Virus record (IMG/VR): IMGVR_UViG_3300037245_002484
Span: 1-44,153 of that record
DNA: 44,153 bases
Source of the DNA: a virus
Strand: one strand, 5' to 3'
In this document: positions 1 through 44,153 of the stretch, piece by piece
Layout of the letters: each line of letters starts with the position of its first letter
Position numbering within the stretch: the stretch's first letter is position 1
Notes under the pieces: model-generated
Database searches by the model: none
The model's input: the letters and a program-made list of their open reading frames with translations, nothing else
Told to the model about the DNA's origin: nothing
Translations under genes and position numbers: made by a program

Positions 1-113
1 CGGATAGCTGTAAGAGCCGGAAGTGTCGTCTGATCTGCGAAGGCTATCTGGCCTAAGCTAACTCTATCGTTCGCCTGGTTTACGATGACTAATTCGGCTT
101 CTGTCAGACTCAT
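1..113 (-). CDS. Tail tubular protein A, 5' fragment (cut by contig edge)
   Basis: Only the first 37 codons are present, on the minus strand with the start codon at 111-113. The bases are identical to the start of the complete gene at 42668-43549. The truncation is caused by the end of the sequence and is not a mutation. On a circular map this is the same gene as the complete copy. Confidence 0.85.
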   Translation of the reverse strand, partial: MSLTEAELVIVNQANDRVSLGQIAFADQTTLPALTAI

Positions 114-132
114 AGCGCACCCCGTTTAATCT

Positions 133-522
133 TTATAATAGGTCTTGGCAGCTTTTGCCGTGCGCCTCTATCCATATTGTCCCGCCAGCAGTGGAATCTA
201 TTGTAATGGAAAGGTTGGCAGTGCATTTTATGCCCATTCCTCGCGGGGCTTTCCAACTCCAATATCCGGTATTCGCATCAAGAGGTATCGGGCCAAAGTG
301 GACAGTTGTTACCCCTGTTCCAGTATCACCGCCCGAACCGATAGAAACGTCCATCGCGGCATCGGCTCGAATGTTAAGTTTTGTTATGTAATGCGAAAAT
401 CCTGATTCAGCCGCCAGTATTGCTTCGGCGCCGCTTACATCTTCTGATTGTAGCGAAAGATGAAAGTCCTTGCCCGCGGTTGGGATTGTTTTCATATTGT
501 AGGTGTTTGCAACAATAGCCAT
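133..522 (-). CDS. 129-aa putative virion protein, allele 1
   Basis: The family is not recognised. The protein is 129 residues long, has no signal peptide or membrane segment, and looks rich in beta strands, with alternating polar and hydrophobic residues through about residues 45-125. It starts behind a good Shine-Dalgarno (AAAGGAG). It lies between tail tubular A and the capsid genes in the late operon, so a structural or decoration role is inferred. A second version lies at 43568-43957; the two differ at about 20 residues plus one indel, mainly at residues 21-34 and 50-68, while residues 70-100 are nearly identical. Confidence 0.75.
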   Translation of the reverse strand: MAIVANTYNMKTIPTAGKDFHLSLQSEDVSGAEAILAAESGFSHYITKLNIRADAAMDVSIGSGGDTGTGVTTVHFGPIPLDANTGYWSWKAPRGMGIKCTANLSITIDSTAGGTIWIEAHGKSCQDLL

Positions 523-534
523 AATTTGGCTCCT

Positions 535-741
535 TTAATCAATAAGTTTTCCGTTCTCATCCCGTTGCCAGAGATTCAACTTTACTTTGCCGAACGGGAT
601 GGACGTTTGAATCTTAGTAGCGCCAAGCGGTTCGCCAGAGCGGGAACAATATCCCGCCCTGGCTGCACGCTTATTCGATTCATCAATCAAATCACTTCGA
701 CTGACATTTACAGGAACAAGTTCATTCGTAAATCCTGACAT
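535..741 (-). CDS. 68-aa conserved late protein
   Basis: This is a small, mildly basic soluble protein of unknown function. It sits between the 274-aa protein (stop at 745) and the 129-aa protein, with gaps of 3 and 12 bases, so it is clearly translated from the same late transcript. The same gene, with a few substitutions, occurs at the other end of the contig (43970-44153), where its N-terminus is cut off. No motif is recognised. The position suggests a minor virion or assembly component. Confidence 0.7.
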   Translation of the reverse strand: MSGFTNELVPVNVSRSDLIDESNKRAARAGYCSRSGEPLGATKIQTSIPFGKVKLNLWQRDENGKLID

Positions 742-744
742 TTG

Positions 745-1569
745 TTAGATGTCCATTTCAAGACGAATGACCGTTGAACCGTTGGCGGAATCATTGTTGT
801 CAAGTATGACACCGGCTCTTTGGTCGGTTACGTTTGTTCCGATTGAAGAATGAATGTCAAGAGAACCATCTTCACGCCAGTAAACAGACCGATACAAAGA
901 CGTTCTCCCCACGGCGTTTTGGTTAGCCACCCAACACGCACCCCATGTCTGCACCCAGAAATAATAACCGGTTACATCAATGTAGGTTGCCGCAATTCCT
1001 GCAAACGATTTTCCATTGGATGACGCATCGTAACTGACATCGGTGTAAGGCGACGGCATGACAAACGCATAATGCGAGGTTGTCAATGCTATCTCAATCG
1101 GGGCGTCAAGATAAATCGTGCAGATTCCACTCGTTGCGGCGGCGAACGAATTGCCTACCACAGTACGCATCATAAGATGTGCGTCTGTATAGGTCTCAGT
1201 AGGCTTCATCAATATCTGGCCGCCAGCAAGCGCATTTTCAGCGATTGGAGAAGAACCCGTATTTGTCATTTTGACAAAATTAGAATAGAGAGGAGCATCG
1301 GCGGCAAGAACGGCGTAATCAATACCGCCCGCCCCGGTTGCATCATCTATGGCTCTGCTAAATACATTCCCCCGGCCTGTGTAACATCGTCCGCTTGACA
1401 ATGAATGATGGAAAACTTTTCCATCATTTGTAATCAGCCTTCGGCCAAAGGCGTGATGCTGCGTTGTTCCAGCAAAATACTGACTCAGTTCTGAGGTCAA
1501 AGATTCGTCTGTTGGTCTTGCACCGAGTATCAGCGGAGTTGCTGGTAATAACCCTATTTCTGGTGCCAT
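745..1569 (-). CDS. 274-aa putative capsid-associated or decoration protein
   Basis: No family is recognised with confidence. The protein is 274 aa, soluble, rich in Gly, Ala, Thr, Ser and aromatic residues, with a beta-rich look and no coiled coil or signal. It directly follows the major capsid gene, 62 bases downstream, and starts behind an AAGGGAT Shine-Dalgarno. Genes in this position in podoviruses commonly encode head decoration or head-tail joining proteins, so a virion role is inferred from place only. A receptor-binding role cannot be excluded. Confidence 0.6.
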   Translation of the reverse strand: MAPEIGLLPATPLILGARPTDESLTSELSQYFAGTTQHHAFGRRLITNDGKVFHHSLSSGRCYTGRGNVFSRAIDDATGAGGIDYAVLAADAPLYSNFVKMTNTGSSPIAENALAGGQILMKPTETYTDAHLMMRTVVGNSFAAATSGICTIYLDAPIEIALTTSHYAFVMPSPYTDVSYDASSNGKSFAGIAATYIDVTGYYFWVQTWGACWVANQNAVGRTSLYRSVYWREDGSLDIHSSIGTNVTDQRAGVILDNNDSANGSTVIRLEMDI

Positions 1570-1631
1570 AATAATATCCCTTCAAAAAAAGTTTCTATTT
1601 TGTTTTTAATAAACAACCGCTTGAACCCTGT

Positions 1632-2582
1632 TTACCGAGCGGAGGGGGCCGTCAAGGTCTGCGTTACCAGGTTCAGGCACTCATGGACTTTCGCACCTTC
1701 CATGCGAACCGCACCCAAGTCGAACTCCGAATACACACCGGTACTGTACTTGTGTTCCGGCAGTATCGAAACCTGAGTATTGAACGCGCCGATTTTCGCA
1801 AGGATCATGCCATCCTGCGCCCACGCTACTGTACGATTACTCGTACCATCAACCGCATCCCTGTTCAGGAAGTTCCACCAGAAGAATTTGAAGCCCATAT
1901 ATGTTTCGAGCTTCCCTTCTTGAAGTGCTTTCACCGTGTTGTAGTCGGAGCTTGCAACTTCGGTCAAGTTGAGCATGTGCTTGATGTCATTCGGCGACAC
2001 AGCCCAATACTTCATGATAGAAGGGTCAACCTCGGCTTCGTTGAAAAGGGTCATCATGGTCAGCATCTTTGCCATTGTCATCGGAACTTCAACATTATTG
2101 ACCGCCGCCGTACCGAGAACCGTAACCGTTCCATCGCCGTTAATGCTGACAGACTCGTCTTTGAACAAAATCGCCGTTGTACCTTCCTTGCCCTCGTAAG
2201 CGGTTCCGATCATCTCCGCATAGATGATTTTGTCTTTCTTACGACTAAATGACATGGACTGCGCCTGCACAACAGGGTTTTGTGGGTCAACCGTCATTCG
2301 GCGAACGTCTTTCTTGTCGATCATCGTTCCTTTTTCCCACTTCTTAGGAACGGTTTTGCGCCGATTGGCCTCGTACTCACCCCAGGGAGTATTGCCATGA
2401 CGGTCGGTATCCGGTGTGGGATCGGGCATTGCGTCAAAGAGGTTAAAATACGCTTCCTCGGCATTGTTGACGGATTCATTTCTGACCTTATCGCCAAAGC
2501 GGGAATCTTTTTGCTGAGAGAGCATCTGAATAGTGGAGGCAAATTGTTTGCCGTTCAGATTACTTCCTGTGTATTCTGGCAT
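1632..2582 (-). CDS. Major capsid protein
   Basis: This 316-aa protein should form the head shell. It resembles the HK97-fold capsid proteins of podovirus-like phages, with an N-terminal arm and a C-terminal half holding MGFKFFWW at about residues 233-240 and the late strand segment near STGVYSEFDLGAVRMEG. It is flanked upstream by the scaffold gene and downstream by a probable decoration protein, the usual order. It starts behind a strong AAGGAG Shine-Dalgarno eight bases before the ATG. The family is judged from sequence character and gene order; no database search was run. Confidence 0.85.
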   Translation of the reverse strand: MPEYTGSNLNGKQFASTIQMLSQQKDSRFGDKVRNESVNNAEEAYFNLFDAMPDPTPDTDRHGNTPWGEYEANRRKTVPKKWEKGTMIDKKDVRRMTVDPQNPVVQAQSMSFSRKKDKIIYAEMIGTAYEGKEGTTAILFKDESVSINGDGTVTVLGTAAVNNVEVPMTMAKMLTMMTLFNEAEVDPSIMKYWAVSPNDIKHMLNLTEVASSDYNTVKALQEGKLETYMGFKFFWWNFLNRDAVDGTSNRTVAWAQDGMILAKIGAFNTQVSILPEHKYSTGVYSEFDLGAVRMEGAKVHECLNLVTQTLTAPSAR

Positions 2583-2751
2583 CGTAAATCTCCTTAATTA
2601 TAAAACAACCAAACCAAATCACATAAACTAACGTATTCGGCTCGGCTGCCTCCAACAAGGAGACCTTGCCTGCATTTAACGCTTGCTGAGCGGCGTTCTT
2701 TCGCGCTGTCATCGAGACCCATTAAAGCGGGCTACCTCGAAATTTGAATGT

Positions 2752-3696
2752 TTATTTGGTTTCTACTTTTCTGCTGGCCTTATCATATAGGGCGGTAATC
2801 TCGTCTGTCAACCTTTTATATCCCTCGGGATTATTATTTTTCATGTCCCCGTTCATATAGCCCGGCGTCGCCTGGAGTTCTTTTGCCTTCGATTCCATCA
2901 TGGCCGGCGTCAATGCCAGGCCGCCTTCTGATGGAGGTATGCCGTCATGGGACTCACGATACTTTCGTTGAATATCCGCCAGGAAACCGAACAGGTAGGG
3001 CCGAAGGTTGTTGTCGTTAATTGCTTCCACCAACTTTGCCCGTTTTTCTTCATCGGGACATTCATCGGCAATCAGCTTGTTTGCAAGATGCTTTTGATCT
3101 TCCAATGCTTCGCCGGATTCCTCAAGGATGATTTTTTCGGCCTCCTCGTATTCTTCCTTTTCAGCCGCCTCTATTGCTTTGATACCATCAGCAACACGCG
3201 CCTGTTCGAACGCCCAAAGCACATCGACCTGCTGTTGGTTCAGGTTCAGCGCAGGACTATGGAATAGTTCGCGGGCGCTTGCAATCAAATTTTCATCGAA
3301 ATACTCTTTGGTTTCTTCCGGTATCGGCATAACGTAGTCAGCCGAGTTTGCCGGCACTCCGACAGCCTTGCGAAAGGCATCTTTCTCTACCTGCGAAGAT
3401 GTTTCGGTAGGAACCACCACTTTGTCTTTGCCTGTCATTTTGTTAAGATTGACGTGCTGTTTGACAAGCTCTACAAAATCATTGCCGTAAGTGTCCAGGC
3501 AAAGTTCATGCTGGAGTTCTTCCGGTAACGCTTTTTTCCAACCCTCCTGTAATTTACCATCCTGCCCGATGACTTCATGGAAATTGATTGTTGTGGTACC
3601 GGGTTCTGCTACTGGCGCCGCCGCGGGCGATGCTGGCTCTGCTACGGGCGCCGCTGCCGGTTCTGCTACTGGTGTTCCTTCTCCTGGTTCTGGCAT
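2752..3696 (-). CDS. Capsid assembly scaffold protein
   Basis: The protein is 314 aa and acidic. Its N-terminal 35 residues are Pro-Ala-Glu repeats (VAEPA-type), followed by a helical, Glu/Lys-rich body with likely coiled coils at about residues 150-215 and a charged C-terminus. Composition and position between portal and major capsid match T7 gp9-like scaffolds, which direct shell assembly and leave the head before it is filled. It starts behind AAGGAG. A 169-base spacer separates it from the capsid gene, longer than elsewhere in this operon, and I see no convincing gene in that spacer. Confidence 0.8.
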   Translation of the reverse strand: MPEPGEGTPVAEPAAAPVAEPASPAAAPVAEPGTTTINFHEVIGQDGKLQEGWKKALPEELQHELCLDTYGNDFVELVKQHVNLNKMTGKDKVVVPTETSSQVEKDAFRKAVGVPANSADYVMPIPEETKEYFDENLIASARELFHSPALNLNQQQVDVLWAFEQARVADGIKAIEAAEKEEYEEAEKIILEESGEALEDQKHLANKLIADECPDEEKRAKLVEAINDNNLRPYLFGFLADIQRKYRESHDGIPPSEGGLALTPAMMESKAKELQATPGYMNGDMKNNNPEGYKRLTDEITALYDKASRKVETK

Positions 3697-3697
3697 T

Positions 3698-3955
3698 TTA
3701 TGACTCCTTTTTATCTTCGGTTACAACTTCTGTTTGTCGCGGCTCTCCTTTGTCCGCCAACAATCTTCGAATCTCCAAAATCACACCTCTTGCGCCTTCA
3801 CTGTAACATGACACTCTTTCGCTGTTCGGCTCGAATGTTTTGACTTTTTCCATACAGAATTCTGACAAGAAGTTCAAAACATTCACACCTGCATCGTGTT
3901 TTGTGAACGTCGTTTTGAAATCGGCAATCAGTTCTTGTCTTTCATCTTCGGTCAT
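3698..3955 (-). CDS. Bbp19-like small phage protein
   Basis: This 85-aa acidic, helical protein matches the pattern of the Bbp19-like family found beside portal and scaffold genes of podoviruses. It has an N-terminal helix with FKTTFT, then VLNFLSEFC, then a YSEGARGVILEI segment at about residues 51-62 that corresponds to the family's EGxR motif. Its function is not established; a helper role in head assembly is assumed from conserved location. The stop lies one base before the scaffold start, and its ATG overlaps the stop codon of the 44-aa gene upstream. Confidence 0.65.
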   Translation of the reverse strand: MTEDERQELIADFKTTFTKHDAGVNVLNFLSEFCMEKVKTFEPNSERVSCYSEGARGVILEIRRLLADKGEPRQTEVVTEDKKES

Positions 3956-4086
3956 TGTCCTATCCCTTCTAAAATCTTATATGGGAAATGCCCTTTCCTG
4001 CAAGTACGACAGAAAAATAATAATAACTTTCTACCGCTTTTAGAACAATAATTCGGAAATCGCCACTTGAATTTCATTTTAGCCAT
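3952..4086 (-). CDS. 44-aa basic mini-protein with Cys pairs
   Basis: A short ORF fills the gap between portal and the Bbp19-like gene. Its ATG at 4084-4086 directly follows the portal stop and has an excellent GGAGGT Shine-Dalgarno inside the portal's last codons. Its TGA overlaps the next ATG. The product is very basic, with Cys at residues 14, 26 and 29 (CRTCRKGH), suggesting a small zinc- or nucleic-acid-binding peptide. Translational coupling on both sides argues that it is real. Function unknown. Confidence 0.6.
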   Translation of the reverse strand: MAKMKFKWRFPNYCSKSGRKLLLFFCRTCRKGHFPYKILEGIGQ

Positions 4087-5733
4087 CTATCCTACCTCCG
4101 CCATCAACGCCTCAGCCGGGCTACCTTCACCCGGACTACCGGACGCATCTTTATATGATTTTGATGCAACCGCAGCCAACTCCGCCGCCTTTTGCTGCTG
4201 TAAATCCTGCTCCCTTTTCGCTCGCTTCGCGTCTCTTTCTTCGACAGACGCCATATCCTCAATATGAACGCCAAAGGTTCTGCCTATACGCGGGATAGCA
4301 TCATCGAAGTCGATATTGTCGGGGATGTTCTGATCGGGAAATTGAACGTGAGCCTGACCAACAAAGTTAAGCCATTCCTGAAATCCTCTGGCTTGTTCGC
4401 TTTTCAGGGCAAGGGCCAGAGGCCCGACATATTCCATACCGAACCCGACCCCTGAAAGTTCAGGAGGCGGCGGATCCACGGCACGATTGCGAATCAATTC
4501 CAACACAGACCTTTTAAGCGTCTTTGTTAGCTGTTCATTCCATATTCTGCCGACAGGCGGGCCTAATTTCTTTAATGTTCCCCGGATGCGCTCCTGTATC
4601 TCAAGCGTTGTTCGCCTGTCCCCTTTCAAGTCGGCAAGAGGGTCGAAAGCCTGTTTGAAAAATGCTCTGTCGATAATTGCCGTTTGACGGTCAAGCGACG
4701 CCTCACTTATCGGAAAGCTGCCGTTCATTGCGGAATCGAGCGCCTTGATATTGTCCATCGCAGCCACCCAGTTCAATGCGCCCGCCGCATTTCTGACTTT
4801 CCCTTCAACTCCGTCAATCAGAGCTTGTCGCGGAGGATTTGTCCATTTGTTCCCACATTCCTTGAAATCCTTTGTCATTTCGAACAGGACATTTATCTGC
4901 GGCAACATTTCAGTTCCGATACCGCGACCGTCCTTTTCGAATTCCGGCCTCATCCAGCGACCGACAGCATAAGGATTTTCAGGGAACCCGCCTTCTTCAA
5001 CCGTGTGTTCGTCTTTGATCTGTATAATGTGGGCGGCAATAGGCATGTTCAAATTGAACTGTTTGGACAGACGCGAATTGATACTATCGCGGGGCATCAC
5101 GCGGTACAGGAACCAAAATTCATCGTGCATCGTTTCAGGCTTCAATACTGCCTTGACAACTTTCGGCCCCGCCTTATCACCATACAAGTCGTAAGCCTGT
5201 GCAGCGGTCAGTTTGAATTTATGAATCGAACCGATAACATTTTCCGAATCGTCCTCGATAATTACATAGGAACCGATGTTTGAAACTTTGTAGTTCAGCC
5301 CGCCTTTTGATTTCTTCCATTCCGTGAATATACAGCCGGGGCCAAAAGTAATCATCGAAATCAAAACCTTCGCCATCTTTATCATAAAATTAGACTCGAA
5401 AATCTTCTCATGTGAGGCTTCGGTCAGGTAAGATAAATATCGCTGAACTATATCGTTTTGTGAATCTCTCTGTGAAACTTTAATCTCAAAGAATGTCTGG
5501 CCGGAAGGAATAAGGACTTGCAGGAAACCCGATACCATGTCGAGCATATCGAGCATCGGCGTAGTGTCCTGAATTTCTTTTGTCCTGTCCGTGCCGATTG
5601 TGTACTCGCTGTCGATTTGAACATAAGGCCACATCTTGTCGCCTGTGCGCTGCCATAAATCGCGGGAATTGGCTTGCATTCCTTTTAGCCGCCCGTATTC
5701 GGCGATGTACTCTTTTGCTTTTACATCAGGCAT
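4087..5733 (-). CDS. Portal (head-to-tail connector) protein
   Basis: The 548-aa product belongs to the T7 gp8-like head-to-tail connecting protein family: it forms the dodecameric portal through which DNA is packed and ejected. Family hallmarks are the N-terminal helix with RDLWQRTGDKMWPYV (about residues 24-38), the TTPMLDMLDMVSGFLQVLIP segment near residues 58-77, and the clip/stem part with the PEFEKDGRGIGTEMLPQI stretch. The C-terminus is a Lys/Glu/Gln/Ala-rich helix. Length matches the family. It lies downstream of the terminase, with three small genes between, and upstream of scaffold and capsid. Confidence 0.9.
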   Translation of the reverse strand: MPDVKAKEYIAEYGRLKGMQANSRDLWQRTGDKMWPYVQIDSEYTIGTDRTKEIQDTTPMLDMLDMVSGFLQVLIPSGQTFFEIKVSQRDSQNDIVQRYLSYLTEASHEKIFESNFMIKMAKVLISMITFGPGCIFTEWKKSKGGLNYKVSNIGSYVIIEDDSENVIGSIHKFKLTAAQAYDLYGDKAGPKVVKAVLKPETMHDEFWFLYRVMPRDSINSRLSKQFNLNMPIAAHIIQIKDEHTVEEGGFPENPYAVGRWMRPEFEKDGRGIGTEMLPQINVLFEMTKDFKECGNKWTNPPRQALIDGVEGKVRNAAGALNWVAAMDNIKALDSAMNGSFPISEASLDRQTAIIDRAFFKQAFDPLADLKGDRRTTLEIQERIRGTLKKLGPPVGRIWNEQLTKTLKRSVLELIRNRAVDPPPPELSGVGFGMEYVGPLALALKSEQARGFQEWLNFVGQAHVQFPDQNIPDNIDFDDAIPRIGRTFGVHIEDMASVEERDAKRAKREQDLQQQKAAELAAVASKSYKDASGSPGEGSPAEALMAEVG

Positions 5734-5772
5734 GATTTATATTCTGCGCAGGTATTATTTCATTTGTCAAGA

Positions 5773-6015
5773 CTATTTTTCGATTGTTATATGAATTTCT
5801 GTTTTTCTGAGTTCGTCCATCTCTTGAGGAGTTAGCCATTTAGGAGAGTGGAATATGGCAATTAAGCTGTTATGAACTAAACCCTTTAATGCTTTATCAA
5901 TACACTGCTTACAGGGTTCTATGCTCAACACAATCTCATCATCAATGAAATCAATCTCTAATTCGACTTTTTGCCCGCATACGCAATTTCCAAGAATTTC
6001 GATTTCTGCACTCAT
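5773..6015 (-). CDS. 80-aa zinc-finger-like protein
   Basis: A small acidic protein with two Cys pairs, CVC at residues 11-13 and CKQC at about residues 35-38, which could bind one zinc ion. The C-terminal half is helical. It is not assigned to a family. It overlaps the upstream 61-aa gene by four bases (ATGA), so the two are translationally coupled, and it precedes the portal gene by 39 bases. A role in packaging or in a small protein complex is possible but unsupported. Confidence 0.6.
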   Translation of the reverse strand: MSAEIEILGNCVCGQKVELEIDFIDDEIVLSIEPCKQCIDKALKGLVHNSLIAIFHSPKWLTPQEMDELRKTEIHITIEK

Positions 6016-6197
6016 TTTCTCACCATTTTTCCCTTTTTTCTATCATACACATACGTTTTTGACGCTGATGAGCGGGGTTTCGGCTTCGCAACAGGCATTC
6101 CGTGTTCGTTTAACAGGGAATTTCCGCTACTATCGCATATCCCGCGACGATGACCGGCAACAATCGCTTGCTTGATTTTTTCTTCGTTTTTCCTCAT
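6012..6197 (-). CDS. 61-aa basic protein
   Basis: A short, strongly basic protein (many Lys and Arg, with a KPKPRSSASK stretch near residues 38-47) without a recognised domain. It overlaps its neighbours by four bases on each side (stop 6012 against start 6015, start 6197 against stop 6194). This tight coupling within the terminase-portal interval supports it being a real gene. The charge suggests nucleic-acid contact. Function unknown. Confidence 0.6.
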   Translation of the reverse strand: MRKNEEKIKQAIVAGHRRGICDSSGNSLLNEHGMPVAKPKPRSSASKTYVYDRKKGKMVRK

Positions 6198-6403
6198 TTG
6201 TCTTTCAGTGCTTGCTGTGATTTAACAATGACCTCAATCACCCTAATCAAGTAATCATCCGATATTGTTGATAATAACTTGGTAAGTGGTTTTACCATTT
6301 CTGGCCTTTTTTCAAGCTGCTCTATAGCAAATATGAATTCTTTTTTGTTTTCTTCCGTTGCTTCTAACGCCATATTAAGCGTTTCTATTAGATTTACTGC
6401 CAT
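6194..6403 (-). CDS. 69-aa helical protein
   Basis: A small all-helical protein of unknown function lying just after the large terminase gene. I choose the ATG at 6401-6403, which has AAGGGA six bases upstream, over a GTG fifteen bases earlier that would overlap the terminase stop. The sequence reads as two or three amphipathic helices (residues 2-30 and 33-66). Nothing in it points to an enzyme. Confidence 0.6.
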   Translation of the reverse strand: MAVNLIETLNMALEATEENKKEFIFAIEQLEKRPEMVKPLTKLLSTISDDYLIRVIEVIVKSQQALKDK

Positions 6404-6414
6404 ATCATTTCCCT

Positions 6415-8157
6415 TCACTCATTTATACAAACAGTCTGTCTCGTAAATCCTTTTTTCTTTACTGTCGGAGTTCTGCCCGCCGCTAACAAAAAGTAATTCA
6501 ATGTATTGCGATAGTGGTCTCCCTGCCTGATATTCCCACAAGCTCTATACCGCATCACGGTAGCGCCAAGTCTGTCCTGCGTGGGATATTTTTCGCAGTT
6601 GCAGCACTGTTCGGCGAATTCTTTCATGGCCGAATCCCGTCTTGATAAACCAATCAGGCCGTTCGACAATACCCTGTGGGAACGGTCGAAGATTCCTGTT
6701 CGATACGTTTTTACGACACCCGTGTTATCGTTGAATGCTTGCTCCTGGACAGGGCTGTCAACGTACTGGCATAAGAAGATTGTGATGCCCTTGGACATAC
6801 ACTTCTTTTGGAATGCCCTTGCCTCATCCTCGTAAGGACGTATATCAACCACGCCCTGCTTAACGCCATACCTGAGACACATATCGTAAGCATCTTCAAA
6901 TGACTTTATCTTCGCTACACGAACTACATCATATCTCTCTTTATCGAGCCTCGTACCGATGATGATATGTTTAACAAGCCCAACGTCCAGTCCCATTGCG
7001 CAAGGCCCGGTGTGCTTGGTAGGCATGATATGATTTCCGCAATTCGCCAAAACAACATTCTCACGAAGTTTATCCTCTGCGGAAGAAAAAGGCATACCGA
7101 GCCGCATACGATACACACCGCCCAGATTGCCATAAGGCGGGTCCTCAAATTCTTTGAGGATTTTAACAGGATCATGGAAGATGCTGGTTAGATGTCCTTT
7201 TTGATAACCTTCAAAATCTATCACAGATGGTTTTTGCGGTATCCACATGCCCGTCCCCGGCCCGGCCCATATCGGCAAAGGCTTACCACACTTTTTACAT
7301 GCAATATAACCCCTGTGCTTTCCTTCGCGCTCACGCTCATCGGCATCGGGATATTCTTTGATGCAGCTTGGAAACTCCAACTCTGCGCACGTCCACGCGC
7401 TCAAGTCCCCGCCGACACACGAACATTTTCTGTGCCAATTCCGCATATCGGACTGTTTCCATATCAAGTCTATTCCCGAATCTTCACCGAGCGGATTTGC
7501 AATATAAACTTCTTCTTGAACTTCCGAAGCCGCCATGCGCCCTATCGCCAGGGCTATCGCCTCTGCGTCCATCAACTCTATTTCATCAAAATCAACTTTG
7601 TCCACGGAAATAGATGATAGCGGGGCGGAGGTTTTTCCATCGCCCGCCCCGTCTGGACTCAGCGTTGCACTTCTCAGGTAGAGGTAGGCATCGCCGATTT
7701 GTTTGAGCGAGGCAGAGTCGGAACCCTTCGCGCCGGTTTTAACATACTTGCCGATAGCCGCTCTGTTCTTGGAAATCAGCGGCCCGTACTTAGCCTTGCC
7801 GAATTCTTCGACCGTGGCCTTCGTAGGCAAAAGATGAAGGACGCCTTGACGATACCTGCCCGTTATCATGCCATGAAGATTATCGATGGCCTCGCCGATA
7901 CTAAACCCGTCCTGCGGAGCTTTCATTGCGCACCGTTTCCTTGCTCTCCGTTTCTTGCTGGCGGGGCCGTGAATCCATTCGGCAAGATACTCGCGGCCTT
8001 TAAGTGAAAAGGGACCGGATTGAAGTTTCAGCTTGTGATACTCCGCCCAAAAGCAGGCGTTGCCCTCGGCGATCAGTTGGGCTTTTTCTTCCGGCGACTT
8101 TGATTCGAAGTACGCTTTGGATTCACCTGTTAGCGGAAGTTGTTCGGCTGTTTTCAT
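6415..8157 (-). CDS. Terminase large subunit (DNA packaging ATPase-nuclease)
   Basis: The 580-aa product packs DNA into the head. An N-terminal ATPase part has a P-loop-like segment at residues 79-91 (KAPQDGFSIGEAI), which lacks the usual GKT/GKS, and a Walker B-like VDFDEI near residues 188-193. A Cys-rich insert at residues 245-290 (CSC, then CKKC) is like the zinc segment of the lambda gpA family. The C-terminal RNase H-like nuclease has candidate acids D391 (GLDVG), D439 and D547. Length fits the gpA group. The small subunit gene is unusually far away (16311-16847), with about 8 kb of accessory genes between. Confidence 0.85.
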   Translation of the reverse strand: MKTAEQLPLTGESKAYFESKSPEEKAQLIAEGNACFWAEYHKLKLQSGPFSLKGREYLAEWIHGPASKKRRARKRCAMKAPQDGFSIGEAIDNLHGMITGRYRQGVLHLLPTKATVEEFGKAKYGPLISKNRAAIGKYVKTGAKGSDSASLKQIGDAYLYLRSATLSPDGAGDGKTSAPLSSISVDKVDFDEIELMDAEAIALAIGRMAASEVQEEVYIANPLGEDSGIDLIWKQSDMRNWHRKCSCVGGDLSAWTCAELEFPSCIKEYPDADEREREGKHRGYIACKKCGKPLPIWAGPGTGMWIPQKPSVIDFEGYQKGHLTSIFHDPVKILKEFEDPPYGNLGGVYRMRLGMPFSSAEDKLRENVVLANCGNHIMPTKHTGPCAMGLDVGLVKHIIIGTRLDKERYDVVRVAKIKSFEDAYDMCLRYGVKQGVVDIRPYEDEARAFQKKCMSKGITIFLCQYVDSPVQEQAFNDNTGVVKTYRTGIFDRSHRVLSNGLIGLSRRDSAMKEFAEQCCNCEKYPTQDRLGATVMRYRACGNIRQGDHYRNTLNYFLLAAGRTPTVKKKGFTRQTVCINE

Positions 8158-8339
8158 TTTTTCTTCTTGCCTCGCAACCGTTTTATTTCATCCTCGGTCA
8201 GCCCCGATTTCCTTAGTCGATCCTCTATTTGTTTTGTGCGGGGGTTAGTTAAACTTTTTTTCTTTTTTCTTTCCTTAAACAGCCGACCGCCGAGAAAAAC
8301 TTCTGCTATTCGCCTGCGTATGAATTTCTTTTTTGGCAT
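8154..8339 (-). CDS. 61-aa highly basic protein
   Basis: The protein is dominated by Lys and Arg, with a Lys-rich start, a KERKKKK tract in the middle and a KKKK end, and little else, suggesting nucleic-acid binding. The start chosen is the ATG at 8337-8339, which has AAGGAG ten bases upstream; a GTG twelve codons earlier has no better ribosome site. Its stop overlaps the terminase start by four bases. Coupling to terminase translation is likely. Function unknown. Confidence 0.6.
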   Translation of the reverse strand: MPKKKFIRRRIAEVFLGGRLFKERKKKKSLTNPRTKQIEDRLRKSGLTEDEIKRLRGKKKK

Positions 8340-8388
8340 AACTACTGTGCTCCTTTCTGTTTTTAGGTTTTCCACATCTTAGCACAGT

Positions 8389-8550
8389 TCAATCTCCTCC
8401 TGCAAGTTTTAATCTCTTTTTATAATTGTCGTTCCGTCTCTTTGTTTCATCAAAATACTCGTCGGTTGTTATTTCGTCGTTTAAGTACATCGCCGCCAAG
8501 GTTGCTTCGCTACAGCGTGTTATATATACTCTTTTCTCAATTTTTTCCAT
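8389..8550 (-). CDS. 53-aa charged mini-protein
   Basis: A short ORF in a stretch that otherwise has no gene between 8340 and 8586. It begins at the ATG 8548-8550 with only a weak AAGAG ribosome site. The product is charged and helical, ending in a basic segment (KKRLKLAGGD). It is included because the frame is open over nearly the whole gap. Function unknown and existence moderately supported. Confidence 0.45.
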   Translation of the reverse strand: MEKIEKRVYITRCSEATLAAMYLNDEITTDEYFDETKRRNDNYKKRLKLAGGD

Positions 8551-8586
8551 AAGCTACTCTTAATCTACAACTTTCGCACGTTTCCA

Positions 8587-8724
8587 TTATTTGTCGCCTT
8601 TGGGGTGTTTCTCAATAAAAACCTCATAGAACGAGGGCCATAGTAGAGAGCCTATAAACCACAAACCGTACCCAATACCACCAACCAAGAAAGTTGCAAA
8701 AATTACATTCTCCACCGTTTCCAT
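8587..8724 (-). CDS. 45-aa single-span membrane mini-protein
   Basis: The ATG at 8722-8724 overlaps the stop of the 201-aa gene (TAATG), a typical coupling junction. The product has one hydrophobic segment at about residues 7-32 (IFATFLVGGIGYGLWFIGSL) followed by a short charged tail. Such small late membrane proteins are sometimes holins or spanin-like partners, but one span and no further motif is not enough to name it. It lies upstream of the terminase. Confidence 0.5.
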   Translation of the reverse strand: METVENVIFATFLVGGIGYGLWFIGSLLWPSFYEVFIEKHPKGDK

Positions 8725-9329
8725 TACGTTGACTCCTTTTGCTTCTGAAATTGCAATTTCCTCATTTTCTTAGCGAATTCCGGCCTGTGTTTTGTTATCA
8801 GACTCCTACTGAACGCATCTTTGTCCCACATTTCGGCAAGTTTTAATTCATCATATTCGGCGTATAGCTGCTGTGAGGTTTTTCTTTTCGGTATATGGTC
8901 ATCCACTTTCTTCATATTAAGCTTTACACTGTTCGCTTTCAAAGCGTCTGATATTTGCCGGGCCTGGGCTGTTTTCCTTCTATTTACTTCCTGTTTCGTC
9001 AAATAATCCTCGGCTATAAAATTGCCCGGCAAGAACCGGCGAAACTGGCGCACTTTCCGGTTATATGGCTTTGTTATCGTTAAGAGAGTCTCCAGGGGCC
9101 ATGTCCTGCTCCACACATACGCCTTATCATACCAGATCAGGTGAAAGTTTACAATCCCCTGCAAAACCCTCTCTGGCCCGCCAAAGTCGGTACACGCTCC
9201 GCGTATGGTCTTTTTTATGTCTTTGTCCAGGCAATCACAGAACCACCAGCTTTTGCGAGGCTTTCCCAAAGGGTTCTTATGACCCTTGAAGGTGTTCCAG
9301 AGGTTATATATCTGTTGTTCGTTACCCAT
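8724..9329 (-). CDS. 201-aa basic protein of unknown function
   Basis: The family is not recognised. The product is 201 aa, basic, with a Trp/Cys-containing N-terminal part (residues 1-50: NLWNTFKGHKNP, WWFCDCLDKD) and a helical Lys/Arg-rich C-terminal half (residues 110-200). Composition suggests a DNA- or RNA-binding protein. It is the first gene downstream of the AT-rich gene-free region at 9330-9586, so its expression could be governed from there. No signal peptide or membrane segment is present. Confidence 0.6.
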   Translation of the reverse strand: MGNEQQIYNLWNTFKGHKNPLGKPRKSWWFCDCLDKDIKKTIRGACTDFGGPERVLQGIVNFHLIWYDKAYVWSRTWPLETLLTITKPYNRKVRQFRRFLPGNFIAEDYLTKQEVNRRKTAQARQISDALKANSVKLNMKKVDDHIPKRKTSQQLYAEYDELKLAEMWDKDAFSRSLITKHRPEFAKKMRKLQFQKQKEST

Positions 9330-9453
9330 ATTTGGAATTAAATTTTCCCTAATCTTAACATTTGAACAAAATGAGGTCTAAAATGAAATTATTTTTACCC
9401 CACATCTTAACAATTCCTTAACACAATATCTTCGATTCCAGTCCAATACCCAT

Positions 9454-9473
9454 ACTTATTAAGACTTATTAAG
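9454..9473. repeat. Perfect tandem 10-mer (ACTTATTAAG x2)
   Basis: Two exact head-to-tail copies of ACTTATTAAG lie in the gene-free region. The unit is nearly palindromic (CTTATTAAG), so each copy could bind a dimer on the same face of the helix. Confidence 0.8.
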
Positions 9474-9505
9474 ATTCTGTTAATATTCTTAACATAAAAT
9501 TAATC

Positions 9506-9533
9506 TTGACAGGTTCTTGCGCGCACATATAAT
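9506..9533 (+). promoter_or_regulatory. Consensus sigma-70 promoter, antisense to the late genes
   Basis: TTGACA at 9506-9511 and TATAAT at 9528-9533 are both perfect matches with a 16-base spacer. It points rightward, while every gene from 1 to 16.85 kb is on the minus strand. Transcription would run antisense into the 3' end of the 143-aa gene (9587-10018). No plus-strand gene follows it, so a regulatory RNA or an origin-activating transcript is the likely product, if it is used. Confidence 0.6.
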
Positions 9534-9586
9534 TCGGTTCAGAGGTTGTAAGCTAAACTCTAACAAACCAATTAACGCTTTCATCA

Positions 9587-10018
9587 CTATCGCTCACCTT
9601 TTCTCAAATCACGCTTATCTACAACAGTACTACCGGAATTCAATGGATAATCTTTTGAACTGAATGGTTTTTCAGGCTTAAAGGGGTTAAATTCCGCTTT
9701 TACCGCTTTGCCGGCTCGCTCTTTTACGATATTACACCATTTGCACACACAATCTTCTCCATGAAATATTCGGCACAGGCTGATTAGCTGCTCGCGGAGG
9801 GCGGTGATTTCTTTTTCAAGCGATGCCATAATAAGTACCTGTTGTGCGTTCTCGATGCCATGATACCCACATTGTTTAGCTAAGTGTTCTGTATCTATTT
9901 CGCCGCCCACGAATAAACAGGAGCATCGGCAAAGCAGATTTTCCTTTAGACTCTGAATCTCATCTACAAGTTGATTGATAGGGCATCCATCTTCTGGGTA
10001 TAATTCACATTTACTCAT
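9587..10018 (-). CDS. 143-aa Cys-rich protein
   Basis: Not assigned to a family. The protein has Cys clusters at residues 4-12, 30-34 (CRCSC), 50, 82, 91-96 (CVCKWC), which could bind one or two zinc ions, with helical stretches between and a flexible polar C-terminus. It is separated from the membrane protein upstream by three bases, so both are in one operon. Its 3' end faces the antisense promoter at 9506-9533. Confidence 0.55.
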   Translation of the reverse strand: MSKCELYPEDGCPINQLVDEIQSLKENLLCRCSCLFVGGEIDTEHLAKQCGYHGIENAQQVLIMASLEKEITALREQLISLCRIFHGEDCVCKWCNIVKERAGKAVKAEFNPFKPEKPFSSKDYPLNSGSTVVDKRDLRKGER

Positions 10019-10021
10019 CTG

Positions 10022-10351
10022 TCATTCTCCTTTCAACCAATAAACATCCCTGCCCGCGTAGCTGCCTTCTATTTCGGGATCATCACAAAACAGAAACGGC
10101 CTCGAGCGCAAGGTTATTTCTCTGCCCTCAAAATCAACCGTTGTTTCGATATGATACTCAGGCCACATTCTGCTTATTTGTTCCACGGACGAAATTGGGT
10201 ATGCTGTTATGGTGTCAACTTTGAAAGTGTCTCCGTTTTCTAAGGTGGCGTAATAGCTGATGGGTTGATAGGCTATGAGTGCGATTATCGCCAAAGAAAA
10301 ACCAAAAACTGCAACACAACTGCAAAATATATAAAATCCAAGCTGTTTCAT
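10022..10351 (-). CDS. 109-aa membrane-anchored protein
   Basis: The N-terminus is a single hydrophobic span (about residues 6-30: IFCSCVAVFGFSLAIIALIA), followed by an extracytoplasmic beta-like domain of about 75 residues. A Cys at residue 12 could make it a lipoprotein, but no proper lipobox is visible. It overlaps the zinc-ribbon gene upstream by four bases. Together with the dockerin lipoprotein nearby it suggests that this part of the operon modifies the cell envelope. Function unknown. Confidence 0.55.
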   Translation of the reverse strand: MKQLGFYIFCSCVAVFGFSLAIIALIAYQPISYYATLENGDTFKVDTITAYPISSVEQISRMWPEYHIETTVDFEGREITLRSRPFLFCDDPEIEGSYAGRDVYWLKGE

Positions 10352-10593
10352 ATTATCTCTTTTATTTTTTTGCCACAGAATGGGCAGAACTTATCACTTA
10401 TTAGTTTTACAACATCTTTTTCGGGATAGCATTGTGGATTGTACCAGTCGTGAAATTCGGCCTTCTTCCACTCACGCTCCTCGCGGAGCAGGGCGAGGGC
10501 TTGGTCATAGACACCTTTTTCAAGAATAACAATCCCAGCCTTCGGCGACTTATCTATTACGCCCGCCACCAACAATTCTTCAATCTCTGTCAT
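10348..10593 (-). CDS. 81-aa protein with C-terminal zinc ribbon
   Basis: The start is taken at the ATG 10591-10593, which has AAGGAG five bases upstream; an earlier start thirteen codons away has none. The C-terminus carries CPFCGKK, half of a zinc ribbon, after a Trp-containing segment with Cys (WYNPQCYPEKD, about residues 48-58). The gene upstream (10590-10835) ends with a similar CPTCG element, and the two overlap by four bases. They may be distant paralogues. Function unknown. Confidence 0.6.
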   Translation of the reverse strand: MTEIEELLVAGVIDKSPKAGIVILEKGVYDQALALLREEREWKKAEFHDWYNPQCYPEKDVVKLISDKFCPFCGKKIKEII

Positions 10594-10835
10594 CTTGTCT
10601 CCTTCACCATGTTTTGCCCGCAAGTAGGGCACTCTTTCACCACTTCTACCACAATGCCAAACAACCGCCGCGAGTCCGCGCGGGGATAATCACCAATGCT
10701 CGGCGAATGAACAAGTTCATCTATTTCGCCCTGCAATGCCTTATACCCCTTTTTGTCAAGAGTTATGATAACAATCTTGCCCTCTTGCGCAACAATCGCC
10801 GCCTGAAAAGCTAACAAGCTTTCATAAATCTTCAT
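10590..10835 (-). CDS. 81-aa protein with C-terminal CPTCG motif
   Basis: The ATG at 10833-10835 has GGAGGG four bases upstream; a TTG five codons earlier is possible but less likely. The body is a small alpha/beta domain and the tail has CPTCGQN, like half a zinc ribbon. The stop overlaps the start of the 81-aa gene downstream, and its own start overlaps the stop of the dockerin lipoprotein gene. No function can be assigned. Confidence 0.6.
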   Translation of the reverse strand: MKIYESLLAFQAAIVAQEGKIVIITLDKKGYKALQGEIDELVHSPSIGDYPRADSRRLFGIVVEVVKECPTCGQNMVKETR

Positions 10836-12628
10836 CTTCCCTCCAACCAATTATCTGAAAACCACATCAAGTCCGATATGTCCGTTTGCCCGTCATAGTC
10901 GGCGTCGTACATCAAATCGTATGCGAAATTAGGGTCATACAAACCAAAGACATCATCATTCCACCTGGCCGCAAACAAACCATAATCCTTATTGTCCACA
11001 TAGCCGTCATAATTGAAGTCGCCATAAAAACTATCGCCGGTAATTTCTAATCGCCCCCCTTCCGGGACATAAATCGCCGCAATAGAATTGCCCCAACTAT
11101 CATAATACTCACCTTGTTGCTCAGGAAATTCCATCGGTAAAATATAATCCGTGGCTAAATAAACAGTGTTGCCCCAAAATTGATAAACATGCAATTTTAT
11201 AGGCATCTCAGATACTTTCCGTCCCAAAGCATCTTTTGATATTACCACGCCGGTATGCTGAAATGTCTGCACGCTCCCTATTTCCTCCACTTCCCACCGG
11301 CACAGGAACACATACGGCTGTGATAAATCCATTGCAAGCGTAACCTCGTTGGAGTCATCAATGTTTGAAATCCAAGTAGCCACTACACCATTTATATAAT
11401 CCCAGCCATAGTAAGGGTACCACTTTTGCCAAATCCCATCTAAATATTCCCAACCCTCTCCCGACATTGGAACTTCCGGCAATACGCCTTCATTCGGGTC
11501 AAAGTATGTATAACAATTCGGGTCGGGAACCATCGGCCCTGCAATCCACGGCCAATCAGGGTCAAGGATATAGCAATTCGGTTCTGTAACCATACATACC
11601 GGGTCATATAGCCAGGGACAATTCGGGTCTGGATAGTCAGGGCAATCAGGGTCTATAAACCATCCGGGGCAATTCGGGTCAGGAATCGGATTGATAATAT
11701 CCGGCCATATACAATTCGGGTCAACAATCCACGGACAATTCGGGTCGATAACGAGAGGGCCGGGAATGAAAACGCAATTAGGGTCATAAACCACAATCCA
11801 GTCCGGCGAAGGCGCACCGCTTTTAGCAAACGATAGTCTGGGGTAAGGGACTTTTTTAATCGACGCCGCTTCGGTTAAATCAAACTCCCCCACCGGCCCC
11901 AGGTGTTCGGCGGCGCCCTCGCCACCACTTTTATCTGAGATCGTAGGCCAACCATCCCAGCCGTCCCACTCGCTCAAAGAAGAAAAGGAATGTTCAAAAA
12001 CTCCACCAAACGGTTCCCAGAAGTTTTGATACTGCGACCGGAAAAAGACCACATAACAATCGTTTATAATATTGCCTGTGGCTTTTTGTATAACAAAACG
12101 CAATTCCACGAAAGTCGAAACACCGTCTTTACCGTCCGGCCAAACATAGCCAACGTCTCCTGCCTCGAACCCTACGTCGGGATCGCCTAACCCGATTAAA
12201 AATACACACTCACCCGAGGCGTCTGTGTAAGCCTTAGCCATCCCCTCATCACGATCCCAACTACCATTAGGCAACGAATGCACATATCCGTATCTCTCTC
12301 CGTTTGGGGTGTATTCGTCCCATATATCCTCTCCAATATCCAGCGGATCGCTATGAGAAATGATTTGGCATTCAACTTTAATGCCGGATAACGGAATACC
12401 ATTAGCTTGAACTCTGCACTTATAGCCGAAACCCGCGCCATAAATATCCTCAGCCCCATCCGTATCCCATACATCTAATTGATTGAACCTTCCCCCGGTA
12501 CGATACAACTCAATATCCATGCCATTTATAAATCTTACAACCGGCGAACCATCGGGGCACCCGCTTCCGACAACCGCCATGATAATCACAGCGGCCACAA
12601 TTAGTTTTGTTGTTAAATTTCTCATCAT
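10832..12628 (-). CDS. Lipoprotein with Asp-Pro-Asn-Cys repeats and C-terminal type I dockerin
   Basis: This 598-aa protein looks like a host surface protein rather than a phage one. Residues 1-24 form a signal peptide ending in a lipobox-like VGSGC (acylated Cys24 predicted). Residues about 60-180 resemble an Ig-like domain. Residues 282-378 hold a run of DPNC or DPDC units with Trp, Tyr and Pro between. Residues 537-548 and 575-586 are two calcium-binding dockerin loops (DFNYDGYVDNKD and DADYDGQTDISD). Dockerins on lipoproteins and secreted proteins are abundant in Planctomycetota. It sits in the late operon beside a membrane protein and near a lysozyme-like gene. Superinfection exclusion or envelope change is inferred only. 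Confidence 0.75.
   Translation of the reverse strand: MMRNLTTKLIVAAVIIMAVVGSGCPDGSPVVRFINGMDIELYRTGGRFNQLDVWDTDGAEDIYGAGFGYKCRVQANGIPLSGIKVECQIISHSDPLDIGEDIWDEYTPNGERYGYVHSLPNGSWDRDEGMAKAYTDASGECVFLIGLGDPDVGFEAGDVGYVWPDGKDGVSTFVELRFVIQKATGNIINDCYVVFFRSQYQNFWEPFGGVFEHSFSSLSEWDGWDGWPTISDKSGGEGAAEHLGPVGEFDLTEAASIKKVPYPRLSFAKSGAPSPDWIVVYDPNCVFIPGPLVIDPNCPWIVDPNCIWPDIINPIPDPNCPGWFIDPDCPDYPDPNCPWLYDPVCMVTEPNCYILDPDWPWIAGPMVPDPNCYTYFDPNEGVLPEVPMSGEGWEYLDGIWQKWYPYYGWDYINGVVATWISNIDDSNEVTLAMDLSQPYVFLCRWEVEEIGSVQTFQHTGVVISKDALGRKVSEMPIKLHVYQFWGNTVYLATDYILPMEFPEQQGEYYDSWGNSIAAIYVPEGGRLEITGDSFYGDFNYDGYVDNKDYGLFAARWNDDVFGLYDPNFAYDLMYDADYDGQTDISDLMWFSDNWLEGR
11494..11785 (-). repeat. Degenerate repeats encoding Asp-Pro-Asn-Cys units
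   Basis: The plus-strand core CAATTCGGGTC recurs several times here, for example near 11514, 11629, 11671 and 11711, with variants such as CAATTCGGTTC and CAATCAGGGTC. On the coding strand it reads GACCCGAATTG, giving Asp-Pro-Asn-Cys. Spacing between units is irregular (about 20-60 bases) and always in frame, as expected for coding repeats that can expand or shrink. Confidence 0.75.
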
Positions 12629-12648
12629 CGTCTCCCATACTCGTTTTA

Positions 12649-12834
12649 TTACCCATTAAAATATTCATGCAACCCCAACAGGTACCGGCTCATGCTACAT
12701 CTCAGCTTTTTCGCTGTTTCCTTTATTTTGGCTTTCTGTTCCCCGCTCACGCGCAAAATGATAAGCTTGTCGCGTCTGCCGGATTTCGGCTCTCGGATTT
12801 TTGATAACAGCTTGCGTTTTTCTTCCATGTTCAT
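12649..12834 (-). CDS. Ribbon-helix-helix DNA-binding protein
   Basis: The 61-aa product fits the Arc/CopG ribbon-helix-helix fold: a basic N-terminal arm (residues 4-22), a short strand KLIILRVS (about 23-30), then helix A (EQKAKIKETAKKLR) and helix B after the turn CSMS (RYLLGLHEYF). Proteins of this fold bind DNA as dimers and often repress their own or early genes. It is the only recognisable small DNA-binding regulator in the window, so it is a candidate for binding one of the repeat clusters at 9.3-9.6 or 16.87-17.02 kb. It starts behind AAAGGA. Confidence 0.7.
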   Translation of the reverse strand: MNMEEKRKLLSKIREPKSGRRDKLIILRVSGEQKAKIKETAKKLRCSMSRYLLGLHEYFNG

Positions 12835-12835
12835 A

Positions 12836-13105
12836 TCAAGTCCTTTTTAATATATAGAAGTTTTCTATTGAACATATCGGTATCGCCAATCTACCCAAAA
12901 CCTGTTCATCACTCTTTGCGCCACAGACGACAATCATTTCTTCGTCCAGTGCAAACACTTGGGCGACAGTGATAATATGAGAGCAGCAAAGTGGTTTCAA
13001 GTCGGCGATAGTTTCCCAGAAGCCGCTATCCATTCCATAGGAATCCAACCAGTGAATCTCTAAATAATCGCCTCGCGTAATATTTGCCATATCCTCTTTT
13101 TTCAT
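12836..13105 (-). CDS. 89-aa protein of unknown function
   Basis: The product is a small soluble protein, probably beta-rich, with RGDYLEIHWLD near its start and three Cys (two adjacent, CC near residue 40). The ATG at 13103-13105 is used; a second ATG five codons on is possible. The gap to the ribbon-helix-helix gene downstream is one base, so they are co-transcribed and the pair could form one regulatory unit. No family is recognised. Confidence 0.55.
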   Translation of the reverse strand: MKKEDMANITRGDYLEIHWLDSYGMDSGFWETIADLKPLCCSHIITVAQVFALDEEMIVVCGAKSDEQVLGRLAIPICSIENFYILKRT

Positions 13106-13106
13106 A

Positions 13107-13241
13107 TTATTTATTTTCCTTTAGTTTTCGACAATACCAATCATCAAGCTCATCACTTTCCTCTTTGGTCAGTTCGATTCGTTTACCACTTTCAAAACTC
13201 AAAGTGTGTCTCTTGCTTGTAAAATCTGTTTCTACTTGCAC
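13107..13241 (-). CDS. 44-aa mini-protein (GTG start)
   Basis: A short ORF with a GTG start at 13239-13241 and AAGGA eight bases upstream. The product is acidic with two beta-like segments and a charged helix (TKEESDELDDWYCRKLKENK). It fills the gap between the 89-aa and 120-aa genes. The good ribosome site supports translation. Function unknown. Confidence 0.5.
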   Translation of the reverse strand: MQVETDFTSKRHTLSFESGKRIELTKEESDELDDWYCRKLKENK

Positions 13242-13262
13242 AGCTATTTTCCTTCCAGAATA

Positions 13263-13625
13263 TTATTTGACCTCAATCTCTAATTCTTTTTCGCCTTGGA
13301 GATAACTCCAAACGCCTTGCCAAAATTCATCATCAAGTACTGGACTGCCTGACGATGAAAATCCCGGATGTGTATTTATCCAGTTTGTACCAAACTTTCT
13401 TAGTTCTGTACGAAACACTTTGTCTTTGAAGTGTTCATAATTATCAGGCCATTCTTCATCAAGCCACTCTGCAAAACCGAATACTTGAGAATCGAAATGC
13501 TGGTCAACAATATGCTGTTTCCTAATACAACACCAAAGTATTTTGGCGGTTCTTGAAGTAAATGACACAATTCCTGCTTCTGTTGGGTCAAAGGCCAACT
13601 TTACTTTTTCAGGTGCTTTCATCAT
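13263..13625 (-). CDS. 120-aa protein of unknown function
   Basis: No family is recognised. The 120-aa product is soluble, acidic and Trp-rich, with a run such as FGFAEWLDEEWPDNYEHF near the middle. Its start overlaps the stop of the lysozyme-like gene by four bases (ATGA), so the two are translationally coupled; either of two adjacent ATG codons may be used. Co-expression with the lysozyme-like protein is the only functional hint. Confidence 0.55.
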   Translation of the reverse strand: MMKAPEKVKLAFDPTEAGIVSFTSRTAKILWCCIRKQHIVDQHFDSQVFGFAEWLDEEWPDNYEHFKDKVFRTELRKFGTNWINTHPGFSSSGSPVLDDEFWQGVWSYLQGEKELEIEVK

Positions 13626-14038
13626 TCACCTTTCACACTTACAAAAAACTTCACGTTCCTAACCCAATTCTTAAACCCCGTGCGATCGTCTCTCGGCGGA
13701 CAATATCTCAAACCCAAAAAAGTAATGAAGTCAAAAGGACGCCCCGCCCTGAGCCAGCGCTGTCGGTTTTTAACTATCGTAGCCGCCGCCCAGCCAGCTT
13801 GTGAATTCAGGTCGTTAGCGTCCGGGTGCATCACGCCAAACTCCATCCCAGGCCCGCCGTTCTCATGTAGCCTTATAGCCAGGAGTATTCTAAAGTTCTC
13901 CTTGCCCGTACACTTGTTCCGAATAGCGGCCATTACAATCGTGTCCAATTCGGAAGCACAGACTTCTTGGATAGCCGCAGCTTTCGGGCAGAATAGGCAG
14001 GAGAGCAATGCGAATATAATCCAGAGTGTTGTTTTCAT
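13622..14038 (-). CDS. Exported lysozyme-like (putative endolysin) protein
   Basis: The 138-aa product begins with a classical signal peptide (residues 1-22, hydrophobic core LWIIFALLSCLFC) and continues as a compact helical domain. LAIRLHENGGPG (residues 53-64) has the look of the catalytic-Glu region of lysozyme/transglycosylase folds, with E59 the candidate acid; a conserved-looking RYCPPRD follows at 111-117. A phage enzyme sent out by the host Sec system could act as an endolysin without a classical holin. Four Cys residues in the mature part could form disulfides. The fold is judged by eye. Confidence 0.6.
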   Translation of the reverse strand: MKTTLWIIFALLSCLFCPKAAAIQEVCASELDTIVMAAIRNKCTGKENFRILLAIRLHENGGPGMEFGVMHPDANDLNSQAGWAAATIVKNRQRWLRAGRPFDFITFLGLRYCPPRDDRTGFKNWVRNVKFFVSVKGE

Positions 14039-14059
14039 ATCTTATCCTTTATTATTGCT

Positions 14060-14078
14060 GCCCGCTTGCGGTGCGGGC
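14060..14078 (-). other. GC-rich hairpin upstream of the lysozyme-like gene
   Basis: GCCCGC and GCGGGC form a perfect 6-bp stem around a 7-base loop, just ahead of the lysozyme-like start at 14038. There is no T-run on the minus strand, so it is more likely an RNA stability or translation-control element than a terminator. Confidence 0.4.
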
Positions 14079-14094
14079 GAACCGTGTGTTAGGT

Positions 14095-14316
14095 TTAAGT
14101 CTCAGGGAAATCGTCTTTGTGTTCTGTTTCTTCAAGCCTTGCGGCCCCGCAATTAAAAACAAACTCACAAGTCTCGCCTTTTTTGTCCTCGACTTTCACG
14201 CCGTTAAGCGTTCGTTCGAGTACCCGCACCAAGTCGCCATTTTCGGCGTACCCTGGAGCGCCTGGCGCAACAACCTTCAAGATGTCGCCCCTGTTTACTT
14301 TCTGATAGTCAATCAC
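14095..14316 (-). CDS. 73-aa SH3-like small protein
   Basis: The product begins MIDYQKVNRGDILKV and continues with alternating strands (residues 24-60), which resembles small SH3/KOW-like barrels. The early gene at 19761-20297 begins in the same way (MDYKKIKRGQWLYLV), so the two may share this domain. A ribosome-site AAGGAA precedes the ATG. Function unknown; the domain assignment is tentative. Confidence 0.55.
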   Translation of the reverse strand: MIDYQKVNRGDILKVVAPGAPGYAENGDLVRVLERTLNGVKVEDKKGETCEFVFNCGAARLEETEHKDDFPET

Positions 14317-14361
14317 TTCAAATTCCTTTCATAAAAAGTTATCAGCCACAAGGCTGTTTAT

Positions 14362-14436
14362 TTACAGGCCCGACCACGCTGGCGGCCGGACCTTAGAGGA
14401 GGGTGATGAGTGCTCATATATGTTTATCGTGTCCAT
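14362..14436 (-). CDS. Possible 24-aa peptide
   Basis: A tiny ORF starts at 14434-14436 behind a strong AGGAG six bases upstream and ends before 14361. Its ATG overlaps the stop of the 88-aa gene upstream. The peptide is polar, with Pro and Trp near its end. The ribosome site is good but the length makes it uncertain. Confidence 0.3.
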   Translation of the reverse strand: MDTINIYEHSSPSSKVRPPAWSGL

Positions 14437-14702
14437 CACCACTCCTTTCCTTTTTTCCATATCTTATCAATACGCTTTATCTGATCTGAACGCGGCCCCA
14501 GCTTATTATGAAGGGCATCATATACTTGATCCCATTCAGGCCGAGAAAGACTTTTTGACTTTAGCATTACCCTGGCCTTCTCTATGGCCGCGGCTTGCTC
14601 CCCGCGGAATTTCTTACGCCACGCAGTAAGCCGCCGCATTTCCTCGACTCGGCGGCTAATGGCACGTTTGCTTTCGCTTTTCGCCAACTCTGCCTTATCC
14701 AT
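14436..14702 (-). CDS. 88-aa basic helical protein
   Basis: A very basic, helical protein (ESKRAISRRVEEMRRL and further Lys/Arg-rich segments), likely forming a coiled coil or contacting nucleic acid. GAGG lies eight bases before the ATG, and the start overlaps the stop of the 43-aa gene upstream by one base. No family is recognised. Confidence 0.55.
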   Translation of the reverse strand: MDKAELAKSESKRAISRRVEEMRRLTAWRKKFRGEQAAAIEKARVMLKSKSLSRPEWDQVYDALHNKLGPRSDQIKRIDKIWKKGKEW

Positions 14703-14833
14703 TATTTAGCCTCACGTTTGACATATTCCTGTAATTTAATCAGACCTTCTTTCAAACGTTTCAAGTAGGCCATGAATCGTTCCGTAGTCTCTTTGTTGCC
14801 AGTCCAAGGGATAGGTTTTTCTTTTTCACTCAT
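14702..14833 (-). CDS. 43-aa mini-protein
   Basis: The frame is open further upstream, but the ATG at 14831-14833 is chosen because it overlaps the stop of the Cys-rich gene (AATGAGTGA junction) and gives a sensible charged helical product ending LIKLQEYVKREAK. The longer reading would lie inside another gene. Function unknown. Confidence 0.5.
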   Translation of the reverse strand: MSEKEKPIPWTGNKETTERFMAYLKRLKEGLIKLQEYVKREAK

Positions 14834-14975
14834 TCCCGCTCTCCCACTCCGAGCAGCACTGATCGTTGGGATTTTCAATATCTTCAATACATATCTCATC
14901 CCCTTCATACCAAAGCGAACAAATAGCATCTTCGTAGTTGCCACAGTTAGCACAACATTTTTCGTCAATGGCCAT
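14826..14975 (-). CDS. 49-aa Cys-rich acidic protein
   Basis: The product has six Cys in 49 residues (CCANC near the N-terminus, then C20, C30 and CC near the end) and is very acidic, suggesting a metal-binding mini-protein. The ATG at 14973-14975 has AGGA directly before it, which is a poor spacing; a GTG at 15104 would overlap the upstream gene by 53 bases and seems less likely. Function unknown. Confidence 0.5.
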   Translation of the reverse strand: MAIDEKCCANCGNYEDAICSLWYEGDEICIEDIENPNDQCCSEWESGNE

Positions 14976-15051
14976 TCCTAAACCATAACATATCCCGACA
15001 CAAATGTCAATACAAAAAGTATAAACAAAATGAGAAAGCGGCTTCTGGTAC

Positions 15052-15360
15052 TCAATTAGGCTGTATTTGATTCCGGCACGTTTCACCTTTTTCGGGATAC
15101 TCACGGCACGTTATCGGTTTGAACTCGCGGCCCAAGTGTTTCTCGATTAGGCAGATTGCTTGGGTTTTGCCGCCTGTCGTTGGATGGCCCTCGTATTTAT
15201 AGCCCAGCATCGCGCACGGCCCATTATCCGACGACATTCGATGCTGTAGGAAAAACGCCCGCAACCTCATCAGTACAGGGTGCGTCGATTGCATCCACAT
15301 CGTACCAACGTCTTTGCAGCACTTGCCGCATCTTTTGCAAATGATTTTGTCAACCTCCAT
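15052..15360 (-). CDS. YkgJ-like Cys-cluster protein
   Basis: The 102-aa product has the CKRCGKCC motif at about residues 9-16, then single Cys further on (GPCAML, AICLIEK, ITCREYP), which is the pattern of the YkgJ family of putative zinc- or iron-chelating proteins. The family's role is not known. The start at 15358-15360 overlaps the stop of the methyltransferase gene. A second, smaller protein with the same CxxCxxCC start is encoded at 27427-27627. Confidence 0.6.
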   Translation of the reverse strand: MEVDKIICKRCGKCCKDVGTMWMQSTHPVLMRLRAFFLQHRMSSDNGPCAMLGYKYEGHPTTGGKTQAICLIEKHLGREFKPITCREYPEKGETCRNQIQPN

Positions 15361-15976
15361 CAGAACCCCACTGATCCGCCATAGCGTCGGCAATGCCCTG
15401 AAAAGTTTTAGCCCTTTCGTACGGGTCTCTGGTTTTAGCGTCTGTAAAATATCTTTTTTTTTGTCGAACAGTGTTGTCTATGGAAATTGGCTCCGGCCGT
15501 TTGCAATGAGTTTTTCTCTCAAAGAGTGTTTTGGTTTGTAGATGAGTTAATTCAGGCAATCCTTTTAACCATAGCCAGGTTGTTTTTATTTCACAATTTC
15601 CCCAATAGTAGGGTTGTATTGTTTGGGAGTATTTCGCTATAGTAGGGCTTGCGCATCCTTTGGGATTTTCCAAGCATATCTTTTCTATAGGGGCTTCCCA
15701 TAGTTGTCTGAAAAAATCCAACGCATCTAACCTTTTTTTACATCTCCCTGGTTTGCCCCACCAAGCTATACCCGCGTAACTCAGATAAGTACACGGCGGG
15801 TGAGCAATCATCATATCCCAACCCATCTTAGGATACAGGTATTGAAGAACATCACCCTGTATATGCGGCCCTGGTCTCTCCGTAGGCAATAAATCACAAC
15901 TGATCGCATCATGGCCCCTCTTAATAAAAGCATCACGCACAATACCAGAAAACTCGCAGGCTATTAAAACTTTCAA
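15350..15976 (-). CDS. Cytosine-C5 DNA methyltransferase-like protein
   Basis: The 208-aa product has the fold signature of small phage C5-cytosine methylases: an N-terminal SAM-binding motif (VLIACEFSG, residues 3-11), an acidic residue after strand 2 (CDLLP, residues 27-31), and the catalytic Pro-Cys loop HPPCTYLS with Cys62. LENPKG at about residues 102-107 matches the ENV/ENP motif. It is shorter than restriction-type methylases and may lack a full target-recognition domain. It has its own good promoter (15998-16026) and could protect phage DNA from host restriction. Confidence 0.75.
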   Translation of the reverse strand: MKVLIACEFSGIVRDAFIKRGHDAISCDLLPTERPGPHIQGDVLQYLYPKMGWDMMIAHPPCTYLSYAGIAWWGKPGRCKKRLDALDFFRQLWEAPIEKICLENPKGCASPTIAKYSQTIQPYYWGNCEIKTTWLWLKGLPELTHLQTKTLFERKTHCKRPEPISIDNTVRQKKRYFTDAKTRDPYERAKTFQGIADAMADQWGSDGG

Positions 15977-15997
15977 GTGGTATCCTCCATGAAAAAT

Positions 15998-16026
15998 AGC
16001 ATAACAAATAAAAACGGATTTGTCAA
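15998..16026 (-). promoter_or_regulatory. Sigma-70 promoter of the methyltransferase operon
   Basis: On the minus strand, TTGACA (16021-16026) and TATGCT (15998-16003) are separated by 17 bases, and the methyltransferase ATG follows about 20 bases downstream with GGAGG before it. The perfect -35 and ideal spacing make this the best leftward promoter found. Confidence 0.75.
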
Positions 16027-16128
16027 TACAATTCTAAAATAGAAAATAATTCAAGATAAAAAAGGTCGGGAATTCTAAAACCAAGGAAAGTTGAGGTTGG
16101 GGGGTATCCATATAAGCAAGGAATCCAA

Positions 16129-16146
16129 ATGGGGGTCATGGGGGTC
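16129..16146. repeat. Tandem 9-mer ATGGGGGTC x2
   Basis: Two exact adjacent copies lie downstream of the terminase small-subunit gene, with a third G-run (GGGGGG) 25 bases away. They may be a packaging recognition element or a G-quadruplex former. Confidence 0.7.
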
Positions 16147-16271
16147 CGATAATATAATATAAAGCGCGCATGTAATAGCAAGTAAACAGGACACCAACAG
16201 GCATTGAATAATAATATGCATGGTCTGATAATAACAGGCCTGGTGATAGCGTGAGTGATGATATTATCGGA
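16145..16271. repeat. 11-bp inverted repeat TCCGATAATAT / ATATTATCGGA
   Basis: The arms at 16145-16155 and 16261-16271 are perfect complements 105 bases apart, too far for a simple hairpin and more like paired protein-binding sites. A third related 10-mer lies at 16331-16340. Confidence 0.65.
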
Positions 16272-16310
16272 ACGTCCTATAATAGTTATTATGTTACATT
16301 CAATGTGCGT

Positions 16311-16847
16311 TCATTCGCTTGAATCAACGGTATTATCGGAGCTATCGTCATTGCCTGGGTTGAGTTGTGGAATTGGTTCGAATTCTGCATCTAATATTCC
16401 CGTCTCTAATAGATGTGCACCTATACGCCTTGCAGCCTCTCTGTGCCCTTCCTCAAGCCTTCTGGAATCATCAAGGTTGATCACGAGCTTGTTGTCAAGC
16501 AATCCCTGTTGCTGCCATACCATTCGCATTAGTGCTACGCAGTTGGTATTATCATGGTCAACTAAGCATCTGTCATACAACTCTTGCCACTTATTAAACG
16601 CGTATTCTCTATTTATTTCAGCCCTTTTAACGAGTATTTGAGGGGTATATAGTTCAATGGCTTGTTTTATCTTAGCAGAAGCAAGTAATCGGCAAGCGCA
16701 TTGCGATAAACTGGTTGTTGCTTCATAACCGGCTACGGTGTAGGACTTTGAAGCGTTGCCGAAGGACTTACTGGTTGGATTTGCATATGCTTCTATAAAT
16801 CGTGTTTGTTTTGGTGATAATTGTTTGTCTCTGTTGCGATTGACCAT
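16311..16847 (-). CDS. Terminase small subunit
   Basis: The 178-aa product recognises phage DNA for packaging and hands it to the large subunit. The N-terminal QLSPKQTRFIEAYANP followed by ASKSYTVAGYE is the helix-turn-helix start of the Terminase_2-type family. A long helical middle (residues 60-110) and an acidic tail (NDDSSDNTVDSSE) follow the usual plan. I choose the ATG at 16845-16847, with AGGG nine bases upstream, over a TTG seven codons earlier. It is the first leftward gene after the divergent control region and lies 8 kb from the large subunit gene, an unusual separation. Confidence 0.8.
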   Translation of the reverse strand: MVNRNRDKQLSPKQTRFIEAYANPTSKSFGNASKSYTVAGYEATTSLSQCACRLLASAKIKQAIELYTPQILVKRAEINREYAFNKWQELYDRCLVDHDNTNCVALMRMVWQQQGLLDNKLVINLDDSRRLEEGHREAARRIGAHLLETGILDAEFEPIPQLNPGNDDSSDNTVDSSE

Positions 16848-16857
16848 AGTACGTTTC

Positions 16858-16886
16858 CCTATACGCAAAAACTAAGTGTCCGTCAA
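16858..16886 (-). promoter_or_regulatory. Possible leftward promoter overlapping an operator
   Basis: TTGACG (16881-16886), a 17-base spacer and TATAGG (16858-16863) match a sigma-70 promoter on the minus strand, and the AAGTGTCC operator covers the spacer and -35 edge. However, the start point would fall next to the terminase ATG, making the mRNA almost leaderless and splitting off its AGGG ribosome site, so its use is uncertain. Confidence 0.35.
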
Positions 16887-17081
16887 GGGACAAAATATCT
16901 TTACTTCTTGTAAGTCTATTGTTTGTACTGGATTAACTATTTTATTATATTTCACTTTAGCCCCTATTCTTATTGACAAGTGTCCCAGAAGTAGGACACA
17001 CCCTTGTTTTCGGACACTTGGTATTTAGGACTTTATTGTTCTGTTACAATAGATATGTATTGTGATTATATTATTATTTAC

Positions 17082-17110
17082 TTGCTATTTGATTGCTATT
17101 ATGTTATACT
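17082..17110 (+). promoter_or_regulatory. Rightward early promoter
   Basis: TTGCTA (17082-17087) and TATACT (17105-17110) are 17 bases apart on the plus strand, about 50 bases before the first early gene at 17161. It lies downstream of the three AAGTGTCC sites, which could control it. Confidence 0.6.
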
Positions 17111-17160
17111 TTGTTTAGTGATATGAGGTTAATTGACAAGTTAATATGAGGGGATTGATT

Positions 17161-17298
17161 ATGACTGACCTGGATAGAGAAGAAATAGCTCATCTCATCA
17201 CAGAAGGTTTCACGAGTGGACGGCTTGACGGTGAAGAAGATGACAACCAACAAAGATTCGTATCTTGGGAATTAAAAACAGAAGAATGGACTGACTGA
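17161..17298 (+). CDS. 45-aa acidic early protein
   Basis: First gene of the rightward unit. The ATG has AGGGG seven bases upstream, in a leader (GGGGATT) shared by the next early genes. The product is acidic and helical, with GRLDGEEDDNQ in the middle. No family is recognised. Small acidic first-expressed phage proteins often bind host targets, but nothing here proves that. Confidence 0.55.
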   Translation: MTDLDREEIAHLITEGFTSGRLDGEEDDNQQRFVSWELKTEEWTD

Positions 17299-17370
17299 TA
17301 AGCTAAAACCGTTCAACCTTGCATCGTTAATTCGGTGCTCGGTTAAGTGGTTTTATTAAGGGGATTGAAA

Positions 17371-17505
17371 ATGACTAAAAGACAATATCAAACCAAGTAT
17401 GCCGAGACCAAACGCAAGCTGCACACTTGCGCCGGTAGCTATGGCGGTGCTGAATATAGAAGCTTGAAGGCTCTTATGAATTACTATTATTTGAAGGGAT
17501 TTTGA
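17371..17505 (+). CDS. 44-aa basic early protein
   Basis: The ATG follows AAGGGGATTGAAA, the same leader type as its neighbours. The product is basic and Tyr-rich with a single Cys. It ends two bases before the ATG of the 84-aa gene. Function unknown. A 72-base gap separates it from the first early gene. Confidence 0.55.
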   Translation: MTKRQYQTKYAETKRKLHTCAGSYGGAEYRSLKALMNYYYLKGF

Positions 17506-17507
17506 TT

Positions 17508-17762
17508 ATGATTATTGCAGACATTATCGAAGAACTTGAGAACCAAAAACCAAAAGACCTGTATTCTGCTATTTTAGGAATCCGCAAGGCATTCTTGGTC
17601 TTGCCTAACAAGCTAAAGAAGGAAGTTTTAGCAGATTTCAGCAACTACGAGTATTGCTTTTCTGCCGCCTTGCAAAAATGCCACAAAACCCCCCATCTAT
17701 CACAAGATGACTGGGGGCGATTAAGCAAAACGTCAATTTATGATATTTACGAAACATCATAG
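17508..17762 (+). CDS. 84-aa early protein
   Basis: The ATG at 17508 has AAGGGA eight bases upstream and is preferred over a TTG two codons earlier. The product is mixed helical with NKLKKEVLADFSNYEYCFS around residues 40-58 and a Trp-containing C-terminus. No family is recognised. Confidence 0.6.
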   Translation: MIIADIIEELENQKPKDLYSAILGIRKAFLVLPNKLKKEVLADFSNYEYCFSAALQKCHKTPHLSQDDWGRLSKTSIYDIYETS

Positions 17763-17777
17763 CAAGGGGATTAAACC

Positions 17778-17864
17778 ATGAAGTTTCTAATCACAAGTCT
17801 AATCGGTAGCGAGTGGAGCGGTATATTTATTATCGCGTTGTTTGCTTTTTTGGCGTTGTGTTAA
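17778..17864 (+). CDS. 28-aa membrane peptide
   Basis: A very short ORF with a strong ribosome site (AAGGGGATTAAACC before ATG) that matches the early-gene leader. The second half is a hydrophobic segment (IFIIALFAFLALC), so the peptide would sit in the membrane. The leader match supports translation. Confidence 0.5.
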   Translation: MKFLITSLIGSEWSGIFIIALFAFLALC

Positions 17865-17892
17865 ACTTTTTAACTTTAATTAGGGGATTAAA

Positions 17893-18066
17893 ATGAAGGT
17901 CGAAATTAAAGACAACCAGTTAGTTATTACCCTGCCTATTTCACCCAGGCCCAGCAACAGCGGAAAGACAACTATTGTGGCATCGTCTGCCGGTAACCAG
18001 CCGACAACCTGCGAACATGAGGGAAAGCCGATTATTGTCGGCGTCAATGCTTACGTTAAAAAGTAG
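17893..18066 (+). CDS. 57-aa conserved phage protein
   Basis: The sequence has two strands (VEIKDNQLVITLPI), a Pro/Ser turn, then GKTTIVASSAG and a C-terminal PIIVGVNAYVKK. This layout is familiar from small conserved proteins of many tailed phages whose function is not known. It is not an ATPase: the GKTT is in a strand context and no other motif is present. The leader AGGGGATTAAA precedes the ATG. Confidence 0.65.
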   Translation: MKVEIKDNQLVITLPISPRPSNSGKTTIVASSAGNQPTTCEHEGKPIIVGVNAYVKK

Positions 18067-18076
18067 CTTAATATGT

Positions 18077-18102
18077 GGCTGGAGTGTAAAGGCGCTCCAG
18101 CC
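18077..18102 (+). other. 8-bp GC-rich hairpin in the early leader
   Basis: GGCTGGAG and CTCCAGCC pair perfectly around a 10-base loop, between the 57-aa and 99-aa genes. A T-run (TTTTTT) follows 20 bases later, too far for a classical terminator. It may be an RNA-processing or stability element. Confidence 0.5.
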
Positions 18103-18140
18103 GTGTATTGAGAATTAAACTTTTTTGAAGGGGTGCGAAT

Positions 18141-18440
18141 ATGAAAACAGATAAAACAGTGGCAACGGAAATTGCCCAGCAGCTTGGCAATGGTGCTCTG
18201 TGTATGCTCGGCGCAAGCAATCTGGGCTGCACGGACAATAGGTTGTGTTTCAAAATCGGCAGAAATTGCAAGGGTGTAACTCATATTAAAATCACACTCA
18301 ACAGCTTAGACCTGTACGATATGGAATTTCTCCGTATCAGAGGCCCTAAAATAACCGTACTGGCAGAGCATAACAACATCTACAACGATATGATGCACAG
18401 TATAATCGAAGCTGAAACAGGACTGAACACCAGTTTATAA
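18141..18440 (+). CDS. 99-aa conserved early phage protein
   Basis: The product has a helical start, a Cys/Gly-rich stretch (ALCMLGASNLGC) and a C-terminal half with HIKITLNSLDLYDMEFLRIRG. Similar small proteins occur in the early region of many phages next to replication genes, with no established function. AAGGGG precedes the ATG. Confidence 0.6.
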   Translation: MKTDKTVATEIAQQLGNGALCMLGASNLGCTDNRLCFKIGRNCKGVTHIKITLNSLDLYDMEFLRIRGPKITVLAEHNNIYNDMMHSIIEAETGLNTSL

Positions 18441-18454
18441 TTGAAGGGGAGATT

Positions 18455-18802
18455 ATGAAAACAAAAGGTTTAACGTGTTCTATCTTAGAGCCAAAAGACA
18501 TCGGCAACTGTTCAAATTATGGTATTTCGTCAAAATGTGAGAGCGTAACTCTTTTGGGAATCTTGCGCCTTGACGGTAGCTTTGAACAAGCCGCCGACAT
18601 TTTCGAGCCAACAGAATTAAGCCCAGGCGTTATCATTGAGGAAAGAAGGCCTTGCGGAAAACTGTATTATTCCGCATTCCCTTGCGACAACAACGGCGAA
18701 AAATTGCCCGGCTGGTTTATGGCTGGTGGCTGTTTTATCAAAACGTCCGATTCGAGGTTCCCTTTTGATTATCCTGTGCCATTACATGACCGGCAAGAAT
18801 GA
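18455..18802 (+). CDS. 115-aa early protein of unknown function
   Basis: A soluble protein with seven Cys and a beta-rich C-terminal half (residues 65-110). The Cys residues are spread out rather than in CxxC pairs. GAAGGGGAG lies before the ATG. It is 38 bases upstream of the AAA+ ATPase gene. No family is recognised. Confidence 0.55.
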   Translation: MKTKGLTCSILEPKDIGNCSNYGISSKCESVTLLGILRLDGSFEQAADIFEPTELSPGVIIEERRPCGKLYYSAFPCDNNGEKLPGWFMAGGCFIKTSDSRFPFDYPVPLHDRQE

Positions 18803-18840
18803 CCTAACCACCCTAAATATAGTTTAGTGAAGGTTAAACC

Positions 18841-19476
18841 ATGAAAACACTATTCGAACAATACCGCCCACAAACATTTGACGAAGTAGTAGGCCAGGAC
18901 AAAGCAATAAGGCAAATTGAGACAATCGGCAAACGTGGCTTGACAGGCCGGGCTTTCTGGCTGTCAGGTCAATCCGGTACCGGCAAGACAACACTTGCCC
19001 GGATCATCGCTTCGCTTGTTGCCGATGATATTTACATCGACGAGATTGACGCCGGCCAAGCTACGCCGGGCAAATTGGCGGAACTCGAGCGCACACTTTA
19101 TACTTTAGCCTGGGGGCGCGGCGGCAAGTGCATCATTATCAATGAAGCGCACGGCCTGAGCAAACGGGCGATCCGTCAATTATTAGTTATGCTCGAGCGC
19201 CTGCCTGATTATGTATGTTTTATTTTTACAACAACTTGCGAAGGTCAGGAGCTACTATTTGACGGGTCCGAAGATACGGCGCCGCTGTTGTCGCGTTGCG
19301 TTAGGATTGACTTGGCAAGGCGGGACTTAGCGAAACCATTTGCAAAGCGTTGTCAGGAAATAGCGACTAAAGAGGGACTTAACGGTCAGGAGTTAAAAGA
19401 TTATGTCCGCTTGGCGCAGACGTATCGTAATAATATGAGAGCAATGCTCCAGGCTGTGGAGTCCGGGGCTATGTGA
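18841..19476 (+). CDS. Clamp-loader-like AAA+ ATPase
   Basis: The 211-aa protein is a single AAA+ module like those of DnaX and replication factor C. It starts with the clamp-loader box (EQYRPQTFDEVVGQ, residues 6-19), has Walker A GQSGTGKTT (43-51), Walker B CIIINEAH (97-104, with Asn for the first Asp), a sensor 1 TTT near 130 and an SRC arginine finger at 151-153. Only the lid region follows; the C-terminal collar that holds a clamp loader together is missing. No phage polymerase or clamp is visible, so it may cooperate with the host replisome or drive another remodelling step. Confidence 0.8.
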   Translation: MKTLFEQYRPQTFDEVVGQDKAIRQIETIGKRGLTGRAFWLSGQSGTGKTTLARIIASLVADDIYIDEIDAGQATPGKLAELERTLYTLAWGRGGKCIIINEAHGLSKRAIRQLLVMLERLPDYVCFIFTTTCEGQELLFDGSEDTAPLLSRCVRIDLARRDLAKPFAKRCQEIATKEGLNGQELKDYVRLAQTYRNNMRAMLQAVESGAM

Positions 19477-19512
19477 GACTTAGCGACGAATTTTATGAAA
19501 GGTAGGTTGATT

Positions 19513-19731
19513 ATGAGTAGGCAAGAATTTGCGCATCCGACAGAGCAAAAACGAATGTCTGTCGGCAAAGATCATGTATTCGGAAACTTTATTCAAGTAT
19601 GGGATACTTCTGAATATAATGAGCCTGATGGTGATAATATTATTATCGACAGAGACAACTTGTCATGGTCTCAAATTCAAAAGATAATTACAAAATATGG
19701 CTTTACTCAAGTGGTAGGAGTTGATATTTAA
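19513..19731 (+). CDS. 72-aa early protein
   Basis: The ATG at 19513 is preferred over one at 19495 because AGGT lies at proper distance. The product is acidic, with a probable small alpha/beta domain in its C-terminal half (WSQIQKIITKYGFTQVVGVDI). No family is recognised. Confidence 0.5.
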   Translation: MSRQEFAHPTEQKRMSVGKDHVFGNFIQVWDTSEYNEPDGDNIIIDRDNLSWSQIQKIITKYGFTQVVGVDI

Positions 19732-19760
19732 CCGCCCACGGGCAGAAAGAAGGTGAAGTT

Positions 19761-20297
19761 ATGGACTATAAGAAAATAAAACGCGGACAATGGTTGTACT
19801 TAGTTTTGCAAAACGGTTCGTACACGGGCGATCCTAACGCGATTGTGCCCGTAAAAGTTATTCGCAGAGCGCAATGCAACTTGTCTAATGTTGTGGTGGA
19901 GCAGGATATTGAAGGTTTTAAGCATCGGCTGACTGTCTCTTATGAATGGTTGACAGTGCTAAAACCACAAGCGGCCTTAGACCTTGCATTTAATCAAGCA
20001 CAAGTTGAGAGACGCATCCATGCCAACAGTTGGGCACACTACCTCACTCGGAAAACCGCAGAGCATGAAATCTTTAAGCGATTAAAGACTTTACCAAAAC
20101 GTAAGCAGAAAACGTTCTGGAGAAAACTCAAAGAGGCGAAAGTATTGTACCCTGAGCTATTCAAGAAAAACGGTAAGCTTGCCGTTAGTAAACTGAAAAT
20201 GGAGACTTGGGACAATATGGCGAGCTATATTCTAACGCTCGAATTCCCTCATAGAGACATGGAAAAGCACGAAGGAAAAGCTGCCTTAACACCCTAA
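19761..20297 (+). CDS. 178-aa protein with SH3-like N-terminus
   Basis: Residues 1-70 look like a small beta barrel (MDYKKIKRGQWLYLV, then VVVEQDIEGF and TVSYEWLTVL), similar to the late 73-aa protein at 14095-14316. Residues 75-178 are basic and helical. An RNA- or DNA-binding role is plausible. GAAGGTGAAG precedes the ATG. The family is not recognised. Confidence 0.6.
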   Translation: MDYKKIKRGQWLYLVLQNGSYTGDPNAIVPVKVIRRAQCNLSNVVVEQDIEGFKHRLTVSYEWLTVLKPQAALDLAFNQAQVERRIHANSWAHYLTRKTAEHEIFKRLKTLPKRKQKTFWRKLKEAKVLYPELFKKNGKLAVSKLKMETWDNMASYILTLEFPHRDMEKHEGKAALTP

Positions 20298-20342
20298 AAA
20301 CAAGGCTTTACACAAAACATAATATTATTTATTGTTTTTCTC

Positions 20343-20371
20343 TTGCTTTTTCATTGCGATTTTAGTAGAGT
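20343..20371 (+). promoter_or_regulatory. Possible internal early promoter
   Basis: TTGCTT (20343-20348), a 17-base spacer and TAGAGT (20366-20371) lie in an AT-rich 116-base gap before the recombination block. The -10 matches four of six consensus bases, so this is only a candidate. Confidence 0.3.
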
Positions 20372-20413
20372 GCTATTTGGAATATCAGGAGATAATCATT
20401 AAGGAGTTAAAAC

Positions 20414-20581
20414 ATGATCAATCTACAAGTAAAAGTTGAAGGAGTTTATGCCAAAACCTATCTGCGATTTGCTAAGAACAATCCTGAATGCAAAACGCAC
20501 CGCGATATAATGTCTGCGATATTGCGGACACTACCGGAGTACGACGAAGTGCTGGCGGAGAAGGAATTGGCAAAGACCTAA
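20414..20581 (+). CDS. 55-aa early mini-protein
   Basis: A short ORF with AAGGAG eight bases before the ATG. Its TAA overlaps the ATG of the next gene (TAATG), so the two are coupled. The product is small and charged, with a strand (INLQVKVEG) followed by helices. Function unknown. Confidence 0.55.
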   Translation: MINLQVKVEGVYAKTYLRFAKNNPECKTHRDIMSAILRTLPEYDEVLAEKELAKT

Positions 20582-21042
20582 TGGGAAGATACGCGGCGAA
20601 TACAACAGTGGGCGTAAATAAGTCAAAGGCGGAGATCGAGCGGACTTTGACCCGGTACGGAGCAACAGAATTTGCATACATGACCGGCCAGGATAAAGCA
20701 ATGGTCGGTTTTCTGATTGATAGACACAAGATTCAAATAACCATAGGATTGCCGCCCAAAGAAGATTTTGAGTTTACTAATAATGGCCGCAAAAGAATAG
20801 GCTCAGCTATTTTGGCTGAATGGGAAAAAGCCTGCCGTCAAAGGTGGCGCGCGTTAGCCCTTGTTATCAAAGCAAAACTTGAAGCAGTCGAGTGCGGGAT
20901 AACTTCAATGCAGGATGAGTTTTTGGCCTTCACCGTTCTACCATCGGGCCAGACAATCGGCGAGGTAGTAAGTCCAAGGATTGAGAATATTTTGAAAACG
21001 GGCAAAATCCTTTCGTTGTTACCTGAGGGCAAAAAAGACTAA
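20581..21042 (+). CDS. Conserved phage protein next to the recombination genes
   Basis: The 153-aa product starts MGRYAANTTVGVNKSKAEIE and has RQRWRALALVIKAKLEAVECGI in the middle, both typical of a widespread phage family of unknown function that lies close to single-strand annealing genes. The ATG at 20581 overlaps the preceding stop. The frame is open 31 codons further upstream but that part overlaps the 55-aa gene. A role linked to DNA recombination is inferred from context only. Confidence 0.7.
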   Translation: MGRYAANTTVGVNKSKAEIERTLTRYGATEFAYMTGQDKAMVGFLIDRHKIQITIGLPPKEDFEFTNNGRKRIGSAILAEWEKACRQRWRALALVIKAKLEAVECGITSMQDEFLAFTVLPSGQTIGEVVSPRIENILKTGKILSLLPEGKKD

Positions 21043-21284
21043 TGGAGGAATTCACTTGTCTAAACTGCGGGAAGATATTTCAAGGCGAGAAAGTGCCTTA
21101 TCATACAAGGGGTGAATTGGTCATGCTGAATCCTCCGTGTCCTGATTGCAAATTACTCTGCTCGGTAGAGGGCCACTTCGAGGCGCCCACGGAACCGGCA
21201 ATGAGCCGCAAAGACAATCAGCGAGCAATTAACGCTCACAACGATCTTAACAGAGATGAGTTTGGGGATATTATTTATGACTGA
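21042..21284 (+). CDS. 80-aa zinc-finger-like protein
   Basis: CLNCGK at residues 5-10 and PPCPDCKLLC at about residues 31-40 could bind one zinc ion. The rest is polar and acidic. Its ATG overlaps the previous stop (TAATGG). Just downstream is the tRNA-like gene. No function is known. Confidence 0.6.
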   Translation: MEEFTCLNCGKIFQGEKVPYHTRGELVMLNPPCPDCKLLCSVEGHFEAPTEPAMSRKDNQRAINAHNDLNRDEFGDIIYD

Positions 21285-21290
21285 GAACAA

Positions 21291-21378
21291 TGGCGGGTAA
21301 GCTCAGTGGTAGAGCTTGAGCGAGCTACGTGAAAGCGTCGAGCGCATCAGGTCGCAGGTTCGAACCCTGCCCCGCCTA
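21291..21378 (+). tRNA. tRNA-like gene with an expanded anticodon arm
   Basis: The acceptor (GGCGGG with CCCGCC), D arm (AGCT-CAGTGGTAG-AGCT) and T arm (GCAGG-TTCGAAC-CCTGC) are all clear, and the variable segment AGGTC is normal. Between D and T arms, however, there are about 13 bases too many. A GAGCG/CGC-A-TC stem can close a 20-base loop, or an inner stem CGAGCT/AGC-G-TCG can show a 7-base loop with anticodon GTG (His). The first acceptor pair is a T-T mismatch and CCA is not encoded. Isotype is undecided; it may be a pseudo-tRNA. Confidence 0.55.
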
Positions 21379-21487
21379 TTTGAAATAGAACAGGTACCGG
21401 TTGGCCTTACCGAACGGAGCCGAGGAATGAAGGTTATTAAAAGCGAACGGTTTGCTTAGGCCAGCCATATATTAAGAGAAGGAAATT

Positions 21488-21838
21488 ATGCAATCACTCA
21501 ATCAGATAAAAGCTAATTTGCTCAGCAGAGAGGCCGAAGTACAAATTGGAGAAGATGGCCTGGCTGGCAAATACGCTTGGCGTGATGAAACTTTCGTCTT
21601 TATTTTTTCCTGGGGCATGGATTGGGAGCATCTGTCTGTTTCTACAAAAAGAAGATGTCCAACATGGGAAGAAATGAGATATTTCAAAGACATATTCTGG
21701 AAGCCGGAAGAATGCTGCGTCCAGTATTTTCCCCGGAAGTCTCAATATGTAAACAATCATCCGAACTGTTTGCATATCTGGCGTCCACTTAATGAAAACG
21801 TACCCGAACCGCCGACAATTTTGATAGGAGTTACTTGA
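21488..21838 (+). CDS. Conserved phage protein (DUF7694-like)
   Basis: The 116-aa protein has the sequence pattern HLSVS, RRCPTWEEMRYFKDIFW, then CCVQYFPRKSQYVNNHP and LHIWRP, which is well conserved among phages and matches my memory of the DUF7694 family. No function has been shown. Its TGA overlaps the next ATG (TTGATG). Confidence 0.7.
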   Translation: MQSLNQIKANLLSREAEVQIGEDGLAGKYAWRDETFVFIFSWGMDWEHLSVSTKRRCPTWEEMRYFKDIFWKPEECCVQYFPRKSQYVNNHPNCLHIWRPLNENVPEPPTILIGVT

Positions 21839-22122
21839 TGGCAGTACCACAAGGGATAAAAAATTCTTTGGATAGATATGTAAAAGAAGGCACACCAACG
21901 GGCGGTTTTTTGTACGCTGTTTTGTCCAATGATTTGTTCGAGGCTTTTGGTAGAGCAGATATTGATAATCGCATGAGTCTATTTGATATTTGCAGTTATA
22001 TTTATGGCGAATTACCTTCAACGTGCCACGGCAGTCGGGAAATAGTCAATGAATGGATTGATAAATTTACGAAAAAGGAAACAGAAAATGGCGAAGTACA
22101 GAAAAAAACCGATGGTGGTTGA
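21838..22122 (+). CDS. 94-aa conserved phage protein
   Basis: The product begins MAVPQGIKNSLDRYVKEG, then has GFLYAVLSNDLFEAFGRAD and PSTCHGS, a pattern shared with small proteins in many phage early regions. Function is not known. It is coupled to the preceding gene by start-stop overlap and overlaps the following gene by 35 bases. Confidence 0.65.
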   Translation: MAVPQGIKNSLDRYVKEGTPTGGFLYAVLSNDLFEAFGRADIDNRMSLFDICSYIYGELPSTCHGSREIVNEWIDKFTKKETENGEVQKKTDGG

Positions 22123-22345
22123 TGCTTGGCAATTCAGAGATAATAAATCCTGCTTTGATGCAATGAAGGGTATGGATATACCCATAAAGTACGACTACCA
22201 ACATTCTCCTCGTTGCTATATAGAAACACTTGAAGGACGAATGTTTGTATCAGACAGAGATTGGGTAATCAAAGGCGTTGCGGGCGAATTTTATCCCTGC
22301 AAGCCCGACATCTTCAAACAGACCTACGAGAAAGTTGAGGAGTAA
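22088..22345 (+). CDS. 85-aa conserved phage protein
   Basis: The start at 22088 (MAKYRKKPMVVDAWQF) is chosen because the family begins with KYRKKPVVVEAWQ and AAGGAAA lies upstream. The C-terminal part has ETLEGRMFVSDRDWVIKG and EFYPCKPDIF, also family hallmarks. It is common in phage early regions, with no known function. Confidence 0.75.
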   Translation: MAKYRKKPMVVDAWQFRDNKSCFDAMKGMDIPIKYDYQHSPRCYIETLEGRMFVSDRDWVIKGVAGEFYPCKPDIFKQTYEKVEE

Positions 22346-22346
22346 A

Positions 22347-23195
22347 ATGCCAACACAGATTAAGCCCGGAATCTACTTAGACGTTCTCTTTTCTGATTAC
22401 CAAGAGTGGGATGCAATCAACAATAGCGCCTTGAAAATCTTAACAGACCCTACGAAGTGCCCGGCGCACTGTAAACATTATCTATTGGAAGGCAGAAAGG
22501 ACACACCGGCTCTTATATTTGGCAGAGCGGTCGATACCTATATCCTTGAGCCGCTACGGTTCTTTGAAATATATTCGGTTATGCCTGATGCTGATGGACG
22601 AACAAAGGCCGGCAAAGCAATCAAGGCTGAATATGAAGCAAAATTGAAGCCTGGGCAAGAAATTATCCGTGAAAGCGATTATGCAAAGATACAAGAAATA
22701 TACTCGTTTGTATCAGAATCAAGGGCTATTCGATTGATTCGGGATGGCAAATCTCAAGTTTGCCTTGTCTGGGAAGATAAAACAACCGGCTTGCTATGCA
22801 AGGCCCGGCTGGATTATCTCAACGTGGATATTCCGATGATAACAGATTTGAAAAGCGCAGCCGATTGCAGTCCGTTTGGTTTTGGCTGGGCGATATATCG
22901 GTTTATGTATTATCAGCAACTTGGTTTTTACGCGATGGGATACAAAGTATTGACCGGCGATGAGCCTAATATGGCGATATTCGCTATCGAAAAAGAAAAG
23001 CCTTATGTTCACGCCTCTTATGAACTCGGAGACAAGACTATTGAGACCGGGAAGAAAGCGGCCCGTAAAGCCCTGACCATATACAAAGAATGTATCGAGA
23101 GCGGGCAATGGCCTATGCACTCAGACGAAATAGAAATACTTGAAATGCCTTTACCTGCTTTGGAAAAGGCTGGGTACAGCCCTTATGAACTTTAA
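22347..23195 (+). CDS. RecE-like exonuclease (PD-(D/E)XK)
   Basis: The 282-aa protein resembles the C-terminal nuclease of exonuclease VIII: it resects double-stranded ends so that RecT can load. Catalytic candidates are D156 (ARLDY), D167 and K169 (TDLKSA) and Q190 (YYQQLGFY). The usual GxxxH motif reads FGRAVD (58-63), with Asp for His. The ATG at 22347 has GAGGAG upstream; a longer frame overlaps the previous gene. It is followed by the RecT-like gene, completing the typical pair. Confidence 0.85.
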   Translation: MPTQIKPGIYLDVLFSDYQEWDAINNSALKILTDPTKCPAHCKHYLLEGRKDTPALIFGRAVDTYILEPLRFFEIYSVMPDADGRTKAGKAIKAEYEAKLKPGQEIIRESDYAKIQEIYSFVSESRAIRLIRDGKSQVCLVWEDKTTGLLCKARLDYLNVDIPMITDLKSAADCSPFGFGWAIYRFMYYQQLGFYAMGYKVLTGDEPNMAIFAIEKEKPYVHASYELGDKTIETGKKAARKALTIYKECIESGQWPMHSDEIEILEMPLPALEKAGYSPYEL

Positions 23196-23210
23196 GAAAG
23201 GCCGGAGAGA

Positions 23211-23612
23211 ATGGCACGAATTATGAATTTAGAAATGTCGGTATTGGATATTGCGGTAGATTTAGCAGAGGGCAATCCGGGCGCCGCTACTGTTTGCGGG
23301 GAGATGCTTCTTAAGACCCCTCAGATTGACCCCGATTCAGCACTGGGAGGCTTAGGGGCATTACTCTCACTGGATACACTCGAAATATACGGCTCACGAA
23401 TCTGGGGGCTTTACAAAGACGTTTGCGGGCAAAATTTAGTTAAGATGGAAGGTGTCCTGCGGGCAAACCAGTTGGGCTTTATTGGCGGCCATGCTATCAA
23501 TCACGCAATAGATAATCGCGGAGAAGGAATTAACCCAGATAAATTGTTGGCGGAAGTCAAAGAGCACCTGCCTCGATTTGGAGCAGCCGCCGTAAAGGAA
23601 GAAACCAATTAA
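23211..23612 (+). CDS. 133-aa conserved phage protein
   Basis: The product has EGNPGAATVCGEML (residues 21-34), then LDTLEIYGSRIWGLYKDVC and VLRANQLGFI, a pattern found in many phage proteins of unknown function, usually in early or recombination regions. GGAG lies before the ATG. It sits between the RecE-like and RecT-like genes, so co-expression with them is certain. Confidence 0.7.
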   Translation: MARIMNLEMSVLDIAVDLAEGNPGAATVCGEMLLKTPQIDPDSALGGLGALLSLDTLEIYGSRIWGLYKDVCGQNLVKMEGVLRANQLGFIGGHAINHAIDNRGEGINPDKLLAEVKEHLPRFGAAAVKEETN

Positions 23613-23646
23613 CCATCTGCAATAATAACTTTAAGAAAGGATAATT

Positions 23647-24564
23647 ATGCCCCCAGAAGAAACTCAAATTCAAAAAAGAGGCCCAGATAAACTCGTTTCG
23701 GTTGACGATGGTTCGTTTTCCGCACTCATGGACACAGCCCGATTCGAGCATTTATGGCGCGTTTCCAATTTATTTGCAAAGAGCGATTTAGTTCCGCAAC
23801 ACTACAAGGGAAAGCCGGAAAACTGTATGCTGACCTGCCAGATGGCAATGAGGCTGAGCTTGGAACCACTGATGCTCATGCAGAATACTTACATAGTACA
23901 CGGCAGGCCGGGGATGGAAGGCAAGCTGGTGATTGCGTTGGTGAATACCCGCGGCCCCTTTACCGGCCCTATCGAGTGGGAATTTGACGATGAAGAAAAC
24001 CCAAAAAAATGCACCGCCTTTGCTACCCATAAAATAACAAATAAGGTTTGCAAGGCGACTATTACATGGAAAATGGTTGAAGCGGAAGGATGGAACAAAA
24101 AAGAAGGTTCGAAGTGGCTCACTATCCCCGCACAAATGTTCCGGTACAGATCGGCGGTATTTTTAGCAAGGGCTTATTGCCCGGAAGTTACGTTCGGATT
24201 TCCTACTGTCCAGGAGTTGCGGGATGTCGGTGAGCCTGAGCGAAAAAGACCGGTTTCGCCGCTGGAAGAAAAACTCGGAACTAAGCAGGTGGAGTCAAAG
24301 GTTGTCGATGAGCCGGTTGTTGAGGATTCAGCGGAACCCGAAAAGCCCGACAAGAAAAAGAAGGTTGGTAGTAAACGCAAACCTAAAAAGAAACCCGAGC
24401 CGGCAAAAGAGGAAGAACAGCAAGAAGTCCGCTTTTTCTGCCCGGATTGCGACCACGAGTTCGCCGAAGCAAAAGAATTGAAAGGGTTGTTCCAATGCGG
24501 TAAATGCCTGAATTGGAATGTGGTAGATCGGTATAGTAAAGAAGAACCAACGGAGCAAGAATAA
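23647..24564 (+). CDS. RecT-like single-strand annealing protein with zinc-ribbon tail
   Basis: Residues 25-195 match the RecT family: CMLTCQMAMRLSLEPLMLMQNTYIVHGRPG (60-89), a central beta part, and the IPAQMFRYRSAVFLARAYCPE helix (160-180). These proteins coat and anneal single strands during recombination. After it comes a highly charged Lys/Pro/Glu linker (200-258) and a C-terminal zinc ribbon with Cys at 265, 268, 284 and 287. The ribbon is not part of the usual family and may bind DNA or a partner protein. Confidence 0.85.
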   Translation: MPPEETQIQKRGPDKLVSVDDGSFSALMDTARFEHLWRVSNLFAKSDLVPQHYKGKPENCMLTCQMAMRLSLEPLMLMQNTYIVHGRPGMEGKLVIALVNTRGPFTGPIEWEFDDEENPKKCTAFATHKITNKVCKATITWKMVEAEGWNKKEGSKWLTIPAQMFRYRSAVFLARAYCPEVTFGFPTVQELRDVGEPERKRPVSPLEEKLGTKQVESKVVDEPVVEDSAEPEKPDKKKKVGSKRKPKKKPEPAKEEEQQEVRFFCPDCDHEFAEAKELKGLFQCGKCLNWNVVDRYSKEEPTEQE

Positions 24565-24565
24565 T

Positions 24566-25090
24566 ATGGAAGATTTTGAGTTTGCGAATCAGGGCAAAGC
24601 CGCCGAACCCGAAGCTAACCCACTCAAATTTTTCGTGCCAGGCATACCGGCGCCCGGTGGAAGTAAAAGAGCGTTTTACATTAAAGAGCTAAAGCGAGCA
24701 ATAGTTGCCCCGGCAAGCAAAAAGACAAAGCCTTGGATGCAGGCGGTTGCAGGTTGTGTGCGAGCGGAATACGATGGAGAGGTATTACAAGGCCCGCTTA
24801 GTGTAGAATTTCAATTTCGTTTCTTACGGCCTAAAAGTCATTATAGAACAGGCCAATATGCAGGTTATGTAAAAAATTCGGCCCCGCTTTATCCAACGGG
24901 CAGGCCGGATAGAACTAAAGTTATGCGGTCAACCGAGGATGCACTTACAGGGATACTTTGGAAAGATGATTCTCAAATTGTGGCTGGCGATGCTACTAAA
25001 ATATATGTGGAAAGAGATCCCGGTGTCGTAATTACGGTTTTTGTGAACCCTCTAATACACGAAGAAACTTTTAACAAAGGAGATTTTTAA
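24566..25090 (+). CDS. RusA-type Holliday junction resolvase
   Basis: The 174-aa protein cuts four-way junctions. The core reads GRPDRTKVMRSTEDAL, then KDDSQIV. D115, D125, D134 and D135 are present, but the second Asp of the family's PDxD motif is Thr117, which may change metal binding. An extra N-terminal segment of about 20 residues precedes the first strand. It overlaps the next gene by one base. It follows the RecT-like gene, as in many phage recombination blocks. Confidence 0.8.
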   Translation: MEDFEFANQGKAAEPEANPLKFFVPGIPAPGGSKRAFYIKELKRAIVAPASKKTKPWMQAVAGCVRAEYDGEVLQGPLSVEFQFRFLRPKSHYRTGQYAGYVKNSAPLYPTGRPDRTKVMRSTEDALTGILWKDDSQIVAGDATKIYVERDPGVVITVFVNPLIHEETFNKGDF

Positions 25091-25410
25091 TGGCAAAAGC
25101 AAAGAAGAAAACAGCGCCGAAGAAAGAATCAAAGGAAAAGGGCAAGCAACTTGATTTGATTGATGTTGCGCCTGAAAACTCCAAAGCCCTTATAGCGGCG
25201 GGGAGACGCTATAGAGACGCTTTGGCTTCTCGCCTGAAATTTGGGGCTGAGGAAAAGAAATTCAAACAGGAGATTCTTAACCTTATAGTAGCCGCAAAAC
25301 TAAAACCGCTTAAAGACGGCGTAATTAAGTTCGAGCTTGATGGTTTAGACTTCGCCATTACGCCACGAGACATGTTGGTCCAGGTCAAAGAAAAGACAGA
25401 ATCGGAATAA
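25090..25410 (+). CDS. 106-aa conserved phage protein
   Basis: The N-terminus is a Lys-rich tail (residues 2-20), followed by a helical region (SKALIAAGRRYRDAL, then EKKFKQEILNLIVAAKLK) and a short beta part (GVIKFELDGLDFAITPRD). Such proteins follow resolvase genes in several phages; function unknown. It is the last gene before the strong terminator at 25428-25470. Confidence 0.6.
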   Translation: MAKAKKKTAPKKESKEKGKQLDLIDVAPENSKALIAAGRRYRDALASRLKFGAEEKKFKQEILNLIVAAKLKPLKDGVIKFELDGLDFAITPRDMLVQVKEKTESE

Positions 25411-25427
25411 CTTTCTCCCTCTCAATG

Positions 25428-25470
25428 AGTCGCCTCCGTCGTACCTCCATTCGGCGGGGGCGGCTATTTT
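25428..25470 (+). terminator. Rho-independent terminator of the early unit
   Basis: Bases 25428-25441 and 25452-25465 form a 14-bp stem (with three G-T pairs, otherwise Watson-Crick) around a 10-base loop and are followed by ATTTT. It lies 17 bases after the last recombination gene and before the tRNA-fMet. Confidence 0.8.
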
Positions 25471-25565
25471 ACAAGTGAATAGTCGCGGGGTAAACTAATG
25501 GCAGGTTACTGGGCTCATAACCCAGGTAGTGTCGGTTCGAATCCGGCTCCCGCTATTTTACAAGT
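25463..25565. repeat. 14-bp direct repeat GCTATTTTACAAGT flanking the tRNA-fMet
   Basis: Exact copies lie at 25463-25476 (end of the terminator) and 25552-25565 (3' end of the tRNA and beyond), 89 bases apart. The tRNA lies on the 89-bp unit. This looks like the scar of an insertion, or of a deletion between two tRNA genes with similar ends. Confidence 0.7.
25484..25555 (+). tRNA. Initiator tRNA-fMet (CAT anticodon)
   Basis: The 72-base gene folds canonically, with anticodon loop CTCATAA. It has the marks of bacterial initiator tRNA: no Watson-Crick pair at 1-72 (C against T), three G-C pairs at the base of the anticodon stem (GGG/CCC), and an A11-T24 pair in the D stem. Its acceptor start, CGCGGGG, equals that of E. 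coli tRNA-fMet as I recall it. CCA is not encoded. It could support fast initiation of late phage translation. Confidence 0.85.
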
Positions 25566-25686
25566 TTCCTTGGATTTACCGTGTCAAGCGTATCACGGAT
25601 GATATAATGTTGGGTGGCTGTGTATGCCTTGTAGATGTTACCGTCGCCCAACACGCAATTTTCTCCCCTCCGAAAGTCGGGCGTTG

Positions 25687-25715
25687 TTGCAAAACTTCGC
25701 CTGGCTTTTTATAAT
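25687..25715 (+). promoter_or_regulatory. Promoter of the papain-like gene pair
   Basis: TTGCAA (25687-25692), a 17-base spacer and TATAAT (25710-25715) precede the gene at 25738. The expected start point lies just upstream of its GGAG. It would give these two genes transcription independent of the terminated early unit. Confidence 0.65.
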
Positions 25716-25737
25716 GAAAGTTGATAGGAGTATTGCC

Positions 25738-26214
25738 ATGGAATTTGAACTGTTATTTAGAAAAATCGAAAGCACGAAGAATCCTATTTCTCACATAATC
25801 GGCTGGTGGACCAAAAGCAAATATTGCCATGTAGCAGGCAGGTTCGTTTTTAGGAACCGTGGGGTGAAGAAAACTTTAAGTTTTCATTCCACAGCGAAAG
25901 GATTTGTCTCTGAGCTAATATCGGGCGATCCTAAGAAGTGGGATATAGTCCGTGTGAAACTCGAACCCTATCATGTTGAACGGCTTTTCTTGTTATGCGA
26001 GTTGGATGATGGCCGGATTGAATATGACTTTGCGGGCATACTTACCTGGCCTACTTTCGGTCTTATCAAACAGGACCCGCGCAAAGATTACTGCTCCGAG
26101 ACATTCAGGAGAAAGCTGGGCTTTAGATGGATTGGCGGTTTGCCGCGGTGGGATGGCAAAAAGTGTTCGCCTCAGGATTTGTATGATCTGGTAGCTATGA
26201 AGGAGAATGAATAA
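25738..26214 (+). CDS. Permuted papain-like (YiiX/NlpC-P60 superfamily) putative peptidase or amidase
   Basis: The 158-aa protein has ISHIIGWWTKSKYCHVAGRF (residues 17-36) with candidate His31, and DYCSETF (117-123) with candidate Cys119. This His-before-Cys order is the layout of circularly permuted papain-fold enzymes such as YiiX, which cleave amide or lipid bonds. No signal peptide is present. The ATG at 25738 has TAGGAG six bases upstream. A role in cell-wall or lipid hydrolysis is inferred. It overlaps the 131-aa gene by one base. Confidence 0.55.
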   Translation: MEFELLFRKIESTKNPISHIIGWWTKSKYCHVAGRFVFRNRGVKKTLSFHSTAKGFVSELISGDPKKWDIVRVKLEPYHVERLFLLCELDDGRIEYDFAGILTWPTFGLIKQDPRKDYCSETFRRKLGFRWIGGLPRWDGKKCSPQDLYDLVAMKENE

Positions 26215-26609
26215 TGGGCATGTGTAAACATAATCAGGAATTTGAAACATGCAGGTTTGGCTGCACCCTAAAGGATGCTGAGGTGTTAAGGCTTGAAAAT
26301 GATGCCCTCCACAAACTCAGTCGAAGGCTCGAAGCCGAACTCACCTCAGCAAAGGACGATGTGGCAGATTTCAATAGAGGCTGGAAGTGGGCACAAAATG
26401 GCAAGGAGTTAAGTACGCAAGAGGATAATTGTTTATTCAAGCAGGGCTGGCAAGTGTTTATGTTTGATGGATTGCAATCCAAACTCGCCGAGTTGGCTAA
26501 TTGTGTGATTATCGCCACCGATGGAGCGGAGAGTTGCGACGATATAGGTGTGTTGAGGCAATATATGATTGCCATGAGAAAAAAAGCAAACGATATAAAA
26601 AAGCCGTGA
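26214..26609 (+). CDS. 131-aa coiled-coil protein
   Basis: The N-terminus has Cys/His residues (CKHNQEFETCRFGC, residues 4-17) that could bind metal, followed by a coiled coil (LKDAEVLRLENDALHKLSRR, about 19-38) and a helical C-terminus. It is the last rightward gene and its stop lies inside the leftward terminator hairpin. No family is recognised. Confidence 0.6.
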   Translation: MGMCKHNQEFETCRFGCTLKDAEVLRLENDALHKLSRRLEAELTSAKDDVADFNRGWKWAQNGKELSTQEDNCLFKQGWQVFMFDGLQSKLAELANCVIIATDGAESCDDIGVLRQYMIAMRKKANDIKKP

Positions 26610-26634
26610 AGCCGACCCATGCCAGCAACACGGC
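26597..26634 (-). terminator. Terminator of the late leftward unit
   Basis: On the minus strand GCCGTG (from 26634-26629) pairs with CACGGC (26608-26603) and is followed by a run of six T (plus-strand A at 26597-26602). It lies after the last late gene and at the point where both units converge. Confidence 0.7.
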
Positions 26635-26658
26635 CTTCGGAGGAGGAAATGACGAAAA

Positions 26659-26871
26659 TCAATTTTTTATAAGCCAGATAATTACGCCGACAACAACCCC
26701 TCCCAATATAGCTGATACAAAGTTTTTGATAGACCCAAACTTCTTAGCTTCACACTTCGCTGCATGAAGATATATCTGAGTTTTGGTAAATTCTTTAGTT
26801 ATTTCCAAATACTTCTCAGATGTTTTAATTGATATTAACTCAGCCAGTCTTTCAATCTCGATGTTTTCCAT
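26659..26871 (-). CDS. 70-aa protein with C-terminal membrane anchor
   Basis: The N-terminal 45 residues are helical and charged, and residues 51-68 form a single hydrophobic span (FVSAILGGVVVGVIIWLI) ending in KN. This is the last gene of the late unit, behind the tail fibre. A holin-like or fusion-related role is possible, as one-span tail-anchored proteins occur among holins, but nothing further supports it. Confidence 0.6.
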   Translation of the reverse strand: MENIEIERLAELISIKTSEKYLEITKEFTKTQIYLHAAKCEAKKFGSIKNFVSAILGGVVVGVIIWLIKN

Positions 26872-27081
26872 TTATACATCCTTTTTTTTCAGGGCGGCCA
26901 ATGCCTGTTTCCGTTGCTCAAGAACATTGTTGATTGCAGTGATATTATTCCGGCTTTGCATAATCATTTCATACTGCTCACCAAGCAATAGGGCCAGTTC
27001 TTCGCTTGGCATATTCCCTATCGGCTGTCGAGGTGTGAGTGCGTGTCGTTTTCTCACGGGGGTTTTCTTTTTCTTTGCCAT
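26872..27081 (-). CDS. 69-aa basic coiled-coil protein
   Basis: The N-terminus is very basic (KKKKTPVRKRH) and residues 25-65 form an amphipathic helix. AAAGGAGAACGG precedes the ATG, and its stop directly adjoins the membrane-protein start. Function unknown. A link to lysis is conceivable because of its neighbour. Confidence 0.55.
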   Translation of the reverse strand: MAKKKKTPVRKRHALTPRQPIGNMPSEELALLLGEQYEMIMQSRNNITAINNVLEQRKQALAALKKKDV

Positions 27082-27098
27082 TAACCGTTCTCCTTTAA

Positions 27099-27461
27099 TT
27101 ATTTTTCATCAATTAGTTTTTGCAAAATAGATTCTATTGTCTCGAAATCGGTTTTTGTTTTCCCACTACCTCTAACACCCTTTTCGTCCAGCCGATGTAA
27201 ATAATCTGACACTCTACTATCCATGCGTTTATGAATAACTGTTTTATTCGCGTCTGGTACTTGCTGGCTAAATTGCACAGTCTCTATAGTGCAAAGTCTT
27301 GAAGGAACTCTCCGTCCAGGCATCGGCAACTGTAATTCTCTGCGAGTTTGATCAGAAAGACCAGTAAATATAAGCTGACCATAAAATCTCCAACCGTTCT
27401 TTGTTTTCCTTAGTTCTTTTTTGACATTATAATCTATTTTTACCAACTTTGCTCCGCTCAT
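27099..27461 (-). CDS. 120-aa protein of unknown function
   Basis: Basic, soluble and without a recognised family. It has VKKELRKTKNGWRFYGQLIF near the start and helical ends. The start is not certain: ATG codons at 27470 and 27461, or a TTG at 27446 with GGAG upstream, are all possible. All versions overlap the end of the Cys-rich gene upstream. Confidence 0.5.
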   Translation of the reverse strand: MSGAKLVKIDYNVKKELRKTKNGWRFYGQLIFTGLSDQTRRELQLPMPGRRVPSRLCTIETVQFSQQVPDANKTVIHKRMDSRVSDYLHRLDEKGVRGSGKTKTDFETIESILQKLIDEK

Positions 27462-27627
27462 GTTCCACATAAAAACAATTTAATATATTGTAATCTTTAC
27501 ATCCTTGGGGATATTCAGGCCTTTCGTGTATTTTGCACCAATACTTTCCATTACTATAGGTTAAATTCTTTTTTGCACATTCTGGATGAGGTCTCCAGCA
27601 ACAAGCACCACATTGTTTACAGCACAT
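27427..27627 (-). CDS. 66-aa Cys-cluster (YkgJ-like) protein
   Basis: The product starts MCCKQCGACC and has nine Cys in 66 residues, with further Cys at CKIHERPEYP and GCKDYN. This is like a minimal version of the putative metal-chelating YkgJ family and of the 102-aa protein at 15052-15360. It is translationally coupled to the tail fibre gene (stop and start overlap at 27627). Function unknown. Confidence 0.6.
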   Translation of the reverse strand: MCCKQCGACCWRPHPECAKKNLTYSNGKYWCKIHERPEYPQGCKDYNILNCFYVEHERSKVGKNRL

Positions 27628-30600
27628 TAAGACCCTCCAATAACAATTCCATTAACTACCGTAACCGAAGTAAAGGAACCGGATACTCCCGCCACACCCC
27701 CTGTTCTGTAAGAACCCGAACAGTTCACATCCCCTGTTACATCACAAGCATACGAGGGAGCAGTTGTTCCGCCTATTCTTGTATTCCCTGCTAATGCGTT
27801 ATCAACACCGTTGGCTTCATACAAGCCCCAACTTGTTAGTGTTCCCCCACTTCCAAAATCGGCGTTGCTGGTGGCGGCATTAATATAAATGCCGTAACTT
27901 ATAATATCGCCACTGCCTCCATCTACTCCATCAACTGTATCAACACATAAACCGTAATTAAGTCCACCGACAGTAGAGTTATAAGTACCGTCCATAGCCC
28001 CCTTTAAGTAGCCCCCATAATTCTGGATATCTGCATTAAGGGATATTGTTTTTCCTGTCCAACCTAAAGTGGAGGATGCATGAGCACCATACGTAAAAAG
28101 AGAGTAAGCACCCTTAGAACCCTTTCCAACAAAATCTTCTTCATTACTGCACGTAAACTGCAATCCCATCGCAAGACCAATGTTATATGACCCGTCGTTT
28201 ATTATCGCAGTATTACAGCCTCCAAAAAGACCTCTTTGTTGTGCAGCATCAGCAGTTAAAGTACCTGCGGTATTGTTTATAAAACTACCGGCTAACCCAA
28301 AACCACCGGCTGTAGCGTCATCAGCCTCAAAACAACTCAGTGATAAAAAACCACTTGTTAAACCAGCGGGAATGGTGTTGGCGGGTTCTGAAACAAGTTC
28401 GTAAACTCCTTTGGTCAATGGTGCAATAGCAGCTGTTTTATGTGAGAACTTTGCGCCAGCAGTAACAGCGTTAGTATGAGTAGCAATATAGCCTGTTGTT
28501 GTTAAGTTCTCATCGTCAAAGTCTATCGCACCACTTGACGCCGTTATTTTCAAATCACATGAGCCAACGGTTCCTATAGTTGGTACGTCCGAAACTGTAG
28601 TTAATGAGATATAGTCAGTTCCGTCATCGTTTGTCTTTATATAAAGATTACCTGTTGACCTAATAATGCCTTCATTTGTAGTTTTTTCGTGTGAGAGGCC
28701 AATATAATTACTTCCAGTGCCCTGCAACTTAAAAGTTACGGAAGACCCATGGTCCGACTCAACATGAAATATATTACCGCCTATTACTTTAATAATCGGA
28801 ATGTTGGCGGATGTATAAAACTCTAAGTAATCGTCGTTGTCGCCAGAAGGTTTAAGCTGTATAGTATTGTCAGAGGAAATCACAGCGGGACTCCCACTGA
28901 TAACCAGAGCGTTGACCTCAGCCGTGCCATGAACGTCTAATAAATTATCGGGAGACGATGTACCTATGCCTACCCTGTCATTGGCGGCATCCACGTACAA
29001 CAGATTCATTTCGCTATCGCCGGAGATTAAGGTACGGAACGCATCCTGCTGTGCATTTAGCCAAACACCAGAGGCATCCAGCCTAATTAGGTCAGCGCCG
29101 CCACCTGAATAGAAGTCTATTACATCAGTAGTAAAAGCTATATAGTTATTTGTGTCGCCTGAATGCACTATATTGTCTGCTACGGTTAAGCTGCCGTTTA
29201 CGTCTAAAGTAGAAGCAGGGTCCACTTTACCTATACCAACTTTATTATTACCAGAGTCTACAAATAGCATATACTCATTGCTATCGCTTTCTACTCGAAA
29301 ATCCAAGCTCGCTATACCCTCATTATTAAAGATTGCCCCGCTTGTATTAAATCTGCCTAAGTCCCAACCACCGATTTCTATTTGTATGTTATCAGCCGAA
29401 AATTCAATCCAAGTATTGCCATCTCCTGTTGGTACTATTCTGCTATCTATACTAACTGTTCCAAATGTTACACTTGCTCCACTCGTAACATCTTGGTCAA
29501 TAAAGCTATGGTCCGACCCGTCATTAGAGATGTGAGTGTAGGCTGCTATCCCTTGCGTAACTGTCAGTGTGTTGTTGTCAACTGTATTATCCTGTAGGGT
29601 TAAATCCTCTGCGGTAGTATCACTACCGGATAATACCTGACCTCCGGTACGTCCAACTAAGAGGGCATATTGAAGGTGTGTATCTTGGTCCAGATTAGTT
29701 AGCGTACCGTGATCTGTGGCTACAAAAGTCCCACCGGGCAAGTTGGATACCGCTCTAAGGTCTTGTGTCTCTACAAACGTAGGCGGTGAACCTGTACTCC
29801 GCAGTATAACGCGATACAGTATCTTCATTTCTTCAAACGGTAGTTCGCCAAACGATAAGGACTCGTAAGTATTGTTAGCCCTGGCGTTGGCAAGTGTAGT
29901 ATCCTGTCTCTGGCCCATCAATGCAACTATAGGCTCACTTATATCATTGGTGGCGAATATCCACATAGCCATATAACGATTTGGGGTACAGTCCGCCAAG
30001 TCGTTACCATTGTTATATCGCAAGGCTGTGCCATTAAGTTTATAGTACACAGACGCACCGGCGTCCCATTCCCAAGCCGCCGAACCGTTCTTATATAATA
30101 CATTGCATGTAGTCTGTTGTGTTGGTGCGTGCTCTATATCCTCATCGTGCCACTCGCCAGCTTCAATAGTTATGGTAGTGGCATCGAACGTGCCAGCTAA
30201 TCCACCCTGATACCTTGACCCCACTGTCTCGTGCAGGTATTCGTGTGTGGCCCAATCCATTGCTATACCGTGGCGTTCTTCACCTGCCAATCCCTTATCA
30301 AACCCAACAGCAGTGTTCCAATACACTGTAGCCATTAGCGGTAAATCGAATCCAGGGAACGTAGTGCTACTCGACAAAGTTCCGGCCGCGTCATAATAAA
30401 TCCAGTATAGATCGGTAGCATCGGCTATCTGAATTGAATCCGTGCCCTTGGTTGTCTTGATACCGTCAATATAAATATCGTGATCGCCGGTAATGGTAAG
30501 GGTGTGGGTTCCGTCATTCCAACTCAGAGAGGCTACACGGTCAACGAATCCGCTGGGTTCCGAGGTGTCTGTCCATAGTGCAGGTAGTCCAACCCCCCCT

Positions 30601-30716
30601 ATTGTTGCCCCGGCCAAAGTCGGAAAGTCCGTCCAAAGCAGCAATCTCCCATCGTTGGTCAGGATTTTAAGGTTTTCCAACGGCGGTATCGGGTTATAGA
30701 CTGGCGTTAAGAGCAT
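27627..30716 (-). CDS. Tail fibre (putative receptor-binding protein)
   Basis: This 1029-aa, beta-rich protein is the probable host-recognition fibre. Residues 1-320 would be the virion-attached part. Residues 336-350 have the DHGTLTNLDQDTHLQY motif seen in many phage fibres, followed by LLVGRTGGQVLSGSD. Two fibre repeats of the form DSGNNKVGIG...LDVNG lie at about residues 487-507 and 575-597. The C-terminal third is rich in Gly, Ser, Thr and Asn and should form the tip. It follows the ejection proteins and starts behind AAGGAAAACAAGGG. Confidence 0.8.
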   Translation of the reverse strand: MLLTPVYNPIPPLENLKILTNDGRLLLWTDFPTLAGATIGGVGLPALWTDTSEPSGFVDRVASLSWNDGTHTLTITGDHDIYIDGIKTTKGTDSIQIADATDLYWIYYDAAGTLSSSTTFPGFDLPLMATVYWNTAVGFDKGLAGEERHGIAMDWATHEYLHETVGSRYQGGLAGTFDATTITIEAGEWHDEDIEHAPTQQTTCNVLYKNGSAAWEWDAGASVYYKLNGTALRYNNGNDLADCTPNRYMAMWIFATNDISEPIVALMGQRQDTTLANARANNTYESLSFGELPFEEMKILYRVILRSTGSPPTFVETQDLRAVSNLPGGTFVATDHGTLTNLDQDTHLQYALLVGRTGGQVLSGSDTTAEDLTLQDNTVDNNTLTVTQGIAAYTHISNDGSDHSFIDQDVTSGASVTFGTVSIDSRIVPTGDGNTWIEFSADNIQIEIGGWDLGRFNTSGAIFNNEGIASLDFRVESDSNEYMLFVDSGNNKVGIGKVDPASTLDVNGSLTVADNIVHSGDTNNYIAFTTDVIDFYSGGGADLIRLDASGVWLNAQQDAFRTLISGDSEMNLLYVDAANDRVGIGTSSPDNLLDVHGTAEVNALVISGSPAVISSDNTIQLKPSGDNDDYLEFYTSANIPIIKVIGGNIFHVESDHGSSVTFKLQGTGSNYIGLSHEKTTNEGIIRSTGNLYIKTNDDGTDYISLTTVSDVPTIGTVGSCDLKITASSGAIDFDDENLTTTGYIATHTNAVTAGAKFSHKTAAIAPLTKGVYELVSEPANTIPAGLTSGFLSLSCFEADDATAGGFGLAGSFINNTAGTLTADAAQQRGLFGGCNTAIINDGSYNIGLAMGLQFTCSNEEDFVGKGSKGAYSLFTYGAHASSTLGWTGKTISLNADIQNYGGYLKGAMDGTYNSTVGGLNYGLCVDTVDGVDGGSGDIISYGIYINAATSNADFGSGGTLTSWGLYEANGVDNALAGNTRIGGTTAPSYACDVTGDVNCSGSYRTGGVAGVSGSFTSVTVVNGIVIGGS

Positions 30717-30748
30717 TCCCTTGTTTTCCTTTTTAATCGCAACCTGAG

Positions 30749-30777
30749 CTAATCTGGGGCTTCTGGTGGCAAATTAG
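30749..30777. other. Short hairpin before the tail fibre
   Basis: CTAATCTG and CAAATTAG form an 8-bp stem with one G-T pair and a 13-base loop in the gap between the ejection protein and fibre genes. No T-run follows on the minus strand. It may tune fibre expression. Confidence 0.35.
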
Positions 30778-30788
30778 AGCCGTGAACA

Positions 30789-33700
30789 TCATTTTGCCTT
30801 TCTGGGATTCCTTTTGCTTAATGCCACAGGGATAATGTCCTGAGTTGCAAGCCCTGATTTACGAAGTTCAAAAATCATATCGGACAGTTCCTTGCCCTCT
30901 AATCCGGTGATCTTCTTGACAACCATTTCAGTTTTAGCAGCGGTTTGGGAGACTGCAATAATTTCACTGATTGCATCGGCCCTTGCCTCATCGGGCAGGT
31001 CATTATATAGCGGATTGGTTATCACTATGTCAAGGGCATCTTTCGTTATCGAACCGGCCCGCTTCCACAGTTCCGTATTTTCCTGTTGTGATAAAATCTC
31101 AAACCCTGTTCTCGTACCCAAAAGCGAAGGGGAAACTTCCCATCCTTCGTCAAAGAGCCTTCTTAATTCGGTTATGACGGGAGATGAGATTTCCTTCGAT
31201 GGCCTTGTCGGGTCTAACATCAACTCCAATGGATTTGCTGTCGGTTTTTTTTCTTCGCCAAGAACCGTTATTCGCGGTTCGAGAGTTTGCCTTGCGCCCG
31301 GTATCCTTGCCAGTATCTTTTCAGGGACAGTCTCGGCCCTGCGGTCTTTAACGTCCGTTGCCCTTGCAACATCAGAAATGATTGTCGGTATTATCGAAGA
31401 TATTGTATTTCCCACAACAAAAGAAGCCGAGCGTTCAGGGTCGGCAAGTGCTCCTACGAATTGATTAACGCCCCGCATAAACGTCTGCTCTAAAAATGAT
31501 TTTTGAGTACCAAAATATGCTTCTGACATGGCTTCCGTGGGACTGCCCGTTTCTTCAAAGGCCCTTTTGAAATGACCGCCGATAATCAATAAGTTACCGA
31601 CCGGGCCGAATGCCTGAACCGTTCGCCACTTGCCATCTATAAAGACGGTGTTCGCCTGCCTGCCTTCAAGTTCTTGGAGTTTGCGTTCTTTTTCGTTCGC
31701 GGGCCTGTCTAATGTAATCAGTCCCTTGTCATATAGAGCAGCGCCTATAACCAAGACAGCCGTACCGGAGATACCCCTGCCTAATCCCTGCGAAAAGGCT
31801 CTCTGGTCAAACCTACCCTTGCCAATATTTTCAATGACTGTCTTTGCAATTCCAACAGGAGAGTAGTTTATAATCTGCATAGCAACGGCGGAAGGAGTGC
31901 GTGCAAATGGCAACACAACTTCGCCAAGTGGGAGTTTCTGTATTCCTCTCGCTACATCGCCAAGCTTGGTATTGTTGATAAACACCGCAGCTTCGGCATC
32001 TTTGGTGGCATTCTTCACCATCTTTTCGGTAGGATTTCGAACAAGGTTATCAATAAACTTTTGTGCCTTTGCGCCTTTAAGTCCCTGATTGATTGCCGCA
32101 ACTTTGGCCTGTTCAAACATAGACATCAATTTGGTGGCATAATAAAATGGCTGGTCTCCTGCGCCCATAAGACGAAATACGGTTTCTGTATATGCCTGTA
32201 GCCCTTTAGCAAGATTGCCTTTACCCATATTGGTTTTTTTATAATCGAGCTTAACGCCGATGTCTCTTTCGCTGTAGCCGGTCTTAATATACTCAATCCC
32301 TTTATTAAAGCCTTCGATACCACCGCCCTTTATACCTTTGACGGTCGGTGTTACCGTTCTTTTGCCCGTGAATATCGAAGCGGTCTTATCGACAACGGTT
32401 GCGGGAATATCTTTTATCGTTTCCGTTCCAACATGAAAGAGGTTTGCGAATAAATTCAATCCGTGGGTCTTAATGCCTGACAGTAACCCGGCTTTCCAGA
32501 TAGTGATGATCTTATCATATAATGGCGTTGGCACTAATTCCGCAACGTGCGTCTGCAACTTATTGAATCGAATGACCTTGGCTTTGCCGTCCGGCATATT
32601 TGCAATTTCTCTCATTTCCTTCAAAATATGTTCGGCCTGTTTTGCGGTTAGTTCCGGTATCTTTTTTCTCAGACCGCCAAGGCCACCGCGTTTTGTTTCA
32701 ACCCTTTCGTTGAATTTCTGAATCTCCCTTGCTGCAAATCTAACCTGCCCTTCCGGTGTCAATCTGCCGAGGATAGAAGCCGCCTGAACGGTTCTGCCAC
32801 TTTCAGTAAGCTTGCGTGCTGTATCATTGCCTATGACAGCCGCTCTTTCATAAAGCGCATCCGCCTCTACTTTTGTTTTGGCCTTTGCCGCTTGCTCACC
32901 GTAGTATTTTATGAGTTCGGAAGCGACTGCAACTGATACATCACTATTGCCTTTCAACGCCACCTTCTCAGCTTTTGATAAATTGTCTGTAATCAAGTTG
33001 CGGGCCTTGATGGCGAGAACGTCCGTACTTCTCGGAACGTATTGGCCCTGGATTTTCAGTTTAGGCAGGACTTCCTTGATGCTGGTTATGAATCCGCGTT
33101 CCCTGGCCTTCTTCAAGTTCGAGGCATCTATTTTTTCAGGCGGTCTCAGGTCGTTTTTTATTATCTCAGTCCTGGCTTTCAACTGCTCTATAGGTGTAAG
33201 CGGCTTCGATACGGCCTTGGCTTTTACCGCCTTCTTCTTTTTCGGTATCTCAAGTTCCGGTTTCGCACCCGGCCCACCTTGATAATAGCCTTCCTGTATT
33301 CGTTCAAACGCTTTTACATCGCCGTTATATCCTCTTTCAAGCAACTGCTCGTATGTCGGGATGTTCTTGCCCTGAACAAAATCGTTCAACTGTTTTATTG
33401 CTTTTTTGTTTCCTTCACCGGCTTGTTCGAGAAGTTCATCATACCTCTTGCCCTGCGTGTACCTTTTAACTTCCTCAGACAAATCAACCTTTTTGGTTTC
33501 TGTCGGCTTAAACTCCTTCTGTAATGTTTCTTTAGCCCTCAATCCTCTGGCTGCTGGGGTTTCTACATTGGTCAATAAATCTGATACCGCTTTTTCAATT
33601 TCGATATTGGGGCGGTTCTTCAACGCGGGGGCTTTATATTTGATAGACTGAATGAATGCTGTTTTGTTTTTATATTCGGCCCATCTTTGCTTGGTGAACC

Positions 33701-34712
33701 CCATGCCCTCGAACGCAAAAGGTATTCCCATGTTTATTAAAATATCGACCGTATCGCCACCGCCCAGGTAGGTTGTAGTGCCAAAAAATATGCTTCCCGC
33801 CGTACCCCTGCCGACAGCCGGTAAGATACCAGAGCCGGGTATCGCTTTCCCTATTCCCCCAAGGGTAAGCTGCATAGCGGCGCCTCCGCCCGGCTTGCCG
33901 CCGTTGGCAACATTGACCATCTCCCATACAAGAAATTCCGGCATTGTTGGAGACAACCTTCTCAGTAGTGCTATTTGCGCCACAAACCCGAATATACCGG
34001 CACCGGCATCAATTACTTTATCCTTGACCCCTTCCGGTTCAGGTACATAAGCTGAAATATCGTTGGCTTGAAAATGCTTCGCTTCGGCAAGCTGATACAT
34101 TTCTCTGGATTTCTTTAGGCTTTCGGCTGTTGGTTTCTCAAGTGGCTTCAAGGCCAGTTTTCCAGCCTCGTAATCCTCGCGTATCTTAATGGCCCAATCA
34201 GGCCTGTCCACACCAAAAATGCTGCCAAAACTTCCTTTTTTGAAAGGCTTGGTGTACTCATCAATATCCCTGACAGTTACCGGCAATCCGGCTGCCACTC
34301 TACCTCTGAATTCTTCTTTAAGCAGTCCCAAGTGTGCCAGGTCGGTGCCAAGTTTGCCAAATTCAGACTTGGTTCTTATTGCGTTTATCGTATTTGCGAC
34401 AGTGCTGTTATAGAGTTGCTTTATAAAACGACCGGCGCCAGACGGCTTTTCGGGGTTGTCAAGATGGTTCAGGCCATAATATACCTGTTCTGATTCTCTG
34501 AGTGGAGTTTGGGTCTCTAACGAAAAATCATAAATTTGTCCTGAATCCGCTTTGATTTCATCGGGCGTTCGTTCTGTTGCTGAAATAAGGGCGTCGGTGT
34601 TATCGCCGAATGGCGATCCTTGCTCGAGCGCATCGAGTTCTTCCGTGGAATAGGAGCGGGCAGTTTGGTTTTGTTCTAATAAATCGAGTTCATCTGTCGT
34701 CAAAGAGGCCAT
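30789..34712 (-). CDS. Large DNA-ejection protein (T7 gp16-like position)
   Basis: The 1307-aa protein is the largest ORF and lies where podoviruses encode gp16, the internal protein that forms part of the channel through the cell envelope. Residues 4-14 and 21-31 are two similar segments (TTDELDLLEQ and STEELDALEQ). Residues 235-340 are Gly-rich and hydrophobic, and 741-760 have the GLLSGIKTHGLNLFANLFH motif of large internal virion proteins. The C-terminal half has several amphipathic helices. I see no lytic transglycosylase domain, unlike T7 gp16. Confidence 0.75.
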   Translation of the reverse strand: MASLTTDELDLLEQNQTARSYSTEELDALEQGSPFGDNTDALISATERTPDEIKADSGQIYDFSLETQTPLRESEQVYYGLNHLDNPEKPSGAGRFIKQLYNSTVANTINAIRTKSEFGKLGTDLAHLGLLKEEFRGRVAAGLPVTVRDIDEYTKPFKKGSFGSIFGVDRPDWAIKIREDYEAGKLALKPLEKPTAESLKKSREMYQLAEAKHFQANDISAYVPEPEGVKDKVIDAGAGIFGFVAQIALLRRLSPTMPEFLVWEMVNVANGGKPGGGAAMQLTLGGIGKAIPGSGILPAVGRGTAGSIFFGTTTYLGGGDTVDILINMGIPFAFEGMGFTKQRWAEYKNKTAFIQSIKYKAPALKNRPNIEIEKAVSDLLTNVETPAARGLRAKETLQKEFKPTETKKVDLSEEVKRYTQGKRYDELLEQAGEGNKKAIKQLNDFVQGKNIPTYEQLLERGYNGDVKAFERIQEGYYQGGPGAKPELEIPKKKKAVKAKAVSKPLTPIEQLKARTEIIKNDLRPPEKIDASNLKKARERGFITSIKEVLPKLKIQGQYVPRSTDVLAIKARNLITDNLSKAEKVALKGNSDVSVAVASELIKYYGEQAAKAKTKVEADALYERAAVIGNDTARKLTESGRTVQAASILGRLTPEGQVRFAAREIQKFNERVETKRGGLGGLRKKIPELTAKQAEHILKEMREIANMPDGKAKVIRFNKLQTHVAELVPTPLYDKIITIWKAGLLSGIKTHGLNLFANLFHVGTETIKDIPATVVDKTASIFTGKRTVTPTVKGIKGGGIEGFNKGIEYIKTGYSERDIGVKLDYKKTNMGKGNLAKGLQAYTETVFRLMGAGDQPFYYATKLMSMFEQAKVAAINQGLKGAKAQKFIDNLVRNPTEKMVKNATKDAEAAVFINNTKLGDVARGIQKLPLGEVVLPFARTPSAVAMQIINYSPVGIAKTVIENIGKGRFDQRAFSQGLGRGISGTAVLVIGAALYDKGLITLDRPANEKERKLQELEGRQANTVFIDGKWRTVQAFGPVGNLLIIGGHFKRAFEETGSPTEAMSEAYFGTQKSFLEQTFMRGVNQFVGALADPERSASFVVGNTISSIIPTIISDVARATDVKDRRAETVPEKILARIPGARQTLEPRITVLGEEKKPTANPLELMLDPTRPSKEISSPVITELRRLFDEGWEVSPSLLGTRTGFEILSQQENTELWKRAGSITKDALDIVITNPLYNDLPDEARADAISEIIAVSQTAAKTEMVVKKITGLEGKELSDMIFELRKSGLATQDIIPVALSKRNPRKAK

Positions 34713-36140
34713 TTAATCGTTCCATTTTACGCCATCAAAAGTGTATGTAATTCCATTGATTGTTCTTACATCACCTTCTTTATATTCAGCCACACTTCTT
34801 GTCGGTTGCTTTGCGAGCGCCTTCATGGTTTCAAGGGAAGTGTTCCAGTATCTCATTTTTTCATCTAATGAATACTCATAAAATTCTTTACGGGACGCCT
34901 TTGGATTGTCCGCCACCCATTCCCTTAGCCCCTGTTCGTACAGGCTCAGGTAGTGCATACGAAATTTTGCATCTTCAACGTCATCGCCGGACAGACCTGC
35001 GAGATTTACGCCGGTCAGATTCCCAAGAGCATCAAACTGCATAAGGCCTGAATACTGTCCAAGTATCACGTTTGCGGCATCACGCGAAAATCTTCTTATA
35101 TCTTCGGCCTGGGCTTGTTTCAGTTGCGTATCGGCAGCCGAAACTATGCTTGCGTACTGTTCGTCGTTTATGCCGTTTGCATCTGCAAGCGAAGCCCTTG
35201 TTCTGTTGTCGAGTTCTTCCCTCGTTAATGTCCCTCTCCATACATCCATTGCGTTGCTTTTTAGTCCTGTAGCCTGTATGACATTCCCGGCCTTATCAGC
35301 CGGTCTCATCGCTATCTTTATCCACGATTCATAATCGTTGTCTTTGAGAACATCACGCCTTATCTGAATTTCCGGTATGGTCAAATCCTTACTTGCCAAC
35401 AGGTCGGTTAGCTGTTTGTTTGCTTCGCTCGCGGCCTCTTTTACCTGAACCCTTGCTTCGCTGGCTATTTTGTTTCGGTATACTTTTTGTTCGGTGGTCG
35501 GATCGGTTAGTTCGTTTAATTTAGTATCCGCAGCGACATAGTTTCCATCCAGAGCCATCGAGTACGCCTGTGCAAGAACGCTGTCGTTTGGCAGGCTCGA
35601 TAATCTACTCGCATATTCCGGCTCTGAAATATTTTGGGTTAATAATTGAAAATCAAGAATTTCCTTTGCACCCCCGTTATCACCTTTCGAAAGACGGGCG
35701 TTATATTCAAAATTAAATTTAGCACTTGCGTTTTTTTGTTGTACGGCCAAATGCTTTTTGTTAAAACTATCCTGCCAGTTCGGCATTACGTTGTTGACGT
35801 GTCGCTGTAAGCCTGCTGTTACGTTCGGCTTTTTTGACTGCAATGTGCCAAGGTCTGTTTGGAAGTTCTCCCACAATTTCGCATCATCTTCATCATCCCC
35901 TGTTACCGAGTTGAAGGCGGCAAAACCTCTTTCGTCAACCTGTCGTTTCAGTTCGGAGAATTCGGCGGCTGATTCCTGTTTGTAGATGTTGTCTGCGATG
36001 CCCTCTAAAGCCCCGCCTAATTGCATCAACCCTCTTGATATTTCTTCCTGGCCCGTCGATACGTCCAGAGATGCGCGGGGTTGTCTGACAACCCCCGGCG
36101 TTGTCTCGGTAAATTGGATTTCAGGAAATTTAGCAGCCAT
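34713..36140 (-). CDS. Internal virion protein (T7 gp15-like position)
   Basis: The 475-aa protein is almost entirely helical, with long stretches of Ala, Glu, Lys and Gln, as in T7 gp15, which forms the ejection tube with gp14 and gp16. Residues 1-30 are a basic, Pro-containing tail; a repeated-helix body follows. Gene order (gp13-, gp14-, gp15-, gp16-like) is as in T7. Its start overlaps the stop of the gp14-like gene by one base. Assignment rests on position and composition. Confidence 0.7.
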   Translation of the reverse strand: MAAKFPEIQFTETTPGVVRQPRASLDVSTGQEEISRGLMQLGGALEGIADNIYKQESAAEFSELKRQVDERGFAAFNSVTGDDEDDAKLWENFQTDLGTLQSKKPNVTAGLQRHVNNVMPNWQDSFNKKHLAVQQKNASAKFNFEYNARLSKGDNGGAKEILDFQLLTQNISEPEYASRLSSLPNDSVLAQAYSMALDGNYVAADTKLNELTDPTTEQKVYRNKIASEARVQVKEAASEANKQLTDLLASKDLTIPEIQIRRDVLKDNDYESWIKIAMRPADKAGNVIQATGLKSNAMDVWRGTLTREELDNRTRASLADANGINDEQYASIVSAADTQLKQAQAEDIRRFSRDAANVILGQYSGLMQFDALGNLTGVNLAGLSGDDVEDAKFRMHYLSLYEQGLREWVADNPKASRKEFYEYSLDEKMRYWNTSLETMKALAKQPTRSVAEYKEGDVRTINGITYTFDGVKWND

Positions 36141-36622
36141 TACAAAAACCCTTTCTCTTTTCCTGTTTGGAATCCGGTAAGTAGCGTTGAACCCGCACCT
36201 ATAAATTTGCCTGTTCTTTTAGCCTTACCTTTCTGCCTTGAAAGTTTACCCTGTGCTATATCGAGTTTGGCCTGTGTTTCCGCCGCCGTCGCTTCCTCTC
36301 GCCCGGTGAAGCCTATGTTCAGGTTCTCAAGTTCGGATTCGCTGGCCTGTTTAGCTTGAAGCAACAGTGGAGACCCTGCGGTCGTTACGGCCCCGGCTTC
36401 GCCTAACCCGGCCTCAAGGGTACTTTGTCGCCGTTCAGCGGCTTCGGCCTGCTTGCGTTGTGCCACAGCCGTTCTCTGCTCAATCGCCTTAGATTCATTC
36501 CTCTGTACCTGAGCGTTGTAATTTGCGATGTTCTGTCGAGACTTACCCTCTACCGCCGCATCCTGACCGGCCTTAATCTGGCCGGCTGCCACCGCTGCCA
36601 ATGCAAGAACTTCAAGTCCCAT
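36140..36622 (-). CDS. Internal virion protein (T7 gp14-like)
   Basis: The 160-aa protein starts with a short hydrophobic segment (LEVLALAAVAAGQI, residues 3-16) and continues with a long Ala/Gln/Glu/Arg-rich helix, with GSPLLLQAKQASESELENLNI at about residues 82-103. This is the layout of gp14-type core proteins, which enter the outer membrane at ejection. It lies four bases downstream of the GNAT-like gene and directly precedes the gp15-like gene. Confidence 0.7.
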   Translation of the reverse strand: MGLEVLALAAVAAGQIKAGQDAAVEGKSRQNIANYNAQVQRNESKAIEQRTAVAQRKQAEAAERRQSTLEAGLGEAGAVTTAGSPLLLQAKQASESELENLNIGFTGREEATAAETQAKLDIAQGKLSRQKGKAKRTGKFIGAGSTLLTGFQTGKEKGFL

Positions 36623-36626
36623 GATA

Positions 36627-37073
36627 TTATTCCTTAAAGAGTTTCGCGTATATATGAGCGTCTTTTTTATCTTCGGTGTATTGTCGCATTGTTCCTTCCC
36701 GTTTAAGGCCCGCGACTTCTATCAGTTTGATGGCCTTCCTGAAATCCGTTCTGATCGTCGTTTGGAATCGGTGCAATTTCAATTCAGCGGCGGCGATGTC
36801 AATGAACCTGGTTAGGAACATAGCCACAGCCACCTTGTAAATTTTGGCGTGTTCACTCAGAGCATACCATCCCTCACCAGTGCCCGGCCAAAATTCAACA
36901 ACGCCTCCAACGCCCAGAATTTGATTATTTATCAATCCCGTTTTGGCCCATCCGGCAATATGCACATCGTCAAAATGTTTCGTTACTTCCGGGTTTATGG
37001 GGAACATGCGAACATAAGCCAAATCCTCTTCTGTTGCATCACGAAGCTCAATTAGTTCAGAACAAGATTCCAT
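36627..37073 (-). CDS. GNAT-like protein (T7 gp13-like position)
   Basis: The 148-aa protein has the plan of GNAT acetyltransferases: IELRDATEEDLAYVR (residues 7-21), GVGGVVEFWPGTGEGWYAL (54-72), then IDIAAAELKLHRFQTT and a C-terminal LIEVAGLKREGTMRQY. Many podoviruses have such a protein between tail nozzle and ejection proteins, equivalent to T7 gp13, where it helps virion assembly. The acetyl-CoA loop is not clearly intact, so an enzymatic role is uncertain. It starts one base after the preceding stop (TAATATG). Confidence 0.7.
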   Translation of the reverse strand: MESCSELIELRDATEEDLAYVRMFPINPEVTKHFDDVHIAGWAKTGLINNQILGVGGVVEFWPGTGEGWYALSEHAKIYKVAVAMFLTRFIDIAAAELKLHRFQTTIRTDFRKAIKLIEVAGLKREGTMRQYTEDKKDAHIYAKLFKE

Positions 37074-37074
37074 A

Positions 37075-38274
37075 TTATCTTCCCGTTACATCCATTCGCG
37101 GCACTATCGCCCTGACCGTACATGGCATCGGGCCTTCGCTCGTAATGATTATCGGATTCAAAGGGTCGAATCCGCCAGGCATACTCACAACAACTTCGCC
37201 GGTGAACAGCCCTGTTATTTCACTGCTGTTTGTCCACCGAATATCGCTAAAGTCTATCGAGTGTAAGTCGTTTTCATTCGAGCCGTACTTTGCGGCGCCG
37301 GTATCTAAGAACGAAACAACTAATTCATTGACGCGGGTGATACTTCCCATACTTGACCCGTCCTGCCCGCCTAAAACGATACGCATCGGTTGAAGAATAC
37401 TGTTTTTAATCAATCCTACCTGTGCTAATTCCACCGCTGTTGATATTGTTACCTCGCCGCTCGCATCGACAACTGCTGTCGGCGTATATGCCACGCCGTC
37501 GCCCAACACAGTTACGACTTCGCCTATCAAGTGAGTAAGCCCCGCTATGGTTGCAGAGGCGGGACTGTTTTCAACCGTTATGCCGGAATCGACAAAGAAG
37601 GCGTTCTCTATCGTTGTTAAAATCCTTGAAGCTAATTGCTCGATATAAATCGTGTCTGCGCCGTTAATCGTGCGTTTGACGGAAATCGTTATCGTATCTT
37701 CATCGGAAGCTGGTGAAACACATACCGATTGAACCTCTACGCTTGTCCCGCCGATAGGTTGCTCCGACCATGCAACAACGTCCTGTTCGCGGTCAATAAC
37801 CATAGCTAATAAATAGCCGCCTTCAAGCGTGGCCCACAAGATCGAGTCAGGGTTCTTCTGGTATGCGATTGAAGTGATACCGCCCACTGTGATATTCTCG
37901 GCTAATGAAGTCAAGTCAGGAGAAACATATCTTCTGTCTGCATCGCTAAAAGTCATCTCCCTTATTTTACGGCCTACAAAATCAACGAACAGAATAGACT
38001 CGTTTACTTTGACAGGCTGGATAGCCTTGCTACCATAATTTGATTGTTCCTTAACAGACCAGTTTGAAGGCGTTAAAGGTGTTTCGACTTCATTAGAACT
38101 GATCTTCCATTCGCCACCAGTTGTTCCGAAAACAATGTCATTCAAAGATTTTACCCATACAATCGTATCGGTTGTGGGAATAGACAATGAAAACGAATCG
38201 GCATCATTGACACCTTCCTCGTAGTTATCGTAGTCGTTTACGTTACTAAGCCAAACTCTTTGTTCTGTTGCCAT
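37075..38274 (-). CDS. Tail tubular protein B (nozzle), C-terminal part
   Basis: The 399-aa product is the C-terminal half of a gp12-like tail nozzle. It begins inside the family's RVWLSNVNDYDNY segment and has IVFGTTGGEWKI (residues 47-58), NYGSKAIQPV, ILFVDFVGRKIREM, and REQDVVAWSEQP (about 161-172), all family hallmarks. Homologues normally have these in one chain with the part encoded just upstream. Here a TAA separates the two in the same frame (TAA-ATT-ATG). The ribosome site is weak, so reinitiation after the upstream stop is likely. Confidence 0.75.
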   Translation of the reverse strand: MATEQRVWLSNVNDYDNYEEGVNDADSFSLSIPTTDTIVWVKSLNDIVFGTTGGEWKISSNEVETPLTPSNWSVKEQSNYGSKAIQPVKVNESILFVDFVGRKIREMTFSDADRRYVSPDLTSLAENITVGGITSIAYQKNPDSILWATLEGGYLLAMVIDREQDVVAWSEQPIGGTSVEVQSVCVSPASDEDTITISVKRTINGADTIYIEQLASRILTTIENAFFVDSGITVENSPASATIAGLTHLIGEVVTVLGDGVAYTPTAVVDASGEVTISTAVELAQVGLIKNSILQPMRIVLGGQDGSSMGSITRVNELVVSFLDTGAAKYGSNENDLHSIDFSDIRWTNSSEITGLFTGEVVVSMPGGFDPLNPIIITSEGPMPCTVRAIVPRMDVTGR

Positions 38275-38277
38275 AAT

Positions 38278-41200
38278 TTAATCCGGTAATATTTGCGATA
38301 CTATTGGAGATTCACCTGCATAAACACACCTGTTGCCGCGAGAGAAAGTTACCGAAGCCGGATAACCTCTTAACGGAGACCACGCCCCTTCGGCCCATCG
38401 CCTTGTCGCTATTGTGCTTGCCGGTAACTTTATGATTTCAACCGTAACATTGTTCTCATCGGTAACAGCTACAACTTTAACAATGCCTTCCTGGATAGGA
38501 TTATCGACAGTCAAGGTAGCACCAAAGCCCGTTGACATACCAGCATCGGCATTGAGGCGATAAAATACATTATCATCTTTTTCTGTAAAAGCCAAACTAT
38601 CATTTCTTGCACCGGAAGTAAGCCCTTCGAACGGCCTGAATTCTTCCCAGCCGGAACTATTCTGGTTTCTTTGGACTCGCCAGGTACCTTTCCATGTACC
38701 TGTGCTTACGAAACGCGCCGTCCCTTTTACTTCTATGGCCTTAGATGTTCCTGCGCCTGAAAGTGAAAGTTTCTTTAATAATCTTGGATGAACCAATTTG
38801 AACAACGCCCCGACGTGATCGGCGTCATCAAAAATCGCTCCGGTCGAAACCAACGTATCTGTTGCTCCGACAACAAGAATCTTGCCGTCGTCTGTGCCAT
38901 TGTCAATGACCTCGTTTACATAAATCGTAACGGTTGGGGCACCGTAGGTAGTGGCTTCGGTTGCATGGACAGTGAAGTTAGCGTCATTGCCTGTCGAACC
39001 ATACACAGCAAAAGGTTTGTTTGGTGGAAATAACGCCGATATATCTGTAGCACTTGTAATCGTGAATTTCCCCACACCCGCCGCCCCAGCCGTTGCAGTT
39101 GCTATTGTCAGACCGGAGATAGACATTTTGGCTGTGTCCTGAACGTCTGGGTCGATAAAGTCATTTCTTAAAAGGAACGGCCCCTTATTGAACTCTATAA
39201 CATCAAGCGAAAACTCTGTGGCCGATACTCTGGATAATTTTCTCTGAGCATACGATGGATGCGTGATCCACATAACATCGCCGACCTGCTCGACATGGAG
39301 TGAAAACAAGTCCGCTTGCAAATATGGCGCTACGACTTCGACATGACTACCATTGTCCATGAGGGCTTCGCCGTTGAAGAAAAATCTAATATACGAACCT
39401 CCGAACTCACACTCGTAAGCGATTGATGAAGAAAATATGAATGGTATCATTCTTACCATGAGTTCGTCTCCCAAAAGCCAATAAGTTTCCCAATCTACAC
39501 CTGTTATGGGAATCGTATCATCAGTTTCCACATGCTCTAATATGCTAACATATTCATTTTCATCCGTTCCAACAATAGTAACACCTACGCCGTAAACAGT
39601 ATCAAATATCGGGTAAATATCATCCTCTATAATATACCAGACAGGCGTTAAAAAATCCCAATCGTCAAAAGTCAGTTCCTGTTTCATTTCGGCGGTTATT
39701 TTGGGTATGCCTTTTCCGGTATCACTCTGGCCCGATGTAGTGGTGTCATAGTAACAGTCAGAGATTGTACTTCCAATATTTCGACCAGCAAAACCCCCCA
39801 AGAAAGTACCGACAGAAACCGCCCCAGTTGAATATGAATTAGTTATTGAAGTTAAGAAAGCAGTGCCTACAAAGCCCCCCGTTCTTCCGTTAGTGTTATT
39901 TCCAATAACATCGCCAGTAGCATAGCAATTATTTATAACGCCAGAGCCATAGCCAAGAAAGCCCCCAACAAAAGATTGTGTGTCTGTGGCAGAAACGTTT
40001 CCCGTCGCATAAGATGTTTCTATTGTTCCGGTGTCAATCTGGCCTACAAAGCCTCCCACTCTATGAAAATTACCCGAACTTGTTACTGCTACCTCACTTG
40101 AACATCCTTGTACGGTTGTGGTTGATGTTATATAGCCCACAAAACCACCGATCTGATGACCCCCATCTATGGTCCCGGTAACACTACAGTTTATAACCGT
40201 ACCACCGGCAATCTTACCCGCAAAACCACCACTACGAGCATTGGCAGTTATATCAACATCCACTATCTTTAAGTCATGTACATATCCACCAGAAGATATA
40301 ACATCAAAGACCCCTTGATCGCTCGATGCGGTATCTATTGTAATGTTCGATACGGTAAAATCTCTACCATCTACCTCTCCCGTAAAAAGACCGTCCCCAG
40401 AGTTTCCTATCGGCGTGTAACTTTCTCCAACCATATCAATATCGTTGATCAGATAATAACTCGCGGAAGGATTATCTTTTATCGCCTGAAACTCCGCCGG
40501 TGTGCTTACAGGTATTGCTGCGCTTGTTGTGAATTTCCAAATGTCCCCCGTGGTAGTGCCAAAAGCATTTCTCGCATCCACCCTCCAATAATAATCAGTG
40601 TCAATAGCAAGGTCGGCTGGCGGGGTAAAGATAAAAACATCCTCATCATCCACAACTTTGACTGTCGGGGGGTTTGCATCCTCAAAATAAACATCAAAAG
40701 AATCTGTGTGAGTATCGCCAGCAAGCCATCTTACTGGATTCTCTATCGGTTGGCCTGTTGCCTCATCTACAGGCGTTGGAGATATAGCCTTCAAAGGTTC
40801 GGGTTCAAAGCCGTAAACCCTGAACCCAAGGTCTTTATCGTCTGGAACTGAATTTCCAAAACCATCATCGTATGAATCCCAAGTGTCCCCCGAATCCAAA
40901 GAACGATAAGCCACGCCAGCATAAATTCCTCCTGAGTCCAAAAGCACCCTGGCCCCATGAGAAGCCTCCAATGATTTGTTCGTTCGCAACACAATGCAAT
41001 ACTTCGTTCCGGTAGTTAGAAAAATAGCCTCAGAACCCGTTCCGAAATTAAATCGAGAATAACCATCTGTCCCATCCCCTACGTCGGCAAAATTCAATGT
41101 CGCTGTTTTCAGTATTGAACCTGTTGGTTTACTGTTACCATCAGCGGCGTATATATCACAATGAATATAATTAGTAAAACCTTCTCCTGGGGAACTGGAA

Positions 41201-41370
41201 AGCCTCAATGAACATTCTATATAGTCCACTCTGAAAGAAGATGTCGTAGTGAAAGATTGTGAAAAATATAATATTTCAGTTATAAGGGCTTCCCTGCCTT
41301 CTGAAGCAGCTTCGAAGAAACTTAACTCAGACAAATCAAATACGTTACTATTTCTTAATGTAGAGGCCAT
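38278..41370 (-). CDS. Tail tubular protein B (nozzle), middle part with inserted surface domains
   Basis: The 1030-aa product has two parts. Residues about 20-188 resemble a jelly-roll-like anchor domain, 195-283 an Fn3-like domain (SPTPVDEATGQPIENPVRW, TDYYWRVDA, GDIWKFTT), and 375-545 about six GLUG repeats (GGFVG-type), a plan typical of planctomycete surface proteins. From about residue 635 the nozzle family resumes: VRMIPFIFSSS, SYIRFFFNGE, QVGDVMWITHPSYAQRKLSR, and finally GYPASVTFSRGNRCVYAGE, after which the chain stops at TAA. A GGTGA ribosome site precedes its ATG. The inserted domains may display host-binding surfaces on the tail. Confidence 0.75.
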   Translation of the reverse strand: MASTLRNSNVFDLSELSFFEAASEGREALITEILYFSQSFTTTSSFRVDYIECSLRLSSSPGEGFTNYIHCDIYAADGNSKPTGSILKTATLNFADVGDGTDGYSRFNFGTGSEAIFLTTGTKYCIVLRTNKSLEASHGARVLLDSGGIYAGVAYRSLDSGDTWDSYDDGFGNSVPDDKDLGFRVYGFEPEPLKAISPTPVDEATGQPIENPVRWLAGDTHTDSFDVYFEDANPPTVKVVDDEDVFIFTPPADLAIDTDYYWRVDARNAFGTTTGDIWKFTTSAAIPVSTPAEFQAIKDNPSASYYLINDIDMVGESYTPIGNSGDGLFTGEVDGRDFTVSNITIDTASSDQGVFDVISSGGYVHDLKIVDVDITANARSGGFAGKIAGGTVINCSVTGTIDGGHQIGGFVGYITSTTTVQGCSSEVAVTSSGNFHRVGGFVGQIDTGTIETSYATGNVSATDTQSFVGGFLGYGSGVINNCYATGDVIGNNTNGRTGGFVGTAFLTSITNSYSTGAVSVGTFLGGFAGRNIGSTISDCYYDTTTSGQSDTGKGIPKITAEMKQELTFDDWDFLTPVWYIIEDDIYPIFDTVYGVGVTIVGTDENEYVSILEHVETDDTIPITGVDWETYWLLGDELMVRMIPFIFSSSIAYECEFGGSYIRFFFNGEALMDNGSHVEVVAPYLQADLFSLHVEQVGDVMWITHPSYAQRKLSRVSATEFSLDVIEFNKGPFLLRNDFIDPDVQDTAKMSISGLTIATATAGAAGVGKFTITSATDISALFPPNKPFAVYGSTGNDANFTVHATEATTYGAPTVTIYVNEVIDNGTDDGKILVVGATDTLVSTGAIFDDADHVGALFKLVHPRLLKKLSLSGAGTSKAIEVKGTARFVSTGTWKGTWRVQRNQNSSGWEEFRPFEGLTSGARNDSLAFTEKDDNVFYRLNADAGMSTGFGATLTVDNPIQEGIVKVVAVTDENNVTVEIIKLPASTIATRRWAEGAWSPLRGYPASVTFSRGNRCVYAGESPIVSQILPD

Positions 41371-41384
41371 TAACTCACCAAATA

Positions 41385-41573
41385 TCAGACATCGTACACT
41401 TTGCTCTTATGGATAAATTTTGTACCCGACCTTCTTTCGGCAGTTCCGTATATCCGGGGGATATAGCCCGCTAATTGCAGACAGCCTGCATCTTGCTTTT
41501 CCACATCATCCCTGTTGAATATTTGCGGTGTCAATAAACCTGCGTTAGATTTTACAATAGGTACGTTTGGCAT
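41385..41573 (-). CDS. Tail tubular protein B (nozzle), N-terminal part
   Basis: The 62-aa product reads like the first 60 residues of gp12-like nozzle or stabilisation proteins: KSNAGLLTPQI (8-18), DAGCLQLAGYIP, then GTAERRSGTKFI (43-54). In homologues, the chain runs on into the RLIPF segment, which here lies inside the next ORF. The stop comes ten residues after RRSGTKFI, and the following ORF is in another frame with its own ATG. It is therefore a split N-terminus rather than a separate small gene. Confidence 0.65.
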   Translation of the reverse strand: MPNVPIVKSNAGLLTPQIFNRDDVEKQDAGCLQLAGYIPRIYGTAERRSGTKFIHKSKVYDV

Positions 41574-42058
41574 TATAAATTCCTCAAAACAGTTTCTTCT
41601 TTCGCAGGTTCGGTATCGTCCACATGAACAACTATCATTTGCTGTGCCACTTTAATAGCTTCAACATCATCGACAATGCCCGAAAGTTCGCCGCTTGATA
41701 CTGTAAACTCACCGGAACCGACAGGCTGACCTTTTGAAGTTACCGTATCATTTACCGTACTATCCAAATCCGCAACCCAATCTTCATCACTAAAAACCCT
41801 TTCGAGTTCCCACAGCACGGGTACTTCGGTCTCAAGATATACAACTACAGCATCTTCCCATGTAACAGTTTCGAGTCTGTGAACCTGAACCACATCGCCA
41901 TCTACGAGATCGGTTAAAGGTGTAGCCCTGTAATATCCTACATCACGGACTTCCGGCAACGGCTGGTCAGGAATTCCCCGCCCCACGCCGGATGGTTGGT
42001 AGGCGGTAAATACCAGGTCGAAGCCTGAGTGCCATGTAAATTTAACTTCATAATCCAT
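41573..42058 (-). CDS. 161-aa late protein
   Basis: No family is recognised. The product is acidic and looks all-beta, with Val/Thr/Glu-rich strands through its length (EVPVLWELERVF, VGSGEFTVSSGELSG). It overlaps the N-terminal nozzle gene by one base. Place and composition suggest a virion protein of the tail or neck. Confidence 0.55.
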   Translation of the reverse strand: MDYEVKFTWHSGFDLVFTAYQPSGVGRGIPDQPLPEVRDVGYYRATPLTDLVDGDVVQVHRLETVTWEDAVVVYLETEVPVLWELERVFSDEDWVADLDSTVNDTVTSKGQPVGSGEFTVSSGELSGIVDDVEAIKVAQQMIVVHVDDTEPAKEETVLRNL

Positions 42059-42063
42059 CTTGG

Positions 42064-42447
42064 CTAATAAAGAAATCCGAACAGATACAAGGTATTTCCA
42101 GCGGCGCCACTTTGGCTTGCTACGGTAGCTTCTATCACGGTAGCGGCTGCATAGGATTTGCTCTTTAACGGCGTTGTATTCGGAATCGGTTTGACAATCA
42201 CAGCGTCATACTGCGCATCCAGATTCGATAATATGTTAGACGCCAAAAAGTCGGTAGTGGCCCCGTTTTGCCCTATTGTTATTGTTGTCGTAGCGCCTGC
42301 ATCATCAGCAGCCACTATAACAGCATGGCTCAACACACATCTTTTCCCCGCTGGCACCGTGTATAAAGTCGTATCTGCATCAGCAGCCAACGATATGGTT
42401 GTTGTGCTTAATAACGCCACAGCCTTTTCTTTTAAGTCCACACTCAC
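42064..42447 (-). CDS. 127-aa beta-rich late protein
   Basis: The product has regular beta-strand alternation (TTISLAADADTTLYTVPAGK, then VLSHAVIVAADDAGATTTIT, and AGNTLYLFGFLY at the end), a plan shared with small phage virion proteins with jelly-roll-like domains. It may be distantly related to the 129-aa protein of the terminal repeat, which has a similar size and strand layout. A decoration or tail role is inferred. AAGGAG precedes the ATG. Confidence 0.6.
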   Translation of the reverse strand: MSVDLKEKAVALLSTTTISLAADADTTLYTVPAGKRCVLSHAVIVAADDAGATTTITIGQNGATTDFLASNILSNLDAQYDAVIVKPIPNTTPLKSKSYAAATVIEATVASQSGAAGNTLYLFGFLY

Positions 42448-42469
42448 TTTAGTCTCCTTTTTTTTGTAG

Positions 42470-42649
42470 TTACCCTAATGTCGTTTTCTTGCCGGTTCGA
42501 GGCGACAAAGCGCCCGTTAATAGCGTTTTACGGAAACCGCCCGCCCTTCTTGCCCTTTTGATAGCAGTCTCACCGGCTTGCGGCGCTTCGCCCGGTATCG
42601 CGGCGGGTGGCGGGGGTGGCGGCGGTTTTACTGCTTTTGGTTTACCCAT
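42470..42649 (-). CDS. 59-aa Pro-rich conserved mini-protein
   Basis: The ORF starts at the ATG 42647-42649 with AGGAG eight bases upstream. The product has a KPPPPPPPAA start, a basic middle (KRARRAGGFRKTLLTGAL) and ends TGKKTTLG. Small proteins with this RKTLLTG and GKKTLLG layout are common between tail tubular A and head genes of podoviruses. The role is unknown; association with the virion or the connector is likely. Confidence 0.65.
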   Translation of the reverse strand: MGKPKAVKPPPPPPPAAIPGEAPQAGETAIKRARRAGGFRKTLLTGALSPRTGKKTTLG

Positions 42650-42667
42650 TATATGTTTCTCCTGTAT

Positions 42668-43549
42668 TTAATTTCCATATCTTGCTAAGTCCCAATCGTC
42701 TCGGCCTGATACGTTTGTTTGCTGGGCCGCTACAAGCCTTGCCCGTGTCATAACAGCCCTCAAATCCTCTTTAATGTCGGCTTTCATTGGGTTTGTTTTC
42801 GTGCCGGCAAGTGGCGGGGTGAGTTTAAGTGCCGTTCTTAGAATCAGGACTTCCGTAAATAACGGCTTGAAATCATCGGGGTCTGTAACCAGCTTGACAT
42901 ACTTGACATGAAGGGTATCGTAATTGGTCAATATTCGTTGACCTTCCATTTCCCACCTGCACTCGGGACGTTCCGTGCCATCATCTTCCCAAACGCTTTT
43001 CAGGCGAAGGAAGTCGTTAGGAAGTTGATATTGATGTGTCCATTCAAAATCAGGAGTGATCCCGGTAACAGTAGGAAAGCCGGTACCGCAGACGGTTTGG
43101 TCGTCTGAATCATCGTACCAAACAACTTCATCCTCTCCATAAACTACTTCGACACCTTCCCACGTTACGGCAAAGATAGTGGCGTTGGTGATTGTCTCCC
43201 CGTCTGTGAAGTCTCCTGAAATATGAATTATCTCATATTCCGTTCCCGAAGTTACAGTCAGGATTTCGGCGGTTGTGCCCGAGGATATTCCGGTGATTGT
43301 ATCCCCGACAACCCAATTATCCGGCCCAGGCTCGGCGTCTAATAATATTGTGCTTATCTTGCCGAGTTCTTCCCGGTCGGTGGCAAACGGCCATTCATAA
43401 GATTCGAGCAAAGAATTGCGGGTCTGTTCGTAATGGCGGATAGCTGTAAGAGCCGGAAGTGTCGTCTGATCTGCGAAGGCTATCTGGCCTAAGCTAACTC
43501 TATCGTTCGCCTGGTTTACGATGACTAATTCGGCTTCTGTCAGACTCAT
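42668..43549 (-). CDS. Tail tubular protein A (T7 gp11-like) with inserted domain
   Basis: The 293-aa protein should form the ring below the portal. Family features are VNQANDRVSLGQI (residues 10-22), RNSLLESYEWPFATDR (45-60), then WTHQYQLPNDFLRLKSVW (170-187), LHVKYVKLVTDPDDFKPLF and a helical C-terminus. Between residues about 65 and 165 is an extra acidic beta domain (GDTITGISSGTTAEILTVTSG, GDFTDGETITNA) not found in T7 gp11. Length is about 100 residues more than T7's. The first 37 codons recur at the left end of the contig. Confidence 0.75.
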   Translation of the reverse strand: MSLTEAELVIVNQANDRVSLGQIAFADQTTLPALTAIRHYEQTRNSLLESYEWPFATDREELGKISTILLDAEPGPDNWVVGDTITGISSGTTAEILTVTSGTEYEIIHISGDFTDGETITNATIFAVTWEGVEVVYGEDEVVWYDDSDDQTVCGTGFPTVTGITPDFEWTHQYQLPNDFLRLKSVWEDDGTERPECRWEMEGQRILTNYDTLHVKYVKLVTDPDDFKPLFTEVLILRTALKLTPPLAGTKTNPMKADIKEDLRAVMTRARLVAAQQTNVSGRDDWDLARYGN

Positions 43550-43567
43550 GGTGTACCCCGTTTAATC

Positions 43568-43957
43568 TTAAGGCAATAAGTCCTGGCAGCTTTTACCGTG
43601 TGCCTCTATCCACATTGTTCCGCTGGCGGAGCTATCTATTGCAATGGAAAGGTTGGCAGTGCATTTTATACCCATTCCACGCGGGGCTTCCCAAGACCAA
43701 TATCCGGTATTCGCATCAAGAGGTATCGGGCCAAAGTGAACGGTCGTAACATCGTCTCCTGTCTCACCTGAACCGATTTCAATGTCCATTGCGGCATCGG
43801 TGCGGATTACAAGTTTTGTTATATAATGCGAATATCCTGATTCAGCCGCCAAGATTTCTTCGCCGTTGTTTACACCTGCCGATTGCAGAGAACGATAAAA
43901 GTCCTTGCCCGCCGTTGGAATTGTTTTCATGTTATACGTATTTGCAACAATAGGCAT
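43568..43957 (-). CDS. 129-aa putative virion protein, allele 2
   Basis: This version has the same length as allele 1 but differs by about 20 residues. Changes group at residues 21-34 and 50-68; one residue is deleted in a Gly/Asp-rich loop and a Pro is added at the end. The HFGPIPLDANTGYWSW core and the C-terminal AHGKSCQDLL are the same. Variable loops on a constant core fit a surface-exposed virion protein under diversifying selection. The start has AAAGGAG upstream. Confidence 0.75.
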   Translation of the reverse strand: MPIVANTYNMKTIPTAGKDFYRSLQSAGVNNGEEILAAESGYSHYITKLVIRTDAAMDIEIGSGETGDDVTTVHFGPIPLDANTGYWSWEAPRGMGIKCTANLSIAIDSSASGTMWIEAHGKSCQDLLP

Positions 43958-43969
43958 AATTTGGCTCCT

Positions 43970-44153
43970 TTAATCAATAAGATTTCCGTTCTCATCCCGT
44001 TGCCAGAGATTTAATTTTACTTCGCCGAACGCAACGGACGTTTGAATCTTAGTAGCGCGAAGCGGTTCGCCAGAGCGGGAACAATATCCCGCCCTGGCTG
44101 CACGCTTATTCGATTCATCAATCAAATCACTTCGACTGACATTTACAGGAACA
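43970..44153 (-). CDS. 68-aa conserved late protein, truncated second copy
   Basis: The last 61 codons of the 68-aa gene are present; the start is beyond the end of the contig. Most of the differences from the complete copy at 535-741 lie in its C-terminal part. The truncation is due to the sequence edge. Confidence 0.75.
   Translation of the reverse strand, partial: VPVNVSRSDLIDESNKRAARAGYCSRSGEPLRATKIQTSVAFGEVKLNLWQRDENGNLID

Follow-up and report, generated by a model that had tools for sequence, protein, structure and literature searches.

Results

An initiator-type tRNA gene in a podovirus-like phage genome

The window, by which we mean the whole stretch of 44,153 nucleotides that was analysed, belongs to a phage with structural genes of T7/podovirus type. 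Its two ends (1-718 and 43437-44153) are 88.8% identical over approximately 720 bases, and this overlap suggests a near-complete genome of about 43.4 kb, the similarity reflecting either two variants that overlap in a circularly permuted assembly or a genuine but imperfect duplication. ORFs 133-522 and 43568-43957 occupy corresponding places in the two ends. Among the matches listed, the terminase is distant (22-24% identity) and the region 21000-26300 resembles GenBank phages over a short stretch only.

ARAGORN made a single tRNA call in the window, a tRNA-Met(cat) at 25483-25556, and Rfam model RF00005 matched 25484-25555 end to end with 52.3 bits. The E-value of this match, 1.6e-8, rules out chance, and the coordinates of the original prediction are exactly those of the Rfam match. 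If the genome is near-complete, this gene is the only canonical tRNA of the phage. The DNA of the tRNA gene had no similarity to GenBank phages at 1e-5. The features discussed below are listed in Table 1.

Table 1. Positions in the window of the tRNA gene, its surroundings and a second tRNA-like element
Feature	Position	Strand	Basis or remark
Initiator-type tRNA-fMet(CAU), no CCA encoded	25484..25555	+	ARAGORN, Rfam, identity elements by script
Upstream gene, 106 aa, no assigned function	25090..25410	+	
Strong terminator-like 14-bp hairpin, then ATTTTA	25428..25465	+	Fold z -5.1; terminator scan match 25444-25460; conserved in sister phage L003 by alignment
Left copy of 14-nt exact direct repeat GCTATTTTACAAGT flanking the tRNA	25463..25476	+	Single copy here in sister phage L003
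Right copy of 14-nt direct repeat GCTATTTTACAAGT, overlapping the tRNA 3' end	25552..25565	+	
Sigma-70-like promoter match TTGCAA-17-TATAAT before the downstream gene, near the right slot border	25687..25715	+	Conserved in sister phage
Downstream gene, no assigned function	25738..26214	+	Conserved in two sister phages
tRNA-like element	21292-21377	+	Second Rfam tRNA match, 33.6 bits
Stretch directly 3' of the tRNA-like element, potential closing stem GGTTGGCCT/AGGCCAGCC	21378-21475	+	Strongly conserved with sister phage

Identity elements were assigned with a parser script, using initiator marks, among them a purine-pyrimidine pair at 11-24, as stated in PMC8887418. Positions 1 and 72 form no Watson-Crick pair (C1xU72) and are followed by the acceptor pairs G2-C71, C3-G70 and G4-C69, with A73 as discriminator. 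The D-stem pair 11-24 is A11-U24, and the anticodon stem carries GGG/CCC (G29-C41, G30-C40, G31-C39) next to a canonical, unmutated CUCAUAA loop. The script thus recovered the missing 1-72 pair, the GGG/CCC stem and the A11-T24 pair, all of which had been claimed for this gene beforehand. Folded by itself, the tRNA had an ordinary energy when compared to shuffles (z -1.0). The gene is real and looks functional.

The CAU anticodon and the CUCAUAA loop are also those of elongator tRNA-Met and of tRNA-Ile2, either of which might have been misread as an initiator. The same script was run on the annotated E. coli genes metZ, metT/metU and ileX/ileY. The initiator metZ has all tested marks in common with the window tRNA (the 1x72 mismatch, GC/CG/GC at 2-4, A73, A11-U24, GGG/CCC and CUCAUAA), but its mismatch at 1-72 is C-A instead of C-U. 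Elongator metT/metU and Ile2-type ileX/ileY, in contrast, have G1-C72 and C11-G24 and lack GGG/CCC, and alignment identity was highest to metZ (72%, compared to 57% for metT/metU and 51% for ileX/ileY). A misread elongator or Ile2 tRNA is for these reasons extremely improbable. The window tRNA has every tested mark, and the E. coli elongator-Met and Ile2 tRNAs lack those that discriminate; the proposed bacterial-type initiator identity is supported.

Differences from cellular initiators

Compared to bacterial initiators such as metZ, the window tRNA differs in the D-arm, at 15-48 and 26-44 and in the variable loop, and it encodes no CCA. The comparison was made with 119 bacterial C1xU72 initiators, a set biased by its search pattern, which fixed much of the acceptor stem, the anticodon arm and the T-arm. 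The window tRNA agrees with this set in the anticodon loop, in GGG/CCC and, position 66 apart, in the acceptor stem. The departures are concentrated in the D-arm and the variable region, at sites that are nearly invariant in the cellular tRNAs: A10-U25 replaces a G-C found in 117/119, C12-G23 a G-C in 118/119, U13-G22 a C-G in 117/119, A15-U48 a G-C in all 119 and A26-G44 a G-A in 114/119. Since these core changes preserve pairing, the gene is not simply decaying.

Some of the same variants occur in other viral tRNAs, with A15-U48 in 21, U13-G22 in 19 and A26-G44 in 16 of 113 initiator-type tRNAs from IMG/VR. One could imagine a remodelled class of initiator tRNA common to phages, in which the marks for initiation are kept and the D-arm, 15-48 and 26-44 are rewired, so that it would serve phage initiation and escape an enzyme recognising the core of the host initiator; we consider such a class quite improbable. 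Pair 11-24 also varies among the viral initiator-type tRNAs (IMG/VR loci L061-L180), being U11-A24 in 27/113 and C11-G24 in 15/113, compared to A11-U24 in 118/119 cellular initiators.

Initiator-type tRNAs in other phages

A phage initiator tRNA had been presented as unusual, and this view did not hold. The exact 17-base anticodon arm of the window tRNA was found in at least 120 IMG/VR stretches. GGG/CCC was present in 120 of 145 CAT tRNAs parsed from IMG/VR loci, a share biased by the motif with which these loci were selected, and 90 of those 120 had a mismatch at 1-72. Only one tRNA was seen in the stored stretch at 43 of the 120 loci, the stretches being short, and one 53-kb IMG/VR contig also has a single tRNA. 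In GenBank, 294 phage records matched E. coli tRNA-fMet. Of the six examples fetched from these phages, five share GGG/CCC, the 1-72 mismatch and A11-U24 with the window tRNA, namely those of Mycobacterium phage TinyTim, Prevotella phage Lak-B1, Pseudomonas phage pf16, Acinetobacter phage MD-2021a and Bacteroides LoVEphage. They were either unannotated or annotated as plain tRNA-Met; the genomes of these phages, however, measure 71-548 kb, whereas the present one has about 43 kb and a single canonical tRNA. Phage T5 (AY543070) likewise encodes a CAU tRNA, 'tRNAfM (CAU)', annotated 'initiator tRNA fMet', but it sits in a large array of tRNAs, has an encoded CCA and, judged by its sequence, lacks GGG/CCC, so that the window tRNA is the more canonical initiator. 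A tRNA-fMet is also listed for an Erwinia jumbo phage (PMC7760394). The window tRNA is an ordinary member of the already known phage initiator tRNAs.

A variable slot between two genes

Upstream of the tRNA gene lie exonuclease VIII-like, RecT-like and RusA-like genes, with the 106-aa gene behind them. For the downstream gene an ORF is listed from 25624, and homology with a third relative (3300024262_000058) starts near 25735. The nearest sister phage, IMGVR_UViG_3300033145_000897 (L003; approximately 80% DNA identity), has kept the hairpin and the promoter-like region downstream, together with one copy of the repeat, and its slot is filled by a different, well-folding segment (z -2.9). In the third relative the slot holds a small ORF. 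Rfam found no initiator tRNA in either relative, its one match in each being a tRNA-like element (see below). As the slot is shared with other contents and both relatives lack the initiator, the window tRNA gene is accessory; its absence from the nearest sister phages makes it dispensable in that lineage. A search for further slot occupants by way of the upstream 106-aa gene confirmed no relatives.

The segment at the slot of the sister phage (L003 5866-5982, starting TGCCAGCGGCGG) is structured and had no Rfam match. Its first 26 nt recur just 3' of another relative's tRNA-like element (L194 1611-1636), and a 12-mer of it was found again in that relative's slot copy (L187 2473-2484). From these sequences, the segment possibly belongs to a mobile small RNA family.

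The flanking 14-nt repeat, single in one sister phage, and the missing tRNA in the sister phages suggest recent gain or repeated loss. They would fit a neutral passenger, that is, a tRNA cassette gained by recombination that is transcribed or not and has little effect. The many core differences that keep pairing suggest, on the other side, that a working tRNA was under selection, at least until it arrived here, and we judge a neutral passenger unlikely.

Host and attachment site

tRNA genes are frequent integration sites of temperate phages, and the tRNA could accordingly be what is left of a host tRNA-fMet gene used as an attachment site. Against this, the gene is complete, the structural module is T7-like and the record had no match to the tyrosine and serine recombinase families PF00589 and PF00239. 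A near-identical tRNA pattern gave no match in the genome collection (cellular contigs), and the closest cellular match, within a motif-selected set, was about 83%. A remnant is thus very improbable, and the whole gene, the lack of an integrase family and the lack of a near-identical cellular match speak for a phage-borne gene, as originally proposed; a host outside the sampled genomes could conceivably have an identical tRNA. Matches listed for C1xU72 within the initiator frame came from Actinobacteria, Chloroflexi, Bacteroidetes, Planctomycetota and others. Judging from these genomes, C1xU72 is a normal variant among bacterial initiators, and because it is found in many phyla, a planctomycete host is without support.

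A second tRNA-like element

The second Rfam tRNA match in the window had gone unmentioned in the original prediction. Its acceptor, D and T arms are ordinary, and its anticodon region is enlarged, without a normal anticodon loop. In the sister phage a tRNA-like element lies at the same place (L003 1239-1312), with a 6-nt loop lacking U33, reported by ARAGORN as 'tRNA-???', and the third relative has a 100-nt version placed elsewhere (L194 1501-1600). The element in the window is possibly an anticodon-less tRNA-like RNA; for comparison, the T5 record annotates a 'tRNA-like stable RNA with unknown functions'. A 21-mer from the conserved stretch 3' of the element matched, in IMG/VR, the sister contig only.

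Discussion

We attribute the locus, with a probability of roughly 0.7, to a functional phage-carried initiator tRNA gene of the bacterial type, which occupies, as an accessory element, a variable slot between genes of a podovirus-like phage of about 43.4 kb. Its expression, processing, charging, formylation and use in initiation, as well as the advantage for which it was selected (added supply, or a substitute for a damaged host pool), are what we infer from the sequence. Host RNase P and 3' nucleases would trim the transcript, and the host nucleotidyltransferase would add the CCA, which the gene does not encode. Host MetRS would charge it through the CAU anticodon, and host Met-tRNA formyltransferase would formylate it through the 1x72 mismatch and the acceptor pairs. 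The host enzymes would be needed here, since no formyltransferase or deformylase family was found in the record. GGG/CCC would then place the tRNA in the P-site, and the initiator pool would be topped up or replaced during infection. Several observations stand against a functional gene: the tRNA has no clear promoter of its own, the matches being weak, the terminator-like hairpin lies just upstream of it, the nearest sister phages do without an initiator tRNA, and its folding energy is ordinary.

It is possible that initiation is limiting in infection, or that the host initiator is attacked. In a narrower form of the functional reading, a host system (VapC-like or AtaT-like) would cut or modify the host initiator and the phage copy would escape. 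It has been hypothesised that phage tRNAs counter anticodon nucleases (PMC10264068), VapC cleaves initiator tRNA according to work cited in PMC12482277, and a D-arm and variable-loop core unlike that of bacterial initiators could affect recognition. The anticodon loop, however, is not mutated in the manner of the evasion described in PMC10264068 and so shows no trace of nuclease evasion through loop changes, and tRNA-fMet is generally avoided by phages where VapC targets tRNA-fMet (PMC10264068). An anti-defence replacement therefore appears rather unlikely.

The gene adds a clean single-tRNA case to the initiator tRNAs of phages. Such tRNAs are easily overlooked, since many carry the bare annotation 'tRNA-Met' or none. 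In a phage of about 43 kb that carries an initiator as its only canonical tRNA, codon compensation is a poor explanation, and such a phage may offer a simple system for asking why phages carry initiators.

Follow-up and report, generated by a model that had tools for sequence, protein, structure and literature searches.

The stretch of viral DNA analysed here (44,153 nt; IMG/VR record IMGVR_UViG_3300037245_002484; hereafter the window) carries on its minus strand a gp12-like tail nozzle that is distributed over three ORFs, with an adhesin-like cassette of several domains lying between the N-terminal piece and the core. The features of the locus are as follows (residue numbers within the mid ORF are approximate; relatives are cited by their locus handles):

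42668..43549, minus strand: tail protein (phrog_394, profile match), upstream; an expected neighbour of a nozzle gene
41385..41573, minus strand: nozzle N piece, ORF of 62 aa (phrog_376 positions 12-60)
41371..41384, minus strand: junction J1, 14 nt from the stop of the N piece to the ATG of the mid ORF, out of frame
38278..41370, minus strand: mid ORF, 1030 aa, adhesin-like cassette plus nozzle core (Pfam, phrog_376, 8ck1)
40807..41265, minus strand: jelly-roll-like domain, residues 36-188, choice-of-anchor R type via homology to L020 (moderate confidence)
40522..40803, minus strand: Fn3-like domain, residues 190-283, from alignment and model (weak to moderate confidence)
39601..40503, minus strand: GLUG repeat region, residues 290-590, six Pfam stretches (PF07581, total E = 9.7e-22)
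39466..39588, minus strand: short module VTIVGTDENEYVSILEH..PITGVDWETYW, common to L020, directly before the core (alignment)
38278..39462, minus strand: nozzle core within the mid ORF, from about residue 637, LGDELMVRMIPF (phrog_376)
38275..38280, minus strand: junction J2, in-frame TAA, one codon (ATT), next ATG; an "empty" split that is kept in L020
37075..38274, minus strand: nozzle C piece, ORF of 399 aa (phrog_376 positions 315-711)

In the profile search, the family of gp12-like tail nozzles (phrog_376) was matched consecutively over the three ORFs with the profile order kept: the N ORF covered profile positions 12-60 (E = 8.7e-8), residues 639-1020 of the mid ORF positions 66-312 (E = 1.1e-35), and the C ORF positions 315-711 (E = 6.7e-101). 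The solved structure of the Carin-1 nozzle (8ck1_A) was likewise matched in sequence by residues 639-743 of the mid ORF (3.4e-16) and by residues 5-267 of the C piece (3.1e-37). The original prediction of one gp12-like nozzle in the right order over these minus-strand ORFs, for which alignment of the core with gp12-like proteins had been set as the test, is therefore borne out, and so is the proposed insertion of several foreign domains behind the N-terminal part; about 636 such residues precede the core. Profile mapping revealed no second nozzle elsewhere in the window. As stops separate the three ORFs, the window does not encode the single polypeptide that characterizes gp12-like nozzles; given the clear homology and the two-gene nozzles of cultured phages (see below), this split is regarded as a departure within the phrog_376 family and not as an exclusion from it. 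The flanking sequence (window 41573-42058) encodes a short acidic repeat, VTWEDxxVTYEDETVTYE in type, that is also seen in other tail-region proteins, namely the C pieces of L041 and L043 and ORFs of L046, L130 and L149; a "DLKEK" type protein of 125-131 aa (window 42064-42447; also L046, L136 and L149) varies in its location around the nozzle pieces, as if it were a mobile gene.

The closest unsplit nozzle to the window among those found first (L045) served as structure proxy. Its AlphaFold model (pLDDT 89.6, pTM 0.83) matches Carin-1 8ck1 (Z 39.8) and T7 gp12 (Z approximately 26) in fold, and the propeller, platform, dock and tip of the nozzle fold were recognized in this unsplit homologue only. 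In the L045 model, J1 is placed in the loop at 56-62 and J2 in that at 360-366; a third break site of relatives, J3, lies near residues 593-604 by alignment. The N-terminal 45 residues of T7 gp12 form three strands of the platform barrel (PMC6702177), a region that agrees with the separable N piece in the window; by this analogy, strands of the N piece would be added to a domain that the C piece otherwise forms.

Within the cassette, the predicted GLUG repeats were confirmed clearly above the Pfam cut-off (six stretches; 76.3 bits in total versus a gathering score of 20.5). The jelly-roll and Fn3 domains proposed alongside them are likely, but weaker calls: the choice-of-anchor R family (choice_anch_R, NF041539) was matched by the L020 cassette with 29.2 bits, below the cut-off of 30, and was without match in the window cassette, which is homologous to that of L020 (approximately 33-34% identity over alignable residues); the Fn3-like call is based on alignment and a low-confidence model. 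The AlphaFold model of the window cassette is poor (pLDDT 51), and its Foldseek matches (Fn3 pairs; weak beta-helix/pectate lyase matches) are therefore weak hints only. Relatives of the GLUG cassette were found in a Thermoplasmata MAG (44%), a Phycisphaerae MAG (38%), Clostridia, Bacteroidota and others; in consequence of this distribution across many phyla, the specifically planctomycete source that had been suggested for the insert is not supported. Elsewhere in the window, a 598-aa protein (10832-12628) combines a signal resembling that of lipoproteins with DPNC-rich repeats and, at its C-terminus, a dockerin-like motif that stays below the cut-off (Pfam E 0.28).

The three-ORF split recurs in the nearest relative, L020 (IMG/VR 3300024262_000058), the DNA of which is approximately 77-83% identical to the window over the aligned blocks and which encodes ORFs of 62, 716 and 399 aa. 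Its N end is identical to that of the window (KFIHKSKVYDV, then stop) and its J2 sequence nearly so; the DNA alignment of the two ends at the N end and restarts shortly before the core, and the L020 insert comprises jelly-roll and Fn3 domains without GLUG repeats. The N pieces are conserved at 85% of their amino acids, and the dN/dS values between window and L020 (N piece 0.10, core 0.106, C piece 0.079) reveal purifying selection that maintains all three pieces. In the cassettes, synonymous sites are saturated and 33% of the residues are identical where alignable; the cassette has thus been replaced or is changing very fast. In L035, whose portal is 89% identical to that of the window, N piece and core are fused in one 379-aa ORF with no insert at J1, and the second ORF (848 aa) starts with a GLUG cassette and continues into the C piece; a cassette of this kind is accordingly located at J2, a different site than in the window.

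For a wider comparison, a set of about 120 nozzle loci was compiled from two scans of viral contigs with C-piece alignments and from profile mapping. Most of the mapped loci consist of one ORF, and a single nozzle gene is present in Vibrio phages MZH0603 and 284E43-1, Pseudomonas phage Ab31 and Caulobacter phage BL94; a genome scan of sequenced prokaryotes yielded no nozzle relatives. Splits at fixed sites were found in 31 contigs (J1 in 17, J2 in 13 and J3 in 6, some being broken at two sites), a count that includes the near-duplicates L044 and L093 and leaves out L050, L101 and L115, whose apparent breaks outside J1-J3 are possible frameshift errors or chance matches. In the tree of 53 nozzle cores, the J1 and J2 splits group in one clade (27 rows; support 89/93, moderate) and the J3 splits in a separate clade of 4 rows (support 100/100); the minimum number of state changes, gains and losses counted together, is 6 for J1, 5 for J2 and 1 for J3. 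The cassettes are diverse (jelly-roll plus Fn3-like, GLUG, and others without family match) and extend either the downstream chain at its N-terminus (window, L020, L035, L040, L042, L043) or the upstream chain at its C-terminus (L041, L046, L130, L136). GLUG cassettes occur at J1 in the window, L046 and L130 and at J2 in L035 and L040. The N piece is present in two copies in L046, L130 and L136, one copy bearing a GLUG-type cassette, the GLUG reading of L136 being based on a sub-threshold Peptidase_M26_N match. The split, its fixed sites, the difference between cassettes and the purifying selection on the pieces can be read directly from the sequences. Large insertions are also found in the unsplit nozzles of L053, L059 and L150, where approximately 250-580 aa are inserted in frame around C-profile position 175.

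The arrangement in the window is probably best explained by a hexameric nozzle that is assembled from three separate ORF products folding in trans and that carries an exchangeable cassette at a chain end. The three tightly packed ORFs would be translated separately, and their products would fold together as a podovirus nozzle. In it, the first strands would come from the 62-aa N chain, most of the early propeller together with the tip from the mid chain, and the remaining propeller along with fibre dock and platform from the C chain. J1 breaks the chain in a loop, and the cassette (jelly-roll, Fn3-like, GLUG) is joined to the N-terminus that the break gives the mid chain, an arrangement that would expose several copies on the tail exterior. 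Attached at one chain end and not at both loop ends, a cassette could be swapped through recombination while the nozzle stays intact. Different cassettes are found in related phages, be it at this break site or at another. What we infer from these observations is assembly in trans, the allocation of domains to the chains, surface display and host binding.

A possible trace of cassette movement is a 14-nt leader, GCGATTTATTTTGG, which precedes the J1 cassette of L020 and is found as a one-mismatch copy before the homologous J2 cassette of L043, with no further occurrence in the 3.15 Mb scanned; in addition, L041 has retained a vestigial start of the C piece (MAMEQRIWLSD, then stop) between its cassette and the real C ORF. 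The RecE-like and RecT-like proteins encoded in the window would be a plausible means of exchange. A role of the cassettes as adhesins that display host-binding modules is plausible from the kinds of domains and their variability. It is rather unlikely, and yet worth weighing, that the split is real and the cassettes are instead structural spacers, a tail-lengthening stalk or enzymes acting on surface polymers: their diversity and the weak beta-helix lyase matches of the low-confidence model would fit such functions, but it is in host-recognition parts that such fast change or replacement among close relatives is more typically seen. The window also encodes a 1029-aa fibre-like protein (27627-30716) that bears GIG..P...LDV motifs and is a further candidate for contact with the host; because of this separate gene, the main role in receptor binding does not have to fall to the cassette.

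Whether a single polypeptide is made from the ORFs, through readthrough at J2, frameshifting at J1, bypass or an intron, can be judged from the junctions themselves. The J2 stop is in frame in both the window and L020, within conserved surrounding sequence, which speaks for joining; among the relatives, however, all three frame relations occur at the junctions, differing even at the same site, and J2 of L035 is out of frame, so that neither one frame relation nor a conserved site, as expected for readthrough or frameshifting, is shared. The distance from stop to start is mostly -8 to +34 nt at J1 and J2 where no genes intervene (82 nt in L041) and 235-304 nt at J3, and the downstream ORFs have their own start codon soon after the stop. 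In L121, L122, L126 and L128, the N ORF of 58-61 aa is located 1.1-1.9 kb away with several complete genes in between, which neither frameshifting nor bypass can bridge; in L149, a single virion-like gene occupies the gap and the core ORF starts exactly at the break (MVRLIPF). A translational bypass like that of T4 gene 60 was considered and rejected, as no matching take-off and landing codons were seen in the J2 sequence and the gene-filled gaps are not bypassable. Rfam covariance searches for group I or II introns gave nothing that reached the gathering score, either in the window or in seven relatives, and no match at E up to 5 in window 37000-41700. (Rfam reported a second tRNA at window 21292-21377, 33.6 bits, that is absent from the ARAGORN list.) Joining of the pieces is thus very unlikely. 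The differing junction frames, the whole genes in the J1 gap and the lack of a detected intron together make separately translated chains assembling in trans the most likely state of the nozzle pieces. The gap genes include free-standing endonucleases, i.e. an HNH endonuclease in L121 (3489-3989) and a recombination endonuclease VII in L126 (3636-3851), and a link of these genes to the origin of the splits is possible.

That the mid ORF is an independent adhesin with a leftover nozzle fragment, the three pieces forming no nozzle at all, appears highly improbable: the cassette does make up more than half of the ORF, but the core is conserved like the N and C pieces, no other nozzle was found in the window although a podovirus with this type of tail gene block is expected to have one, and the mid ORFs of homologues include the nozzle part, so that this proposed refutation of the original prediction did not materialize. 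An artefact of sequencing or assembly, or decay of the gene, conceivable insofar as the near relatives are all metagenomic contigs, can practically be dismissed in view of the same stop and start positions in L020 at approximately 80% DNA identity, dN/dS values of about 0.1 on each piece, break sites common to 31 contigs and two-gene nozzles in annotated genomes of cultured phages.

Among known systems, the core and C pieces of the window are alike in sequence to the Carin-1 nozzle (PDB 8ck1); this nozzle and T7 gp12 are, however, single chains without adhesin cassettes at the break sites of the window. The cultured Xanthomonas phages Alcala and CP2 possess a nozzle in two adjacent genes with a one-base overlap, which match phrog_20269 and phrog_15566 besides phrog_376 and are annotated as hypothetical proteins; unlike in the window, their break lies somewhat upstream of J2 and a large adhesin cassette is missing. 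A tail nozzle was unmentioned in the literature searched on phages such as these, and a limited search of the open literature yielded no publication on a split tail nozzle. The muzzle protein gp44 of phi-crAss001 combines a T7-like ring-joining domain with a seven-bladed propeller and varies in length through insertions that may alter surface properties (PMC10172136); in contrast to the window proteins, it is a single chain, with insertions in its Ig-like and crass domains and not at broken chain ends. Insertional fission into two complementary genes is reported for mitochondrial cox2 (PMC5374615), the gene of an unrelated enzyme without an exchangeable binding cassette.

A more far-reaching reading, to which we give somewhat less than even credence, is that the nozzle acts as a modular display platform: the essential DNA-gating ring would have been broken repeatedly at the same loops into trans-complementing chains, and each new end would offer a docking point for adhesin cassettes. 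Recombination would swap these cassettes, in at least one case along with the translation leader belonging to them. In podoviruses, DNA release is gated by nozzle proteins, which are single chains where described in the literature covered here. A working nozzle of two or three pieces with fixed breaks and exchangeable modules would, if true, mean that a core virion machine tolerates chain fission; it would also explain some of the unannotated "hypothetical" gene pairs in cultured phages, and the permissive loops would offer a handle on tail assembly and host-range evolution.
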